Source of the DNA: Lachnospiraceae bacterium
GTDB lineage: Bacteria; Bacillota; Clostridia; Lachnospirales; Lachnospiraceae
DNA length: 44,523 bases
NCBI GenBank assembly: GCA_017511045.1
Contig: JAFWLM010000113.1
Coordinates: 1 to 44,523 of the forward strand
Direction: 5' to 3'
Part shown: positions 1 through 44,523 of the stretch, one piece after another
Layout of the letters: each line of letters begins with the position of its first letter
How positions within the stretch are numbered: the stretch's first letter is position 1
The notes under the pieces: generated by a model
What the model was told of the DNA's origin: nothing
What the model saw: the letters and a program-made list of their open reading frames with translations, nothing else
The model's database searches: none
Position numbers and translations under genes: made by a program

Positions 1-128
1 AAAAAGATGCACAATAATCATAAAAATATTAATTTTTTCCATATCTATTGAAAAACTTTGTGGTAATATTTAATCAGCAGATAGCGCGATTGCGTTAGGT
101 TTAAACTATTTTATGGAGGTTATTACGA

Positions 129-1109
129 ATGAGTGCACAGGTATTAGATTGTAAAGTTGTTGCCCAGGCAATTAAAGATGACTGCAAAGCTGCAGCAGAT
201 GCTTTAAAAGCACAGGGAATCACCCCGAAGCTGGGTATTGTACGTGTTGGTGAAAAAGGACCGGACCTTTCCTACGAGAAGGGTGCTACCAAAACAATGA
301 ACGAAGCAGGAATCGAAGTAGAAGTTTTCGCTATGCCTGCTGATGTTTCCCAGGAAGATTACATCGCTAAATTCCGCGAGATCAATGCTGATCCTGCAAT
401 CCACGGAATCTTAGCTTTCCGTCCGCTGGACAATATCGATGAGAACGTGGCAATCGGAGAAAATCTGAACCCGTTAAAAGACGTCGATGCCTGCACAGCT
501 GCTAACATGGGTAAATTAGTTATCAACGACCCGACAGGTCTTTATCCTTGCACAGCAAGTGCGATCGTAGAAGTCATTGACTACTATGCAGAAGAGATCA
601 AGAAAACAGTCCGCCCGAACTATGAGCCGCTTCCGTTGGCAAAACCGGGTCAGGAAGATGATGTCTGCTGTGGTCTGGATGTCTGCATCATCAACAACTC
701 CAACGTTATTGGTAAACCGGCATCTATGTTCCTCACAAACCGTTTTGCAACAGTTTCTATCGTACATCACCTCACACATGCTGAGAAAAAGAACATGTAC
801 ACACAGGGCGCTGATGTTGTTATCGCAGCAACTCCGTTCAAGGATTCTGTTACAGCTGACATGATCAAAGAAGGCGCTATCGTAATCGATGCAGCAGTTG
901 TACGTGAGAAAGCTTTCGATGAGAATGGTGAGCCGATCATGAACGAGAAGACCGGAAAACAGAAGATCAATACTTTCGGATGCTGCTCAGCAGATGTTGA
1001 GGAAAAAGCAAGCTGGAAGACACCGGTTCCTGGTGTAGGCGCTATCACAAGTGCGATCCTTGCAAAGAACCTGATCAAGGCTTGCAAACTTCAGAACGGT
1101 ATCGACTAA
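129..1109 (+). CDS. FolD-like 5,10-methylene-THF dehydrogenase, probably lacking cyclohydrolase activity
   Basis: The 326-residue protein has the FolD/MTHFD two-domain layout: N-terminal catalytic domain with KDVDA (residues 117-121) and PCT (140-142), then a Rossmann domain with NNSNVIGKP, and a C-terminal VPGVGAITSAIL. In the family it oxidises 5,10-methylene-THF with NAD(P)+ in cytosolic one-carbon metabolism. It departs from bifunctional FolD. The position of the catalytic lysine (Tyr+4) is Ala53, and the usual VQLPLP is AFRPLD (96-101), so the conserved Gln is missing. It has extra segments near residues 155-175 and 275-285. These traits recall yeast Mtd1, the monofunctional NAD-dependent dehydrogenase, as I remember that sequence. 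The start follows GGAGGT at 115-120. It ends at a strong terminator and appears monocistronic. I am confident of the family; the loss of cyclohydrolase activity is inferred. Confidence 0.88.
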   Translation: MSAQVLDCKVVAQAIKDDCKAAADALKAQGITPKLGIVRVGEKGPDLSYEKGATKTMNEAGIEVEVFAMPADVSQEDYIAKFREINADPAIHGILAFRPLDNIDENVAIGENLNPLKDVDACTAANMGKLVINDPTGLYPCTASAIVEVIDYYAEEIKKTVRPNYEPLPLAKPGQEDDVCCGLDVCIINNSNVIGKPASMFLTNRFATVSIVHHLTHAEKKNMYTQGADVVIAATPFKDSVTADMIKEGAIVIDAAVVREKAFDENGEPIMNEKTGKQKINTFGCCSADVEEKASWKTPVPGVGAITSAILAKNLIKACKLQNGID

Positions 1110-1144
1110 TTAAGAAAAAGAAGTCTGAATAAACACTTTCTTTC

Positions 1145-1175
1145 AAAGGAGGCTGCCCTATGGCAGCCTCTTTTA
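1145..1175 (+). terminator. Rho-independent terminator after the FolD-like gene
   Basis: A perfect 9-bp stem (GAGGCTGCC at 1149-1157 with GGCAGCCTC at 1162-1170), loop CTAT, is followed directly by TTTT. It lies 40 bases after the stop codon. Confidence 0.9.
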
Positions 1176-1228
1176 TACCATTTGTAAAACTGTCCTTTTC
1201 ATCCCTCATATGATAAAATCATGATGTT

Positions 1229-1792
1229 ATGAAACTGTTTGATGAAATGCCATATCTGGAAAATGAGACGCTCGTTCTTCATGAGATGAGCCTTAATGAT
1301 GCAAATGCTCTGAAAGAGTTTGCATCGGATCCGGCTGTCTACTGGTATCTTCCGACGTTTCTTTATGAACAGAAATATGAGGATCCGGAAGAGGTGATCC
1401 GCCGCATGCGGAAGGAATGCTTCGAAACAAAAGAGTCGATCCTGCTGGGTGTTTACTTGAAAAAAGACCCGGACAGGCTGATCGGAATCGGAGAGATCTA
1501 TGCCTACGATGAGAAGAAGAATAAGGCTTCGATCGGCTGTCGCCTGGCAAGGGCATACTGGCATAAAGGAATTGCGTTTCAGGTCGTGACACTGCTGAAG
1601 GAATATCTGGATCAGACTATCGGGATCAGAACGATCACCGGTCACATCATGTCCTGCAATATCGGCTCGGCAAAGGTCACGGAAAAAGCAGGCTTCTTAA
1701 AACAGTACGAAGGACTCTGGGAGGACTGGGGCAGAGAAAGCCCGGTCCTGGTCGATAAATATGTCTATAAGAATTTGGATCATCCCAAATAA
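1229..1792 (+). CDS. GNAT family N-acetyltransferase (RimJ/RimL-like)
   Basis: The 187-residue protein has the GNAT fold pattern of RimL/RimJ-type enzymes. It opens with LENETLVLHEMSLNDA (the RLxLRxxxxxDA element), then GIGEIYAYDEKKNKASIGC (beta4, motif A region), YWHKGIAFQVV (acetyl-CoA loop), and C-terminal NIGSAKVTEKAGF, the usual N-x-x-S-x-x-x-x-E-K-x-G-F motif. It should transfer acetyl from acetyl-CoA to an amine; the substrate cannot be read from sequence. No Shine-Dalgarno sequence precedes the ATG. AT-rich -10-like hexamers (TATGAT 1209-1214, TAAAAT 1214-1219) sit just upstream, so the mRNA may have a very short leader. It stands alone between two terminators. Confidence 0.85.
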   Translation: MKLFDEMPYLENETLVLHEMSLNDANALKEFASDPAVYWYLPTFLYEQKYEDPEEVIRRMRKECFETKESILLGVYLKKDPDRLIGIGEIYAYDEKKNKASIGCRLARAYWHKGIAFQVVTLLKEYLDQTIGIRTITGHIMSCNIGSAKVTEKAGFLKQYEGLWEDWGRESPVLVDKYVYKNLDHPK

Positions 1793-1797
1793 AAAAA

Positions 1798-1831
1798 GAA
1801 ACGGACATTTCAGTATGTCCGTTTCCTGTTT
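1798..1831. terminator. Bidirectional terminator between convergent genes
   Basis: An 11-bp perfect stem (GAAACGGACAT 1798-1808 with ATGTCCGTTTC 1815-1825) has a 6-base loop. It is followed by CTGTTTTTT on the plus strand and by a T-run on the minus strand (the A-run at 1790-1797), so it can stop both converging transcripts. Confidence 0.88.
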
Positions 1832-1837
1832 TTTGAA

Positions 1838-2221
1838 TTATTGAATATAGATCTTGGTACGTCCCGCATAAACAACATTTACAGTGACCGGCGATCCGCT
1901 CTGCGGAATGACAATATTTCTTTTCCAGCCGCGTCTTGCAATATAGAAAGTCATAGCATAGATCCCCGGGCGAAGTGTGAAAGCTTTTGAACTGTTATTT
2001 GGAAAGACCCAGCGTTCTCCGTTGAACTCAACTGCAAGCTCGTATGCCGGGCTGGCCGTTGAATAGTTGATAGTAAGATTCGGTGCATCGCTTATCGTTC
2101 TTGGCTGAATCTGACCGTTGCCTGTGATCTTTGTTCCGCAGTACTGGCAGAACATAAAAGGACGGGCAGGATCGTAACTGATATTGGCGCCGCAGTTCGG
2201 GCATCTCATATTGATCATCAT
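1838..2221 (-). CDS. Zinc-ribbon protein with C-terminal beta-rich domain, unknown function
   Basis: The 127-residue product starts with a zinc ribbon, CPNCGANISYD then CQYCG, two CxxC knuckles about 16 residues apart, within the first 40 residues. A short polar linker follows, then about 75 residues predicted to be beta-rich (YELAVEFNGERWVF ... PGIYAMTFYIARRGWKRNI ... TVNVVYAGRTKIYI). There is no signal peptide or membrane helix, so it is probably cytosolic. I chose the ATG at 2221 over the longer reading frame to 2263 because GGGAGG lies 7 bases upstream of it. I do not recognise the C-terminal domain. It converges on the GNAT gene through a shared terminator. Confidence 0.75.
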   Translation of the reverse strand: MMINMRCPNCGANISYDPARPFMFCQYCGTKITGNGQIQPRTISDAPNLTINYSTASPAYELAVEFNGERWVFPNNSSKAFTLRPGIYAMTFYIARRGWKRNIVIPQSGSPVTVNVVYAGRTKIYIQ

Positions 2222-2254
2222 TTTGGGCCTCCCTTCTTTTTTCCTGTCTGGATA

Positions 2255-2283
2255 ATTATACATTAAAAAAGATTCTGAAGAAA
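2255..2283 (-). promoter_or_regulatory. Probable promoter of the zinc-ribbon gene
   Basis: On the minus strand a perfect TATAAT (complement of 2255-2260) lies 17 bases from a weak -35, TTTCTT (complement of 2278-2283). The predicted start leaves a leader of about 27 bases carrying the GGGAGG site. Confidence 0.45.
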
Positions 2284-2326
2284 TATATTAAAGGATATTT
2301 ATAAATATTTTGATTTGGAATAAAGG

Positions 2327-2361
2327 TCGAAAACAATCTCTTTCTATGGTATCCTAAAGTA
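2327..2361 (+). promoter_or_regulatory. Extended -10 promoter giving a leaderless mRNA
   Basis: TCGAAA (2327-2332), a 17-base spacer and an extended -10, TGG-TATCCT (2347-2355), place transcription start at or next to the A of the ATG at 2361. No Shine-Dalgarno sequence is present, which fits leaderless translation. Confidence 0.5.
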
Positions 2362-3167
2362 TGCATTTTCAAGATTATGATGAGAAAAATATCCGGCCTT
2401 CAGCAGAAGATCGTGAGATAGAAGTTCTTTCTGAGCCGGATCAGAAATGGAAGAAGATCGAAGAGGCGTATGCCTTTGTTTTTTCGATTAAACATGCGGT
2501 TTCCGAGCATCTGCTCCGCTTTGAGGACAACGAACTTCCTGATAAATACGATCACAACTTTTTTGAGTACATCGGGCAGCCGACGGACGAAGAATTCCGC
2601 CAGGCAGTCGAATACCAGAAGAAACGAGGGGATACGTTCATTAAACTTGCAGGAGATGAACCCCTGCAGGAGAGCTTTGGCCTGACTCCTTCGGTCACGC
2701 TTACGATGGAACTGCAGTCAGATCTTCAAAACGTGGAACGTAATCCGGAACTGAAGTTTTTTGTTCCGTCCATCGATGAACTGGAAGGTCTGGAAGTCTC
2801 ACACTATGGCCTTGTTTACGGAGAATGCTTTACACGCAGAAATATTCGAAGGCTGTATGAAAAAATGAGATTCCATGGAGCATATCTGGACAATGAACTG
2901 GTAGGAAGCTGTTACACTTTTTCCGGAGACGGTTTTATCTGTCTGGACGGACTCCTTGTTGATATCGATCACAGGCATCAGAAGATCGCAACATCACTCA
3001 TAGCTCATGTTTGGGATATGGCAGGAGATAAAACGATTTACCTTCATGCAGATAAAGACAGTGAGGTCAGGCAGATATATGAAAAGCTGGGTTTCCGGGA
3101 GGTTGGCCGCAGATATGAATATCTCTGTACAGATCTGATCGTGCTGAAAGGGAAAGGCATTATATAA
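2361..3167 (+). CDS. GNAT family acetyltransferase with N-terminal extension
   Basis: In this 268-residue protein the C-terminal 110 residues are a GNAT domain. GAYLDNELVGSCYTF is followed by GLLVDIDHRHQKIATSLIAHV, which carries the acetyl-CoA loop (hydrophobic strand, then R/Q-x-x-x-A/G-T). LHADKDSEVRQIYEKLGF is the C-terminal GNAT signature. The N-terminal 150 residues contain no motif I recognise and may be a divergent GNAT half or a substrate-selecting domain. The ATG has no ribosome binding site but sits at the predicted transcription start of a -35/extended -10 promoter. The next gene, an acyltransferase, begins 23 bases downstream, so the two may be co-transcribed. Its substrate is unknown. 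Confidence 0.8.
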   Translation: MHFQDYDEKNIRPSAEDREIEVLSEPDQKWKKIEEAYAFVFSIKHAVSEHLLRFEDNELPDKYDHNFFEYIGQPTDEEFRQAVEYQKKRGDTFIKLAGDEPLQESFGLTPSVTLTMELQSDLQNVERNPELKFFVPSIDELEGLEVSHYGLVYGECFTRRNIRRLYEKMRFHGAYLDNELVGSCYTFSGDGFICLDGLLVDIDHRHQKIATSLIAHVWDMAGDKTIYLHADKDSEVRQIYEKLGFREVGRRYEYLCTDLIVLKGKGII

Positions 3168-3190
3168 CAATAACTTAATCAACTGTACAA

Positions 3191-4600
3191 ATGGTTTTCA
3201 GTTCCACTTTATTTTTGTTTATATTCTTTCCGGTAACGATACTCGGATACTATCTGATCCCGGGAAGGGCAAAGAATTACTGGCTCCTTGCATTGAGCCT
3301 TGTTTTCTTTGGATGGCTTCAGCCGCAGTTTTTGTGGGTGATCCTTTTTAATGTCTGTATCAATTACTTTGGAGCCATTCTGATCCATCGTTTCCCGAAT
3401 CGGAAGAAACTGTTTCTGGTCCTGGCCGTTGCTTTCAATCTGGCCGTTCTGTTTTATTATAAATATCTGAATTTTACGGTCCTGACGATCAACCAGATCT
3501 TTGGATCCAATGTTGTGCTTGATAAGATCCTGATGCCGATCGGTATTTCCTTTTTCACATTCCAGGGTTTGTCATATGTGATCGATGTTTACCGGAAGCA
3601 GGTATCTGTTCAGAAGAATCCTTTCAAAGTTGCTTTGTTTATTGTATTGTTCCCGCAGCTGATCGCGGGGCCGATCGTCCGTTACAAAGATATCGCAGCT
3701 GAAATTGAAAAGCGGCGCGCGGGGCTGGGTGATTTCGGCAGCGGAATTGAGCGCTTTATTATCGGTCTGGCAAAGAAAACGATACTGGCAAACAGTTTTG
3801 CGGTCATTGTGGATGCCATATGGATGAACGGAGCAGGGGAGAGTACCTGGATCATAGCCTGGATCGGAAGTGTGGCATATACACTTCAGATCTATTTTGA
3901 TTTCTCGGGATATAGTGATATGGCCATTGGCCTTGGAAGAATGTTCGGCTTCCACTTTAATGAGAACTTTAATTACCCTTATACTTCTTCAAGCATTTCG
4001 GAGTTTTGGAGAAAGTGGCATATTTCGCTGTCCTCGTGGTTCAGAGATTATGTTTATATTCCGCTCGGAGGAAACAGAAAACATGTCTATCTCAATCTGT
4101 TTCTGGTCTTTCTCCTGACCGGAATCTGGCATGGGGCAGCCTGGAACTTCCTGCTTTGGGGACTGTGGCACTGCGCTTTTATATTGATCGAACGGGTGAT
4201 CCGTATGCATTCTTCAGGTGAAAAGAAGCGGGGAACGATCAGAACGATTGTCTTAAAACTCTACACATTATTTGTTGTTAATATCGGCTGGGTCCTTTTC
4301 AGGGCACCGGATCTTAAGGAAGCCTGGGAGTATCTGCGTTCCATGTTTGGATTAACTGCAGCGGAGCATGTCGGCTTTACTCCGGGATGGTTCCTTGACC
4401 GGTGGAACATTGCTGCTTTTGTGATCGGGATTCTTGCAGCATCCTCACTTCCGGTATTCCTTTCAGGAAAACTGAAAAAACTGATCCCCGAAACAGGGCT
4501 CAAAATAGCGAAGTATGTGGTGCTTCTGTTATTGTTTTATTTTTCGATCACCCAGATCGTATCCGGTACTTATAATCCGTTTATTTATTTCAGATTCTGA
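3191..4600 (+). CDS. MBOAT family O-acyltransferase (AlgI/DltB-like)
   Basis: The 469-residue membrane protein has about 10 hydrophobic helices. It shows MBOAT hallmarks: MPIGISFFTFQGLSYVIDVY, QLIAGPIVRY, the DFSGYSDMAIGLGRMFG segment, EFWRKWHISLSSWFRDYVYIPLGG, and GIWHGAAWNFLLWGLWH with catalytic His314. In the family it moves an acyl group, usually acetyl from acetyl-CoA, across the membrane for attachment to a surface polysaccharide. The next gene, 14 bases on, encodes an extracytoplasmic SGNH protein that typically completes this transfer. No clear ribosome binding site precedes the ATG. There is no dltA or dltC nearby, so glycan O-acylation is a better guess than teichoic acid alanylation. 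Confidence 0.93.
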   Translation: MVFSSTLFLFIFFPVTILGYYLIPGRAKNYWLLALSLVFFGWLQPQFLWVILFNVCINYFGAILIHRFPNRKKLFLVLAVAFNLAVLFYYKYLNFTVLTINQIFGSNVVLDKILMPIGISFFTFQGLSYVIDVYRKQVSVQKNPFKVALFIVLFPQLIAGPIVRYKDIAAEIEKRRAGLGDFGSGIERFIIGLAKKTILANSFAVIVDAIWMNGAGESTWIIAWIGSVAYTLQIYFDFSGYSDMAIGLGRMFGFHFNENFNYPYTSSSISEFWRKWHISLSSWFRDYVYIPLGGNRKHVYLNLFLVFLLTGIWHGAAWNFLLWGLWHCAFILIERVIRMHSSGEKKRGTIRTIVLKLYTLFVVNIGWVLFRAPDLKEAWEYLRSMFGLTAAEHVGFTPGWFLDRWNIAAFVIGILAASSLPVFLSGKLKKLIPETGLKIAKYVVLLLLFYFSITQIVSGTYNPFIYFRF

Positions 4601-4614
4601 CAGAGGAAAGAGGC

Positions 4615-5757
4615 GTGTTAAAGAAAGTTTCAACCATCATTTTCATAGTGCTTTTCTTCTTAATGATTGCTGTTCCGCTTACTGCAACCTTCTTTCAGCA
4701 TGAAGAAATTGCGGTCGAGCAGAACCGGCCCCTTGCTCCGATGTTCCGTGTTTGTGACCGGCCGGGACATTTCAATCCCTCTTTCAACCTGGAGTTCGAA
4801 GACTGGATCAATGACCATATCGGATTCAGAACACTCTTTGTAAACCAAAACGGGAAGATGAGATACTACCTCGTTGGCCGCTTTTCTATTGACAGACCGA
4901 TGTTCTTTGGACCTGAAGGAGAACTCAATTATGCTTCGTTTGAGTATATTCGGGACTATCAGCATAGAAACCTTTATTCCGAAGAGTATTTAAATAAAGC
5001 GGCAGAAAGCCTTCAGGATCTTTCGGACTATGCAAAAGAGAAAGGAACACAGCTTTATTATTACCAGTGCTGGGACAAACCTTCCATCTATCCGGAATAT
5101 CTCCCGAAAACCATTCTTCAGTATGGGGAAAAATCCAAGACGGACGGTATCGTGCAGGCATTTCAGGAAAAGACGGATGTCCCTGTTATTTCTCCGAAAG
5201 AGGAACTGATCAAGGGAAAAGAAAACTATGAAACCTACAGCGTCTTTGGGGATCCGACACATTGGACTCATAGGGGAGCTTATCTCGGATATCTGAAACT
5301 GATGGAGGAGATCAACCGGCGTGATCAAAACAACTATTACGTTCTTAAAGAGGATGATTATACTATCACAACGACCGATCAGGGAATGTATCTCTACGGT
5401 TCCATCCATAAAGTGGATCTGCTCGAAAGATTTGAACTGAAAGAGCCGAAAGCGAAACTGACTCCGGATCATATTACTGTTGGAAAAGAAGATTCAAGAA
5501 CTTTGTTCTATACCAATGATGAGGCAGATAATGACAGCCGTATCGTCCTGGTCGGAGACAGCTATTTTTACTACTATATTCTGGATGATATCGCAGAGAG
5601 TTTCCATGAAACGATCTTTCTCTGGGGTGATCATCTGGAAGAATATAAGGAGATCATAGACGGGTATGCTCCGGATATTCTGATCATCGAAAATGCAGAA
5701 CGGGAAGACCGGAGCGGAAGCCTGATCCAAACCGCTGAAAAATTGAACTTGCATTAG
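4615..5757 (+). CDS. AlgX/AlgJ-like SGNH acyltransferase partner (DHHW-type)
   Basis: The 380-residue protein has an N-terminal signal-anchor (LKKVSTIIFIVLFFLMIAV) and a large extracytoplasmic domain. FGDPTHWTHRGAYLGY carries the Asp213/His216 pair typical of AlgX/AlgJ/DHHW proteins, and VLVGDSYFYYY contains the SGNH nucleophile Ser316. In alginate and similar systems such proteins accept acyl groups delivered by the MBOAT partner and place them on the exported polymer. The start is GTG with GAGGAA 6 bases upstream. It follows the MBOAT gene by 14 bases, which supports a two-protein machine. The polymer is not identifiable because no glycosyltransferases are present in the window. Confidence 0.85.
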   Translation: MLKKVSTIIFIVLFFLMIAVPLTATFFQHEEIAVEQNRPLAPMFRVCDRPGHFNPSFNLEFEDWINDHIGFRTLFVNQNGKMRYYLVGRFSIDRPMFFGPEGELNYASFEYIRDYQHRNLYSEEYLNKAAESLQDLSDYAKEKGTQLYYYQCWDKPSIYPEYLPKTILQYGEKSKTDGIVQAFQEKTDVPVISPKEELIKGKENYETYSVFGDPTHWTHRGAYLGYLKLMEEINRRDQNNYYVLKEDDYTITTTDQGMYLYGSIHKVDLLERFELKEPKAKLTPDHITVGKEDSRTLFYTNDEADNDSRIVLVGDSYFYYYILDDIAESFHETIFLWGDHLEEYKEIIDGYAPDILIIENAEREDRSGSLIQTAEKLNLH

Positions 5758-5771
5758 CGATACGTTATAAT
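5743..5771 (+). promoter_or_regulatory. Promoter for the GDSL esterase gene
   Basis: TTGAAC (5743-5748), a 17-base spacer and TATAAT (5766-5771) lie at the very end of the upstream coding region and just past it, about 45 bases before the next start codon. Confidence 0.65.
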
Positions 5772-5815
5772 GACTAAAACGATAATCTGACGGAAAGGCG
5801 GCATAATAAACGAAG

Positions 5816-6469
5816 ATGGAAAAGAAGCGTATCCTGTGTTTTGGCGATTCTCTGACCTGGGGATATAACCCGGAGACGCATCAGCGTTTTCCGGAGGAAG
5901 ACCGGTGGACGACGGTCCTCCAGGAAGTCCTCGGAGATTCGTATAAGATCATTGAAGAAGGACAGAATGGAAGAACGATCGCGATCGATGATCCCGCCGA
6001 AGGAGAAAAAAATGGACTGCTGTATATCGGGCCCTGTCTGGAAAGCCAGCGTCCGCTCGAGTACGTCATTATTATGCTTGGGTCGAATGACTGTAAACGG
6101 AAATTTGCTTTTTCCTCAATGGATATTGCCGGGGAAATGCAGATCTTTTTAGAGAAGGTGATCACCTATAATCACTTTCGACTGAAAGACCAGTTTAAGA
6201 TCCTGTTAGTGTCACCACCGCATATTGCGGAGACGATCAAAGAGTCATGGCTGGGTGACTGCTTTGGGTATGAAAATGCCAGAAAGCTTTCCATGGAACT
6301 TGCCTCTTGGTACAAGCAGCTTGCGGATATGTACGGATGTCTGTTTTTAGACGCATCTGAATATGTGAAAGCAAGTGAGACCGATGGCTGCCATTTGGAT
6401 GCAGAGAACCAGAAGAAGCTTGGAAGAGTACTTGCAGAGTTTATTCTTAACGAAGAAAAAAATTCTTAA
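5816..6469 (+). CDS. SGNH/GDSL-family hydrolase (arylesterase-like)
   Basis: This 217-residue cytosolic protein carries all four SGNH blocks. Block I is ILCFGDSLTWGY with nucleophile Ser12; block II is EGQNGRT; block III is MLGSNDCK with the oxyanion Asn; block V is DGCHLD with the Asp/His pair. It resembles acyl-CoA thioesterase I/arylesterase-type lipolytic enzymes and should cleave acyl esters, for example acetylated sugars. No signal peptide is visible. GGAAAGG lies 19 bases upstream of the ATG, which is far, so the start is moderately certain. It follows the O-acylation pair in the same direction, but its own promoter suggests separate control. Confidence 0.88.
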   Translation: MEKKRILCFGDSLTWGYNPETHQRFPEEDRWTTVLQEVLGDSYKIIEEGQNGRTIAIDDPAEGEKNGLLYIGPCLESQRPLEYVIIMLGSNDCKRKFAFSSMDIAGEMQIFLEKVITYNHFRLKDQFKILLVSPPHIAETIKESWLGDCFGYENARKLSMELASWYKQLADMYGCLFLDASEYVKASETDGCHLDAENQKKLGRVLAEFILNEEKNS

Positions 6470-6514
6470 TTGATAGAAACAGTGAAGGATCAATTGGAAG
6501 GTTAGGAGGAAACT

Positions 6515-7633
6515 ATGAGTTTTTTTGAAAAAGAGATCAAGAAATTAGGTTTCGGATTAATGCGTCTTCCCAAGAATGGTGAAGACATCGATGTAGAGCA
6601 GGTCAAGGAAATGGTCGATCTTTTTATGGAGGCCGGCTTTACCTACTTCGATACTGCATGGGTGTATACCGGCTCAGAGGAAGCGATCCGAGAGGCCCTG
6701 GTAGAACGGTATCCCCGTGAGAGTTTCCAGTTGGCAACGAAGAATGCAGCATGGGCCGGCTGTAAGACAAAGGAGGATGCGATCGCGCAGTTTGAAACAT
6801 CCCTTGAACGGACCGGCGCAGGCTATTTTGATAACTACCTGCTGCACAATCTCGGAGAACAAAGGACCCGTGCTTTCGACGATTTCGATATGTGGGAGTT
6901 TGTGAAGGAAAAGAAGGCGGAAGGAAAGATCAGACATTATGGCTTTTCTTTCCATTCAACTCCGGAAGAACTGGATGAGATCTTAACAGCGCATCCGGAT
7001 GTGGAGTTTGTCCAGCTTCAGATCAACTATGCCGATTGGGAGAATCCGGCAATCCAGTCCCGCGGCGTTTATGAGGTTGCGCGCAAACACGGAAAACCGG
7101 TCGTTATCATGGAGCCTCTGAAAGGCGGACTGCTGGCTAATCCGCCGGAAGCAGTGAAAAAGATCCTCAACGAAAAAGAACCGGAGCTTTCAGCAGCGTC
7201 CTGGGGAATCCGTTTTGCAGCAAATTTAGAAGGCGTATTATGTGTATTATCCGGCATGAGTGATCTCGATCAGATGAAGGATAATTTATCTTACATGAAG
7301 GATTTTAACGGACTTACGGAAGAGGAGCAGGCAACGGTAGAAGCAGCGCGCGTAGAGCTGAATAAGATCCCGCTGATTCCATGCACGAGCTGTAACTACT
7401 GCGCAAAAGTCTGTCCGACGGATATCGGGATCTCCGGTTCCTTCACAGCAGCCAATATGCTGACTTTGTTCGGCAACAGGGAGTTTGCTGAACATGAGCT
7501 CGGATTTATGATCGACTTCCATGGGAAAAAGAGGGCAGATGAGTGCATTAAATGCGGACAATGCGAGGAAGTATGTCCGCAGCATATTGATATCCGGGAT
7601 GAACTGGAAAAAGTTGCAGAACTGTTTTCATAA
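6515..7633 (+). CDS. Aldo/keto reductase with C-terminal 4Fe-4S ferredoxin domain
   Basis: Residues 1-280 of the 372-residue protein form an aldo/keto reductase barrel: LGFGLMRLP, YFDTAWVYTGSE (catalytic Asp and Tyr), LATKNAAW (Lys), YLLHNLG (His), and IMEPLKGGLL. Residues 280-372 hold two cysteine clusters, CTSCNYCAKVCP and CIKCGQCEEVCP, each able to ligate a 4Fe-4S centre. Such fusions are common in anaerobic Firmicutes and presumably couple carbonyl or quinone reduction to ferredoxin-type electron transfer; the substrate is unknown. The start is well supported by AGGAGGAAACT just upstream. Confidence 0.92.
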   Translation: MSFFEKEIKKLGFGLMRLPKNGEDIDVEQVKEMVDLFMEAGFTYFDTAWVYTGSEEAIREALVERYPRESFQLATKNAAWAGCKTKEDAIAQFETSLERTGAGYFDNYLLHNLGEQRTRAFDDFDMWEFVKEKKAEGKIRHYGFSFHSTPEELDEILTAHPDVEFVQLQINYADWENPAIQSRGVYEVARKHGKPVVIMEPLKGGLLANPPEAVKKILNEKEPELSAASWGIRFAANLEGVLCVLSGMSDLDQMKDNLSYMKDFNGLTEEEQATVEAARVELNKIPLIPCTSCNYCAKVCPTDIGISGSFTAANMLTLFGNREFAEHELGFMIDFHGKKRADECIKCGQCEEVCPQHIDIRDELEKVAELFS

Positions 7634-7662
7634 ACATTTAAACTGAAAGAAAATGCTGCTTC

Positions 7663-7693
7663 AGCCCCGCTGTTTTATACGGACAGCGGGGCT
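7663..7693. other. Strong GC-rich hairpin without a U-tract
   Basis: An 11-bp perfect inverted repeat (AGCCCCGCTGT 7663-7673 with ACAGCGGGGCT 7683-7693) has a 9-base loop. It lies between the reductase and the YdcF-like gene. No T-run follows on either strand, so it is not a standard intrinsic terminator. It could be a Rho-type end, an mRNA stabiliser or part of the next gene's leader. Confidence 0.6.
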
Positions 7694-7738
7694 CAGAGCA
7701 GATATGGTAATTGCGGGACGCTTTGCCGGGTCCGCAGG

Positions 7739-8560
7739 ATGGAAAAAGAGCGGAATAATAGTTTAGATATGGATAAGCAGCAAAAAAAGAGTCACAGGAT
7801 CATACGAAGCATACTGATCATCATTGGCTGCATTTTCTTTCTCTGGTTTTTGCTGCCGGTCTTTACAAATGTACGGCCGAATATCGGAAATATAACAGGC
7901 ATGACAGTTTTCGGACTTCTTATCCTGTATGGGCTCTTCTTTGCGCCGGTGAATCGTTTTCTTACCGGACTGTGGAAAAAGAAGGCAGGGAAAGTATGCG
8001 AGATCCTGATCGGGCTGATCCTTGCAGCAATTATTATCCTGGCCGGTATCACCTACGGATGTATGCTGCATGCTGCCGGGCAGAAACCTCAGAAGAATGC
8101 CCCGGTCATTGTTTTAGGATGTAAAGTCAATGGAGAGAACCCCAGTCTTTCACTGCTTGCAAGGCTGGACGCCGCTCTTTCGTATCTTGAGGATAATCCG
8201 GAATCTGTATGTGTTGTTACCGGCGGACAGGGGAAAGAAGAAGTGGTTACGGAAGCCAGTGTAATGGACCGTTGGTTTAATGAGCACGGAATTGCCGGAG
8301 ACAGGCTGATCGCCGAAGACCGGGCTTCCGATACAGAAGAGAACCTGCTTTTTTCCATGCAGCTGCTGAAAGAAAAACTCGGCAGAAAACCGGAGGTCGT
8401 AATAGCGACAAATGATTTTCATGTTTACAGGGCGCTCTATCTTGCAAAGGATTTAGGTTATGATGCCTCACCGATCTCTGCGGCAACGCCTTGGTGGCTT
8501 TATCCGACCTATGTGGTCAGAGAAATGTATGGTATTTTAGAAAGCTGGTTTTTAAGATAA
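7739..8560 (+). CDS. YdcF-like membrane protein (DUF218 family)
   Basis: The 273-residue protein has three N-terminal membrane helices (about residues 20-45, 53-70 and 85-110), then a DUF218/YdcF domain. That domain opens with APVIVLGCKVNGENPSLSLLARLDAA and continues with VVTGGQGKEEVVTEA, DRASDTEENLLFS and VVIATNDFHVYRALYLAK, the family's conserved blocks. Relatives such as SanA and ElyC act in envelope integrity; the biochemical activity is unsettled. The start is uncertain. The ATG at 7739 has only AGG directly before it, and an in-frame ATG at 7769 also lacks a good site. A strong hairpin precedes the gene. Confidence 0.85.
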   Translation: MEKERNNSLDMDKQQKKSHRIIRSILIIIGCIFFLWFLLPVFTNVRPNIGNITGMTVFGLLILYGLFFAPVNRFLTGLWKKKAGKVCEILIGLILAAIIILAGITYGCMLHAAGQKPQKNAPVIVLGCKVNGENPSLSLLARLDAALSYLEDNPESVCVVTGGQGKEEVVTEASVMDRWFNEHGIAGDRLIAEDRASDTEENLLFSMQLLKEKLGRKPEVVIATNDFHVYRALYLAKDLGYDASPISAATPWWLYPTYVVREMYGILESWFLR

Positions 8561-8608
8561 TATATATATTAAGCAAACCGGAAGTTTGATAGAAGAAAGG
8601 ATGTTTCT

Positions 8609-9631
8609 ATGAAAACAATAACATTGGGAAGAACAGGGATCACAACTCCGCAGAATGCGTTTGGCGCACTTCCTATCCAGCGTGTGGAAAAGGCAGAAGC
8701 AGTAAAGCTCCTCCGAAAAGCTTATGATGGCGGAATGACTTATTTTGATACTGCCAGAGCTTATACAGACAGTGAGGAAAAAATGGGAGCCGCATTCGAA
8801 GGAATGAGGGATAAGATCTTTATTGCCACCAAAACGCATGCACAGGATGCGAAAACATTCTGGGAGCATCTGGAAACAAGCTTAACAAATCTGAAGACGG
8901 ATCATCTGGATCTCTATCAGCTGCACTGCGTACCGAAGTGCTATAAACCGGATGATGGAAGCGGATTATATGAGGCAATGCTGGAGGCAAAAGAACAGGG
9001 GAAGATCCTCCATATCGGAATTACGGCCCACAAGATCGGTGTTGCAGAAGAAATTGTTGAAAGCGGACTGTATGAAACATTGCAGTTCCCGTTTTCCTAT
9101 CTGTCAACTGACCGGGATATTGCGCTTGTGAAAAAATGCGAGGAAGCAGGAATGGGCTTTATTGCAATGAAGGGTCTTTCCGGAGGCCTGCTGACCAATT
9201 CAAAAGCCTGCATGGCTTTTATGAGCCAGTATCCGGCACTTCCGATCTGGGGTATTCAAAGAGATGCAGAACTCGATGAGTGGCTTTCCTTCTTTGAGGA
9301 GGAAGTTGTAATGACAGAAGAACTGAAGGCAGTGATCGATAAAGACCGTGCAGAACTTCTGGGTGATTTCTGCAGAGGCTGCGGCTATTGTTCTCCTTGT
9401 ACGGTGGATATCCAGATCAATACCTGCGCAAGGATGTCACAGCTGATCCGCCGTGCTCCTTCTGCAACCTGGATGTCAGAGAAATGGCAGGCGGAGATGA
9501 TGAAGATCGAAGACTGTGTGGAATGCGGCGAGTGCAAGACAAGATGTCCGTATGAACTCGATATTCCGAATCTGCTTCGCAAAAACCTGGCTGATTATAA
9601 AGAGATCCTGGCAGGAAAGGTAAAGGTTTAA
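8609..9631 (+). CDS. Aldo/keto reductase with C-terminal 4Fe-4S ferredoxin domain
   Basis: This second ferredoxin-tailed reductase has 340 residues. The barrel part shows LGRTGITTPQNAFGALP, YFDTARAYTDSE (Asp, Tyr), IATKTHA (Lys) and LYQLHC (His). The tail has CRGCGYCSPC and CVECGECKTRCP clusters. It is only distantly similar to the reductase at 6.5 kb, so the two are not a recent duplication. AGAAAGGA lies about 9 bases upstream of the ATG. The arylamine acetyltransferase gene begins one base after its stop, pointing to co-translation. The substrate is unknown; reduction of an aldehyde, ketone or enone is expected for the family. Confidence 0.92.
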   Translation: MKTITLGRTGITTPQNAFGALPIQRVEKAEAVKLLRKAYDGGMTYFDTARAYTDSEEKMGAAFEGMRDKIFIATKTHAQDAKTFWEHLETSLTNLKTDHLDLYQLHCVPKCYKPDDGSGLYEAMLEAKEQGKILHIGITAHKIGVAEEIVESGLYETLQFPFSYLSTDRDIALVKKCEEAGMGFIAMKGLSGGLLTNSKACMAFMSQYPALPIWGIQRDAELDEWLSFFEEEVVMTEELKAVIDKDRAELLGDFCRGCGYCSPCTVDIQINTCARMSQLIRRAPSATWMSEKWQAEMMKIEDCVECGECKTRCPYELDIPNLLRKNLADYKEILAGKVKV

Positions 9632-9632
9632 A

Positions 9633-10427
9633 ATGTACGAATTTGAATTTGAAGGATATACAAAAGAACAATGCGATCTGTACCTGGAACGGATCGAAGC
9701 GGAGTTTGATGGAAAGGCGGACCTTGAGAACCTGAATCATTTGATCGTCTGTCATCAAAGGACGGTTCCGTTTGAGAATCTTGCGATGTCTGAAAACTGG
9801 GGAAGCATCGATCTGGATCCGGAGGCTCTCTTCAAAAAGGTCGTTACGGACAGAAGAGGAGGCTTTTGTTTTGAACTGAACGGAGCCTTTCTCCTGTTAC
9901 TGAAAGGTCTTGGCTATGATGCCTACGGAGTCATGGCAAGGATCGGTGTTCCGTTTGTCGGAAAGCTTCTTCCGCTTCACCACAGGGGAATCGTCGTCAC
10001 CCTGAATGGAACTGAATACTATCTCGACGTCGGACTTGGCGGTCCGAAACCGGAATGCGCGATCCCTTTTACAGGAGAGAAGAAGACTGCAAACGGGAAG
10101 ACCTACTGGATCGAGGACACAGAGCGTGGATGGAAAATGCTGAAAAATGCAAATCAGGGGGAGGACAGCTCCTGTGTGATCTTTGCTCCGATCGCAATGC
10201 TGCCCTTTGATTTTAAAGGCAACTGCATGAACCTGATCGCTGCAGGAGATACGATCTTTCATAAAAACAGGATCGTTAATATTAATGCTGACGAGGGATT
10301 CACATCGATCGAAAACAATACGATCACGATCGAGACTCAGGGAGGAAAGATTGAAAGAGAGTACAGCGAAGAAGAGTTCCCTGCACTTTTGAAACAATAC
10401 TTTGGGATCGACTATCCAAATGCGTGA
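9633..10427 (+). CDS. Arylamine N-acetyltransferase
   Basis: At 264 residues this is normal for the family. The catalytic triad is readable: Cys79 in RRGGFCFELNGAF, His116 or His117 in LHHRGIVV, and Asp132 in YYLDVGLGGP. TVPFENL near residue 45 is the conserved N-terminal motif. The enzyme transfers acetyl from acetyl-CoA to aromatic amines and hydrazines in the cytosol, or in some operons forms amides during natural product synthesis. No biosynthetic genes are adjacent, so xenobiotic-type acetylation is the simplest reading. The start overlaps the end of the reductase gene, with GGAAAGG inside that gene serving as ribosome binding site. Confidence 0.93.
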   Translation: MYEFEFEGYTKEQCDLYLERIEAEFDGKADLENLNHLIVCHQRTVPFENLAMSENWGSIDLDPEALFKKVVTDRRGGFCFELNGAFLLLLKGLGYDAYGVMARIGVPFVGKLLPLHHRGIVVTLNGTEYYLDVGLGGPKPECAIPFTGEKKTANGKTYWIEDTERGWKMLKNANQGEDSSCVIFAPIAMLPFDFKGNCMNLIAAGDTIFHKNRIVNINADEGFTSIENNTITIETQGGKIEREYSEEEFPALLKQYFGIDYPNA

Positions 10428-10440
10428 TGAATAGAACGAG

Positions 10441-10468
10441 AAGATCTGCTTTCAGCAGATTTTCTTTT
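10441..10468 (+). terminator. Rho-independent terminator after the NAT gene
   Basis: A 10-bp stem (AAGATCTGCT 10441-10450 with AGCAGATTTT 10454-10463, one G-U pair) has loop TTC and is followed by CTTTT. Confidence 0.75.
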
Positions 10469-10473
10469 ACAAC

Positions 10474-10511
10474 AATTGTAAACCGACGGTCGAGTGCAAA
10501 GGTTGACAATT
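10474..10511 (+). promoter_or_regulatory. BirA (biotin repressor) operator
   Basis: AATTGTAAACC (10474-10484) and GGTTGACAATT (10501-10511) are inverted half-sites separated by 16 bases, with one mismatch in 11. Sequence and spacing match the known BirA box (TTGTAAACC, N14-16, GGTTTACAA). The right half contains the -35 hexamer of the birA-bioY promoter, so bound BirA-biotinyl-AMP would block polymerase. Confidence 0.88.
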
Positions 10512-10532
10512 GGAAGGGCCTTGCGTTATAGT
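10503..10532 (+). promoter_or_regulatory. birA-bioY promoter
   Basis: TTGACA (10503-10508) and TATAGT (10527-10532) are spaced 18 bases apart (17 to an overlapping TTATAG). The -35 is embedded in the BirA operator half-site. Transcription would start near 10539, about 33 bases before the birA ATG. Confidence 0.75.
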
Positions 10533-10571
10533 ATTTTTTGCTGAAAGACCATTTACAGGCAGGGGCTTTAT

Positions 10572-11549
10572 ATGGCATCGACAAAAGAAAAACTGATCGA
10601 ACTTTTGGAAAAACAGAATGGGGAATATCTGTCAGGCACGGCAATTGCCGACAGCCTGGGGATCTCACGCGCTGCGATCTGGAAAAATATCAAGCAGCTC
10701 GAAAATGAGGGCTATCTCATCGAGGCTGTTACGAATAAAGGATACCGTCTGGATCCGCTGAGTGATGTTGTAAATGAAAAAACAATTTCAGAGAATCTGC
10801 AGAATGTAAACGGCATCATTCATCTCGAGGTGAAAGATGAGGTCTCATCCACCAACACGATACTAAAAGAGAGGGCACAGGATCTTCCGGACTGGTATGT
10901 GCTGGCTGCAGGAAGCCAGAATGCCGGAAGGGGCAGGACCGGAAGGGACTTCTTTTCTCCGAAAGGAAGCGGCGTATATTTAAGCGTTTTACTAAGACCG
11001 GATATCCCTGTTACCGATGCCGGTAAACTGACTACGGCCGCGGCAGTTGCAGCCTGCAGAGCGATCGAGACCTGGACCGAGGCAGAACCTGTGATCAAAT
11101 GGGTGAATGATGTTTTTGTAAATGGGAAAAAAGTATGTGGGATATTAACAGAGGCATCTGTTAATTTTGAGACCGGTGCACCGGACTGGATCGTGACCGG
11201 GATCGGTTTCAATGTATATCAGCCGGAGGGAGGCTTCCCGACAGAAATCGCGACTACAGCTGGCGCGATTTCTGAACATCGACAGAATAATCTCCGGGCA
11301 AAATTGGCAGCAGGATTTATTGACAACTTTTATGATATTTGCAGCAGACTGTCATCAGTGGATCTTCATAAAGAATATAAACGCCGGTGTTTCATCGTCG
11401 GGAAGCCTATTTTTGTATTACGCGGAGAAGAAAAGATCCCTGCATTCGCAGTGGATATCGATAAGGATTATGGGCTGAAAGTCCGCTATGAGGACGGAAA
11501 GACAGAAATCCTGTCGGCAGGCGAAGTCAGCATTCGTCCGGGAGAATAA
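10572..11549 (+). CDS. birA: Bifunctional biotin-protein ligase / biotin operon repressor
   Basis: Residues 1-65 of the 325-residue protein are a winged helix-turn-helix (LSGTAIADSLGISRAAIWKNIKQLENEGY, then NKGYRL). The ligase core has SSTNTILK, GRGRTGRDFFSPKGSGVYLSVLL with the biotinyl-AMP binding loop, KWVNDVFV, and KVCGILTE. The last 50 residues are the C-terminal SH3-like domain. It biotinylates carboxylases and, when loaded with biotinyl-AMP, represses its target operons. A BirA operator overlaps its own promoter, so it should be autoregulated. bioY follows 37 bases later, in line with a biotin uptake role. No bio biosynthesis genes are seen here. Confidence 0.96.
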   Translation: MASTKEKLIELLEKQNGEYLSGTAIADSLGISRAAIWKNIKQLENEGYLIEAVTNKGYRLDPLSDVVNEKTISENLQNVNGIIHLEVKDEVSSTNTILKERAQDLPDWYVLAAGSQNAGRGRTGRDFFSPKGSGVYLSVLLRPDIPVTDAGKLTTAAAVAACRAIETWTEAEPVIKWVNDVFVNGKKVCGILTEASVNFETGAPDWIVTGIGFNVYQPEGGFPTEIATTAGAISEHRQNNLRAKLAAGFIDNFYDICSRLSSVDLHKEYKRRCFIVGKPIFVLRGEEKIPAFAVDIDKDYGLKVRYEDGKTEILSAGEVSIRPGE

Positions 11550-11586
11550 AAACAGCTTTGTTATCAAACAGCATTGGGAGGACATC

Positions 11587-12135
11587 ATGGTTATGACAAG
11601 AAGAAAAATGAAAACGATCGATTTGGCATATATGGCGCTCGGCGCAGTCATTATAGCGGTCTGTTCCTGGATCAGTATCCCGACAACTGTTCCATTTACG
11701 ATGCAGACCTTTGCAGTTTTCTGCGTTCTGGGACTGCTCGGCGGAAAAAGAGGAACGATTTCCATTCTTGTATACATTCTTTTAGGCGCAGTCGGCGTCC
11801 CGGTATTTTCAGGCTTTTCTGGTGGATTCGGAATCATTATCGGACCGACCGGCGGCTATATCATTGCATTCATTTTAATGGGCCTGCTTTACTGGCTGAT
11901 CGAGGTCCTGTTTGGAACAAAGCTGTATATCCGTATCATCGCGATGGTTGCAGGACTGCTGGTCTGCTATGCTTTTGGGACGGCTTGGTTTATGGTCGTC
12001 TATGCCAGACAGACAGGACCGATGGGCCTCGGCGCAGCCCTTGCATCCTGTGTCGTCCCGTTTATCATTCCGGATCTGATCAAGATGGCTCTTGCTCTTT
12101 TGCTCTCCTCGAGGGTCGGCAAATACTTGAAATGA
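11587..12135 (+). CDS. bioY: BioY, substrate-binding S component of an ECF biotin transporter
   Basis: The 182-residue membrane protein has six hydrophobic helices and BioY motifs: AVCSWISIPTTVPFTMQTFAV near the N terminus, VYILLGAVGVPVFSGFSGGFG, and GPTGGYIIAFI. It captures biotin and works with the shared energising module (EcfT plus two ATPases), which is not in this window. The start is set at 11587 because GGGAGG lies 5 bases upstream; the frame stays open further upstream into birA. It is the second gene of the BirA-controlled unit. A long alternative frame on the same strand is a shadow. Confidence 0.95.
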   Translation: MVMTRRKMKTIDLAYMALGAVIIAVCSWISIPTTVPFTMQTFAVFCVLGLLGGKRGTISILVYILLGAVGVPVFSGFSGGFGIIIGPTGGYIIAFILMGLLYWLIEVLFGTKLYIRIIAMVAGLLVCYAFGTAWFMVVYARQTGPMGLGAALASCVVPFIIPDLIKMALALLLSSRVGKYLK

Positions 12136-12200
12136 AAATAAAGGTAAGGTATTATCAACAAATAGTATCCTCATGGTTTAAGCAGGATTGAGAGGTTGAT

Positions 12201-13028
12201 ATGGCAAAAATAGGATTTATCGGAACCGGAAATATGGGTGGCGCGCTGATCACAGCAGCCTGTAAAGGCATTGATCCGAAAGAAGTCGTGATCGCAGATT
12301 ATATTCCGGAGAAGGCAAAATCGCTTGCAGCCGAACTTGGATGCAGCGCCGCTTCCAATTCAGAAGTCGCAAAAGAAGCAGAGTTTGTTGTGCTTGCTGT
12401 GAAGCCGAATGTGATCCGGGATGTTGCAAAGGAGATTGCAGCTGAGATCCGGGAGTGTCTGAATAAGGGCCAAAAGAAGATCGTTGTCACGATCGCTGCC
12501 GGTGTAAAAGTCAGTGCGTTGAAGGATTGTCTTGGACCGGATGTCCCGGTGATCCGCATTATGCCAAACACCCCTGTTATGGTTGGCCAGGGAATGATCC
12601 TGATCAGCGGTGACGGGGAGGCTCCTGATGCAGTCGCTGAAGAAGTCTTTGCCGAGTTCCAGGAGATCCTGAAAGAGGCCGGCGAGTTTGAACGTGTAAA
12701 AGAAGGCGCAATCGATTATACCACAGGCGTCAGTTCCTGCGCTCCGGCTTATGCCTATATGTTTATTGAAGCATTGGCAGATGGAGCAGTGGAAGTCGGT
12801 GTTCCGCGTGCCCAGGCGATCAGACTTGCTGCAAAGACCGTACTTGGGTCAGCCGCTATGGTCCTTGAGACCGGTGAACATCCAGGCGTCTTAAAGGACA
12901 ACGTCTGTTCTCCGGGAGGCTCTACGATCGTCGGCGTTACGACCTTGGAAGAACTCGGATTCCGCGGTGCAGTATCAAAAGCAATCGTGAAAGCGACAGA
13001 GAAAAACCTGACACTTGGCAAAGAATAA
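12201..13028 (+). CDS. proC: Pyrroline-5-carboxylate reductase
   Basis: The 275-residue protein starts with the dinucleotide-binding motif IGFIGTGNMGGALI. It carries VLAVKP, VVTIAAGVKVSAL, VIRIMPNTPVMVGQGM and, near the C terminus, HPGVLKDNVCSPGGSTIVGVTTLEE, the ProC signature. It catalyses the last step of proline synthesis, reducing pyrroline-5-carboxylate with NAD(P)H in the cytosol. GAGAGG lies 6 bases before the ATG. proA and proB are not adjacent. It precedes trkA by 126 bases containing a hairpin and a separate promoter, so the two are likely independent. Confidence 0.96.
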   Translation: MAKIGFIGTGNMGGALITAACKGIDPKEVVIADYIPEKAKSLAAELGCSAASNSEVAKEAEFVVLAVKPNVIRDVAKEIAAEIRECLNKGQKKIVVTIAAGVKVSALKDCLGPDVPVIRIMPNTPVMVGQGMILISGDGEAPDAVAEEVFAEFQEILKEAGEFERVKEGAIDYTTGVSSCAPAYAYMFIEALADGAVEVGVPRAQAIRLAAKTVLGSAAMVLETGEHPGVLKDNVCSPGGSTIVGVTTLEELGFRGAVSKAIVKATEKNLTLGKE

Positions 13029-13057
13029 GGATTTTTTTATATAAAACAGGTATAATT

Positions 13058-13090
13058 ATCGGGCAGAGACGTGCAGGTCTTCTGCCCGAT
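13058..13090 (+). other. Hairpin between proC and trkA
   Basis: ATCGGGCAGA (13058-13067) pairs with TCTGCCCGAT (13081-13090), extended inward by GAC/GTC with one bulged base and loop GTGCAG. A T-rich stretch (ATTGCTTGATTTT) rather than a clean T-run follows. It may terminate proC transcription, but weakly. Confidence 0.5.
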
Positions 13091-13095
13091 ATTGC

Positions 13096-13123
13096 TTGAT
13101 TTTGTCGATCTTAGGTCTATAAT
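13096..13123 (+). promoter_or_regulatory. trkA-trkH promoter
   Basis: TTGATT (13096-13101) and TATAAT (13118-13123) with a 16-base spacer lie about 25 bases upstream of the trkA ribosome binding site. Confidence 0.7.
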
Positions 13124-13154
13124 AAGGGACAGCAAAAAACAAGAGGGAAGAATT

Positions 13155-14513
13155 ATGAAAATAGTGATTGCCGGATGTGGCAAAGTCGGCACCGCGCTTG
13201 CCGAACACTTATGTGAAGAAAAACACGATATCGTTGTGATCGACCCCGTTGAGAGCCGTCTGAATTATCTTGCCAATACACAGGATGTTATGTGTATGGT
13301 CGGTGATGCAAAGTCAATGGAAGTGTTAAAGAGCGCAGACATTGAACATGCGGATCTGATGCTGGCAATGACAGCGGACGATGAGGAAAACCTGATCATC
13401 TGCCTGATCGCAAGAGAGATGGGATGCAAAAATACGATTGCCAGAGTCCGCAATCCGGTCTATGACAAAACGATCAGTGTCATCCGGGATACTCTGGGAC
13501 TGTCGATGACGATCAATCCGGATTATGAGGCTGCAAGAGAGATCTTTAAATCCCTGCGCTTTAAATCAGCAGGCCAGGTCGAAACCTTTGCAAAGGGAAG
13601 AACAGAGATCCTTACCTGCTATGTTAAAGAAGGAACACCGATCTGCAATGTTCAGATCAAAGATGTTTACGATGTCATTAAAACACGTGTCTTCTTCTGT
13701 GCGATCAAGAGGGATGAGCAGGTCTTTATTCCGGACGGTTTTACTGAGATCAAAGCCGGAGACACTCTTTCTTTTGTGGCATCGAGAGAGGACGCAGATG
13801 CTTTCTTTAAAAAACTGAATTACGATACCGGCCGTATCCGTGATCTTACGATCATCGGCGGCGGGAAACTTGGATATTATCTTGGGAAAATGGCAATCGA
13901 AGACGGTATCATGCTGAAACTGGTTGATCAGGATCCTGAGAAATGCAGGATGCTGGATGCAGAACTGAAAGTCGCCAATGTGATCTGCGGTGATGGTATG
14001 GATACCAAACTCTTATATGAGGAAAGTATCCTGAAGTCTTCTGCGGTCGCCTGCCTGACGGGCAGCGATGCGACCAATACATTGATCGCAATGTATCTGA
14101 CAAGAAACTGCCCGGATGCCAAGATCATCTCCAAGATCAAAAAATCCGATTTTGAAGATATGCTTTTTAATCTGGGATACGGAAGCGTATATAATGCAAA
14201 ATATATTGCAGTCGACCGTATCATCCGTTATGTCCGCGCAATGGGCAATGCGTTTGAAGGAGAATTCCAGTCTCTGAGCCATATTATTGATAATAAGGTC
14301 GAGGTTCTGGAGTTCATTGTTCACGAGGATTGTCCGCATATCGGAGAACCGCTGAAGGATATTCACTTTAAAAAGAATCTGCTGATCGCGAATGTCAGAA
14401 GAGGTGCCAGAACGTTTGTGCCGGGAGGCTCGGATACCTTTGAGCCTGGAGATACGCTCCTTGTTGTCACGACGATTCATGGAATCAGTAAGTTTGCGGA
14501 GATCTTTGCATAA
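13155..14513 (+). CDS. trkA: Trk potassium uptake regulatory subunit TrkA
   Basis: The 452-residue cytosolic protein has two copies of the RCK module. Each has a Rossmann nucleotide-binding half, IVIAGCGKVGTALAEHL at residue 3 and LTIIGGGKLGYYLGK near 235, each followed by a TrkA-C ligand-binding domain. It forms the gating ring below TrkH and controls K+ flux in response to nucleotides. The start at 13155 is chosen over an upstream in-frame codon because GAGGGAAG precedes it and the Rossmann strand begins at residue 2. trkH begins on the base after its stop codon, so the two are translationally coupled. Confidence 0.96.
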   Translation: MKIVIAGCGKVGTALAEHLCEEKHDIVVIDPVESRLNYLANTQDVMCMVGDAKSMEVLKSADIEHADLMLAMTADDEENLIICLIAREMGCKNTIARVRNPVYDKTISVIRDTLGLSMTINPDYEAAREIFKSLRFKSAGQVETFAKGRTEILTCYVKEGTPICNVQIKDVYDVIKTRVFFCAIKRDEQVFIPDGFTEIKAGDTLSFVASREDADAFFKKLNYDTGRIRDLTIIGGGKLGYYLGKMAIEDGIMLKLVDQDPEKCRMLDAELKVANVICGDGMDTKLLYEESILKSSAVACLTGSDATNTLIAMYLTRNCPDAKIISKIKKSDFEDMLFNLGYGSVYNAKYIAVDRIIRYVRAMGNAFEGEFQSLSHIIDNKVEVLEFIVHEDCPHIGEPLKDIHFKKNLLIANVRRGARTFVPGGSDTFEPGDTLLVVTTIHGISKFAEIFA

Positions 14514-15992
14514 ATGAACTGGAAACGTATTTTAAAAATCTTAGGATTTATCATGCTGGTCACAGGGGCTTTTATGATCCTCCCGATGATCGTTGCATTT
14601 ATCTATCATGAAAAGGACTGGGTCTATTTTCTGATCACGATAGCAGGTCTTGCCGTTATCGGAACTCCTCTTTATCTGATCAAACCGGACAGTCAGAACT
14701 TTTTCTCAAAAGACGGCTTTTTGATCGTTGCTTTGGCATGGATCGTAATGGGACTGGCAGGCGCAGTGCCTTTCTGCATCTCCGGCCTGATCCCTGATTA
14801 TATCAATGCTGTATTTGAGGCCGTTTCCGGATTTACGACATCCGGAATCTCGATCCTTCCAGATATTGAAGCCGCCAGCCACTCTTTGCTGTTCTGGCGG
14901 AGCCTGACGCACTGGATCGGAGGTATGGGCGTTCTTGTATTTGTACTGGCACTCCTTCCGGTGGCCGGCGGAGCATCGATGTTTATCATGCGTGCGGAGG
15001 CACCGGGACCGACGACCGATAAAGTGGTGCCTAAGATAAGCGAGACTGCAAAATTTTTATATATCGCATATCTTGTACTGACCGTTGCGGAGATCATTTC
15101 ATTAGTCATTGCAGGGCTGTCTGTTTTTCAGGCGTGCATTATCTCCTTCGGTACAATGGCGACCGGTGGTTTCTCTTTCCTGAATACTTCACTGGCTACC
15201 TTTACGATCGCCCAGAAAGTGATCGTGATCATCTTTATGTTTCTGGCAGGTGTCAACTTCAGTCTGTTTTTCCTTGTTGTTACCAAAAAAGCGAAGAAGG
15301 CTCTTGCGGATACAGAGTTTATCTGGTACGCGATCATTATGGCTTGTACCGTTGCCCTGCTCACTGTGAGCCTTTATATTTCGGGAAAACAGCTTGCAAC
15401 TTTTGGAGAAACACTGACGGAGACTGCGTTTGCCGGAGTTTCGGCTATGACGTCCACAGGGTTTGCGTCCGGTGATTATAACCAGTGGCCGCTCTTCAGT
15501 CAGGGCCTGATGATTCTGGTGATGTTTATCGGCGGCTGTGCAGGAAGTACCGGAGGCGGACTGAAAGTATCGCGTGTCGTCATATTGATGAAATCTTTAA
15601 GGCTGTATGTCAAGAAAAAGATGCATCCGAGAAGTGTCAATGTCACGTTCTTTAATAAGCAGGTCATCAGTGATGAGGTCATTAAGGATATCCTGATCTA
15701 TTTTGGCATGTTTATCATCATTTATGCAGCTTCTATGTTGGTCGTAACCACGGAAGAGTCCATGGACTTTGGTACCGCGTTTGCATCAGTATCAACCGCG
15801 ATCAACAACAATGGTATCGAGTTCCACAATGCAGGTGCTTTAGGTTTTGCGAATTACGCATGGTGGAGCAGGATCGTCTTTATCATCGATATGCTGATCG
15901 GGCGTCTCGAAATATTCCCGATCGTTATTCTGCTCGGAACGATCACTTCTCCGGTCAGAAAAGCTTACAGAAAGATCAAAAGAAAAGTCTGA
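14514..15992 (+). CDS. trkH: Trk potassium transporter membrane subunit TrkH
   Basis: The 492-residue membrane protein has the four M1-P-M2 repeats of the TrkH/TrkG/KtrB superfamily. The pore loops can be read as FEAVSGFTTSGIS, ISFGTMATGGFS, AFAGVSAMTSTGFAS and AFASVSTAINNNGIE, with filter glycines at each. LTHWIGGMGVLVFVLALLP and GGCAGSTGGGLKVSRV are conserved TrkH segments. With TrkA it takes up K+. The ATG directly abuts the trkA stop. The stop codon lies inside the stem of a strong terminator, ending the operon. Confidence 0.96.
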   Translation: MNWKRILKILGFIMLVTGAFMILPMIVAFIYHEKDWVYFLITIAGLAVIGTPLYLIKPDSQNFFSKDGFLIVALAWIVMGLAGAVPFCISGLIPDYINAVFEAVSGFTTSGISILPDIEAASHSLLFWRSLTHWIGGMGVLVFVLALLPVAGGASMFIMRAEAPGPTTDKVVPKISETAKFLYIAYLVLTVAEIISLVIAGLSVFQACIISFGTMATGGFSFLNTSLATFTIAQKVIVIIFMFLAGVNFSLFFLVVTKKAKKALADTEFIWYAIIMACTVALLTVSLYISGKQLATFGETLTETAFAGVSAMTSTGFASGDYNQWPLFSQGLMILVMFIGGCAGSTGGGLKVSRVVILMKSLRLYVKKKMHPRSVNVTFFNKQVISDEVIKDILIYFGMFIIIYAASMLVVTTEESMDFGTAFASVSTAINNNGIEFHNAGALGFANYAWWSRIVFIIDMLIGRLEIFPIVILLGTITSPVRKAYRKIKRKV

Positions 15993-16011
15993 GGTTACCT
16001 CAGACTTTTTT
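15983..16011 (+). terminator. Rho-independent terminator of trkAH
   Basis: A 12-bp stem (AAAAGTCTGAGG 15983-15994 with CCTCAGACTTTT 15998-16009) has loop TTA, and the T-run continues to 16011. It contains the trkH stop codon. Confidence 0.92.
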
Positions 16012-16026
16012 GCTGTTCATATATTC

Positions 16027-16326
16027 TTAATTATCTTCCGGATCATCTGGTGATTGTTCTGAATCCACTGACGGTTGTTCCGGCTCTTCTGACTCGCCAG
16101 CTTGATTTCTTGCCTCTTCCGCCTGTCCTTTTACAAGATTGTAGACCCAGTAAACGACGTACATGAATAGCGGAACCGCGATCGTCGTGATGATGCTTGC
16201 AGTAAAAAGGTTTTTCGTATGTTCATTTCCGGAAAGAGCAAGGATCAGCGTTACAATATAAAGCCCTGCAATAATGACCAGGGCGATGATAGCTAATATC
16301 TGTTTTAATCTGCGCTGCGGGGTCAT
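16027..16326 (-). CDS. Small two-helix membrane protein with acidic tail, unknown function
   Basis: The 99-residue product has two hydrophobic helices (about residues 10-32 and 42-65) and a C-terminal tail rich in Glu, Ser, Pro and Asp (GESEEPEQPSVDSEQ). Its ATG overlaps the stop codon of the upstream gene in an ATGA arrangement, so it is translationally coupled to the 329-residue membrane protein. GGAAG within the upstream gene serves as ribosome binding site. I recognise no family. The pair probably forms one membrane assembly. Confidence 0.7.
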   Translation of the reverse strand: MTPQRRLKQILAIIALVIIAGLYIVTLILALSGNEHTKNLFTASIITTIAVPLFMYVVYWVYNLVKGQAEEARNQAGESEEPEQPSVDSEQSPDDPEDN

Positions 16327-17312
16327 AACAGTTCTTCCATTTTCTCGCGGATCTCGTCACTGTATCCGACAACGATATGGGAGAAGTTTTCTTCAAGGAA
16401 CTGAAGAACTCTGTCGGTATGTGATTTCTTGTTGCCGCTGATACGGACCTTGTCTTTCGGGCTTGTGATCACGATCAGGGAATAGCTCAGTTTATTTTTC
16501 TTAACAAAAGGATTCCAGTTGGAAAACTTATATGCCCAGACGATATTAAATAACGGCACCATCCAGATGCTTCTTTTTCCAAGTGCGACCAGATAGTTCT
16601 CAGTGATATAAATGCGTCCGGCACGGAAGAGCAGATCTTCGGCGAGCTCTCTGTCAATTTCCGTGAAGTCTTTTCCATCCAGACCAAAGCGTCTCAGACG
16701 TTTGCAGGCAGGATGAAGATGCGGAATGATCATAAAAATGATATTAGCAATGATATAAGCCAGACATGCCAGCATGATCGCAAAGAGCAGGATCGAGATC
16801 GTCATGATAAAGCCCGGCCGGTAGTCGTACTGACTGACTGCAAAATGACCGCTGATGTCGGAAAGCGCTTCCGTATTCCAGCCGATATCTGTGGAAAAAC
16901 CGGAAAGGAAGGTCTCAAAGCGGTCTCCGCCGGAGACAAAACGTGCTCTGGCAGAGTAGGTCTCTAATACATCTGCACGGTCGTTTGTGTATTTTGCAGG
17001 GATCAGAAAGAAGACGCAGGTAGGACCATTATCTTCATCCAGGATATAATAATAGCAGGAGGCATTGTCTGCCTGCCCTGTATAATAATCATAAGTTGTA
17101 TAGTGGAGATCATTTAATGTGAAATCCACATACTTTGCCCCATCATTGTAGAGTTTTATGATCTCATCGATCGAAGATGCTTTTGGCGGACTGAAGATCT
17201 GACGAAACGGGATCAAAAAAAGGAGTACTGCAGCAAGTACCAGTACAATGACCGGGAAGATCAGGTTTGCCCGGGATATTTTTTTGATATAGTCTCTGAT
17301 CGTGATTTCCAT
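16323..17312 (-). CDS. Membrane protein of unknown function (two-helix topology with extracellular loop)
   Basis: This 329-residue protein has a first membrane helix (about residues 17-37), an external domain of about 125 residues (GAKYVDFTLNDLHYTTYDYY ... YTNDRADVLETYSAR), a second, long hydrophobic region near 165-200, then a cytosolic domain of about 130 residues (LAEDLLFRAGRIYITENYLVALGKRSIWMVPLFNIVWAYKF) ending with VRISGNKKSHTDRVLQFLEE. The cytosolic part looks like a PH-like or YcxB-like beta fold, but that is a guess. I chose ATG 17312 over an upstream TTG because a consensus promoter places transcription start 3 bases before it. It couples to the small membrane gene downstream. Confidence 0.75.
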   Translation of the reverse strand: MEITIRDYIKKISRANLIFPVIVLVLAAVLLFLIPFRQIFSPPKASSIDEIIKLYNDGAKYVDFTLNDLHYTTYDYYTGQADNASCYYYILDEDNGPTCVFFLIPAKYTNDRADVLETYSARARFVSGGDRFETFLSGFSTDIGWNTEALSDISGHFAVSQYDYRPGFIMTISILLFAIMLACLAYIIANIIFMIIPHLHPACKRLRRFGLDGKDFTEIDRELAEDLLFRAGRIYITENYLVALGKRSIWMVPLFNIVWAYKFSNWNPFVKKNKLSYSLIVITSPKDKVRISGNKKSHTDRVLQFLEENFSHIVVGYSDEIREKMEELL

Positions 17313-17321
17313 AACAGCACA

Positions 17322-17350
17322 AGTATAAGCCAAATTGCCCTAATTATCAA
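17322..17350 (-). promoter_or_regulatory. Promoter for the membrane-protein pair, near-leaderless
   Basis: On the minus strand TTGATA (complement of 17345-17350), a 17-base spacer and TATACT (complement of 17322-17327) predict transcription start near 17315, only about 3 bases before the ATG at 17312. No Shine-Dalgarno sequence is present. Confidence 0.65.
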
Positions 17351-17363
17351 TCAGTGATATAAT
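17335..17363 (+). promoter_or_regulatory. hsp33 promoter, overlapping the divergent promoter
   Basis: TTGCCC (17335-17340), a 17-base spacer and TATAAT (17358-17363) lie back to back with the minus-strand promoter, so the two share polymerase-binding DNA. The predicted hsp33 leader is about 90 bases. Confidence 0.6.
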
Positions 17364-17377
17364 AAGCGGCAAGTACG

Positions 17378-17410
17378 AAGCCAAAGTGATACCGCTCACT
17401 TTGGTTTTCT
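17378..17410 (+). terminator. Terminator-like hairpin in the hsp33 leader
   Basis: CCAAAGTGA (17381-17389) pairs with TCACTTTGG (17396-17404), loop TACCGC, extended by AAG with TTT and followed by TTTTCT. It lies downstream of the promoter and 50 bases before the hsp33 start, so it could act as an attenuator. Confidence 0.55.
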
Positions 17411-17459
17411 CACGGGATGCTTTCAGTATCTGAAATGAAGAAGAAAAGAGGAATACGAT

Positions 17460-18383
17460 ATGAGCGATTATATATTAAGGGCGACAGCTGCCGGAGAGCG
17501 TATCCGTGCGTTTGCGATCCGATCAACAGAGATGGCAGAGTATGCCAGGCAGCGACATAACTCCAGTCCGGTCGTAACTGCCGCACTTGGAAGGCTCCTT
17601 TCTGCAGCCGCTATGATGGGTGTTATGATGAAAGGAGAGAAGGATGTTCTTACGATCACGATGAAAGGTGACGGACCGATCGGATCTTTGACCGTGACCG
17701 CGGATTCAAAAGGAAATGTGAAAGGCTTCGCAGATAATCCGGTGGTCATCATTCCGCCGAATTATGCGGGAAAACTGGATGTCGGCGCAGCGATCGGCTA
17801 TGGTGAATTAACCGTGATCAAAGATATGGGACTCAAAGAGCCTTATGTCAGTCAGGTGCCGCTCGGAACGAGCGAGGTGGCAGAGGATCTGACCTATTAT
17901 TTTGCGAAATCAGAACAGACCCCGAGCGCGGTTGCGTTAGGTGTCCTGATGAGTCCGGATAATACCGTCAAGCAGTCAGGCGGCTTCATTGTTCAGTTGA
18001 TGCCGAATGTAAGCGATGAGATCATAGAAAAACTCGAAAAGAAACTGGCACAGATCCCTTCTGTAACGGATATGATGGAAAACGGAATGGGACCGGAAGA
18101 AATACTGGAAGATATCCTCGGCGAGTTTGACCTTGAGATCAATGAAAAACTGGATACAAAGTTCTATTGCGGCTGCTCCAAAGAGCATATCGCAAGGGCT
18201 CTGATCAGTATGGGCAAGGAAGAACTTCAGAAGATCATTGATGATGGTGAGGCTATCACAGTCAATTGTCATTTCTGCAACACAGACTATACTTATACGG
18301 TAGATGAAATAAAAGAACTCCTGGAATTTGCCAAAATAAAGTCAGCTGCAAAGAAGATCGGCATTATTGGCGATATCGAGTAG
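17460..18383 (+). CDS. hslO: Redox-regulated chaperone Hsp33
   Basis: The 307-residue protein shows the Hsp33 core (DYILRATAAGERIRAFA at the start, ALGRLLSAAAMMGVMMKGEKDVLT, GPIGSLTVTAD, NPVVIIPP) and a C-terminal zinc-binding redox switch with YCGCS and CHFC, the four cysteines that hold Zn in the reduced state. Under oxidative stress and heat it becomes a holdase that prevents aggregation. It has its own promoter, with a terminator-like hairpin in its leader. AGAGG lies 7 bases before the ATG. The cold-shock gene follows after a separate promoter. Confidence 0.96.
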   Translation: MSDYILRATAAGERIRAFAIRSTEMAEYARQRHNSSPVVTAALGRLLSAAAMMGVMMKGEKDVLTITMKGDGPIGSLTVTADSKGNVKGFADNPVVIIPPNYAGKLDVGAAIGYGELTVIKDMGLKEPYVSQVPLGTSEVAEDLTYYFAKSEQTPSAVALGVLMSPDNTVKQSGGFIVQLMPNVSDEIIEKLEKKLAQIPSVTDMMENGMGPEEILEDILGEFDLEINEKLDTKFYCGCSKEHIARALISMGKEELQKIIDDGEAITVNCHFCNTDYTYTVDEIKELLEFAKIKSAAKKIGIIGDIE

Positions 18384-18389
18384 AAGATA

Positions 18390-18418
18390 TTGACGCATAA
18401 AAAGAGGTGTGCTATTTT
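18390..18418 (+). promoter_or_regulatory. Cold-shock gene promoter
   Basis: TTGACG (18390-18395), a 17-base spacer and TATTTT (18413-18418) predict a leader of about 58 bases ahead of the start at 18484. Confidence 0.6.
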
Positions 18419-18483
18419 GTATATTGAGCAGAAATTGGCTCTTCACGACTTATAATACTTTACAACTTATGGAGGAAGCAAAA

Positions 18484-18684
18484 ATGGCTAAGGGAACAGT
18501 TAAGTGGTTCAACAATCAGAAAGGTTATGGATTTATCTGCGACGAAGCAGGAAATGATATATTCGTTCATTACACCGGACTCAACATGGAAGGCTTCAAA
18601 ACAGTAAAAGAAGGCGAAGAGGTTGAATTCGACATAGTCGAAGGTGAGAAAGGACCACAGGCTACAAACGTTACAAGACTGTAA
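18484..18684 (+). CDS. CspA-family cold-shock protein
   Basis: The 66-residue OB-fold protein carries both RNA-binding motifs: KGYGFI (RNP1) and DIFVHY (RNP2), beginning with GTVKWFNNQ. It binds single-stranded RNA and DNA and melts secondary structure. Length and composition are standard. The true ATG at 18484 follows GGAGGAAG; the longer open frame upstream is not coding. A strong terminator follows the stop by four bases. Confidence 0.96.
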
Positions 18685-18688
18685 ACAA

Positions 18689-18720
18689 AAAACAGGTTCG
18701 CAGGAACCTGTTTTGTTTTT
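18689..18720 (+). terminator. Rho-independent terminator of the cold-shock gene
   Basis: An 11-bp stem (AAAACAGGTTC 18689-18699 with GAACCTGTTTT 18704-18714) has loop GCAG and is followed by GTTTTTT. Confidence 0.92.
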
Positions 18721-18771
18721 TTAAAAAGAATGCTTCGGATCATCAGGCTGCATCAGGCTTTTGCTCCGAAG

Positions 18772-20250
18772 TCACGGAGCAGAGTGGTACTCTGTCCCCG
18801 GAACCGGCGGTTGGCCGGTTTTTGCCTGTATTAACTGATCTACGGTGACCAGCTGATAGCCCTGCTCAACCAGCCACGGAACGATGCGCTCTACCGCATC
18901 TGCCGTAGAATCATAAATATTATGCATCAGGATAATAGCGCCGTCTGATGCGTTATTCTGTATCTCTGTTACAACAGAATCTGCATCTCTTGAAGACCAG
19001 TCTCTGGTATCCACACTCCAATGATAGATCGCCTGCCCCTGAGACGTGCAGGTGCTGAAGATTAGATCCGTTGATGTGCCGCCCGGCGCGCGGAATGCAT
19101 TTGGCCGAATGCCGCATGCTGCCTCAATCGCATCATTTGCACGGATGATATCATCTGTGGTGACCGCATCGCCCATATGCACGTGGTCATAGGTGTGGCA
19201 GGCGATCTGGCTGCCTTGATCTACGATGCGTTTTGTCACATCCGGATAGCGTTCACACAGCTGACCCAGCTGGAAGAAGGTCGCATGACCGCCGGCAGAG
19301 GTAAGCGCGGTCAGGATCCTGTCTGTGATCGGTCCGCTGTCGGGTCCGTCATCAAAGGTTAAAGCAACCATCGGCTTATTGATATCAATTCCGGTCATAT
19401 CGACTGCCTGGGTGACTGTTCCGGAAAATACGTCACTCCATTCGGAATAAACATCCTCTCCGCAGAATGAACGCATGGAGAAATAATAGGTCGTTCCGAC
19501 AGTAAGATTCGGGACAGTGTAGTTAAGCGCCCCGGTATTGCTGTTTGTTACTGCATCATCCGGAGTAAAGGCAATCGGTTCTGTGCTGCTAAGGTCCTGT
19601 TCGGTGCTGTATTTCAATTCGTATCCGTTTACAGGCTGTGCATTCGTCCAGCTGACGGTAAGAGAATCTTTTGACATTGTGATGGCCGTAGCGCCGCTGA
19701 TCGTTTCCGGAAGCGTATAGGCACTGATCGTTTTTGGCTTACTCTCGCGAACTTTTTCTCCGTGTCCTTTCTGCGCAATGATCTGGTATTCATAAAGCGT
19801 AGCCGGGGTAAGGTCAGAAGACACAAAAGAGCTGTCTCCACCTTCTTCGACCTGTCCAACCAGTTCGAAATCGGTATCTCCGTTTTTCCGGAAGATCTGG
19901 TAGGAGATCTTTTTCGCTTTCCCTTTCCATGTAAGGATCTGGGTATTTGCAGAAGACTCGAGCGTAAGCTGCTTCGGAGCGGGGACCGTTACGGAGGAAA
20001 TGACAATGAGAAGAACAACTGCGATGATCACAACGAGAGCGGCAACTGCAGCAAAGAGCATTCTGCGTTTTCTCCTGAGTTCTGCCTCTCTGCGTCTTCT
20101 GCGCAGCGCCTTCATGCGTGCTTCGTGAGACTGGGAAGAACGCCCGTCAGGACGTCCCTGAGACTGTAAAGAGCGCCCGTTTGAGGGCGCGGTTTTTCTT
20201 TGTGAATTGCTGGTATGATTGACTGTCGCATTTCTGGGTCTGCGATTCAT
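18772..20250 (-). CDS. Membrane-anchored polysaccharide deacetylase with two FN3-like domains
   Basis: The 492-residue type II membrane protein starts with an Arg/Ser-rich cytosolic segment (residues 1-65) and one helix (66-88). Two fibronectin type III-like modules follow (about 92-175 and 180-280), each with a YEYQI or YYFSM strand. Then comes a NodB domain: TFDDGPD (metal Asp), HTYDHVH (two metal His), RAPGG, DTRDW and IILMHN. It should remove acetyl groups from peptidoglycan GlcNAc/MurNAc or another surface glycan. mgtE ends 10 bases upstream, so they may be co-transcribed. AGGGG precedes the ATG. The glycan target is inferred only from the family. Confidence 0.92.
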   Translation of the reverse strand: MNRRPRNATVNHTSNSQRKTAPSNGRSLQSQGRPDGRSSQSHEARMKALRRRRREAELRRKRRMLFAAVAALVVIIAVVLLIVISSVTVPAPKQLTLESSANTQILTWKGKAKKISYQIFRKNGDTDFELVGQVEEGGDSSFVSSDLTPATLYEYQIIAQKGHGEKVRESKPKTISAYTLPETISGATAITMSKDSLTVSWTNAQPVNGYELKYSTEQDLSSTEPIAFTPDDAVTNSNTGALNYTVPNLTVGTTYYFSMRSFCGEDVYSEWSDVFSGTVTQAVDMTGIDINKPMVALTFDDGPDSGPITDRILTALTSAGGHATFFQLGQLCERYPDVTKRIVDQGSQIACHTYDHVHMGDAVTTDDIIRANDAIEAACGIRPNAFRAPGGTSTDLIFSTCTSQGQAIYHWSVDTRDWSSRDADSVVTEIQNNASDGAIILMHNIYDSTADAVERIVPWLVEQGYQLVTVDQLIQAKTGQPPVPGTEYHSAP

Positions 20251-20260
20251 TTAAAAACCC

Positions 20261-21616
20261 CTATATATGTAAAATAAGAATTGCGAGATTGACGTACAGC
20301 AGGAGCGTCAATGCATCGACGATCGTAGTAATAAACGGACTGGACATGACTGCAGGGTCAAAACCGACCTTGTTTGCAAGGATCGGAAGCACGCAGCCAA
20401 TAAATTTTGCTACGACAACAGCACAGAAAAGAGCCAGCGAGATCACTCCGACGATCAGAACCGTTCCCTGATGCAGGATCAGCATCTTGGCAAAATTCAC
20501 GATAGCCAGGGAAATACCGCAAAGCACGCCGACGCGGAGCTCTTTCCAGATGACCCGGAAAATGTCTTTAAATTCCACATCATCCAGTGAGAGGGCACGG
20601 ATGATCGTAACGGATGCCTGTCCACCACAGTTTCCTCCGGTATCCATGAGCATGGGGATCGCTGCGGAAAGAACGATCGAAGCATCCAGTACACTTTCAA
20701 ATTTTGTAATGATCAGAGAAGTAAACGTAGCGGAGACCATCAAGATCAGCAGCCAGGGGATCCTTGCTTTATAGGTCTGCCATACACTCGTCTGGAAATA
20801 AGGCTTATCACCCGGACGGATAGCTGCCATCTTTTCGATATCCTCGGTTGCCTCTTCTTCCATGACGTCGATAGCATCGTCGATGGTAACGATACCGACA
20901 AGACGCTCTTCATCATCCACAACAGGAAGAGCTAAGAGGTCGTATTTACTGAATCTTTGTGCCACTTCTTCTTTGTCTGTATGGGTATGGACAAAGATCA
21001 TATTCGTTTCCATGATGTCACTGATCAGATCATCTTCTTCTGAAAGCAGGAGATCTTTTGCGGTCACGATACCAAGCAGTTTCCGGTTGTAATCCGTAAC
21101 ATAGCAGGTGTAGATCGTTTCTTTATCAACTCCCGTACGGCGGATCCGTGTAAGGGCTTCCTGCACGGTCATGTTTTTGCGCAGACTGACATATTCGACC
21201 GTCATCAAAGAGCCGGCTGAATCCTCCGGATACTGAAGGATCTTATTGATCATGGCACGGGTATCCGCATCGGTGTTGGAAAGGATCCTCTTTACGACAT
21301 TTGCGGGCATTTCCTCGACGATATCAACCGCATCATCGACGAACATCTCATCAAGCACGTCACGAAGCTCAGTATCAGAGAAGCCCTTGATCAGATGCTC
21401 CTGGATATCGCTGTCCATTTCAATAAAAGTATCAGCTGCAAGTTCTTTTGGAAGAAGACGGAACAATACAGGTGTTCTGTCTTTCGGAAGATCATTAAAC
21501 AGAGCAGCGAGATCCGCAGGGTTCATTTCGATAAAAATGTCGCGGATCGCAGCATATTTTTTTTCTTCAAGAAGGGAAAGGATTTCTTCTTCAGCAGGGA
21601 TGTTGATAAGCTCCAT
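20261..21616 (-). CDS. mgtE: MgtE magnesium transporter
   Basis: The 451-residue protein has the MgtE order: helical N-domain (about 1-130, PADLAALFNDLPKDRTPVLFRLLP), two CBS domains (about 135-255, with DLLLSEEDDLISDIM and LALPVVDDEERLVGIVTIDDAIDV), the plug helix, and five membrane helices. IPMLMDTGGNCGGQASVTIIRAL is the ion-path motif. It is a Mg2+ channel gated by cytosolic Mg2+ binding to the N and CBS domains. AAGGAGGAAAGA precedes the ATG. The leader is only about 60 bases, too short for an M-box riboswitch, so control is probably at protein level. Confidence 0.96.
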   Translation of the reverse strand: MELINIPAEEEILSLLEEKKYAAIRDIFIEMNPADLAALFNDLPKDRTPVLFRLLPKELAADTFIEMDSDIQEHLIKGFSDTELRDVLDEMFVDDAVDIVEEMPANVVKRILSNTDADTRAMINKILQYPEDSAGSLMTVEYVSLRKNMTVQEALTRIRRTGVDKETIYTCYVTDYNRKLLGIVTAKDLLLSEEDDLISDIMETNMIFVHTHTDKEEVAQRFSKYDLLALPVVDDEERLVGIVTIDDAIDVMEEEATEDIEKMAAIRPGDKPYFQTSVWQTYKARIPWLLILMVSATFTSLIITKFESVLDASIVLSAAIPMLMDTGGNCGGQASVTIIRALSLDDVEFKDIFRVIWKELRVGVLCGISLAIVNFAKMLILHQGTVLIVGVISLALFCAVVVAKFIGCVLPILANKVGFDPAVMSSPFITTIVDALTLLLYVNLAILILHI

Positions 21617-21683
21617 TCTTTCCTCCTTTCCGATAAAAAACTCAACAAAAAACAGATGTGAAATCGTTTCAGATCACAGACTA

Positions 21684-21712
21684 ATAATAGACCAAGGAGG
21701 TTGAAAAGACAA
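21684..21712 (-). promoter_or_regulatory. mgtE promoter
   Basis: On the minus strand TTGTCT (complement of 21707-21712), a 17-base spacer and TATTAT (complement of 21684-21689) give a leader of about 60 bases. It overlaps the divergent SPFH-operon promoter. Confidence 0.6.
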
Positions 21713-21729
21713 GACGAAAATGGTATCAT
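21701..21729 (+). promoter_or_regulatory. Promoter of the SPFH / zinc-ribbon / TPM operon
   Basis: TTGAAA (21701-21706), a 17-base spacer and extended -10 TGG-TATCAT (21721-21729) are followed by a palindrome (ACACT, N3, ACGT, N3, AGTGT; 21736-21755) at the predicted transcription start. Confidence 0.65.
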
Positions 21730-21799
21730 ACTCACACACTAATACGTTAAAGTGTAGACAGAATATGTTATTCATAATTCGAAAGGAGAAGTAGTAGTT

Positions 21800-23008
21800 A
21801 TGGGACTTTTAAAGGCAGCTTTAGGCGCAGTCGGAGGAGCACTTGCCGACACATGGAAAGAGTTCTTTTATTGTGAGGCTCTTGACAAAGAAACTTTAAT
21901 GGTAAAAGGACAGAAACAGATCGGAAACCGTTCTTCCAATACAAGAGGAAATGACAATATCATCAGCAGCGGATCAGGTATCGTTGTTGCAGATGGACAG
22001 TGCATGATCATTGTGGATCAGGGTAAAGTTGTTGAAGTTTGTGCAGAACCTGGCGAGTTTACCTATGATGCATCCACAGAGCCGTCTCTGTTCTCCGGAA
22101 ATCTCGGAGAATCTATCATTGAGACTTTCAAGATCATGGGCAAACGTATCGGCTACGGCGGAGATACAGGACATGATCAGAGAGTTTACTACTTCAACAC
22201 CAAGGAACTCTTAGATAATAAGTTCGGAACTCCGAACCCGATCCCGTTCCGCGTTGTTGACAGAAACATCGGATTAGACATTGATGTATCTGTAAGATGC
22301 TCCGGTGTTTATTCCTACAAGATCGCAGACCCGATCAAATTCTATACGAATGTCTGCGGCAATGTTACAGAAGAGTATAAGAGAAGCGAGATCGAGGATC
22401 AGCTGAAGACAGAATTTATTGCAGCTCTTCAGCCGGCATTCGGACAGCTTTCCACTTTAGGATTGAGACCGAACGAAATCGTTACTCATAACGTAGAATT
22501 AGAGCAGGCTATGAACCAGCAGCTCTCTGCTAAATGGGGTGAGCTCAGAGGTCTTCAGATCGTGAATGTTGCCATGGGCAGCGTTACACTTCCGGAAGAG
22601 GATCAGGAACTCATCAAACAGACCCAGCGTGGCGCAGCTCTTTCCAATCCGGCTCTTGCAGGCGGCGTTATGGCAGGCGCAGCTGCAAATGCTATGGAAA
22701 ATGCAGCTAAGAACGAAGGCGGCGCAATGAATGGATTCGTTGGCATGGGAATGGCAATGAATGCAAGCGGCGGCGCAATCAACGGTCTGTTCCAGCAGGC
22801 AGCAGCTCAGGGACAGCAGGGTATGCCTCAGCAGGCAGCTCCGGCTCCTGCACCGGCACCGGCAGCTCCGACAGCTGAACAGGCAGCAGGTGCTGTACAG
22901 GCAGACGCAGCCGCTCCATCTGCAGGACCGAAATTCTGCTCACAGTGCGGCAAACCGGTTACTCCGGGAGCAAAATTCTGTGCTGAGTGCGGATCACCTC
23001 TCCAGTAA
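21800..23008 (+). CDS. SPFH-domain membrane-associated protein with C-terminal zinc ribbon (YdjI-like)
   Basis: The 402-residue protein opens with a short amphipathic stretch, then an SPFH/band-7 region (about 20-270: GSGIVVADGQCMIIVDQGKVVEV, DIDVSVRCSGVYSYKIADP, LRPNEIVTHNVELEQAMNQQLSAKWGELRGLQI). A Gly/Ala/Met-rich segment and a Pro/Ala/Gln linker (APAPAPAAP) follow, and a zinc ribbon, CSQCGKPV ... CAECGSPL, ends it. It resembles the YdjI/'virion core protein' branch of SPFH proteins, which act in membrane-stress modules. AAAGGAG precedes the ATG. The next two genes encode a zinc-ribbon membrane protein and a TPM protein, the same families as in Bacillus ydjFGHI; no PspA homologue is present here. 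Confidence 0.9.
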   Translation: MGLLKAALGAVGGALADTWKEFFYCEALDKETLMVKGQKQIGNRSSNTRGNDNIISSGSGIVVADGQCMIIVDQGKVVEVCAEPGEFTYDASTEPSLFSGNLGESIIETFKIMGKRIGYGGDTGHDQRVYYFNTKELLDNKFGTPNPIPFRVVDRNIGLDIDVSVRCSGVYSYKIADPIKFYTNVCGNVTEEYKRSEIEDQLKTEFIAALQPAFGQLSTLGLRPNEIVTHNVELEQAMNQQLSAKWGELRGLQIVNVAMGSVTLPEEDQELIKQTQRGAALSNPALAGGVMAGAAANAMENAAKNEGGAMNGFVGMGMAMNASGGAINGLFQQAAAQGQQGMPQQAAPAPAPAPAAPTAEQAAGAVQADAAAPSAGPKFCSQCGKPVTPGAKFCAECGSPLQ

Positions 23009-23040
23009 TCAAACAAAAGAACTAAACATTAGAAGTGGAA

Positions 23041-23078
23041 TGCGCTCAGGAGTTCTAGGGAATGAACTTCTGGGCGCA
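23041..23078 (+). other. Long intergenic hairpin inside the SPFH operon
   Basis: A 15-bp stem (23041-23055 with 23064-23078, two G-U pairs) has loop TAGGGAAT. No T-run follows. It sits between the SPFH and zinc-ribbon genes, 18 bases before the next ribosome binding site, and may be an mRNA processing or stability element that sets relative expression. Confidence 0.6.
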
Positions 23079-23106
23079 AGCCTACCTAAACAATAAAGGA
23101 GAAGAT

Positions 23107-24189
23107 ATGGCAGATATACAAGAGTATAAATGCCCCAATTGCGGCGGCAAATTAACGTTTGACAGTTCTGCCCAGAAGATGGTCTGCCCGTACTGCGATT
23201 CGGAGATCGATGTTGAAGCCTTAAAGGACTATGATAACGGCCTGGATCAGTTCACCCAGAAAGATCAGATGAACTGGGAAACTCCCGGTCAGGTCTGGCA
23301 GGAAGGGGAGACGGAAGGCATGCGTGTCTACGTCTGCAAATCCTGCGGCGGCCAGATCATCGGCGATGCAAATTTAGGTGCGACCAGCTGTCCGTACTGC
23401 GGAAACCCTGTAGTAATGATGGGACAGTTTGCTGGTGATTTAAAACCGGATGTGATCATTCCTTTCCAGCTGGATAAAGAAGCTGCAAAAAAAGCATATC
23501 TGAATCATCTCGAAGGCAAGAAACTGCTTCCGAAGATGTTCCGTGATCAGAATCATATAGATGAGATCAAAGGTGTCTATGTACCGTTCTGGCTTTTCGA
23601 AGGAGACGGACAGGGTGCAGCTCAATTTGAGGGAACCCAGATCCGGACCTGGACCGATACCAGAAACATGTATACAGAGACCAGCTATTTCGATCTTCGC
23701 CGCGCGGGAGATGTTCATTTCGAGAACATCCCGGCGGATGCTTCCTCAAGCATGCCGGACGATCTGATGGAATCGATCGAGCCGTTTGATGCATCAAAAG
23801 CTGTTCCGTTCCAGACGGCATATCTTTCCGGATATCTGGCAGATAAATATGATGTGGAGTCCGACCAAAACTCAGAACGTGTCAATGAACGTGTTAAGAA
23901 TTCTATCATGGATGCATTAGCCTCTACGACCGGCGGATACAGCAGTATCACTTTTAAGAATGGGTCAGTCAATCTGAATAATGCAAAAGTAAAATATGCG
24001 TTATTCCCGGTATGGCTGTTGAGCACGACTTATCAAGGTCAAAACTATCTGTTCTGCATGAATGGACAGACCGGAAAAATGGTTGGAGACCTTCCGACTG
24101 ACAATGGAAAACTATGGAAATACAGGATCATGTGGACAGCCATCATTGCAGTAATCATTTTTGCAATCTGGTTTTTCTTATTCCGTTAG
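23107..24189 (+). CDS. Zinc-ribbon membrane protein (YdjG-like)
   Basis: The 360-residue protein has two N-terminal zinc ribbons: YKCPNCGGKL ... CPYCDSEI (residues 8-35) and VCKSCGGQI ... CPYCGNPV (about 78-105). A central domain of about 220 residues (PDVIIPFQLDKEAAKKAYLNHL ... GVYVPFWLFEG ... YALFPVWLL) follows, and a C-terminal membrane helix (WTAIIAVIIFAIWFFLF) ends it. This is the TFIIB-zinc-ribbon / YdjG family. The start at 23107 is set by AAAGGAGAAG; upstream in-frame codons are inside a hairpin. It probably works with the SPFH and TPM neighbours at the membrane. Confidence 0.88.
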   Translation: MADIQEYKCPNCGGKLTFDSSAQKMVCPYCDSEIDVEALKDYDNGLDQFTQKDQMNWETPGQVWQEGETEGMRVYVCKSCGGQIIGDANLGATSCPYCGNPVVMMGQFAGDLKPDVIIPFQLDKEAAKKAYLNHLEGKKLLPKMFRDQNHIDEIKGVYVPFWLFEGDGQGAAQFEGTQIRTWTDTRNMYTETSYFDLRRAGDVHFENIPADASSSMPDDLMESIEPFDASKAVPFQTAYLSGYLADKYDVESDQNSERVNERVKNSIMDALASTTGGYSSITFKNGSVNLNNAKVKYALFPVWLLSTTYQGQNYLFCMNGQTGKMVGDLPTDNGKLWKYRIMWTAIIAVIIFAIWFFLFR

Positions 24190-24205
24190 AAAGGAGGCAG
24201 GCAAT

Positions 24206-25048
24206 ATGTTGAAGAAAATCTCAGCAATCCTTTGTGCGATCTGTCTGATCATTGCTTTCCCGCTTGCCGTTCTTGCGGATACCTCTGCAGTGAAGCTGAT
24301 CGATGATGCGAATCTTCTTTCCTCCGCGGAATATGAGGAGGTTTTAGCTACACTTGAAAATGTCAGCAGCAAATATGATGTGGATATTGCGGTGCTGACG
24401 GTCAATGGCCTTAACGGAAAGCCAATCCGTGATTTCGCTGATGATTATTACGATGAGCATGGCTATGGAACCGGAGAAGATAAATCGGGTGTGCTGTGGG
24501 TCATTGATATGGACAGCAGAGAATCCTATATTACCACCGCTGGTGAAGGAATCAGTGCGGTTACTGATTACGGAAAAGATCTCCTTGCAGGAGAAGTGAA
24601 TCCGTACCTGAGTTCCGGCGATTACAGCGGTGCGATGAAGGCATATGCTGCAACGATGGATAACTATTTCGAACAGGAAAGAGCCGGCACACCGGTAGAT
24701 AACTACGAACAGGAAACAGAACCGGAACCACCTGAGAGAACTGCAGGATCCTATGCTGCAGGAGGTGTCGTTTCTGTAGGTGCAGGTTTTGGCCTTTCCT
24801 TTGCAGCAACAAGCGGCATGAAGCGGAAGATGAAGTCTGTAAGAAGACAGACTTCTGCAACTGCTTATGCAGATCCTCACGGATTGAACTTAAGAGAAAA
24901 TACGGACAGGTACTTGTATCACAGGATCGTAGCTGTACCGATACCGAGAAATGACGGCCCGAGAAACGGGTCTATGGGCGGAGGCTCCAGCGTGCATATG
25001 TCCAGCGGCGGAACGATGCACGGCGGAGGAAGCCTGGGTAAATTCTAA
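24206..25048 (+). CDS. TPM-domain protein (YgcG/YdjH-like)
   Basis: The 280-residue protein has a signal peptide (LKKISAILCAICLIIAFPLAVLA). A TPM domain covers about residues 30-160 (LIDDANLLSSAEYEEV, DVDIAVLTVNGLNGKPIRDFADDYYDEHGYG, GVLWVIDMDSRESYITTAGEG). A membrane helix follows near 190-210, then a basic segment, and the protein ends in a Gly/Ser/His-rich tail (MGGGSSVHMSSGGTMHGGG) typical of the family. TPM proteins are membrane-linked and associate with SPFH or phage-shock modules; activity is not firmly known. The start at 24206 follows AAAGGAGG. It is third in the operon. Confidence 0.88.
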   Translation: MLKKISAILCAICLIIAFPLAVLADTSAVKLIDDANLLSSAEYEEVLATLENVSSKYDVDIAVLTVNGLNGKPIRDFADDYYDEHGYGTGEDKSGVLWVIDMDSRESYITTAGEGISAVTDYGKDLLAGEVNPYLSSGDYSGAMKAYAATMDNYFEQERAGTPVDNYEQETEPEPPERTAGSYAAGGVVSVGAGFGLSFAATSGMKRKMKSVRRQTSATAYADPHGLNLRENTDRYLYHRIVAVPIPRNDGPRNGSMGGGSSVHMSSGGTMHGGGSLGKF

Positions 25049-25078
25049 GAATATAAAACAATTTGGAGACGGTAAATC

Positions 25079-25366
25079 ATGAGCAAAAAAATTAAAACAC
25101 CTGAAGTAAAAGAACTGTTTGAAGCAATCCTGGCTTTGAAAAATGAGGAGGAATGTTTCCTGTTTTTTGAAGATGTCTGCACAACAAATGAAATCCTTTC
25201 ATTTGCACAAAGATATCAGGTAGCAAAACTTCTTGGGGAAAACCGTACTTATCAGGAGATCGCTGAAAAGAGCGGTGCATCCACAGCTACGATCAGCAGA
25301 GTGAAACGCTCTATCGATGATGGCAGCGGCGGATATGAAATGATATTCAAGAGGTTAAAGAAATAA
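25079..25366 (+). CDS. TrpR-like regulator of the YerC/YecD family
   Basis: The 95-residue protein has a TrpR-type helix-turn-helix: LSFAQRYQVAKLLGENRTYQEIAEKSGASTATISRVKRSI. Members of the YerC/YecD branch are short DNA-binding proteins of unsettled ligand, frequently placed directly before pcrA in Firmicutes, as here. GGAGACGG lies upstream of the ATG. It is 6 bases from the helicase start, so they are one unit. Confidence 0.9.
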   Translation: MSKKIKTPEVKELFEAILALKNEEECFLFFEDVCTTNEILSFAQRYQVAKLLGENRTYQEIAEKSGASTATISRVKRSIDDGSGGYEMIFKRLKK

Positions 25367-25372
25367 CTAGTT

Positions 25373-27604
25373 ATGGAAGCTTATATTGAAATCTTAAATA
25401 ATATGCAGAAAGAAGCGGTTCTTTGTACAGAAGGACCGCTTCTTATACTGGCGGGAGCAGGTTCCGGAAAGACCCGTGTGATCACAAACCGGATCGCGTA
25501 TCTGATCAAGGAAAAGGGAGTGAGCCCGAAATCGATCCTTGCCATTACCTTTACAAATAAAGCGGCAGCTGAAATGAGGGAGAGGGTCGAAGGACTTGTT
25601 GGAATGGATGCAGGCGGGGCATGGATCAGCACCTTTCATTCGGCCTGCGTCAGGATCTTAAGAATGTACAGCCATCTGATCGGCTATGACAATAATTTTA
25701 CGATCTATGATACGGATGATCAGAAGACGGTAATCAAAAATATTTGCAAAAAGTTTGAGATCGATACAAAACGCTTTAAAGAAAAGTGGTTTATGGGCCA
25801 GATCTCATCTGCAAAAGACGAACTGATCAGTGAGGGCCAGTTTGAGCTGGATGCTTCCGGGGATTTTTATCTGGAAAAAGTTGCGAGAGTCTATACGGAG
25901 TATCAGAAGGAATTGAAGCGTAACAATGCCTTTGATTTTGATGACCTGATCGTTAAGACGGTGGAACTCTTTAAACAGCATCCGGATATTCTGGAACGTT
26001 TTCAGGAACGATTCCGTTATATCTCCGTGGATGAGTATCAGGATACCAATACAGCTCAGTTTGTCTTTGTGAGCCTGATCGCCAAAAAATATCAGAATAT
26101 CTGCGTGGTCGGTGATGATGACCAGTCGATCTATAAATTCCGCGGAGCGAACATCGGAAATATCCTGAACTTTGAAAAAGTCTTTCCGAAAGCCAAGGTG
26201 ATCCGTTTGGAGCAGAACTATCGTTCCACACAGAATATCTTAGATGCGGCGAATAATGTGATCAAAAATAACAAGAACCGCAAAGCAAAGAAACTGTGGA
26301 CGGAAAATGATGCGGGAGCCATGATCAAGCTGTTCCATGTGGAAAACTCCTATGTGGAAGCGGACAGAGTGGTGAGCCAGATCAAAGAGTTCGTGGATGA
26401 AGGCTATAAGCTCAACGACTGTGCCTGCCTGTACCGGACGAACGCACAGTCCCGCGCACTGGAGGAGGCGTTCTTAAGAGCGAATATTCCGTATAAGATC
26501 GTCGGTGGCGTCAACTTCTATCAGAGAAAAGAGATCAAAGATGTTCTTGCTTATTTAAAGACGATCGATAATGCAAGAGACGATGTTGCCGTGCGGCGCA
26601 TCATCAATGTTCCGAAAAGAGGTTTAGGCGCAGCTGCTGTGAATGCTGTCCAGCGGGTGGCGGATGACAGGGAGATTAATTTCTTTGCAGCGATCGATGA
26701 TGGTGTCAATGAGGGACTCTTTGGAAAACCCGGAGAGAAACTGCGCGAATTCCGGAATATGATCGAGGATCTGAAAGAGAGTGCTTCCCAGATCAGTCTT
26801 CATGAACTCATGGATGAGGTTCTGGAAAAAACCGGCTACCTGAAAGAGCTGGAAGCAGAAAACACGGTTGAAGCACAGACAAGGATCGAAAACATCGACG
26901 AATTGATCAACAAGGCTGTCTCCTATGAGGACAGTGCAGATGATCCTTCCTTAAGCGGATTTCTGGAAGAGGTCTCACTGATCGCAGATATTGATTCCTG
27001 GTCAGCGGATTCGGACTACGTTTCTTTGATCACGGTCCATTCCGCAAAAGGATTGGAGTTTACCAATGTCTTTCTCTGCGGCATGGAAGACGGGCTGTTC
27101 CCGATGAATGCTGCGATCTGTTCGGAGGATGAGACAGACCTGGAAGAAGAGAGAAGACTGGCGTATGTGGCGATAACCAGAGCAAAAAAGAATCTGATCA
27201 TTACAGCATCCCGTATGCGTATGGTAAGAGGGGAGACGATGGTCTCCATCATCTCCAGATTCGTAAGGGAGATCCCGGTGGATCTGATCGAACCGGATAG
27301 AGAAAATATCTACGTGGCATCCAAACCGTCTGAATACAATGGAGGACTTCCTTCCAAACGGGCGAGCAAGGAGGAGTTTTTCAGAAAACCATATGCTTCT
27401 TCTGCTGCAGAGAAAAAGTTTTCCTCCGGGGAAAAAGCTGCTCTTGAATACAAAGAAGGCGACCGTGTTGCCCACATGAAATTCGGAGAAGGCATTGTAG
27501 CAAAGATCGTGGATGGCGGCAGAGACTATGAAGTGACAGTTGATTTTGACGATGTCGGAACAAAGAAGATGTTTGCCTCTTTTGCGAAACTGAAAAAAGT
27601 ATGA
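25373..27604 (+). CDS. pcrA: ATP-dependent DNA helicase PcrA (UvrD/Rep family)
   Basis: The 743-residue helicase has all superfamily 1A motifs in order: LLILAGAGSGKTRVI (Walker A, near residue 25), STFHSACVRIL, VDEYQDTN (Walker B), VVGDDDQSIYKFRGA (motif III), LEQNYRSTQNI (IV), LITVHSAKGLEF (V) and YVAITRAKK (VI). It ends in a Tudor-like domain (YKEGDRVAHMKFGEGIV), which in PcrA contacts RNA polymerase. It unwinds DNA 3'-5' in repair and clears transcription-replication conflicts. Length is normal. The ATG lies close behind yerC with only a weak ribosome binding site, suggesting coupling. Confidence 0.97.
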   Translation: MEAYIEILNNMQKEAVLCTEGPLLILAGAGSGKTRVITNRIAYLIKEKGVSPKSILAITFTNKAAAEMRERVEGLVGMDAGGAWISTFHSACVRILRMYSHLIGYDNNFTIYDTDDQKTVIKNICKKFEIDTKRFKEKWFMGQISSAKDELISEGQFELDASGDFYLEKVARVYTEYQKELKRNNAFDFDDLIVKTVELFKQHPDILERFQERFRYISVDEYQDTNTAQFVFVSLIAKKYQNICVVGDDDQSIYKFRGANIGNILNFEKVFPKAKVIRLEQNYRSTQNILDAANNVIKNNKNRKAKKLWTENDAGAMIKLFHVENSYVEADRVVSQIKEFVDEGYKLNDCACLYRTNAQSRALEEAFLRANIPYKIVGGVNFYQRKEIKDVLAYLKTIDNARDDVAVRRIINVPKRGLGAAAVNAVQRVADDREINFFAAIDDGVNEGLFGKPGEKLREFRNMIEDLKESASQISLHELMDEVLEKTGYLKELEAENTVEAQTRIENIDELINKAVSYEDSADDPSLSGFLEEVSLIADIDSWSADSDYVSLITVHSAKGLEFTNVFLCGMEDGLFPMNAAICSEDETDLEEERRLAYVAITRAKKNLIITASRMRMVRGETMVSIISRFVREIPVDLIEPDRENIYVASKPSEYNGGLPSKRASKEEFFRKPYASSAAEKKFSSGEKAALEYKEGDRVAHMKFGEGIVAKIVDGGRDYEVTVDFDDVGTKKMFASFAKLKKV

Positions 27605-27620
27605 AATCTGCCTCGGGATG

Positions 27621-27649
27621 TTGCAAAAATGAGCTGATTATCTTATCAT
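27621..27649 (+). promoter_or_regulatory. Promoter for the small membrane protein / rRNA methyltransferase pair
   Basis: TTGCAA (27621-27626), a 17-base spacer and TATCAT (27644-27649) lie between pcrA and the small gene. The -10 sits inside a 7-bp palindrome (TATCTTA-TCA-TAAGATA, 27639-27655). Confidence 0.55.
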
Positions 27650-27673
27650 AAGATACAGAAAAGGATGATCTTT

Positions 27674-28009
27674 ATGAAAAAGAAATTGATCAAATTAGCA
27701 GCAACAATATATTTAAAGAGAAAGGTGAACAAAATGGAAAAAACACTGGGAGAAGTTATTCAGCTGACAAAACTGAATGAATTAATGAAAAAGACAGAAA
27801 AGAATGAGAAAGTCGGCAAGATCGTGAAAATTGTTCTGATCTGCACAGGTGCTTTTGCACTTCTTGCCGGTGTAGGATTTTTAGTATATAAACTCCTTGG
27901 CAGACGTACAGATGATTACGATCTTTATGATGATCTGGACAATTATTATGACGAGGCAGATCACTACGATATCGACTTAGACGCACATGAAGCTGACTTT
28001 GCTGAATAA
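27674..28009 (+). CDS. Small membrane protein with acidic Tyr/Asp-rich tail, unknown function
   Basis: The product is about 111 residues. A basic N-terminal part (KKKLIKLAATIYLKRKVNK, possibly amphipathic) and a lysine-rich helix come first. One membrane helix follows (IVKIVLICTGAFALLAGVGFLVY), then about 35 residues almost entirely Asp, Tyr, Glu and His. I recognise no family. AAAAGG favours the ATG at 27674; a second candidate at 27734 also has AAAGG 8 bases upstream, so the N terminus is unsure. The stop overlaps the methyltransferase ATG (TAATG), which indicates translational coupling. Confidence 0.65.
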   Translation: MKKKLIKLAATIYLKRKVNKMEKTLGEVIQLTKLNELMKKTEKNEKVGKIVKIVLICTGAFALLAGVGFLVYKLLGRRTDDYDLYDDLDNYYDEADHYDIDLDAHEADFAE

Positions 28010-29346
28010 TGAGTAAAAAGAAAAAACAAAAATTAGATGTAACTCCGTATGAGGACAGAGAACAGCTCTGTCCTCATTTTGGTCTATGCGGCGGATGCAC
28101 ATATCAGAAGATCTCCTATGAAAAACAGATGGAGATCAAAGCGAAAGAAGTGGAAGGCCTTCTTCGAAGCGTCTATCCGGACTTCCTTTTTGAAGGCATC
28201 ATTCCGAGCCCATCTGAGACCGGCTACCGCAATAAAATGGAATTTACTTTTGGGGATACCTGCAAGGATGGTCCCTTTGCCTTAGGACTCCATCAAAAGG
28301 GGAGTTTCATGAATATCGTGGACATCCGGGAATGTATTCTGGTACATCCGGATATGAACCTGATCCGGAATGCGGTTCGGGATTTTTTTGCCGGCTTGTA
28401 TGAATCCGGACAGATCGATTTTAAGAATAATAAAACGCAGCGTGGATACCTGAGGCACTTGCTGTTAAGACGCGCTGCAAAAAACGGTGAGATCCTGGTG
28501 GCACTGGTTACGACATCTCCGGGAAAGAGCCAGGTTCCTGAATTTGCCTCTATCAAAGATCGTAATGAAATTCTGAAAGATACCCCGAAGCTATCTGAAA
28601 ATCCATACGAAGAGCATGTATTATATGGCTTTTTAAAAACGGTTTGGGGACTGGAAGAGAAGGGCGCTCTGAAAGGAAAGATCGCCGGTATCCTGCATAT
28701 CACAAACGACGCCGTTTCTGATGTTGTAAAAAGTGACCGTACGGATATTTTATATGGCGGTGAAGCGATCAACGAAGAAGTACTGGGACTCAAGTTTCAA
28801 ATTTCTCCGTTTTCCTTCTTCCAGACGAATACGCTGGGAGCAGAAAAGCTTTATGAAAAAGCAAGAGAGTATGCAGCAGAGGCAGGGATTAAAGCTGGGG
28901 GCAAGAAGACGGGGATTCTGTTTGACCTCTACAGCGGGACTGGAACGATCGCGCAGCTGATGGCTCCGGCAGCAGAGAAGGTGATCGGAGTTGAGATCGT
29001 GGAAGAAGCGGTGGAAGCCGCAAAAGAAAATGCAAAACGAAATGAGATAGAGAACGTTTCCTTTATTGCCGGTGACGTATTAAAGGTTCTGGATGAACTT
29101 CCAAAACCGGATGCGATCATTCTCGATCCGCCAAGAGAAGGCATCAATCCGAAGGCGCTCGGAAAAATCTTAAGTTATGGGGTGGATTCAATCGTGTATG
29201 TCAGCTGTAAGCCGACCTCGCTTGCCCGTGATCTTGAGTCTTTCCGGATCGCTGGCTATACGCTGGTGAAAGCCTGCTGCAAGGATATGTTTCCGCAGAC
29301 GCCTCATTGTGAGACCGTTGCCCTGATCACAAAGCAGAAGCAATGA
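28009..29346 (+). CDS. RlmD/RlmCD-type 23S rRNA (uracil-5-)-methyltransferase, no TRAM domain
   Basis: This 445-residue protein of the TrmA/RumA family begins almost at its iron-sulfur motif, CPHFGLCGGC (C-x5-C-x2-C), with a likely fourth Cys in IRECILVHP. The SAM domain has FDLYSGTGTIAQ, VIGVEIVEEAVEAA, DPPREGINPKAL with the catalytic Asp/Pro loop, and YVSCKPTSLARDL with the nucleophilic Cys. It should make m5U in 23S rRNA from SAM; the exact uracil is not readable. It lacks the N-terminal TRAM RNA-binding domain usual in RumA. It is coupled to the small membrane gene upstream. Confidence 0.9.
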   Translation: MSKKKKQKLDVTPYEDREQLCPHFGLCGGCTYQKISYEKQMEIKAKEVEGLLRSVYPDFLFEGIIPSPSETGYRNKMEFTFGDTCKDGPFALGLHQKGSFMNIVDIRECILVHPDMNLIRNAVRDFFAGLYESGQIDFKNNKTQRGYLRHLLLRRAAKNGEILVALVTTSPGKSQVPEFASIKDRNEILKDTPKLSENPYEEHVLYGFLKTVWGLEEKGALKGKIAGILHITNDAVSDVVKSDRTDILYGGEAINEEVLGLKFQISPFSFFQTNTLGAEKLYEKAREYAAEAGIKAGGKKTGILFDLYSGTGTIAQLMAPAAEKVIGVEIVEEAVEAAKENAKRNEIENVSFIAGDVLKVLDELPKPDAIILDPPREGINPKALGKILSYGVDSIVYVSCKPTSLARDLESFRIAGYTLVKACCKDMFPQTPHCETVALITKQKQ

Positions 29347-29371
29347 TCTGTATTTTGAAAAGAGTGAAAAA

Positions 29372-30013
29372 ATGATTGATGTAACAAAAGATTCTTCCAA
29401 TTTTGTATTAGTGGCTGATTATATTCCTGCAGTTATTCAGGAGATCCGCTATTATTCGTCCTACAATTTTATCGGTGACCGGATCGACGGATATGAAGCC
29501 CCGGTGGCACTTTTGACCAGAGAGGCTGCAAGAGCGCTGAAGTATGTGAGTGGTGAAATGTTCGTAAAGGGATACCGCCTTAAGATCTTTGATGCTTACC
29601 GTCCGACAACCGCAGTCCGCCATTTTATTCTTTGGGGAATCGAAGATACAGATATCCGGATGAAACCCTATTTCTATCCTGATCTTGAAAAGCAGGAATT
29701 ATTTGCAAAGGGCTATATTGCGAAACAGTCGAGTCACAGCAGAGGCAGTACGGTCGATCTGACACTTCTGGACATGACAACGGGAAAAGAAGTGGATATG
29801 GGAAGTCCGTTTGACTTTTTTGCTGAGATATCCCATCCGGATTATAAAGGCATCACGGATGAGCAATTTGAAAACCGGATGTTTTTACAGGATGCAATGA
29901 AGAGAGCGGGTTTCCTGCCGATCGATTGTGAATGGTGGCATTTCACTTTAGCGGATGAGCCTTATCCTGATACTTATTTCCAATTTCCGGTCACGCTGAA
30001 AGATTTTATTTAA
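29372..30013 (+). CDS. VanX/DdpX-like D-alanyl-D-alanine dipeptidase (peptidase M15D)
   Basis: The 213-residue protein has the VanX zinc site and catalytic set: SSHSRGSTVDLTL (His and Asp ligands in S-x-H-x-x-G-x-x-x-D), EWWHF (catalytic Glu and third zinc His), and DAYRP (transition-state Arg). It hydrolyses D-Ala-D-Ala or similar dipeptides. No signal peptide is visible, so it is probably cytosolic. No vanA/vanH genes are nearby, so cell-wall turnover or dipeptide use is more likely than glycopeptide resistance. Its stop overlaps by 4 bases the end of the convergent MATE gene. Confidence 0.92.
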   Translation: MIDVTKDSSNFVLVADYIPAVIQEIRYYSSYNFIGDRIDGYEAPVALLTREAARALKYVSGEMFVKGYRLKIFDAYRPTTAVRHFILWGIEDTDIRMKPYFYPDLEKQELFAKGYIAKQSSHSRGSTVDLTLLDMTTGKEVDMGSPFDFFAEISHPDYKGITDEQFENRMFLQDAMKRAGFLPIDCEWWHFTLADEPYPDTYFQFPVTLKDFI

Positions 30014-31404
30014 GCAATCTTGTCGTCGGATACTAGATTGACGACCCATTTCTTTGATTTCAGCATAAAGAAACCAATCAGGCATTTAATGACTTCGAGG
30101 CAGTTTACAAGAATGTAAACGGTCACGATGTTGATGTCTGTAAAACGGGTCAGTACAAAGGCGAGCGGGACATAGGCCACCCAGATCAGAAAACTGTCAA
30201 AGATAAATGTAATGATCGTTTTTCCACCGGTTCGCAAAGTGAAATAACAGCAGTTGGTATAGCCGTATAATGGGAGAAAACACGCAGTAATCAACAGAAA
30301 ATCATTCGCCAGTTCCTTTACTGCAGGGGTCGTATTATAGATTCCGGAAATCAGAGGAGCGATCAGAGCCAGAATAATTCCTAATACGATACACATGACG
30401 ATAGTAAGCGCGATGATCTGTTTATCCTCTTTGACTGCCTCGTCTTTCTTTCCGGCACCGAGTTTTTGGCCGATGATGATCGCAATGGCGGAGCCGGTTG
30501 CCATCATGGCGCTGAAAAACAGATTGCTGATCGTAGATGAAATATTGGTTGCTGAGACGACCTCCAGTCCCCTTACAGAATAACACTGATTCTGCATTGC
30601 CATGCCGGCAGACCAGAGCACTTCATTCACCAGAAGAGGTGCTCCTTTTATTGCGATCTCCCGAACAAGCCCCTTTGGTATTTTCAGCGTTTTTAAGAGT
30701 CCCTCGAAGAACGGGAATTTTTCTTTTTTGGAATGTGTATAAGCAATCAGGATAATGCATTCTGCAAAACGGGCAATGACGGTTGCGATTGCAGCACCTT
30801 CCGCACCGAGAGCCGGAAGACCCAGCTTTCCGAAGATCAGGATATAGTTTCCAACCAGGTTCACGGCAACTGCAATGATGCTGGCCTTCATCGGGAACAC
30901 CGTATCTTTGGTTTCTCTCAAAGAACTGGAATAGACCTGCGACAGGGAAAACGGCAGGAGCTGGATCATCATGATATGAAGGTAGTTGAAACTGTGGGTG
31001 AATGTTTCTTTCAGATCCAGGGCTTCGTTTCCTTCATGCAGGAACGCGTTGATCAGTCCGGAGCCTCCGGTCCAGAAGATCAGGGCAAAGATCACAGAGG
31101 CGGCGACTGCGATGTAAAGCTTCATCCGGATCGAATTCGTGATCCCTTTATTATCCCCTTTACCATAGAATTGCGCAGTATAGATCCCGGCACCCGCCAG
31201 ACCTCCGAAAATGCAGAGGTTAAAGACAAAGATCAGCTGGTTGGCAATTGCGACACCTGACATCGCTTCCGTTCCGACCTGACCGACCATGATGTTGTCT
31301 AACAGACTGACAAAGTTCGTAATGACATTCTGAAGAAGAACAGGTGCCATGATCGTGAAGACATATTTATAAAACTGTTTGGAACCGATGTATTGTTTTA
31401 CCAT
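30010..31404 (-). CDS. MATE family multidrug efflux transporter
   Basis: The 464-residue protein has 12 hydrophobic helices in two halves. The N-terminal half has PVLLQNVITNFVSLLDNIMVGQVGTEAMSGVAIANQL and QFYGKGDNKGI; the second half has GAPLLVNEVLWSAGMAMQNQCYSVRG and IGQKLGAGKKDEA, typical MATE features. It would export organic cations or other compounds using a Na+ or H+ gradient; the substrate is unknown. AAAGGA precedes the ATG. It is transcribed away from the beta-CASP nuclease gene from a consensus promoter with a palindrome across its -10. Confidence 0.93.
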   Translation of the reverse strand: MVKQYIGSKQFYKYVFTIMAPVLLQNVITNFVSLLDNIMVGQVGTEAMSGVAIANQLIFVFNLCIFGGLAGAGIYTAQFYGKGDNKGITNSIRMKLYIAVAASVIFALIFWTGGSGLINAFLHEGNEALDLKETFTHSFNYLHIMMIQLLPFSLSQVYSSSLRETKDTVFPMKASIIAVAVNLVGNYILIFGKLGLPALGAEGAAIATVIARFAECIILIAYTHSKKEKFPFFEGLLKTLKIPKGLVREIAIKGAPLLVNEVLWSAGMAMQNQCYSVRGLEVVSATNISSTISNLFFSAMMATGSAIAIIIGQKLGAGKKDEAVKEDKQIIALTIVMCIVLGIILALIAPLISGIYNTTPAVKELANDFLLITACFLPLYGYTNCCYFTLRTGGKTIITFIFDSFLIWVAYVPLAFVLTRFTDINIVTVYILVNCLEVIKCLIGFFMLKSKKWVVNLVSDDKIA

Positions 31405-31432
31405 TTCTGCAATCCTTTGTTCAAAGCGAACC

Positions 31433-31466
31433 CGTGTATTATAACACGCATATGGCCATTTGCCAA
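31433..31466 (-). promoter_or_regulatory. MATE gene promoter with palindromic -10
   Basis: On the minus strand TTGGCA (complement of 31461-31466), a 17-base spacer and TATAAT (complement of 31438-31443) form a near-consensus promoter. CGTGT and ACACG arms (31433-31437 and 31444-31448) flank the -10 exactly, a possible operator. Confidence 0.7.
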
Positions 31467-31567
31467 AATAATTGAGGGATGGTCTAAGATGCTGGAAGTT
31501 AGAACGTGATTGGCTTATAATACTTATATCAAACAGCTTTTCTCAGCATATAGGAACGGAGGCAGAT

Positions 31568-33172
31568 ATGAAACTTACCTTTATTGGCGCAGATCATGAA
31601 GTTACAGGTTCATGCACATTGATCGAAGCCTGCGGAAAAAATATTCTGGTCGACTGTGGCCTGGAACAGGGGAAAGATACCTACGTGAATTGTGAGATTC
31701 CGGTCGAGGCGGAAAAGATCGATGCGCTCTTTCTTACCCACGCGCATATCGATCATTCCGGAAAGATCCCTGCACTCGTAAAAGCCGGATTCCATGGTCC
31801 AATCTATGCAACGGACGCCACCGGAAAGCTCTGTGACATCATGCTGAAGGACTCTGCGCATATTCAGGAAAGTGAAGCAGAGTGGAAAAACAGAAAGGCG
31901 AAAAGGGCAGGAGGAGAGATCGTTGAACCGATCTATACGGTTCAGGATGCGGAAGCCAGCATGAAGCTCTTTAAATCCTGTTTTTATGATGAAGACTATC
32001 AGGTCTTTGATCAGATCAGGATCCGCTTTTTAGATGCAGGGCATCTTCTTGGATCCTCCAGCATTTTAGTAACGATCACGGAAGACGATGAGACAAGGAC
32101 CATTCTTTTCTCAGGTGATGTCGGAAATGTTGACCGCCCGCTGATCCGTGATCCGCAAAAACCTGATGAAGCAGACTTTGTTATTATTGAGTCGACCTAC
32201 GGAGACCGTACTCATGGAGAGCGGATCGATTATGTGGCCCAGCTTTCTGAGATCATTCAGAGAACACTGGACCGGGGCGGAAATGTTGTGATCCCGTCCT
32301 TTGCCATCGGCCGGACGCAGATCCTGTTATATCTGATCCGTATCATAAAGGAGCAGGGTCTTGTTAAAGGACATGATAACTTTCCGGTCTATGTCGACAG
32401 CCCTCTGGCAGTTGAAGCAACAGCCATCTATTCTTCGCCGCTAACGTCCTTTTTTGACGAGGAAGCTTTGGAACTTTTAGCAAAAGGGATCAATCCGATC
32501 CGTTTTGAGAATCTTCATCTATCTGTTACCACCGATGAATCCAAACAGATCAATTTTGACCGCGAGCCGAAGGTCATCCTTTCGGCATCCGGTATGTGTG
32601 AAGCGGGACGTATCCGCCATCATTTAAAGCATAATCTCTGGAGACCGGAGTCGACAGTCGTATTTGTAGGCTACCAGGTAGAGGGAACGCTTGGACGGAA
32701 GATCAAAAACGGTGCTGATAAGATCAAGCTGTTTAATGAGGAGATCGCCGTAAAAGCGGAAGTGCTTGAGCTTGCGGATATCAGCGGGCATGCAGACAGA
32801 GATATGCTGCTTGACTGGCTGGGAAATTTAAAACAGGCACCAAGAAAAGTGTTTGTGAATCACGGTGATGATGAGGTCTGTGATATCTTTGCGGACAGCA
32901 TTCGTGAGAAACTGGGATTTGATGCTGTCGCACCGTACAGCGGAGATGCATTTGACCTGCTTTCAGAAGACTTTACGGAAAGAGCTGCCATTGTTAAAGC
33001 AGTAAAGAAAAAACAGGCTGCGCATGAAAAAGTATCTGCAGTTTATAATGCACTTTTAGAAGCAGGACAGCGCCTGCTGCGTGTTATTGAGAAAAACAAG
33101 GGCGGCGCGAATAAAGATCTGGAAAAATTCACGGAGAGGATCAATTCACTTTGTGACCGGTATGAGAGATAG
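31568..33172 (+). CDS. Metallo-beta-lactamase / beta-CASP ribonuclease (CPSF73-like)
   Basis: The 534-residue protein shows the metallo-beta-lactamase motifs ADHEVTGSC, THAHIDHSG (residues 57-65), DAGHLLGSS and FSGDVGN. The beta-CASP region has SFAIGRTQILLYLI, VYVDSPLAVEAT, VILSASGMCEAGRI, VGYQVEGTLGR and SGHADR. This bacterial CPSF73/Ysh1-like class has RNA endo- or exonuclease activity dependent on two zinc ions. About 70 C-terminal residues beyond the core are helical and charged. The start at 31568 is fixed by GGAGG 6 bases upstream. TATAAT at 31516-31521 is a likely -10. The RNA target is unknown. Confidence 0.92.
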   Translation: MKLTFIGADHEVTGSCTLIEACGKNILVDCGLEQGKDTYVNCEIPVEAEKIDALFLTHAHIDHSGKIPALVKAGFHGPIYATDATGKLCDIMLKDSAHIQESEAEWKNRKAKRAGGEIVEPIYTVQDAEASMKLFKSCFYDEDYQVFDQIRIRFLDAGHLLGSSSILVTITEDDETRTILFSGDVGNVDRPLIRDPQKPDEADFVIIESTYGDRTHGERIDYVAQLSEIIQRTLDRGGNVVIPSFAIGRTQILLYLIRIIKEQGLVKGHDNFPVYVDSPLAVEATAIYSSPLTSFFDEEALELLAKGINPIRFENLHLSVTTDESKQINFDREPKVILSASGMCEAGRIRHHLKHNLWRPESTVVFVGYQVEGTLGRKIKNGADKIKLFNEEIAVKAEVLELADISGHADRDMLLDWLGNLKQAPRKVFVNHGDDEVCDIFADSIREKLGFDAVAPYSGDAFDLLSEDFTERAAIVKAVKKKQAAHEKVSAVYNALLEAGQRLLRVIEKNKGGANKDLEKFTERINSLCDRYER

Positions 33173-33181
33173 AAAAACGTA

Positions 33182-33544
33182 TTAAACCGGCAGATCTTTA
33201 AAAGTGGTTTTCAAAAGCTTCTGGAGCAGAAGACTTTCTTCTGTATCAGAAGCTTTGTAATATACTTCTTTTCCGGCCCTGCGGCTTACGATCAGCCTGC
33301 TGTCACGAAGAGAGCGGAGATGGTGCGAAGCAGCAGGGGATGACATTCCTAGAATCGCAGATATGTTAATTACGCATTCTTCACAGTTGCATAGCAGCCA
33401 GAAGATGCGTACTCTGTTTGCATCACCGAGACGTTTGAAGATCTCTGCAATGGACGCAAAACGATCGATATCTGAAAGCTGTTCAGAGAGAGATTCCAGA
33501 TTCTTATGTGTTCCATGCTGGTGTGGTAACTGATTCTGCTTCAT
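33182..33544 (-). CDS. ArsR/SmtB-family metal-responsive repressor
   Basis: This 120-residue winged-helix protein contains FKRLGDANRVRIFWLLCNCEECV, then the recognition helix MSSPAASHHLRSLRDSRLI and the wing AGKEVYYKA. Candidate metal ligands are Cys52, Cys54 and Cys57 in the alpha3 region (like the ELCVC box) and an N-terminal His cluster (His8, His10, His13). It is divergent from an HMA protein and a CPC-type P1B ATPase, so it most likely releases DNA on Zn, Cd or Pb. Two palindromes lie in the shared upstream region. AAAGGA precedes the ATG. Confidence 0.92.
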   Translation of the reverse strand: MKQNQLPHQHGTHKNLESLSEQLSDIDRFASIAEIFKRLGDANRVRIFWLLCNCEECVINISAILGMSSPAASHHLRSLRDSRLIVSRRAGKEVYYKASDTEESLLLQKLLKTTFKDLPV

Positions 33545-33625
33545 AGAATTCCTTTCTGTTCAGACCGCTGCAAATAGTTTGCAGTAAAAGGCACTGAATG
33601 TAATTCCATCTTAATAAAATGATGC

Positions 33626-33653
33626 TTGACTTTCAAGAGAAAAGTCATATACT
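33626..33653 (+). promoter_or_regulatory. Promoter of the HMA / metal ATPase operon
   Basis: TTGACT (33626-33631) and TATACT (33648-33653) with a 16-base spacer place transcription start near 33660. A perfect 7-7-7 palindrome (TGACTTT 33627-33633, AAAGTCA 33641-33647) occupies the -35 and spacer. Confidence 0.7.
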
Positions 33654-33661
33654 TATGATAT

Positions 33662-33687
33662 AACAATTAAACGAGTGCTTAATCGTT
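33662..33687 (+). promoter_or_regulatory. Probable ArsR-type operator
   Basis: AACAATTAA (33662-33670) and TTAATCGTT (33679-33687) form an imperfect inverted repeat with an 8-base centre at the predicted transcription start of the metal efflux genes. AT-rich interrupted palindromes at this position are usual for ArsR/SmtB repressors. Confidence 0.6.
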
Positions 33688-33712
33688 ATATAGTAAAGAA
33701 AGGCTGAAAGAG

Positions 33713-33931
33713 ATGAAAAAGACTTACAAAATCGATGTGGATTGTGCTGTGTGCGCAGATAAAATGGAGCAGGCAGCTAAGAAGACAGAGGGCGTAAAAG
33801 ACTGCGTCGTTAACTTTATGACGTTGAAAATGAAAGTTGAATTTGAAGACGGAGCGGATATGGCTGCAGTCATGGACCGCGTTCGTGCGAACTGCAAGAA
33901 AGCAGAAGCGGATTGCGAAGTATTTATCTGA
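33713..33931 (+). CDS. Stand-alone HMA-domain metal-binding protein
   Basis: The 72-residue protein is a single heavy-metal-associated (ferredoxin-like) domain. DVDCAVCADKME carries the CxxC pair (Cys11, Cys14) in the first loop, followed by GVKDCVVNFMTLKMKVEF. It lacks the usual GMTC context; Asp10 just before the first Cys favours Zn/Cd over Cu, as in ZntA-like domains. It presumably hands metal to the ATPase 58 bases downstream, which has no HMA domain of its own. AAAGG lies about 9 bases before the ATG. Confidence 0.9.
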   Translation: MKKTYKIDVDCAVCADKMEQAAKKTEGVKDCVVNFMTLKMKVEFEDGADMAAVMDRVRANCKKAEADCEVFI

Positions 33932-33989
33932 AAGTTGAGTTGCGGGAAGCGATATTCCTGTATTTTTACGAATCAGGGAGACTGGCAAA

Positions 33990-35900
33990 ATGAATAAAAA
34001 ACAAAAGAATTTATTGATTCGTATCATTATAGCGGCCGTTTTTTTCGTGCCGCTATATTTAATTTCTGAGGGGATCATTCAAACAGGTTTCCCCAAGTGG
34101 TTGATCCTTGTTCTTTTTCTGATCCCATATCTTACTGTCGGGTACGATATCTTAAGAAAAGCTGCGCTGGGTATTAAGAATAAGCAGGTATTTGATGAGA
34201 ACTTCCTGATGACGATTGCAACGATTGGAGCAATCGTTCTGGGTGAATACGGCGAAGGCGTTGCAGTTATGCTTTTGTATCAGGTTGGTGAACTTTTCCA
34301 GAGTTATGCTGTAGGAAAGAGCCGCCGGAATATTACCGAACTGATGGATATCCGGCCGGACTATGCGAATATCGAAGTGGACGGTGAGTTGGAACAGGTA
34401 GATCCTGAAGAGGTGGAGGTCGGCTCGATCATCGTTGTTCAGCCGGGCGAGAAAGTCCCGCTTGATGGCGTGATCATCGAAGGAAAAACAGCCATGAATA
34501 CGAGTGCTCTTACAGGGGAGAGCAAGCCGGTCGATGTGGAAGAAGGCCAGACTGTACTTAGCGGAAGTATCAATATGACAGGCGTGCTGAAGATCCGCAC
34601 AACCACGGAATTTGATGAGTCAACTGCTTCCAAGATCCTGGATCTGGTGGAAAATGCATCCTCCCGAAAATCCAAATCAGAAAACTTTATTTCCAAGTTC
34701 GCAAGAGTCTATACTCCAATCGTTGTGTATTGCGCACTTGCACTTGCGATCCTTCCGCCTTTGTTCGTAATGATCACAAAAGTCGGAATGGGAAACTATG
34801 AAACAGTCGGAAAACTCTGGATGGACTGGGTCTTAAGAGCCTGTACTTTCCTGGTAATCAGCTGTCCGTGTGCCGTTGTGATCAGTGTTCCGCTCAGCTT
34901 TTTCGCAGGAATCGGCGGCGCCAGCAAGCAGGGTATCCTGGTCAAAGGCTCCAATTATCTGGAGACTCTGTCTGAAGTCCGTGTGGTTGCTTTTGATAAG
35001 ACGGGAACGATCACAAAGGGTAACTTTGAGGTAACTGCAATTCATCACAGCCCGCTCGAAGAAAGGACGATGCTGGAATATGCCGCACTTGCGGAATGCC
35101 ATTCCTCTCACCCGATCAGTCTGAGCCTGCAGCAGGCATACGCGGGAAAACTCGATCAGAGCCGCGTTACTGATGTTGAGGAGATCAGCGGACACGGAAT
35201 CATCGCCAAAGTGGATGGTCATGATATAGCCATCGGAAATGAAAAGATGATGACGAAAGTCGGCGTCGAATTCCATCCTTGCAGCCATGTGGGTACCATT
35301 ATTCATATGTCCCTTGACGGAGCTTATGCCGGACATATCGTTATCTCTGACGAATTGAAACCATCTTCGAGGGAAGCAATAACTGCACTGAAGAAAGCTG
35401 GAGTAGAAAAGGTAGTCATGCTGACAGGTGATGCAAAATCCGTTACGGAAAAGGTTGCTGCTGAAGTAGGCGTTTCTGATTATCGCGCGGAACTGCTCCC
35501 TGCTGATAAGGTGAATGTTGTAGAGACACTGCTTGCAGAATGTATCGGAAGAAAGAGACTTGCTTTTGTTGGTGACGGTATCAATGATGCACCGGTCCTT
35601 TCCCGTGCAGATATCGGTATTGCAATGGGCGCATTAGGATCTGATGCAGCAATTGAAGCAGCAGACATCGTTCTGATGGATGATGATCCGATCAAGATTC
35701 CGAAGGCCATCAGGATCTCAAGAAAATGTCTGGGAATTGTAAAGCAGAATATTGTGTTTGCACTTGCAGTTAAGGTGATCTGCCTGGTGCTTGCAGCTCT
35801 TGGCCTTGCCAATATGTGGGTTGCGATCATTGCTGACGTCGGTGTTATGATCCTTGCAGTGTTAAATGCGATCCGCTGCTTATTTGTAAGCAAATTATAA
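33990..35900 (+). CDS. P1B-2 type Zn2+/Cd2+/Pb2+-exporting ATPase (ZntA/CadA-like)
   Basis: The 636-residue P-type ATPase has LTGES (actuator), SCPCAVVISVP (CPC metal site), AFDKTGTITKG (phosphorylated Asp), SHPI (nucleotide domain His), MLTGD and GDGINDAPVL. The last helices read KVICLVLAALGLANMW and DVGVMILAVLNAIR; the Lys and Asp there are characteristic of the Zn/Cd/Pb group, not copper pumps. It exports these metals across the membrane. Unlike most CadA/ZntA proteins it starts directly with membrane helices and has no N-terminal HMA domain; that domain is the separate gene upstream. GGGAG precedes the ATG. Confidence 0.94.
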   Translation: MNKKQKNLLIRIIIAAVFFVPLYLISEGIIQTGFPKWLILVLFLIPYLTVGYDILRKAALGIKNKQVFDENFLMTIATIGAIVLGEYGEGVAVMLLYQVGELFQSYAVGKSRRNITELMDIRPDYANIEVDGELEQVDPEEVEVGSIIVVQPGEKVPLDGVIIEGKTAMNTSALTGESKPVDVEEGQTVLSGSINMTGVLKIRTTTEFDESTASKILDLVENASSRKSKSENFISKFARVYTPIVVYCALALAILPPLFVMITKVGMGNYETVGKLWMDWVLRACTFLVISCPCAVVISVPLSFFAGIGGASKQGILVKGSNYLETLSEVRVVAFDKTGTITKGNFEVTAIHHSPLEERTMLEYAALAECHSSHPISLSLQQAYAGKLDQSRVTDVEEISGHGIIAKVDGHDIAIGNEKMMTKVGVEFHPCSHVGTIIHMSLDGAYAGHIVISDELKPSSREAITALKKAGVEKVVMLTGDAKSVTEKVAAEVGVSDYRAELLPADKVNVVETLLAECIGRKRLAFVGDGINDAPVLSRADIGIAMGALGSDAAIEAADIVLMDDDPIKIPKAIRISRKCLGIVKQNIVFALAVKVICLVLAALGLANMWVAIIADVGVMILAVLNAIRCLFVSKL

Positions 35901-35945
35901 AGAAATTATGACATCTGCAGATAACGAAGTGTCAGAACCGGTTCA

Positions 35946-35976
35946 TTGACAGGGATGTAATTTCCTCTGCTTAATG
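35946..35976 (+). promoter_or_regulatory. Possible SDR gene promoter
   Basis: TTGACA (35946-35951) is followed after 19 bases by TTAATG (35971-35976) with an extended-TG (35968-35969). The spacing is long, so this is tentative. Confidence 0.35.
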
Positions 35977-36027
35977 CTAAAATAAAAAGAACTTCTATTA
36001 AAGATTACTAATATAAAAGCAGAGGAA
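35962..36027 (+). other. Inverted repeat pairing with the SDR ribosome binding site
   Basis: TTCCTCTGCTT (35962-35972) is perfectly complementary to AAGCAGAGGAA (36017-36027). The second arm contains the AGAGGAA ribosome binding site of the gene at 36035. The 44-base loop between them is AT-rich. Confidence 0.55.
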
Positions 36028-36034
36028 CATACAA

Positions 36035-36844
36035 ATGGGAAAATGTGCCGTGATCTCCGGCGTATCCGGAGGAATGGGCCTGAAAACGGCAGAAAAGTTT
36101 ATTAATGAAGGCTATGAGGTCTTCGGAATGGACCTCCGGGCCCCGGAGGAGATGGAGCATCTCCACTTTATTCCGACAGACCTAACCAGCATGGCAGAGG
36201 TTCAGGCGGCGTTTCAAACAGTTTCTTCAAAGACAGATGGAGTTGACGCCATCATTCACATGGCGGGGATCTATGACCTGAATTCTCTTGTGGAAATGGG
36301 AGAAGAGGAGTTTATCCGAATCTTCAACGTCAATCTGTTTTCCCAATACAGAATCAACAAAACATTTCTTCCGTTGCTGAAAAAAGACGGCAGGATCATT
36401 ATTACTTCCAGTGAGCTGGCTCCCTTGGATCCGCTCCCGTTTACCGGGATCTATGGAATCACGAAAACCGCTGTGGAAAAATACGCATATTCCCTGCGGA
36501 TGGAACTTCAGCTCCTGGGATATCATGTAAGCGTCTTAAGGCCCGGTGCAATCGATACGGGGCTTTTAGATGTATCCACGAAACGGCTGGATGATTTCTG
36601 TGAGAACACAGAGCTCTATTCCTGCAACGCAGAGCGTTTCAAAAAGATCGTTGACAGCGTGGAATCCAGGAAAGTTTCGCCTGAAAGGATCGCAGATCTG
36701 GCATATAAGTCAGCCATTGCGAAGAGGCCGAAGCTTGTTTATACTATCAATAGAAATCCGTTGTTAATCCTGCTGAATGCACTTCCCGACCGCGTGCAGA
36801 ACAGGATCATTAAAATGATATTAAAAGAGAGGAAACTGTCGTAA
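36035..36844 (+). CDS. Short-chain dehydrogenase/reductase
   Basis: The 269-residue classical SDR carries the cofactor motif SGVSGGMG (residues 8-15), DLRAPEE after beta2 (an acidic residue there favours NAD(H)), HMAGIYDL in place of NNAG, IITSS with catalytic Ser, YGITK with Tyr140 and Lys144, and RPGAIDTG after. About 40 C-terminal residues (KRPKLVYTINRNPLLILLNALPDRVQNRII) resemble the membrane-leaning tails of SDRs related to retinol or sphingoid reductases. The substrate is not predictable. The ribosome binding site lies within an 11-bp inverted repeat. The DJ-1 family gene follows after 41 bases. Confidence 0.9.
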   Translation: MGKCAVISGVSGGMGLKTAEKFINEGYEVFGMDLRAPEEMEHLHFIPTDLTSMAEVQAAFQTVSSKTDGVDAIIHMAGIYDLNSLVEMGEEEFIRIFNVNLFSQYRINKTFLPLLKKDGRIIITSSELAPLDPLPFTGIYGITKTAVEKYAYSLRMELQLLGYHVSVLRPGAIDTGLLDVSTKRLDDFCENTELYSCNAERFKKIVDSVESRKVSPERIADLAYKSAIAKRPKLVYTINRNPLLILLNALPDRVQNRIIKMILKERKLS

Positions 36845-36885
36845 AATAACAAGACAGAAGAATCTTGTACTAGAAAGGATCGATC

Positions 36886-37443
36886 ATGAATCAGGAAAAG
36901 ATTATCGTTATGCTGGCAGAAGGATTTGAAGAAGTTGAAGCGTTGACAACGGTCGATCTGCTTCGCCGGGCTCAGCTTCCGGTCTATACCGTATCTGTTA
37001 CCGGAAGGAGACAGGTAGACGGAGCTCATGGGGTAGCTGTGATCGCAGATAAGGTATTTGAAGATATTGATTTTTCTGAGGTGAGAATGATCATTCTTCC
37101 GGGCGGAATGCCGGGAACGACGAATCTTCTGAACTATGATCCATTGACTGTTGTTCTGAAACAGTTTGCTGCAGAAAACAGACCACTTGGCGCAATCTGC
37201 GCTGCTCCGATGGTATTAGCTGCACATGGTATCCTCAGCGGCAAAAAGGCGACAATCTATGAAGGCATGGAAGAACATTTGAAGGATGCGGTCCCGACCG
37301 AAGGAACAGTTGTGCGGGACGGGAATATCCTGACATCGAAGGGTCCGGGAACTGCGATGGATTTCGCGCTGGCTTTGATCGCATTCCTTGCAGATGAGAT
37401 GAAGGCGGAAGAAGTCAAAGCAGGACTTCTGTATCAAAAGTAA
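36886..37443 (+). CDS. DJ-1/PfpI family protein (YajL-like)
   Basis: The 185-residue flavodoxin-like protein has AEGFEEVEAL with the conserved Glu (residue 15), ILPGGMPGTTNL, and the nucleophile elbow GAICAAPMVLA with Cys105. GKKATIYEGME and TSKGPGTAMDFALALI complete the DJ-1 pattern. Proposed roles of the family are deglycation or repair of glyoxal adducts and redox protection; activity is debated. Length is standard for YajL/DJ-1. AAAGGA lies 6 bases before the ATG. Together with the SDR it may be a small carbonyl-detoxifying pair, which is inference. Confidence 0.93.
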   Translation: MNQEKIIVMLAEGFEEVEALTTVDLLRRAQLPVYTVSVTGRRQVDGAHGVAVIADKVFEDIDFSEVRMIILPGGMPGTTNLLNYDPLTVVLKQFAAENRPLGAICAAPMVLAAHGILSGKKATIYEGMEEHLKDAVPTEGTVVRDGNILTSKGPGTAMDFALALIAFLADEMKAEEVKAGLLYQK

Positions 37444-37569
37444 TAAAGATATAAAAACCTGAGGTGCATTTCGTTCTGTTCGCCTGCTTTTTCTGGATGA
37501 GCTGGCAGGACATCTTGCTCAAATAGAGAATACTTGCGGATCCTGTTTTTGCGAGGTACACTTGTTCTC

Positions 37570-39339
37570 ATGAATCCGGCAAATTCAAAAATAATATCAA
37601 AGCTGTATTTTGGCTTATTGCCCACTCAGATTCTTTTGCTGGCTTTATCAGCAGTAAGCGGAATTATCACAACATTATTTGCAAGTAATGTCATCGGGTC
37701 CATCGCACTCAGTGCGGTAGGCGTTTATAATCCTGTCTATCTTTTTCTCTGTGCACTCAGTGCTATACTGCTGGGCGGTTCACAGATCCTATGTGGCAAA
37801 TTTCTGGGAATGCATCAAATAAAAGAGATGCAGTCCGTGTTTTCTCTTAATATGATCCTTGCCTTGCTGATCTCTGTCATCTTTACTGTGTTGATGTTTG
37901 TGGGAGGTTATTTTGACCTGACAGGTTTTCTTGCTTCGGATGCAGTAGTTCGTCATGAGTTTAATCTTTATATCATTGGACTGGCAGGAGGCGTCATTCC
38001 CTTCCTCTTAAGCCAGCAACTGTTTGCATTTCTGACTTTGGAACAGCAGAACTCCAGACTGATCTTTTCCAGTGTCGTATATATTGTTTCGACTGTGTTT
38101 TTTACATATCTGTTCCTCTGCGTCTTTCCTCTTGGAACATTTGGACTTGGACTTTCAGGAGCAGCAGGCAACTGGGCTTTTCTAATTTCGCTGCTGCCGT
38201 ACTTTTTCAGAAAGGACTGTTTATATAAGCTCCGATTTAAAGAAATCAAGCGCCATTATTTGAAAGAAATGATTGCATGTGGTCTTCCGGGCGCCATGCT
38301 GAGAATCTATCAGACAGTCAGTACCTTGATCGCCAATACATTGCTTCTTACATATGTCGGTGCAGACGGACTGGCTGCTGTTAGTTCTGTTATGTCACTG
38401 GTAGAGGTTTTCTGGGCTGTTCCTGATGGAATGGAAATCGTAGCCCGTGTCCTGTTCAGTGTTTCGGTTGGAGAAGAGGACAAACATTCTCTGACGGACA
38501 TTATGCGTACCGTTATATTTAAGAGTATACCTCTCATAGCAATACTTGCTGCGGTCATGGTATGTCTGGCTGTTCCCTTTACGAATTGCTTTTATCACGA
38601 TCCGTCGCTTCCTGTTTATCAGATGACTGTGGCTGGTTTTCGAATTATCCCGATCTGTTTGCCTTTCGTTGTTCTTTGCCTGAGTTTTGAGAATTATGCA
38701 GAGGCATCCGGAAAACATGTGTTGGCACATATAGCAACTGCTTTATATGGAGTGATTATTGTGTCATTGATTTCAATCTTTCTGATTCGAAGAATTGGAG
38801 TGCAGGGTTTCATGCTGGCAAATGTTATAGGCTGGGCACTCTCTTTTCTAATTTTTCTTTTATATGCTGTCATCAAAAACAAACATTTCCCTAAAACAAT
38901 GGAGGAATGGATGGTGATTCCAAAAGACTTTGGCGTCGATGATAAAGATCGTATGGATATTTCCGTTCAAACAATGGAAGGTGTTGTCCGCGTTTCGGAA
39001 ATGGTACAGCAGTTTTGCGAATCGCATGGAGTGAAAAAAAAGAAAGCATTCTATGCAGCGCTGTGTATGGAGGAAATGGCAGGAAATGTCGTTTCACATG
39101 GCTTTACAAAAGATAATAAAAATCATTCAGTGGATATTCGCGTGTCATATAAAGAAGACACACTGATTCTAAGGATCAAGGACGACTGTATTCAATTTGA
39201 TCCCGCGGAAAGGAAAGATATTCTGGATCCGGACGATATATGTAAAAATGTTGGAATCCGTATGGTATATCAAATCGCGAATGATATTGAATATCAGAAT
39301 ATGCTGGGACTTAATGTCCTTACGATACGTCTTGTGTAA
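37570..39339 (+). CDS. MATE-like transporter fused to a C-terminal RsbW/SpoIIAB-type ATPase domain
   Basis: About 440 of the 589 residues form 12 membrane helices of MATE type (SKLYFGLLPTQILLLALSAVSGIITTLFAS, GGSQILCGKFLGM, ACGLPGAMLRIYQTVSTLIAN). A cytosolic C-terminal domain of about 130 residues follows. It has the GHKL features of anti-sigma kinases: CMEEMAGNVVSHGF (N-box, 500-512), LRIKDDCIQFDP (G1-like, Asp538/Asp539), and NVGIRMVYQIANDIEYQ (G2-like) leading into the final strands. This is an unusual fusion. It could sense ATP or a STAS-like partner and gate transport. GAGG lies 13 bases before the ATG; an in-frame TTG at 37534 is less likely. The protein is intact. Confidence 0.85.
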   Translation: MNPANSKIISKLYFGLLPTQILLLALSAVSGIITTLFASNVIGSIALSAVGVYNPVYLFLCALSAILLGGSQILCGKFLGMHQIKEMQSVFSLNMILALLISVIFTVLMFVGGYFDLTGFLASDAVVRHEFNLYIIGLAGGVIPFLLSQQLFAFLTLEQQNSRLIFSSVVYIVSTVFFTYLFLCVFPLGTFGLGLSGAAGNWAFLISLLPYFFRKDCLYKLRFKEIKRHYLKEMIACGLPGAMLRIYQTVSTLIANTLLLTYVGADGLAAVSSVMSLVEVFWAVPDGMEIVARVLFSVSVGEEDKHSLTDIMRTVIFKSIPLIAILAAVMVCLAVPFTNCFYHDPSLPVYQMTVAGFRIIPICLPFVVLCLSFENYAEASGKHVLAHIATALYGVIIVSLISIFLIRRIGVQGFMLANVIGWALSFLIFLLYAVIKNKHFPKTMEEWMVIPKDFGVDDKDRMDISVQTMEGVVRVSEMVQQFCESHGVKKKKAFYAALCMEEMAGNVVSHGFTKDNKNHSVDIRVSYKEDTLILRIKDDCIQFDPAERKDILDPDDICKNVGIRMVYQIANDIEYQNMLGLNVLTIRLV

Positions 39340-39356
39340 AGAAATCGGCAGGAAAA

Positions 39357-39419
39357 GCCACGTCGATTCCTTCACTCTCACGAGTTCGGAATCTCCTTGT
39401 TCAAATCCCTGCATTGAAC
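39357..39419. repeat. 63-bp structured direct repeat, copy 1
   Basis: It is identical to 39506-39568 except at one base (39413). It contains a nested hairpin, GATTCC / ACTC-TCAC-GAGT / GGAATC (39365-39393), and ends in GTTCAAATCCCTGC, which also occurs in the T-arm of the adjacent tRNA-Ser. It begins 18 bases after the MATE-HATPase stop codon. Confidence 0.85.
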
Positions 39420-39429
39420 CTAGACAACA

Positions 39430-39456
39430 AAAAAAGATGCCACAGGCATCTTTTTT
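39430..39456. terminator. Terminator following repeat copy 1, both strands
   Basis: GATGCC/GGCATC with loop ACA is extended by six A-T pairs (39430-39435 with 39451-39456). T-runs exist on both strands, so it can end plus- and minus-strand transcripts, including that of the MATE-HATPase gene. Confidence 0.85.
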
Positions 39457-39461
39457 CGTCG

Positions 39462-39481
39462 GTACGGAGAAGCAGGGATTT
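39462..39481 (-). repeat. 20-bp copy of the tRNA-Ser 3' end
   Basis: These 20 bases are identical to 39611-39630, the 3' end (acceptor strand, discriminator base and part of the T-arm) of the tRNA-Ser gene plus its first downstream bases. The rest of a tRNA is absent, so this is a fragment, possibly an old attachment site or a product of the 149-bp tandem duplication. Confidence 0.75.
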
Positions 39482-39561
39482 CCACCGGGGCTGCGCCCCT
39501 TTCAGGCCACGTCGATTCCTTCACTCTCACGAGTTCGGAATCTCCTTGTTCAAATCCCTGC
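39472..39561. ncRNA. Candidate three-way-junction structured RNA element
   Basis: GCAGGGATTT (39472-39481) and AAATCCCTGC (39552-39561) form a perfect 10-bp closing stem. It encloses hairpin GGGGC-TGC-GCCCC (39487-39499) and the nested GATTCC ... GGAATC hairpin of repeat copy 2. Terminators lie immediately outside on both sides. Strand, promoter and expression are unknown. It may be a non-coding RNA or a DNA-level element. Confidence 0.4.
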
Positions 39562-39568
39562 CTTGAAC
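39506..39568. repeat. 63-bp structured direct repeat, copy 2
   Basis: This is the second copy of the 39357-39419 repeat, exactly 149 bases downstream with one mismatch in 63. The same 149-base offset separates the tRNA fragment from the tRNA gene, so the whole unit was duplicated in tandem. Confidence 0.85.
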
Positions 39569-39575
39569 AACATAC

Positions 39576-39605
39576 AAAAAAACAAGGACCCACTGGGTCC
39601 TTGTT
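39576..39605 (-). terminator. Terminator of tRNA-Ser
   Basis: An 11-bp stem (39581-39591 with 39595-39605), loop of three bases, is followed on the minus strand by seven T. It starts about 10 bases past the tRNA 3' end. The plus strand also has TTCTTTT after it. Confidence 0.85.
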
Positions 39606-39614
39606 CTTTTGTAC

Positions 39615-39703
39615 GGAGAAGCAGGGATTTGAACCCTGGCGCCGCTATTAACGACCTACTCCCTTTCCAGGGGAGCCCCTTCGGCCAGCTTGGGTACTTC
39701 TCC
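39615..39703 (-). tRNA. tRNA-Ser (anticodon GGA)
   Basis: The 89-base gene folds as a class II tRNA. Acceptor stem GGAGAAG/CTTCTCC pairs fully, with discriminator G. The D-arm is CCC/GGG and the anticodon stem CTCCC/GGGAG with loop CTGGAAA (anticodon GGA at 39666-39668). The long variable arm TAGGTCGTTAATAGCGGCG is typical of serine tRNAs, and the T-arm has GGTTCAAATCC. CCA is not encoded. Confidence 0.97.
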
Positions 39704-39734
39704 AAAAGCTCGCTTCAATTTACGAACATCCAAT

Positions 39735-39763
39735 ACTTTACACGATTTCCCTATTAAAAGCAA
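39735..39763 (-). promoter_or_regulatory. tRNA-Ser promoter
   Basis: On the minus strand TTGCTT (complement of 39758-39763), a 17-base spacer and TAAAGT (complement of 39735-39740) lie about 32 bases upstream of the mature tRNA 5' end. Confidence 0.6.
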
Positions 39764-39797
39764 GGACTTTTCCTCGAATTATTTGCCATATTTGTCT

Positions 39798-39826
39798 TTG
39801 CTTATTAAACCGTATTTTCTTATAAT
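39798..39826 (+). promoter_or_regulatory. Promoter of the hotdog thioesterase gene
   Basis: TTGCTT (39798-39803), a 17-base spacer and TATAAT (39821-39826) lie about 20 bases upstream of the AAAGGAG ribosome binding site. Confidence 0.7.
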
Positions 39827-39860
39827 AATTAGCAATTAAAAGAGACAAAGGAGTTTTCAA

Positions 39861-40259
39861 GTGGAAAGAAATCTAGAGGAAGTCCGGAAGTTCTTTTCGG
39901 GGGATAAATACGCAACCAAACTGACGGGAATCGAGATCGAAGATGCGAAGGAGAATTACTCCAGATGCACACTTGTTTTAAATGATGATCATAAAAACCT
40001 GTTTGGGGATGTCATGGGAGGCGCGCTTTTTACTTTGGCGGACTTTGCTTTTGCTGTAGCAGCAAACCGGCCGAATGATTATACGGCAACACTCACCAGT
40101 GAGATTCGCTATCTTGCGCAGAGCAAAGGTTCTGTTCTGACTGCAGAATGCAAAGTCGTTAAGAATGGAAGACGAACCTGCTTTGCAGACATTGAGATCA
40201 AGGACGACCTTGGTGTAACAGTCGCCCTCGTAACAGCCAGCGGCATGCATATCAAATAA
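39861..40259 (+). CDS. PaaI-like hotdog-fold thioesterase
   Basis: This 132-residue hotdog protein has the PaaI/YdiI-type signature: NLFGDVMGGALFTLADFAFAVAAN, where H-G/G-D-x-x-G-G-A-x-x-x-x-A-D sits on the central helix, followed by TLTSEIRYLAQSKGSVLTAEC and GRRTCFADIEIKDD. It should hydrolyse a small acyl-CoA thioester in the cytosol. The start is GTG with AAAGGAG 7 bases upstream. A terminator follows, so the gene is likely monocistronic. The specific acyl-CoA is unknown. Confidence 0.9.
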   Translation: MERNLEEVRKFFSGDKYATKLTGIEIEDAKENYSRCTLVLNDDHKNLFGDVMGGALFTLADFAFAVAANRPNDYTATLTSEIRYLAQSKGSVLTAECKVVKNGRRTCFADIEIKDDLGVTVALVTASGMHIK

Positions 40260-40289
40260 GCTATGCATCTTCATATATTGGATTATTTA

Positions 40290-40316
40290 AAAACCGGCCT
40301 GAAAGCCGGTTTTCTT
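40290..40316 (+). terminator. Rho-independent terminator after the thioesterase gene
   Basis: A 9-bp stem (AAAACCGGC 40290-40298 with GCCGGTTTT 40305-40313) has loop CTGAAA and is followed by CTTATT. An open frame that runs through it upstream of the next gene is therefore not coding. Confidence 0.8.
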
Positions 40317-40385
40317 ATTGTAGTGTTCACCTGCCTTTTTGTACTAATAGAGTATAGAGGACAAAATAGAAAGGTGGATACAGAG

Positions 40386-40832
40386 ATGACGGGAAAAGAT
40401 AAATGTAAGATCTTAAAAGAGATCCGGAGACAGATTGCGGAGCAGAATGAGATCGAATGGGTCGTGGAAGAGTGCAGACACAAAGGAGCGTGTAAAGGAA
40501 CCTGTCCGAGATGTGAAAGCGAAGTGCGGAAACTGGAACGTGAACTGGATATCAGACGAAGGATCGGGAAAACAGTCGCACTTATCGGAATCTCGACAGC
40601 ATGCCTTACAGGCCTTGTGGGCTGCGGCAGCCTCTCTAAAACGCCTCCAATAGATGATCTTGCAGGTGCGATCGATGTGATCGAGTCCACAGAGCCCGTG
40701 GAAATTCTGGATGGGGAGATTGCGATTGATGATAACTATGATGATCAGAACTGTCTGCCAGATGAACCTTCTGGTGAAATCATGCAGATTCAGGAAATCG
40801 AGCTTTCCGGAGATGTAGCTGTTGATTATTGA
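40386..40832 (+). CDS. Small Cys-motif membrane protein paired with a radical-SAM activase
   Basis: The N-terminal half of the 148-residue protein (TGKDKCKILKEIRRQIAEQN) leads to a cysteine box, EECRHKGACKGTCPRCESEV, with C30-x5-C36-x3-C40-x2-C43, able to hold an Fe-S cluster or zinc. A basic stretch (RRRIGK) and a hydrophobic helix (63-80) ending in LVGCG follow; this resembles a lipoprotein signal but is internal. The rest is an acidic tail. AAGGTGG lies 9 bases before ATG 40386. An upstream extension to 40263 crosses a terminator and was rejected. The radical-SAM gene follows by 41 bases, so a shared role, perhaps as electron donor or substrate, is inferred. Confidence 0.75.
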   Translation: MTGKDKCKILKEIRRQIAEQNEIEWVVEECRHKGACKGTCPRCESEVRKLERELDIRRRIGKTVALIGISTACLTGLVGCGSLSKTPPIDDLAGAIDVIESTEPVEILDGEIAIDDNYDDQNCLPDEPSGEIMQIQEIELSGDVAVDY

Positions 40833-40873
40833 AAGATTTATCGTTGGATTTTATGTGGAAAAGGATTTGACTA

Positions 40874-41536
40874 ATGAGTGAAGCAGGTAATACAAACAAT
40901 CAGGAACTGAGATTTCATGCAATCGGAGTGGACCGGCTGAGAGTGATCAATGACGGTGCAGGGATCACCACCCTTGTGGCAGGATATGGCTGTCCGCTTC
41001 GCTGCAAGTATTGCCTGAATCCACAGTGCTTTGAACAAAAGCATCCTGTGAAGTCCTATACGATTTCAGAATTATTAGAAGAAGTTGCAGTGGATGACCT
41101 TTACTTTCAGGCTACCGGCGGCGGAATCGTATTCGGCGGTGGGGAACCGCTGCTGCAGGCAGATTTTATTCACGCGTTTCGGGCGGCTTGTCCGAAAGAA
41201 TGGAAACTGTATCTGGAATCCTCATTGGCGGTTCCGGAAAAAGAACTCCTGAAGATAATTGATGATATTGACTTCTTTCTGATCGATATCAAAGATATGG
41301 ATCCTGAGATCTATCACGCTTATACCGGACAGCAGCCTGACAGGATGCTTCACAATCTGAAGCTGTTGGCCGATCACGAAAAAGCAGATAAAACCACACT
41401 GCGTATTCCGCTGATTCCTGATTTTAATGATGAAAATAAGAGGAAACAAAGCGTTGAACAGCTACAGCAAATAGGTTTTTCTGATTTTGATCTGTTTGAA
41501 TATAATGTTTCTCTGGCACTTGGGAAACGTATCTGA
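40874..41536 (+). CDS. Radical-SAM activating enzyme (PflA-like)
   Basis: The 220-residue protein has GCPLRCKYCLN with C40-x3-C44-x2-C47 for the SAM-bound 4Fe-4S cluster, TGGGIVFGGGEPLLQ (the GGE motif that binds SAM), YLESSLAVPEKEL, DFFLIDIKDMDPEIYHAYTG and LRIPLIPDFND. This layout matches glycyl-radical-enzyme activases, which abstract H from a glycine in a partner. It is shorter than PflA (about 245), lacking extra clusters. No glycyl radical enzyme gene is adjacent. It is preceded by the small Cys-motif gene and ends at a strong terminator. Confidence 0.9.
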   Translation: MSEAGNTNNQELRFHAIGVDRLRVINDGAGITTLVAGYGCPLRCKYCLNPQCFEQKHPVKSYTISELLEEVAVDDLYFQATGGGIVFGGGEPLLQADFIHAFRAACPKEWKLYLESSLAVPEKELLKIIDDIDFFLIDIKDMDPEIYHAYTGQQPDRMLHNLKLLADHEKADKTTLRIPLIPDFNDENKRKQSVEQLQQIGFSDFDLFEYNVSLALGKRI

Positions 41537-41570
41537 TGTCTCACCCGTCTTAACGGAGTGAGACATTTTT
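41536..41570 (+). terminator. Rho-independent terminator after the radical-SAM gene
   Basis: A 9-bp stem (ATGTCTCAC 41536-41544 with GTGAGACAT 41558-41566) plus inner CCGT/ACGG pairs and loop CTTA are followed by TTTT. It overlaps the 3' end of the convergent MATE gene. Confidence 0.88.
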
Positions 41571-42893
41571 CTTCCAGCGTCCGCTGAGATAATAAATCCA
41601 GGAAACCAAGAATCCCATACTGAAACCAAAGACTCCGTTCCACCAGATAACGCTATATCCCAGAAAGTCACTATAGCGGAACAGATAGGTGACCAATACA
41701 CGGACGCCAAGAGCCACAGAAGCAACAATGGTCGGGAAACCACTGTGGTTTGCACCCTGGAACAGACCAAATAGCGGAATATATAAAGACAGAATGATGT
41801 TAATAAAGGCAATCGTCTGCAGATGCGCTCTGCAATATTCCAGTGCCTGATCGCTCAAACCGAACAGCCCGGCAATACTATTTGAAAAGAAGAAAACAAT
41901 GGCAGAGAAGACCAAGGTCATACTGAAAGAGAACAGTACACTCTGCCATACGCCTGTACGCACACGTTCCATTTTTCCGGCACCGATATTCTGCCCGGTA
42001 TAGGTAGCCATCGTGGTCATAAAAGCATTTGGGGGAAGACCCAGATACATCTCAATACGGTGTCCTGCTGTATAGGACGCCATCATTGATTGCCCGAATT
42101 CATTAACGGCACGCTGGATCGCTGTGATTCCGATCGACACGATCATCAGCTGCAGCGCGATCGGAAAGCCCACCTTAACGGTCTTTAGAGCATGCATTTT
42201 ATTCCAGGTGAATTCACGAAGTTTAAAACGAAAGATCGGATATTTCTTTGTCATATAAAGATAGGCTGCAATACAGGAGGCCAGCTGTGAGATGACAGTG
42301 GCGACAGCTGCACCGGCAACATCCCAGTGGAACACTGCGACGAATAAAAGATCAAGTCCGATATTCATCAGCGAAGCGATCAAAAGAAAATAGAGCGTAG
42401 CGGCACTGTCTCCGATCGAGCGGAGAATTGCTGCAAAACTATTATAAGCAAATTGAAAGATCAGACCGACTGCATAGATCCTGAAATAAAGAACCGTCTT
42501 GTCGATAATGTCTGCAGGAACATGAATCAGAAACTGATAGGCAGGTCTTGCAATCAGGATGCCCAAGATAGCGAAAATGATTCCGGCACCAACTAAAAGG
42601 ATCATACCGGTCGATGCATTTTCACGGACCATTTTTCTGTCATCCGCCCCATAATGCTGGGCGATAACAACCCCATTTCCGGAAGATAATCCCATAGCAA
42701 AAGCAAGGAAGAAAAAAACAAAGCTTCCGGTTGTTCCGATCGCGGAAAGTGATGCTTCTCCGGCAAAATTTCCGACGATGATGGCATCGACCGTGTTGTA
42801 TAGCTGTTGAAGGACTGCTCCTGCAAGTACGGGTAAGGCAAAACGAAGAATGTGTTTCCAGGAGGCCCCCTCGGTCATAGTTTTGGACTTCAT
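41550..42893 (-). CDS. MATE family efflux transporter
   Basis: The 447-residue protein has 12 hydrophobic helices. MATE landmarks are LRFALPVLAGAVLQQLYNTVDAIIVGNFAGEASLSAIG, GVVIAQHYGADD, and in the second half VGFPIALQLMIVSIGITAIQRAVNEFG and TYTGQNIGAGKMERV. It is a probable Na+- or H+-driven exporter of unknown substrate, and the third MATE-type protein in this window; it is clearly different from the other two. Its 3' end overlaps the terminator of the convergent radical-SAM gene. A weak hairpin (42917-42941) lies in its upstream region. Confidence 0.93.
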   Translation of the reverse strand: MKSKTMTEGASWKHILRFALPVLAGAVLQQLYNTVDAIIVGNFAGEASLSAIGTTGSFVFFFLAFAMGLSSGNGVVIAQHYGADDRKMVRENASTGMILLVGAGIIFAILGILIARPAYQFLIHVPADIIDKTVLYFRIYAVGLIFQFAYNSFAAILRSIGDSAATLYFLLIASLMNIGLDLLFVAVFHWDVAGAAVATVISQLASCIAAYLYMTKKYPIFRFKLREFTWNKMHALKTVKVGFPIALQLMIVSIGITAIQRAVNEFGQSMMASYTAGHRIEMYLGLPPNAFMTTMATYTGQNIGAGKMERVRTGVWQSVLFSFSMTLVFSAIVFFFSNSIAGLFGLSDQALEYCRAHLQTIAFINIILSLYIPLFGLFQGANHSGFPTIVASVALGVRVLVTYLFRYSDFLGYSVIWWNGVFGFSMGFLVSWIYYLSGRWKKNVSLR

Positions 42894-43049
42894 AGAAACC
42901 TCGGCTAATTTAATATAAATCCGGCATAAGATGGCGGATTTTTTATTATATCCTTTAATATGTAATTATTATAATCAGAGGCTCCTATAAATACATTGTT
43001 CAAATAAACAGAAACGGACCGTCTGACTTGTGCTTAGTAACATTAATAA

Positions 43050-44420
<1,371 letters not shown>

Positions 44421-44461
44421 TATTAGCGACAAAGTGTCAATAATTAACTGTCAATAATAGT

Positions 44462-44494
44462 AAAAAAGGAAGGATGATAAGTCCTTCCTTTTTT
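44462..44494 (+). terminator. Rho-independent terminator of eno
   Basis: A 13-bp stem (AAAAAAGGAAGGA 44462-44474 with TCCTTCCTTTTTT 44482-44494) has a 7-base loop and ends in a six-T run. Confidence 0.92.
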
Positions 44495-44523
44495 ATACTA
44501 TGATGTGGATAAAAGCATCAGGT

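What the first reader, a model, noticed from the sequence alone, without database searches (positions are those of the whole stretch)
37570..39339. MATE-like transporter fused to an anti-sigma-factor-type ATPase
Twelve MATE-type helices continue without interruption into a GHKL domain with EEMAGNVVSHG (N-box), KDDCIQFDP and NVGIRMVYQIAND, the pattern of RsbW/SpoIIAB kinases. To my knowledge this pairing has no described function. It could be a transporter gated by ATP or partner binding, a membrane-tethered serine kinase acting on a STAS protein, or a sensor in which transport controls a sigma or phosphorylation switch. The usual Gly of the G1 box is replaced by Cys540, which may alter nucleotide handling.
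Basis: partly seen in the sequence, partly recalled or inferred. Interest (0 to 1): 0.75.

Follow-up and report, generated by a model that had tools for sequence, protein, structure and literature searches.

The report
MATE exporter fused to RsbW-like domain
A bacterial membrane pump is built in one piece with a regulatory ATP-binding domain of the kind that usually controls sigma factors, and many of its relatives sit beside the matching regulatory genes, which suggests that a known on/off protein switch here controls a transporter directly.

Summary
Window 37570-39339 (+) is one intact 589-aa ORF: a MATE transporter continuing into a HATPase_c_2 (RsbW/SpoIIAB-type GHKL) domain. It is an old, diverse family: 55 listed copies in 29 of 250 same-family genomes. 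Cys540 is invariant in 79 of 79 aligned rows (window plus 78 close relatives), together with a reduced G2 box; the N-box Glu/Asn and the DxG Asp are kept. STAS genes lie within 8 kb of 16 of 55 fusions (1.5 expected) and SpoIIE-phosphatase genes of 12 (1.05 expected); plain MATEs 2 of 104. GH3 and NRPS genes are enriched too. The window has no such neighbour, but its genome has a STAS-APH-GHKL protein, a SpoIIE phosphatase and a STAS protein together on contig C46. Most likely the fusion is a transporter whose GHKL tail is docked or released by a phosphorylation-switched STAS protein. The window's copy lacks the DinF-type proton-site Asp pair and a clade-typical Arg/Asp pair, so it may be mainly a sensor. 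No description was found in nine paper searches.

The parts
37570..39339 (+). MATE-GHKL fusion gene, 589 aa plus stop (ATG chosen; the ORF listing begins at an upstream TTG, 37534)
37570..38889 (+). MATE transporter part, about residues 1-440
   Evidence: Pfam MatE; TIGR00797 match 24-390, under its cut-off; PfMATE profile match 29-434
38977..39330 (+). HATPase_c_2 (RsbW/SpoIIAB-type GHKL) domain
39073..39087 (+). N-box E502-N506
   Evidence: E502 45/45, N506 42/45 rows of the wide alignment
39181..39189 (+). D538-D539-C540, G1 box with Cys for Gly
   Evidence: C540 79/79 rows of the close clade, 28/45 of the wide set
39247..39255 (+). reduced G2 box, N560-V561-G562, at the place of GGLG
37669..37671 (+). 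T34, at the place of PfMATE D41 (TM1)
   Evidence: alignment; D in 38/45 wide rows, S 69 / T 10 in the close clade
38104..38106 (+). T179, at the place of PfMATE D184
   Evidence: alignment; N 70 / D 8 / T 1 in the close clade
38470..38481 (+). G301-E302-E303-D304, acidic stretch invariant in the close clade
   Evidence: E302, E303, D304 79/79 rows; D304 40/45 wide rows

Best explanation
A secondary transporter of the MATE family that carries its own partner-switch receptor. Shown: the fusion architecture, its conservation, the retained N-box Glu/Asn and DxG Asp, and linkage of the family with STAS, SpoIIE-phosphatase and STAS-APH genes. Inferred: the GHKL tail binds ATP in an altered way and binds a dephosphorylated STAS protein; a sensor phosphatase (SpoIIE) dephosphorylates the STAS serine; a GHKL kinase (the tail itself, or the canonical GHKL of a STAS-APH-GHKL protein) rephosphorylates it; STAS docking on the tail opens, closes or stabilises the MATE part. 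In relatives the cargo is probably the product of neighbouring adenylate-forming enzymes (GH3, NRPS). In the window's genome the partners would act in trans from contig C46.
For: Architecture. STAS within 8 kb of 16/55 fusions (1.51 expected) and SpoIIE of 12/55 (1.05 expected), 21/55 together by my own count from the two lists; plain MATEs 2/104. SpoIIE and fusion genes abut with gaps of 2, -3, -78 and 19 nt (L055, L115, L091, L123); STAS-APH-GHKL, fusion, STAS with gaps of 29 and 19 nt (L148). 24 of 80 named loci hold a partner gene, 22 of them by a STAS or SpoIIE profile hit (one search gave 23 because one gene in L131 had been mislabelled as a fusion). The serine motif of STAS is found in 32 of 34 STAS ORFs listed. 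Fusion and STAS-APH genes co-occur over 250 genomes, 14/13/19/204, odds ratio 11.6. Own genome: STAS-APH-GHKL, SpoIIE, PHP and STAS in a row on C46; three of these four kinds (STAS, STAS-APH, PHP; no SpoIIE) stand with the fusion in L077, L148 and L150. The genome has two HATPase_c_2 domains over cut-off, the C46 one and this fusion. GH3 near 9/55 fusions (0.21 expected; 7 of 11 GH3 genes), NRPS condensation domains near 11/55 (1.0 expected). Precedent for a STAS protein acting on a transporter: MlaB-MlaF (PMC7367683, abstract).
Against: No partner gene lies in the window. The same-genus genome G219 has the STAS-APH gene without a fusion, so the two are not obligate partners; 13 of 27 STAS-APH genomes lack a listed fusion. 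34 of 55 fusions have no STAS or SpoIIE hit within 8 kb. At least one STAS hit near a fusion (G041, ORF of 563 aa) may be a SulP transporter. No binding, kinase or transport data. G1 and G2 changes make a normal ATP site doubtful. In the window's clade the DinF-type acidic pair is gone (T34, T179), and this copy alone of 79 rows lacks both R251 and D393, which speaks against ordinary H+-coupled export by this copy. Its genome has no GH3 or condensation hit.
Confidence: 0.5

Rival explanations
1. Tethered kinase or sensor: the MATE part has become a receptor and the GHKL phosphorylates or sequesters a STAS protein, so the output is a signal. Most plausible for the window's own copy.
For: N-box and DxG Asp kept while the MATE part of the window's clade lacks the D41/D184 pair; in DinF-BH, D40N and D184N abolish transport (PMC4866600, passages; that its D184 is the same site as PfMATE D184 is my presumption); the window copy lost R251 and D393 too.
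Against: Most wide-set rows keep D34 (38/45) and D179 (30/45), so transport is the likely ancestral role; NorM and eukaryotic MATEs carry Asn at the D184 place; the MATE part stays well conserved in the clade; G1 and G2 changes argue against a strong kinase.
Confidence: 0.27
2. Docking platform: GHKL-STAS is a switchable clasp that brings STAS-tagged enzymes (GH3-STAS, STAS-APH) to an exporter, so that synthesis and export are coupled at the membrane.
For: GH3-STAS fusion 29 nt after the MATE-GHKL gene in L128; GH3 and NRPS linkage; tails of L181 and L182 without a Pfam GHKL hit still end in a YxxxLGxN motif (motif read by eye).
Against: Only one GH3-STAS fusion seen; own genome has no GH3 or condensation hit.
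Confidence: 0.13
3. ATP hydrolysis by the GHKL domain powers transport.
For: An ATP-binding domain in one chain with a transporter.
Against: GHKL kinases of this group are switches, not motors (general knowledge); G1 and G2 altered in the whole close clade.
Confidence: 0.03
4. Fusion without functional coupling.
For: Some members have degenerate tails: N-box Asn lost in 3 of 45 rows.
Against: Broad conservation, motif conservation and linkage with the cognate partner genes.
Confidence: 0.03

Closest known systems
RsbW / SpoIIAB anti-sigma serine kinases (HATPase_c_2)
   Same: Domain family, N-box Glu/Asn, DxG Asp; STAS and SpoIIE-type genes nearby in relatives
   Different: Fused to a MATE transporter, Cys in G1, KN[I/V]G for GGLG; far below the RsbW equivalog cut-offs (18.2 of 145 and 17.7 of 155 bits)
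DinF-subfamily MATE transporters (PfMATE, DinF-BH)
   Same: Full-length MATE part; most of the wider family keeps the TM1 Asp
   Different: C-terminal regulatory domain; the window's clade lacks the D41/D184 pair
MlaB-MlaF, a STAS protein on an ABC transporter (PMC7367683, abstract)
   Same: A STAS protein acting on a transporter
   Different: There STAS binds an ABC ATPase; here the transporter carries a STAS-binding type of domain
CapK/CapS and VapK/VapS, GHKL-STAS kinase pairs (PMC13373217, passages)
   Same: GHKL-STAS serine switch put to a non-sigma output
   Different: No transporter; activated by single-stranded DNA; control a repressor or a toxin
SypE/SypA of Vibrio fischeri (PMC8256260, passages)
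   Same: Partner switch with a biofilm output, target unknown
   Different: No transporter domain

Membership tests
MATE family | Pfam MatE over cut-off | tested here: met
   64 against 24.9 bits
MATE family | TIGR00797 MATE efflux subfamily cut-off | tested here: not met
   88.1 against 147.4 bits
MATE family | Alignment along solved MATE structures | tested here: met
   clade profile 29-434 on PfMATE, E 1e-23
DinF-type H+-coupled MATE | N-lobe Asp pair (PfMATE D41, D184) | tested here: not met
   T34 and T179
MATE family | Transport activity | not testable with these tools
   none
HATPase_c_2 GHKL domains | Pfam over cut-off | tested here: met
   47.2 against 27.4 bits; profile match with canonical GHKLs 98.8%; PDB sequence search only RsbW at E 0.067
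RsbW anti-sigma B factor | NCBIfam equivalog cut-offs | tested here: not met
   18.2 of 145 and 17.7 of 155.05 bits
Active GHKL serine kinase | N-box Glu and Asn, DxG Asp | tested here: met
   E502, N506, D538
Active GHKL serine kinase | G1 Gly and G2 GGLG | tested here: not met
   Cys540 and KNVG
Active GHKL serine kinase | Phosphorylates a STAS serine | not testable with these tools
   none
Partner-switching module | STAS with the serine motif and a SpoIIE phosphatase in the genome | tested here: met
   contig C46
Partner-switching module | Components beside this fusion in the window | tested here: not met
   no STAS or SpoIIE hit on C78
Partner-switching module | Components beside the fusion in relatives | tested here: met
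   21/55, 24/80
Partner-switching module | Cognate sigma factor | not tested
   none

The most novel reading that the evidence does not exclude
A partner-switching circuit whose direct output is a membrane transporter and not a sigma factor: the MATE protein carries the GHKL receptor, a STAS protein is the switch, a SpoIIE phosphatase the input, and in relatives the same switch also clasps adenylate-forming enzymes (GH3-STAS, NRPS clusters), so that making and exporting a small molecule is turned on and off as one unit.
Probability: 0.4. Interest if true: 0.8.

Novelty: new variant of a known kind. Interest (0 to 1): 0.62.

Why it matters
Partner switching by GHKL kinases and STAS proteins is known mainly for control of transcription. 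A large family in gut and rumen bacteria that welds the GHKL part to an exporter, often beside STAS and phosphatase genes and sometimes beside GH3 or NRPS enzymes, would be a direct post-translational control of secondary transport. It gives a testable system (loci in Butyrivibrio sp. records) and a way to find small-molecule pathways in these bacteria.

Tried and rejected
Insertion at the tRNA-Ser: the one same-genus genome with a close thioesterase neighbour (G649, L189) shows no further shared synteny, so nothing was learned. Rfam on 36800-40300: no hit. Single-protein scan of genome contigs: nothing. The tail against PDB sequences: only RsbW 6m36 at E 0.067, too weak alone. Three of the phylum-wide matches (L160, L162, L163) proved to be 5TMR-SpoIIE with GHKL and STAS, not MATE, and were dropped; L156, L157, L158, L159 and L161 stay. 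One row of the tree (U_L169) is probably a wrong ORF and was left in. PMC8215763 was opened because it held GH3; there GH3 means a glycoside hydrolase family, so it is unrelated.

Limits of counts. One search scored at most 5 candidates per genome and its list is cut, so 55 is a lower bound; it includes a few partial matches and leaves out one tail-only match (G120:C6). Of the SpoIIE rows I used 80 of 98 (18 weak or partial ones under 30 bits dropped), of GH3 rows 11 of 14, of Condensation rows 50 of 54; all 101 STAS rows were used. STAS-APH genomes were those with E under 1e-30 (27); two weaker ones, G233 and G224, both with fusions, were left out. One search used 10 genomes that I chose because a fusion there lay near a partner gene, so its fusion side (15/22) is biased; only the unfused side (2/104, from a cut list, second-domain rows and ORFs of 560 aa or more dropped) is used, against 21/55. 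E501, E502 and N506 are invariant by construction in the 80 named loci (search pattern). L079 and L148 were left out of the 79-row alignment because their match length implied an indel. Poisson values treat related loci as independent. In one search five named loci got no fusion ORF from my ORF picker and one STAS-APH-GHKL gene (L131) was mislabelled a fusion; one search recounts with the match coordinates.

Full report
Observation. Window 37570-39339 (+) holds one ORF of 589 aa without internal stops. Pfam gives MatE (64 bits, cut-off 24.9) and HATPase_c_2 (47.2 bits, cut-off 27.4; residues 470-587). A profile of the C-terminal domain (54 rows, A3) aligns with 11 GHKL domains taken from partner-switching genes (A4) at 98.8% probability; DDC lies at the place of DSG and KNVG at the place of GGLG. 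Against PDB sequences the clade profile matches PfMATE (E 1e-23) and DinF-BH (about 5e-18); the tail alone gives only RsbW at E 0.067.

Distribution. In 250 genomes of the same family, 55 listed matches that cover the tail lie in 29 genomes, several in some genomes. Four more genomes (G161, G241, G046, G158) have such a match, 33 of 250 in all, a lower bound. In the genus 6 of 14 genomes, the own one included, have one at E <= 1e-20. Over the phylum 9 of 398 genomes match the tail profile at 1e-10; of the eight matches other than the window and G207, five are MATE fusions and three are SpoIIE, GHKL and STAS genes without MATE. Labels such as Chloroflexi, Coriobacteriaceae or Spirochaetales may be binning errors. 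In a tree of the MATE part (86 rows, midpoint root) 61 fused rows need 6 changes of label against 21.9 in shuffles, and 20 of 22 unfused rows form one group (99/96): an old family with few gains or losses of the tail.

Residues. In 45 diverse rows (window included) E502 is kept in 45, N506 in 42, D538 in 42, G562 in 41; position 540 is C in 28 and G in 15. In 79 rows of the close clade (window and 78 loci) C540, D538, D539, E302, E303, D304 and G562 are invariant. Separate, non-MATE GHKLs at such loci and in L072 keep DxG in 12 of 12, and a thirteenth, L131, does so too; GGLG is invariant in the 11 aligned. So where a module also holds a separate GHKL, that one is canonical and the membrane-bound one is altered. 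In the MATE part PfMATE D41 and D184 fall on T34 and T179. D34 is kept in 38/45 wide rows, but the close clade has S (69) or T (10); position 179 is D in 30/45 wide rows and N in 70/79 close rows. In DinF-BH, D40N and D184N abolish transport, though NorM and eukaryotic MATEs carry Asn at the D184 place (PMC4866600, passages). The window protein is alone among 79 rows in lacking both R251 and D393.

Partners. STAS lies within 8 kb of 16 of 55 fusions (1.51 expected, P 8e-12), SpoIIE of 12 (1.05 expected, P 1.4e-9), either of them of 21. Of 104 listed plain MATEs in ten of these genomes 2 have such a neighbour, one of them on the same contig stretch as a fusion (G234). GH3 lies near 9 of 55 (0.21 expected; 7 of 11 GH3 genes) and NRPS condensation domains near 11 (1.0 expected). 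Gene orders: STAS-APH-GHKL, fusion, STAS (L148); STAS, SpoIIE-GHKL, STAS-APH, peptidase, fusion (L121); GHKL, STAS-APH, STAS, fusion, GH3-STAS (L128); STAS, fusion, GH3, SpoIIE, GHKL, two further genes, a second fusion, an AMP-binding-like enzyme (its L044 cluster mate is under the Pfam cut-off) and an NRPS (L047). The STAS serine motif is found in 32 of 34 STAS ORFs. Of 80 named loci, some cut short by contig ends, 24 hold a partner gene.

Own genome. The window's contig has no STAS or SpoIIE hit. Contig C46 has STAS-APH-GHKL, SpoIIE phosphatase, a PHP protein and STAS in a row (PHP by clustering with a Pfam-tested relative). STAS, STAS-APH and PHP genes, without SpoIIE, stand with the fusion in L077, L148 and L150. 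The genome (81% complete) has two HATPase_c_2 domains over cut-off, the C46 one and this fusion, two STAS hits, both on C46, and two SpoIIE hits, on C46 and C87 (the C87 protein has 5TM-5TMR_LYT and SpoIIE domains). It has no GH3 or condensation hit. Against this pairing: the same-genus genome G219 has the STAS-APH gene without the fusion.

Reading. The family most likely is a set of transporters with a built-in partner-switch receptor; a STAS protein, set by SpoIIE and a GHKL kinase, docks on the tail. That step is inferred. For the window's copy, loss of the acidic transport residues with an intact N-box raises the share of a sensor or tethered-kinase reading. Nine paper searches in an open-licence library listed no description of this fusion; the two papers use HATPase_c_2 only as a search model or in an abbreviation list (passages). 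Precedents: MlaB-MlaF (abstract), the review of STAS-only proteins (passages), CapK/CapS (passages), and a Pseudomonas MATE gene beside the IAA-lysine synthase gene iaaL (PMC7074806, passages).

Noticed in passing
window 39357-39568: A 63-nt direct repeat (98%) occurs twice, 149 nt apart, between the fusion's stop and tRNA-Ser, each followed by an inverted repeat; a nearby 48-nt stretch (39449-39496) is 77% like 39598-39645, which runs into the tRNA-Ser gene.
   Followed up: partly
L060 7512-10166: A MATE-GHKL fusion with a third, C-terminal HD-CE domain, 884 aa.
   Followed up: partly
L128 9787-11829: A GH3 enzyme fused to a STAS domain, 29 nt after a MATE-GHKL gene.
   Followed up: partly
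L072 3935-5551; L070 15226-16806; L121 6056-7240: STAS-APH-HATPase_c_2 proteins: a partner-switch pair with a phosphotransferase-like (APH) domain between; in L121 without the GHKL part. Role unknown.
   Followed up: partly
L179, L181, L182: MATE proteins of 563-587 aa whose C-terminal tails give no Pfam GHKL hit; perhaps decayed receptors.
   Followed up: partly
L081, L087, L119, L121, L122; window 29372-30013: A gene of an M15 D-Ala-D-Ala dipeptidase cluster sits next to the fusion in five named loci; the window has a relative about 7.5 kb away.
   Followed up: no
window 37570-39336: The MATE part matches phrog_6241, a phage protein family of unknown function, E 8.7e-31.
   Followed up: no
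window 31472-33172: Beta-CASP nuclease scoring 407 bits on the 'type VII Cas14' model, under its cut-off of 800.
   Followed up: no
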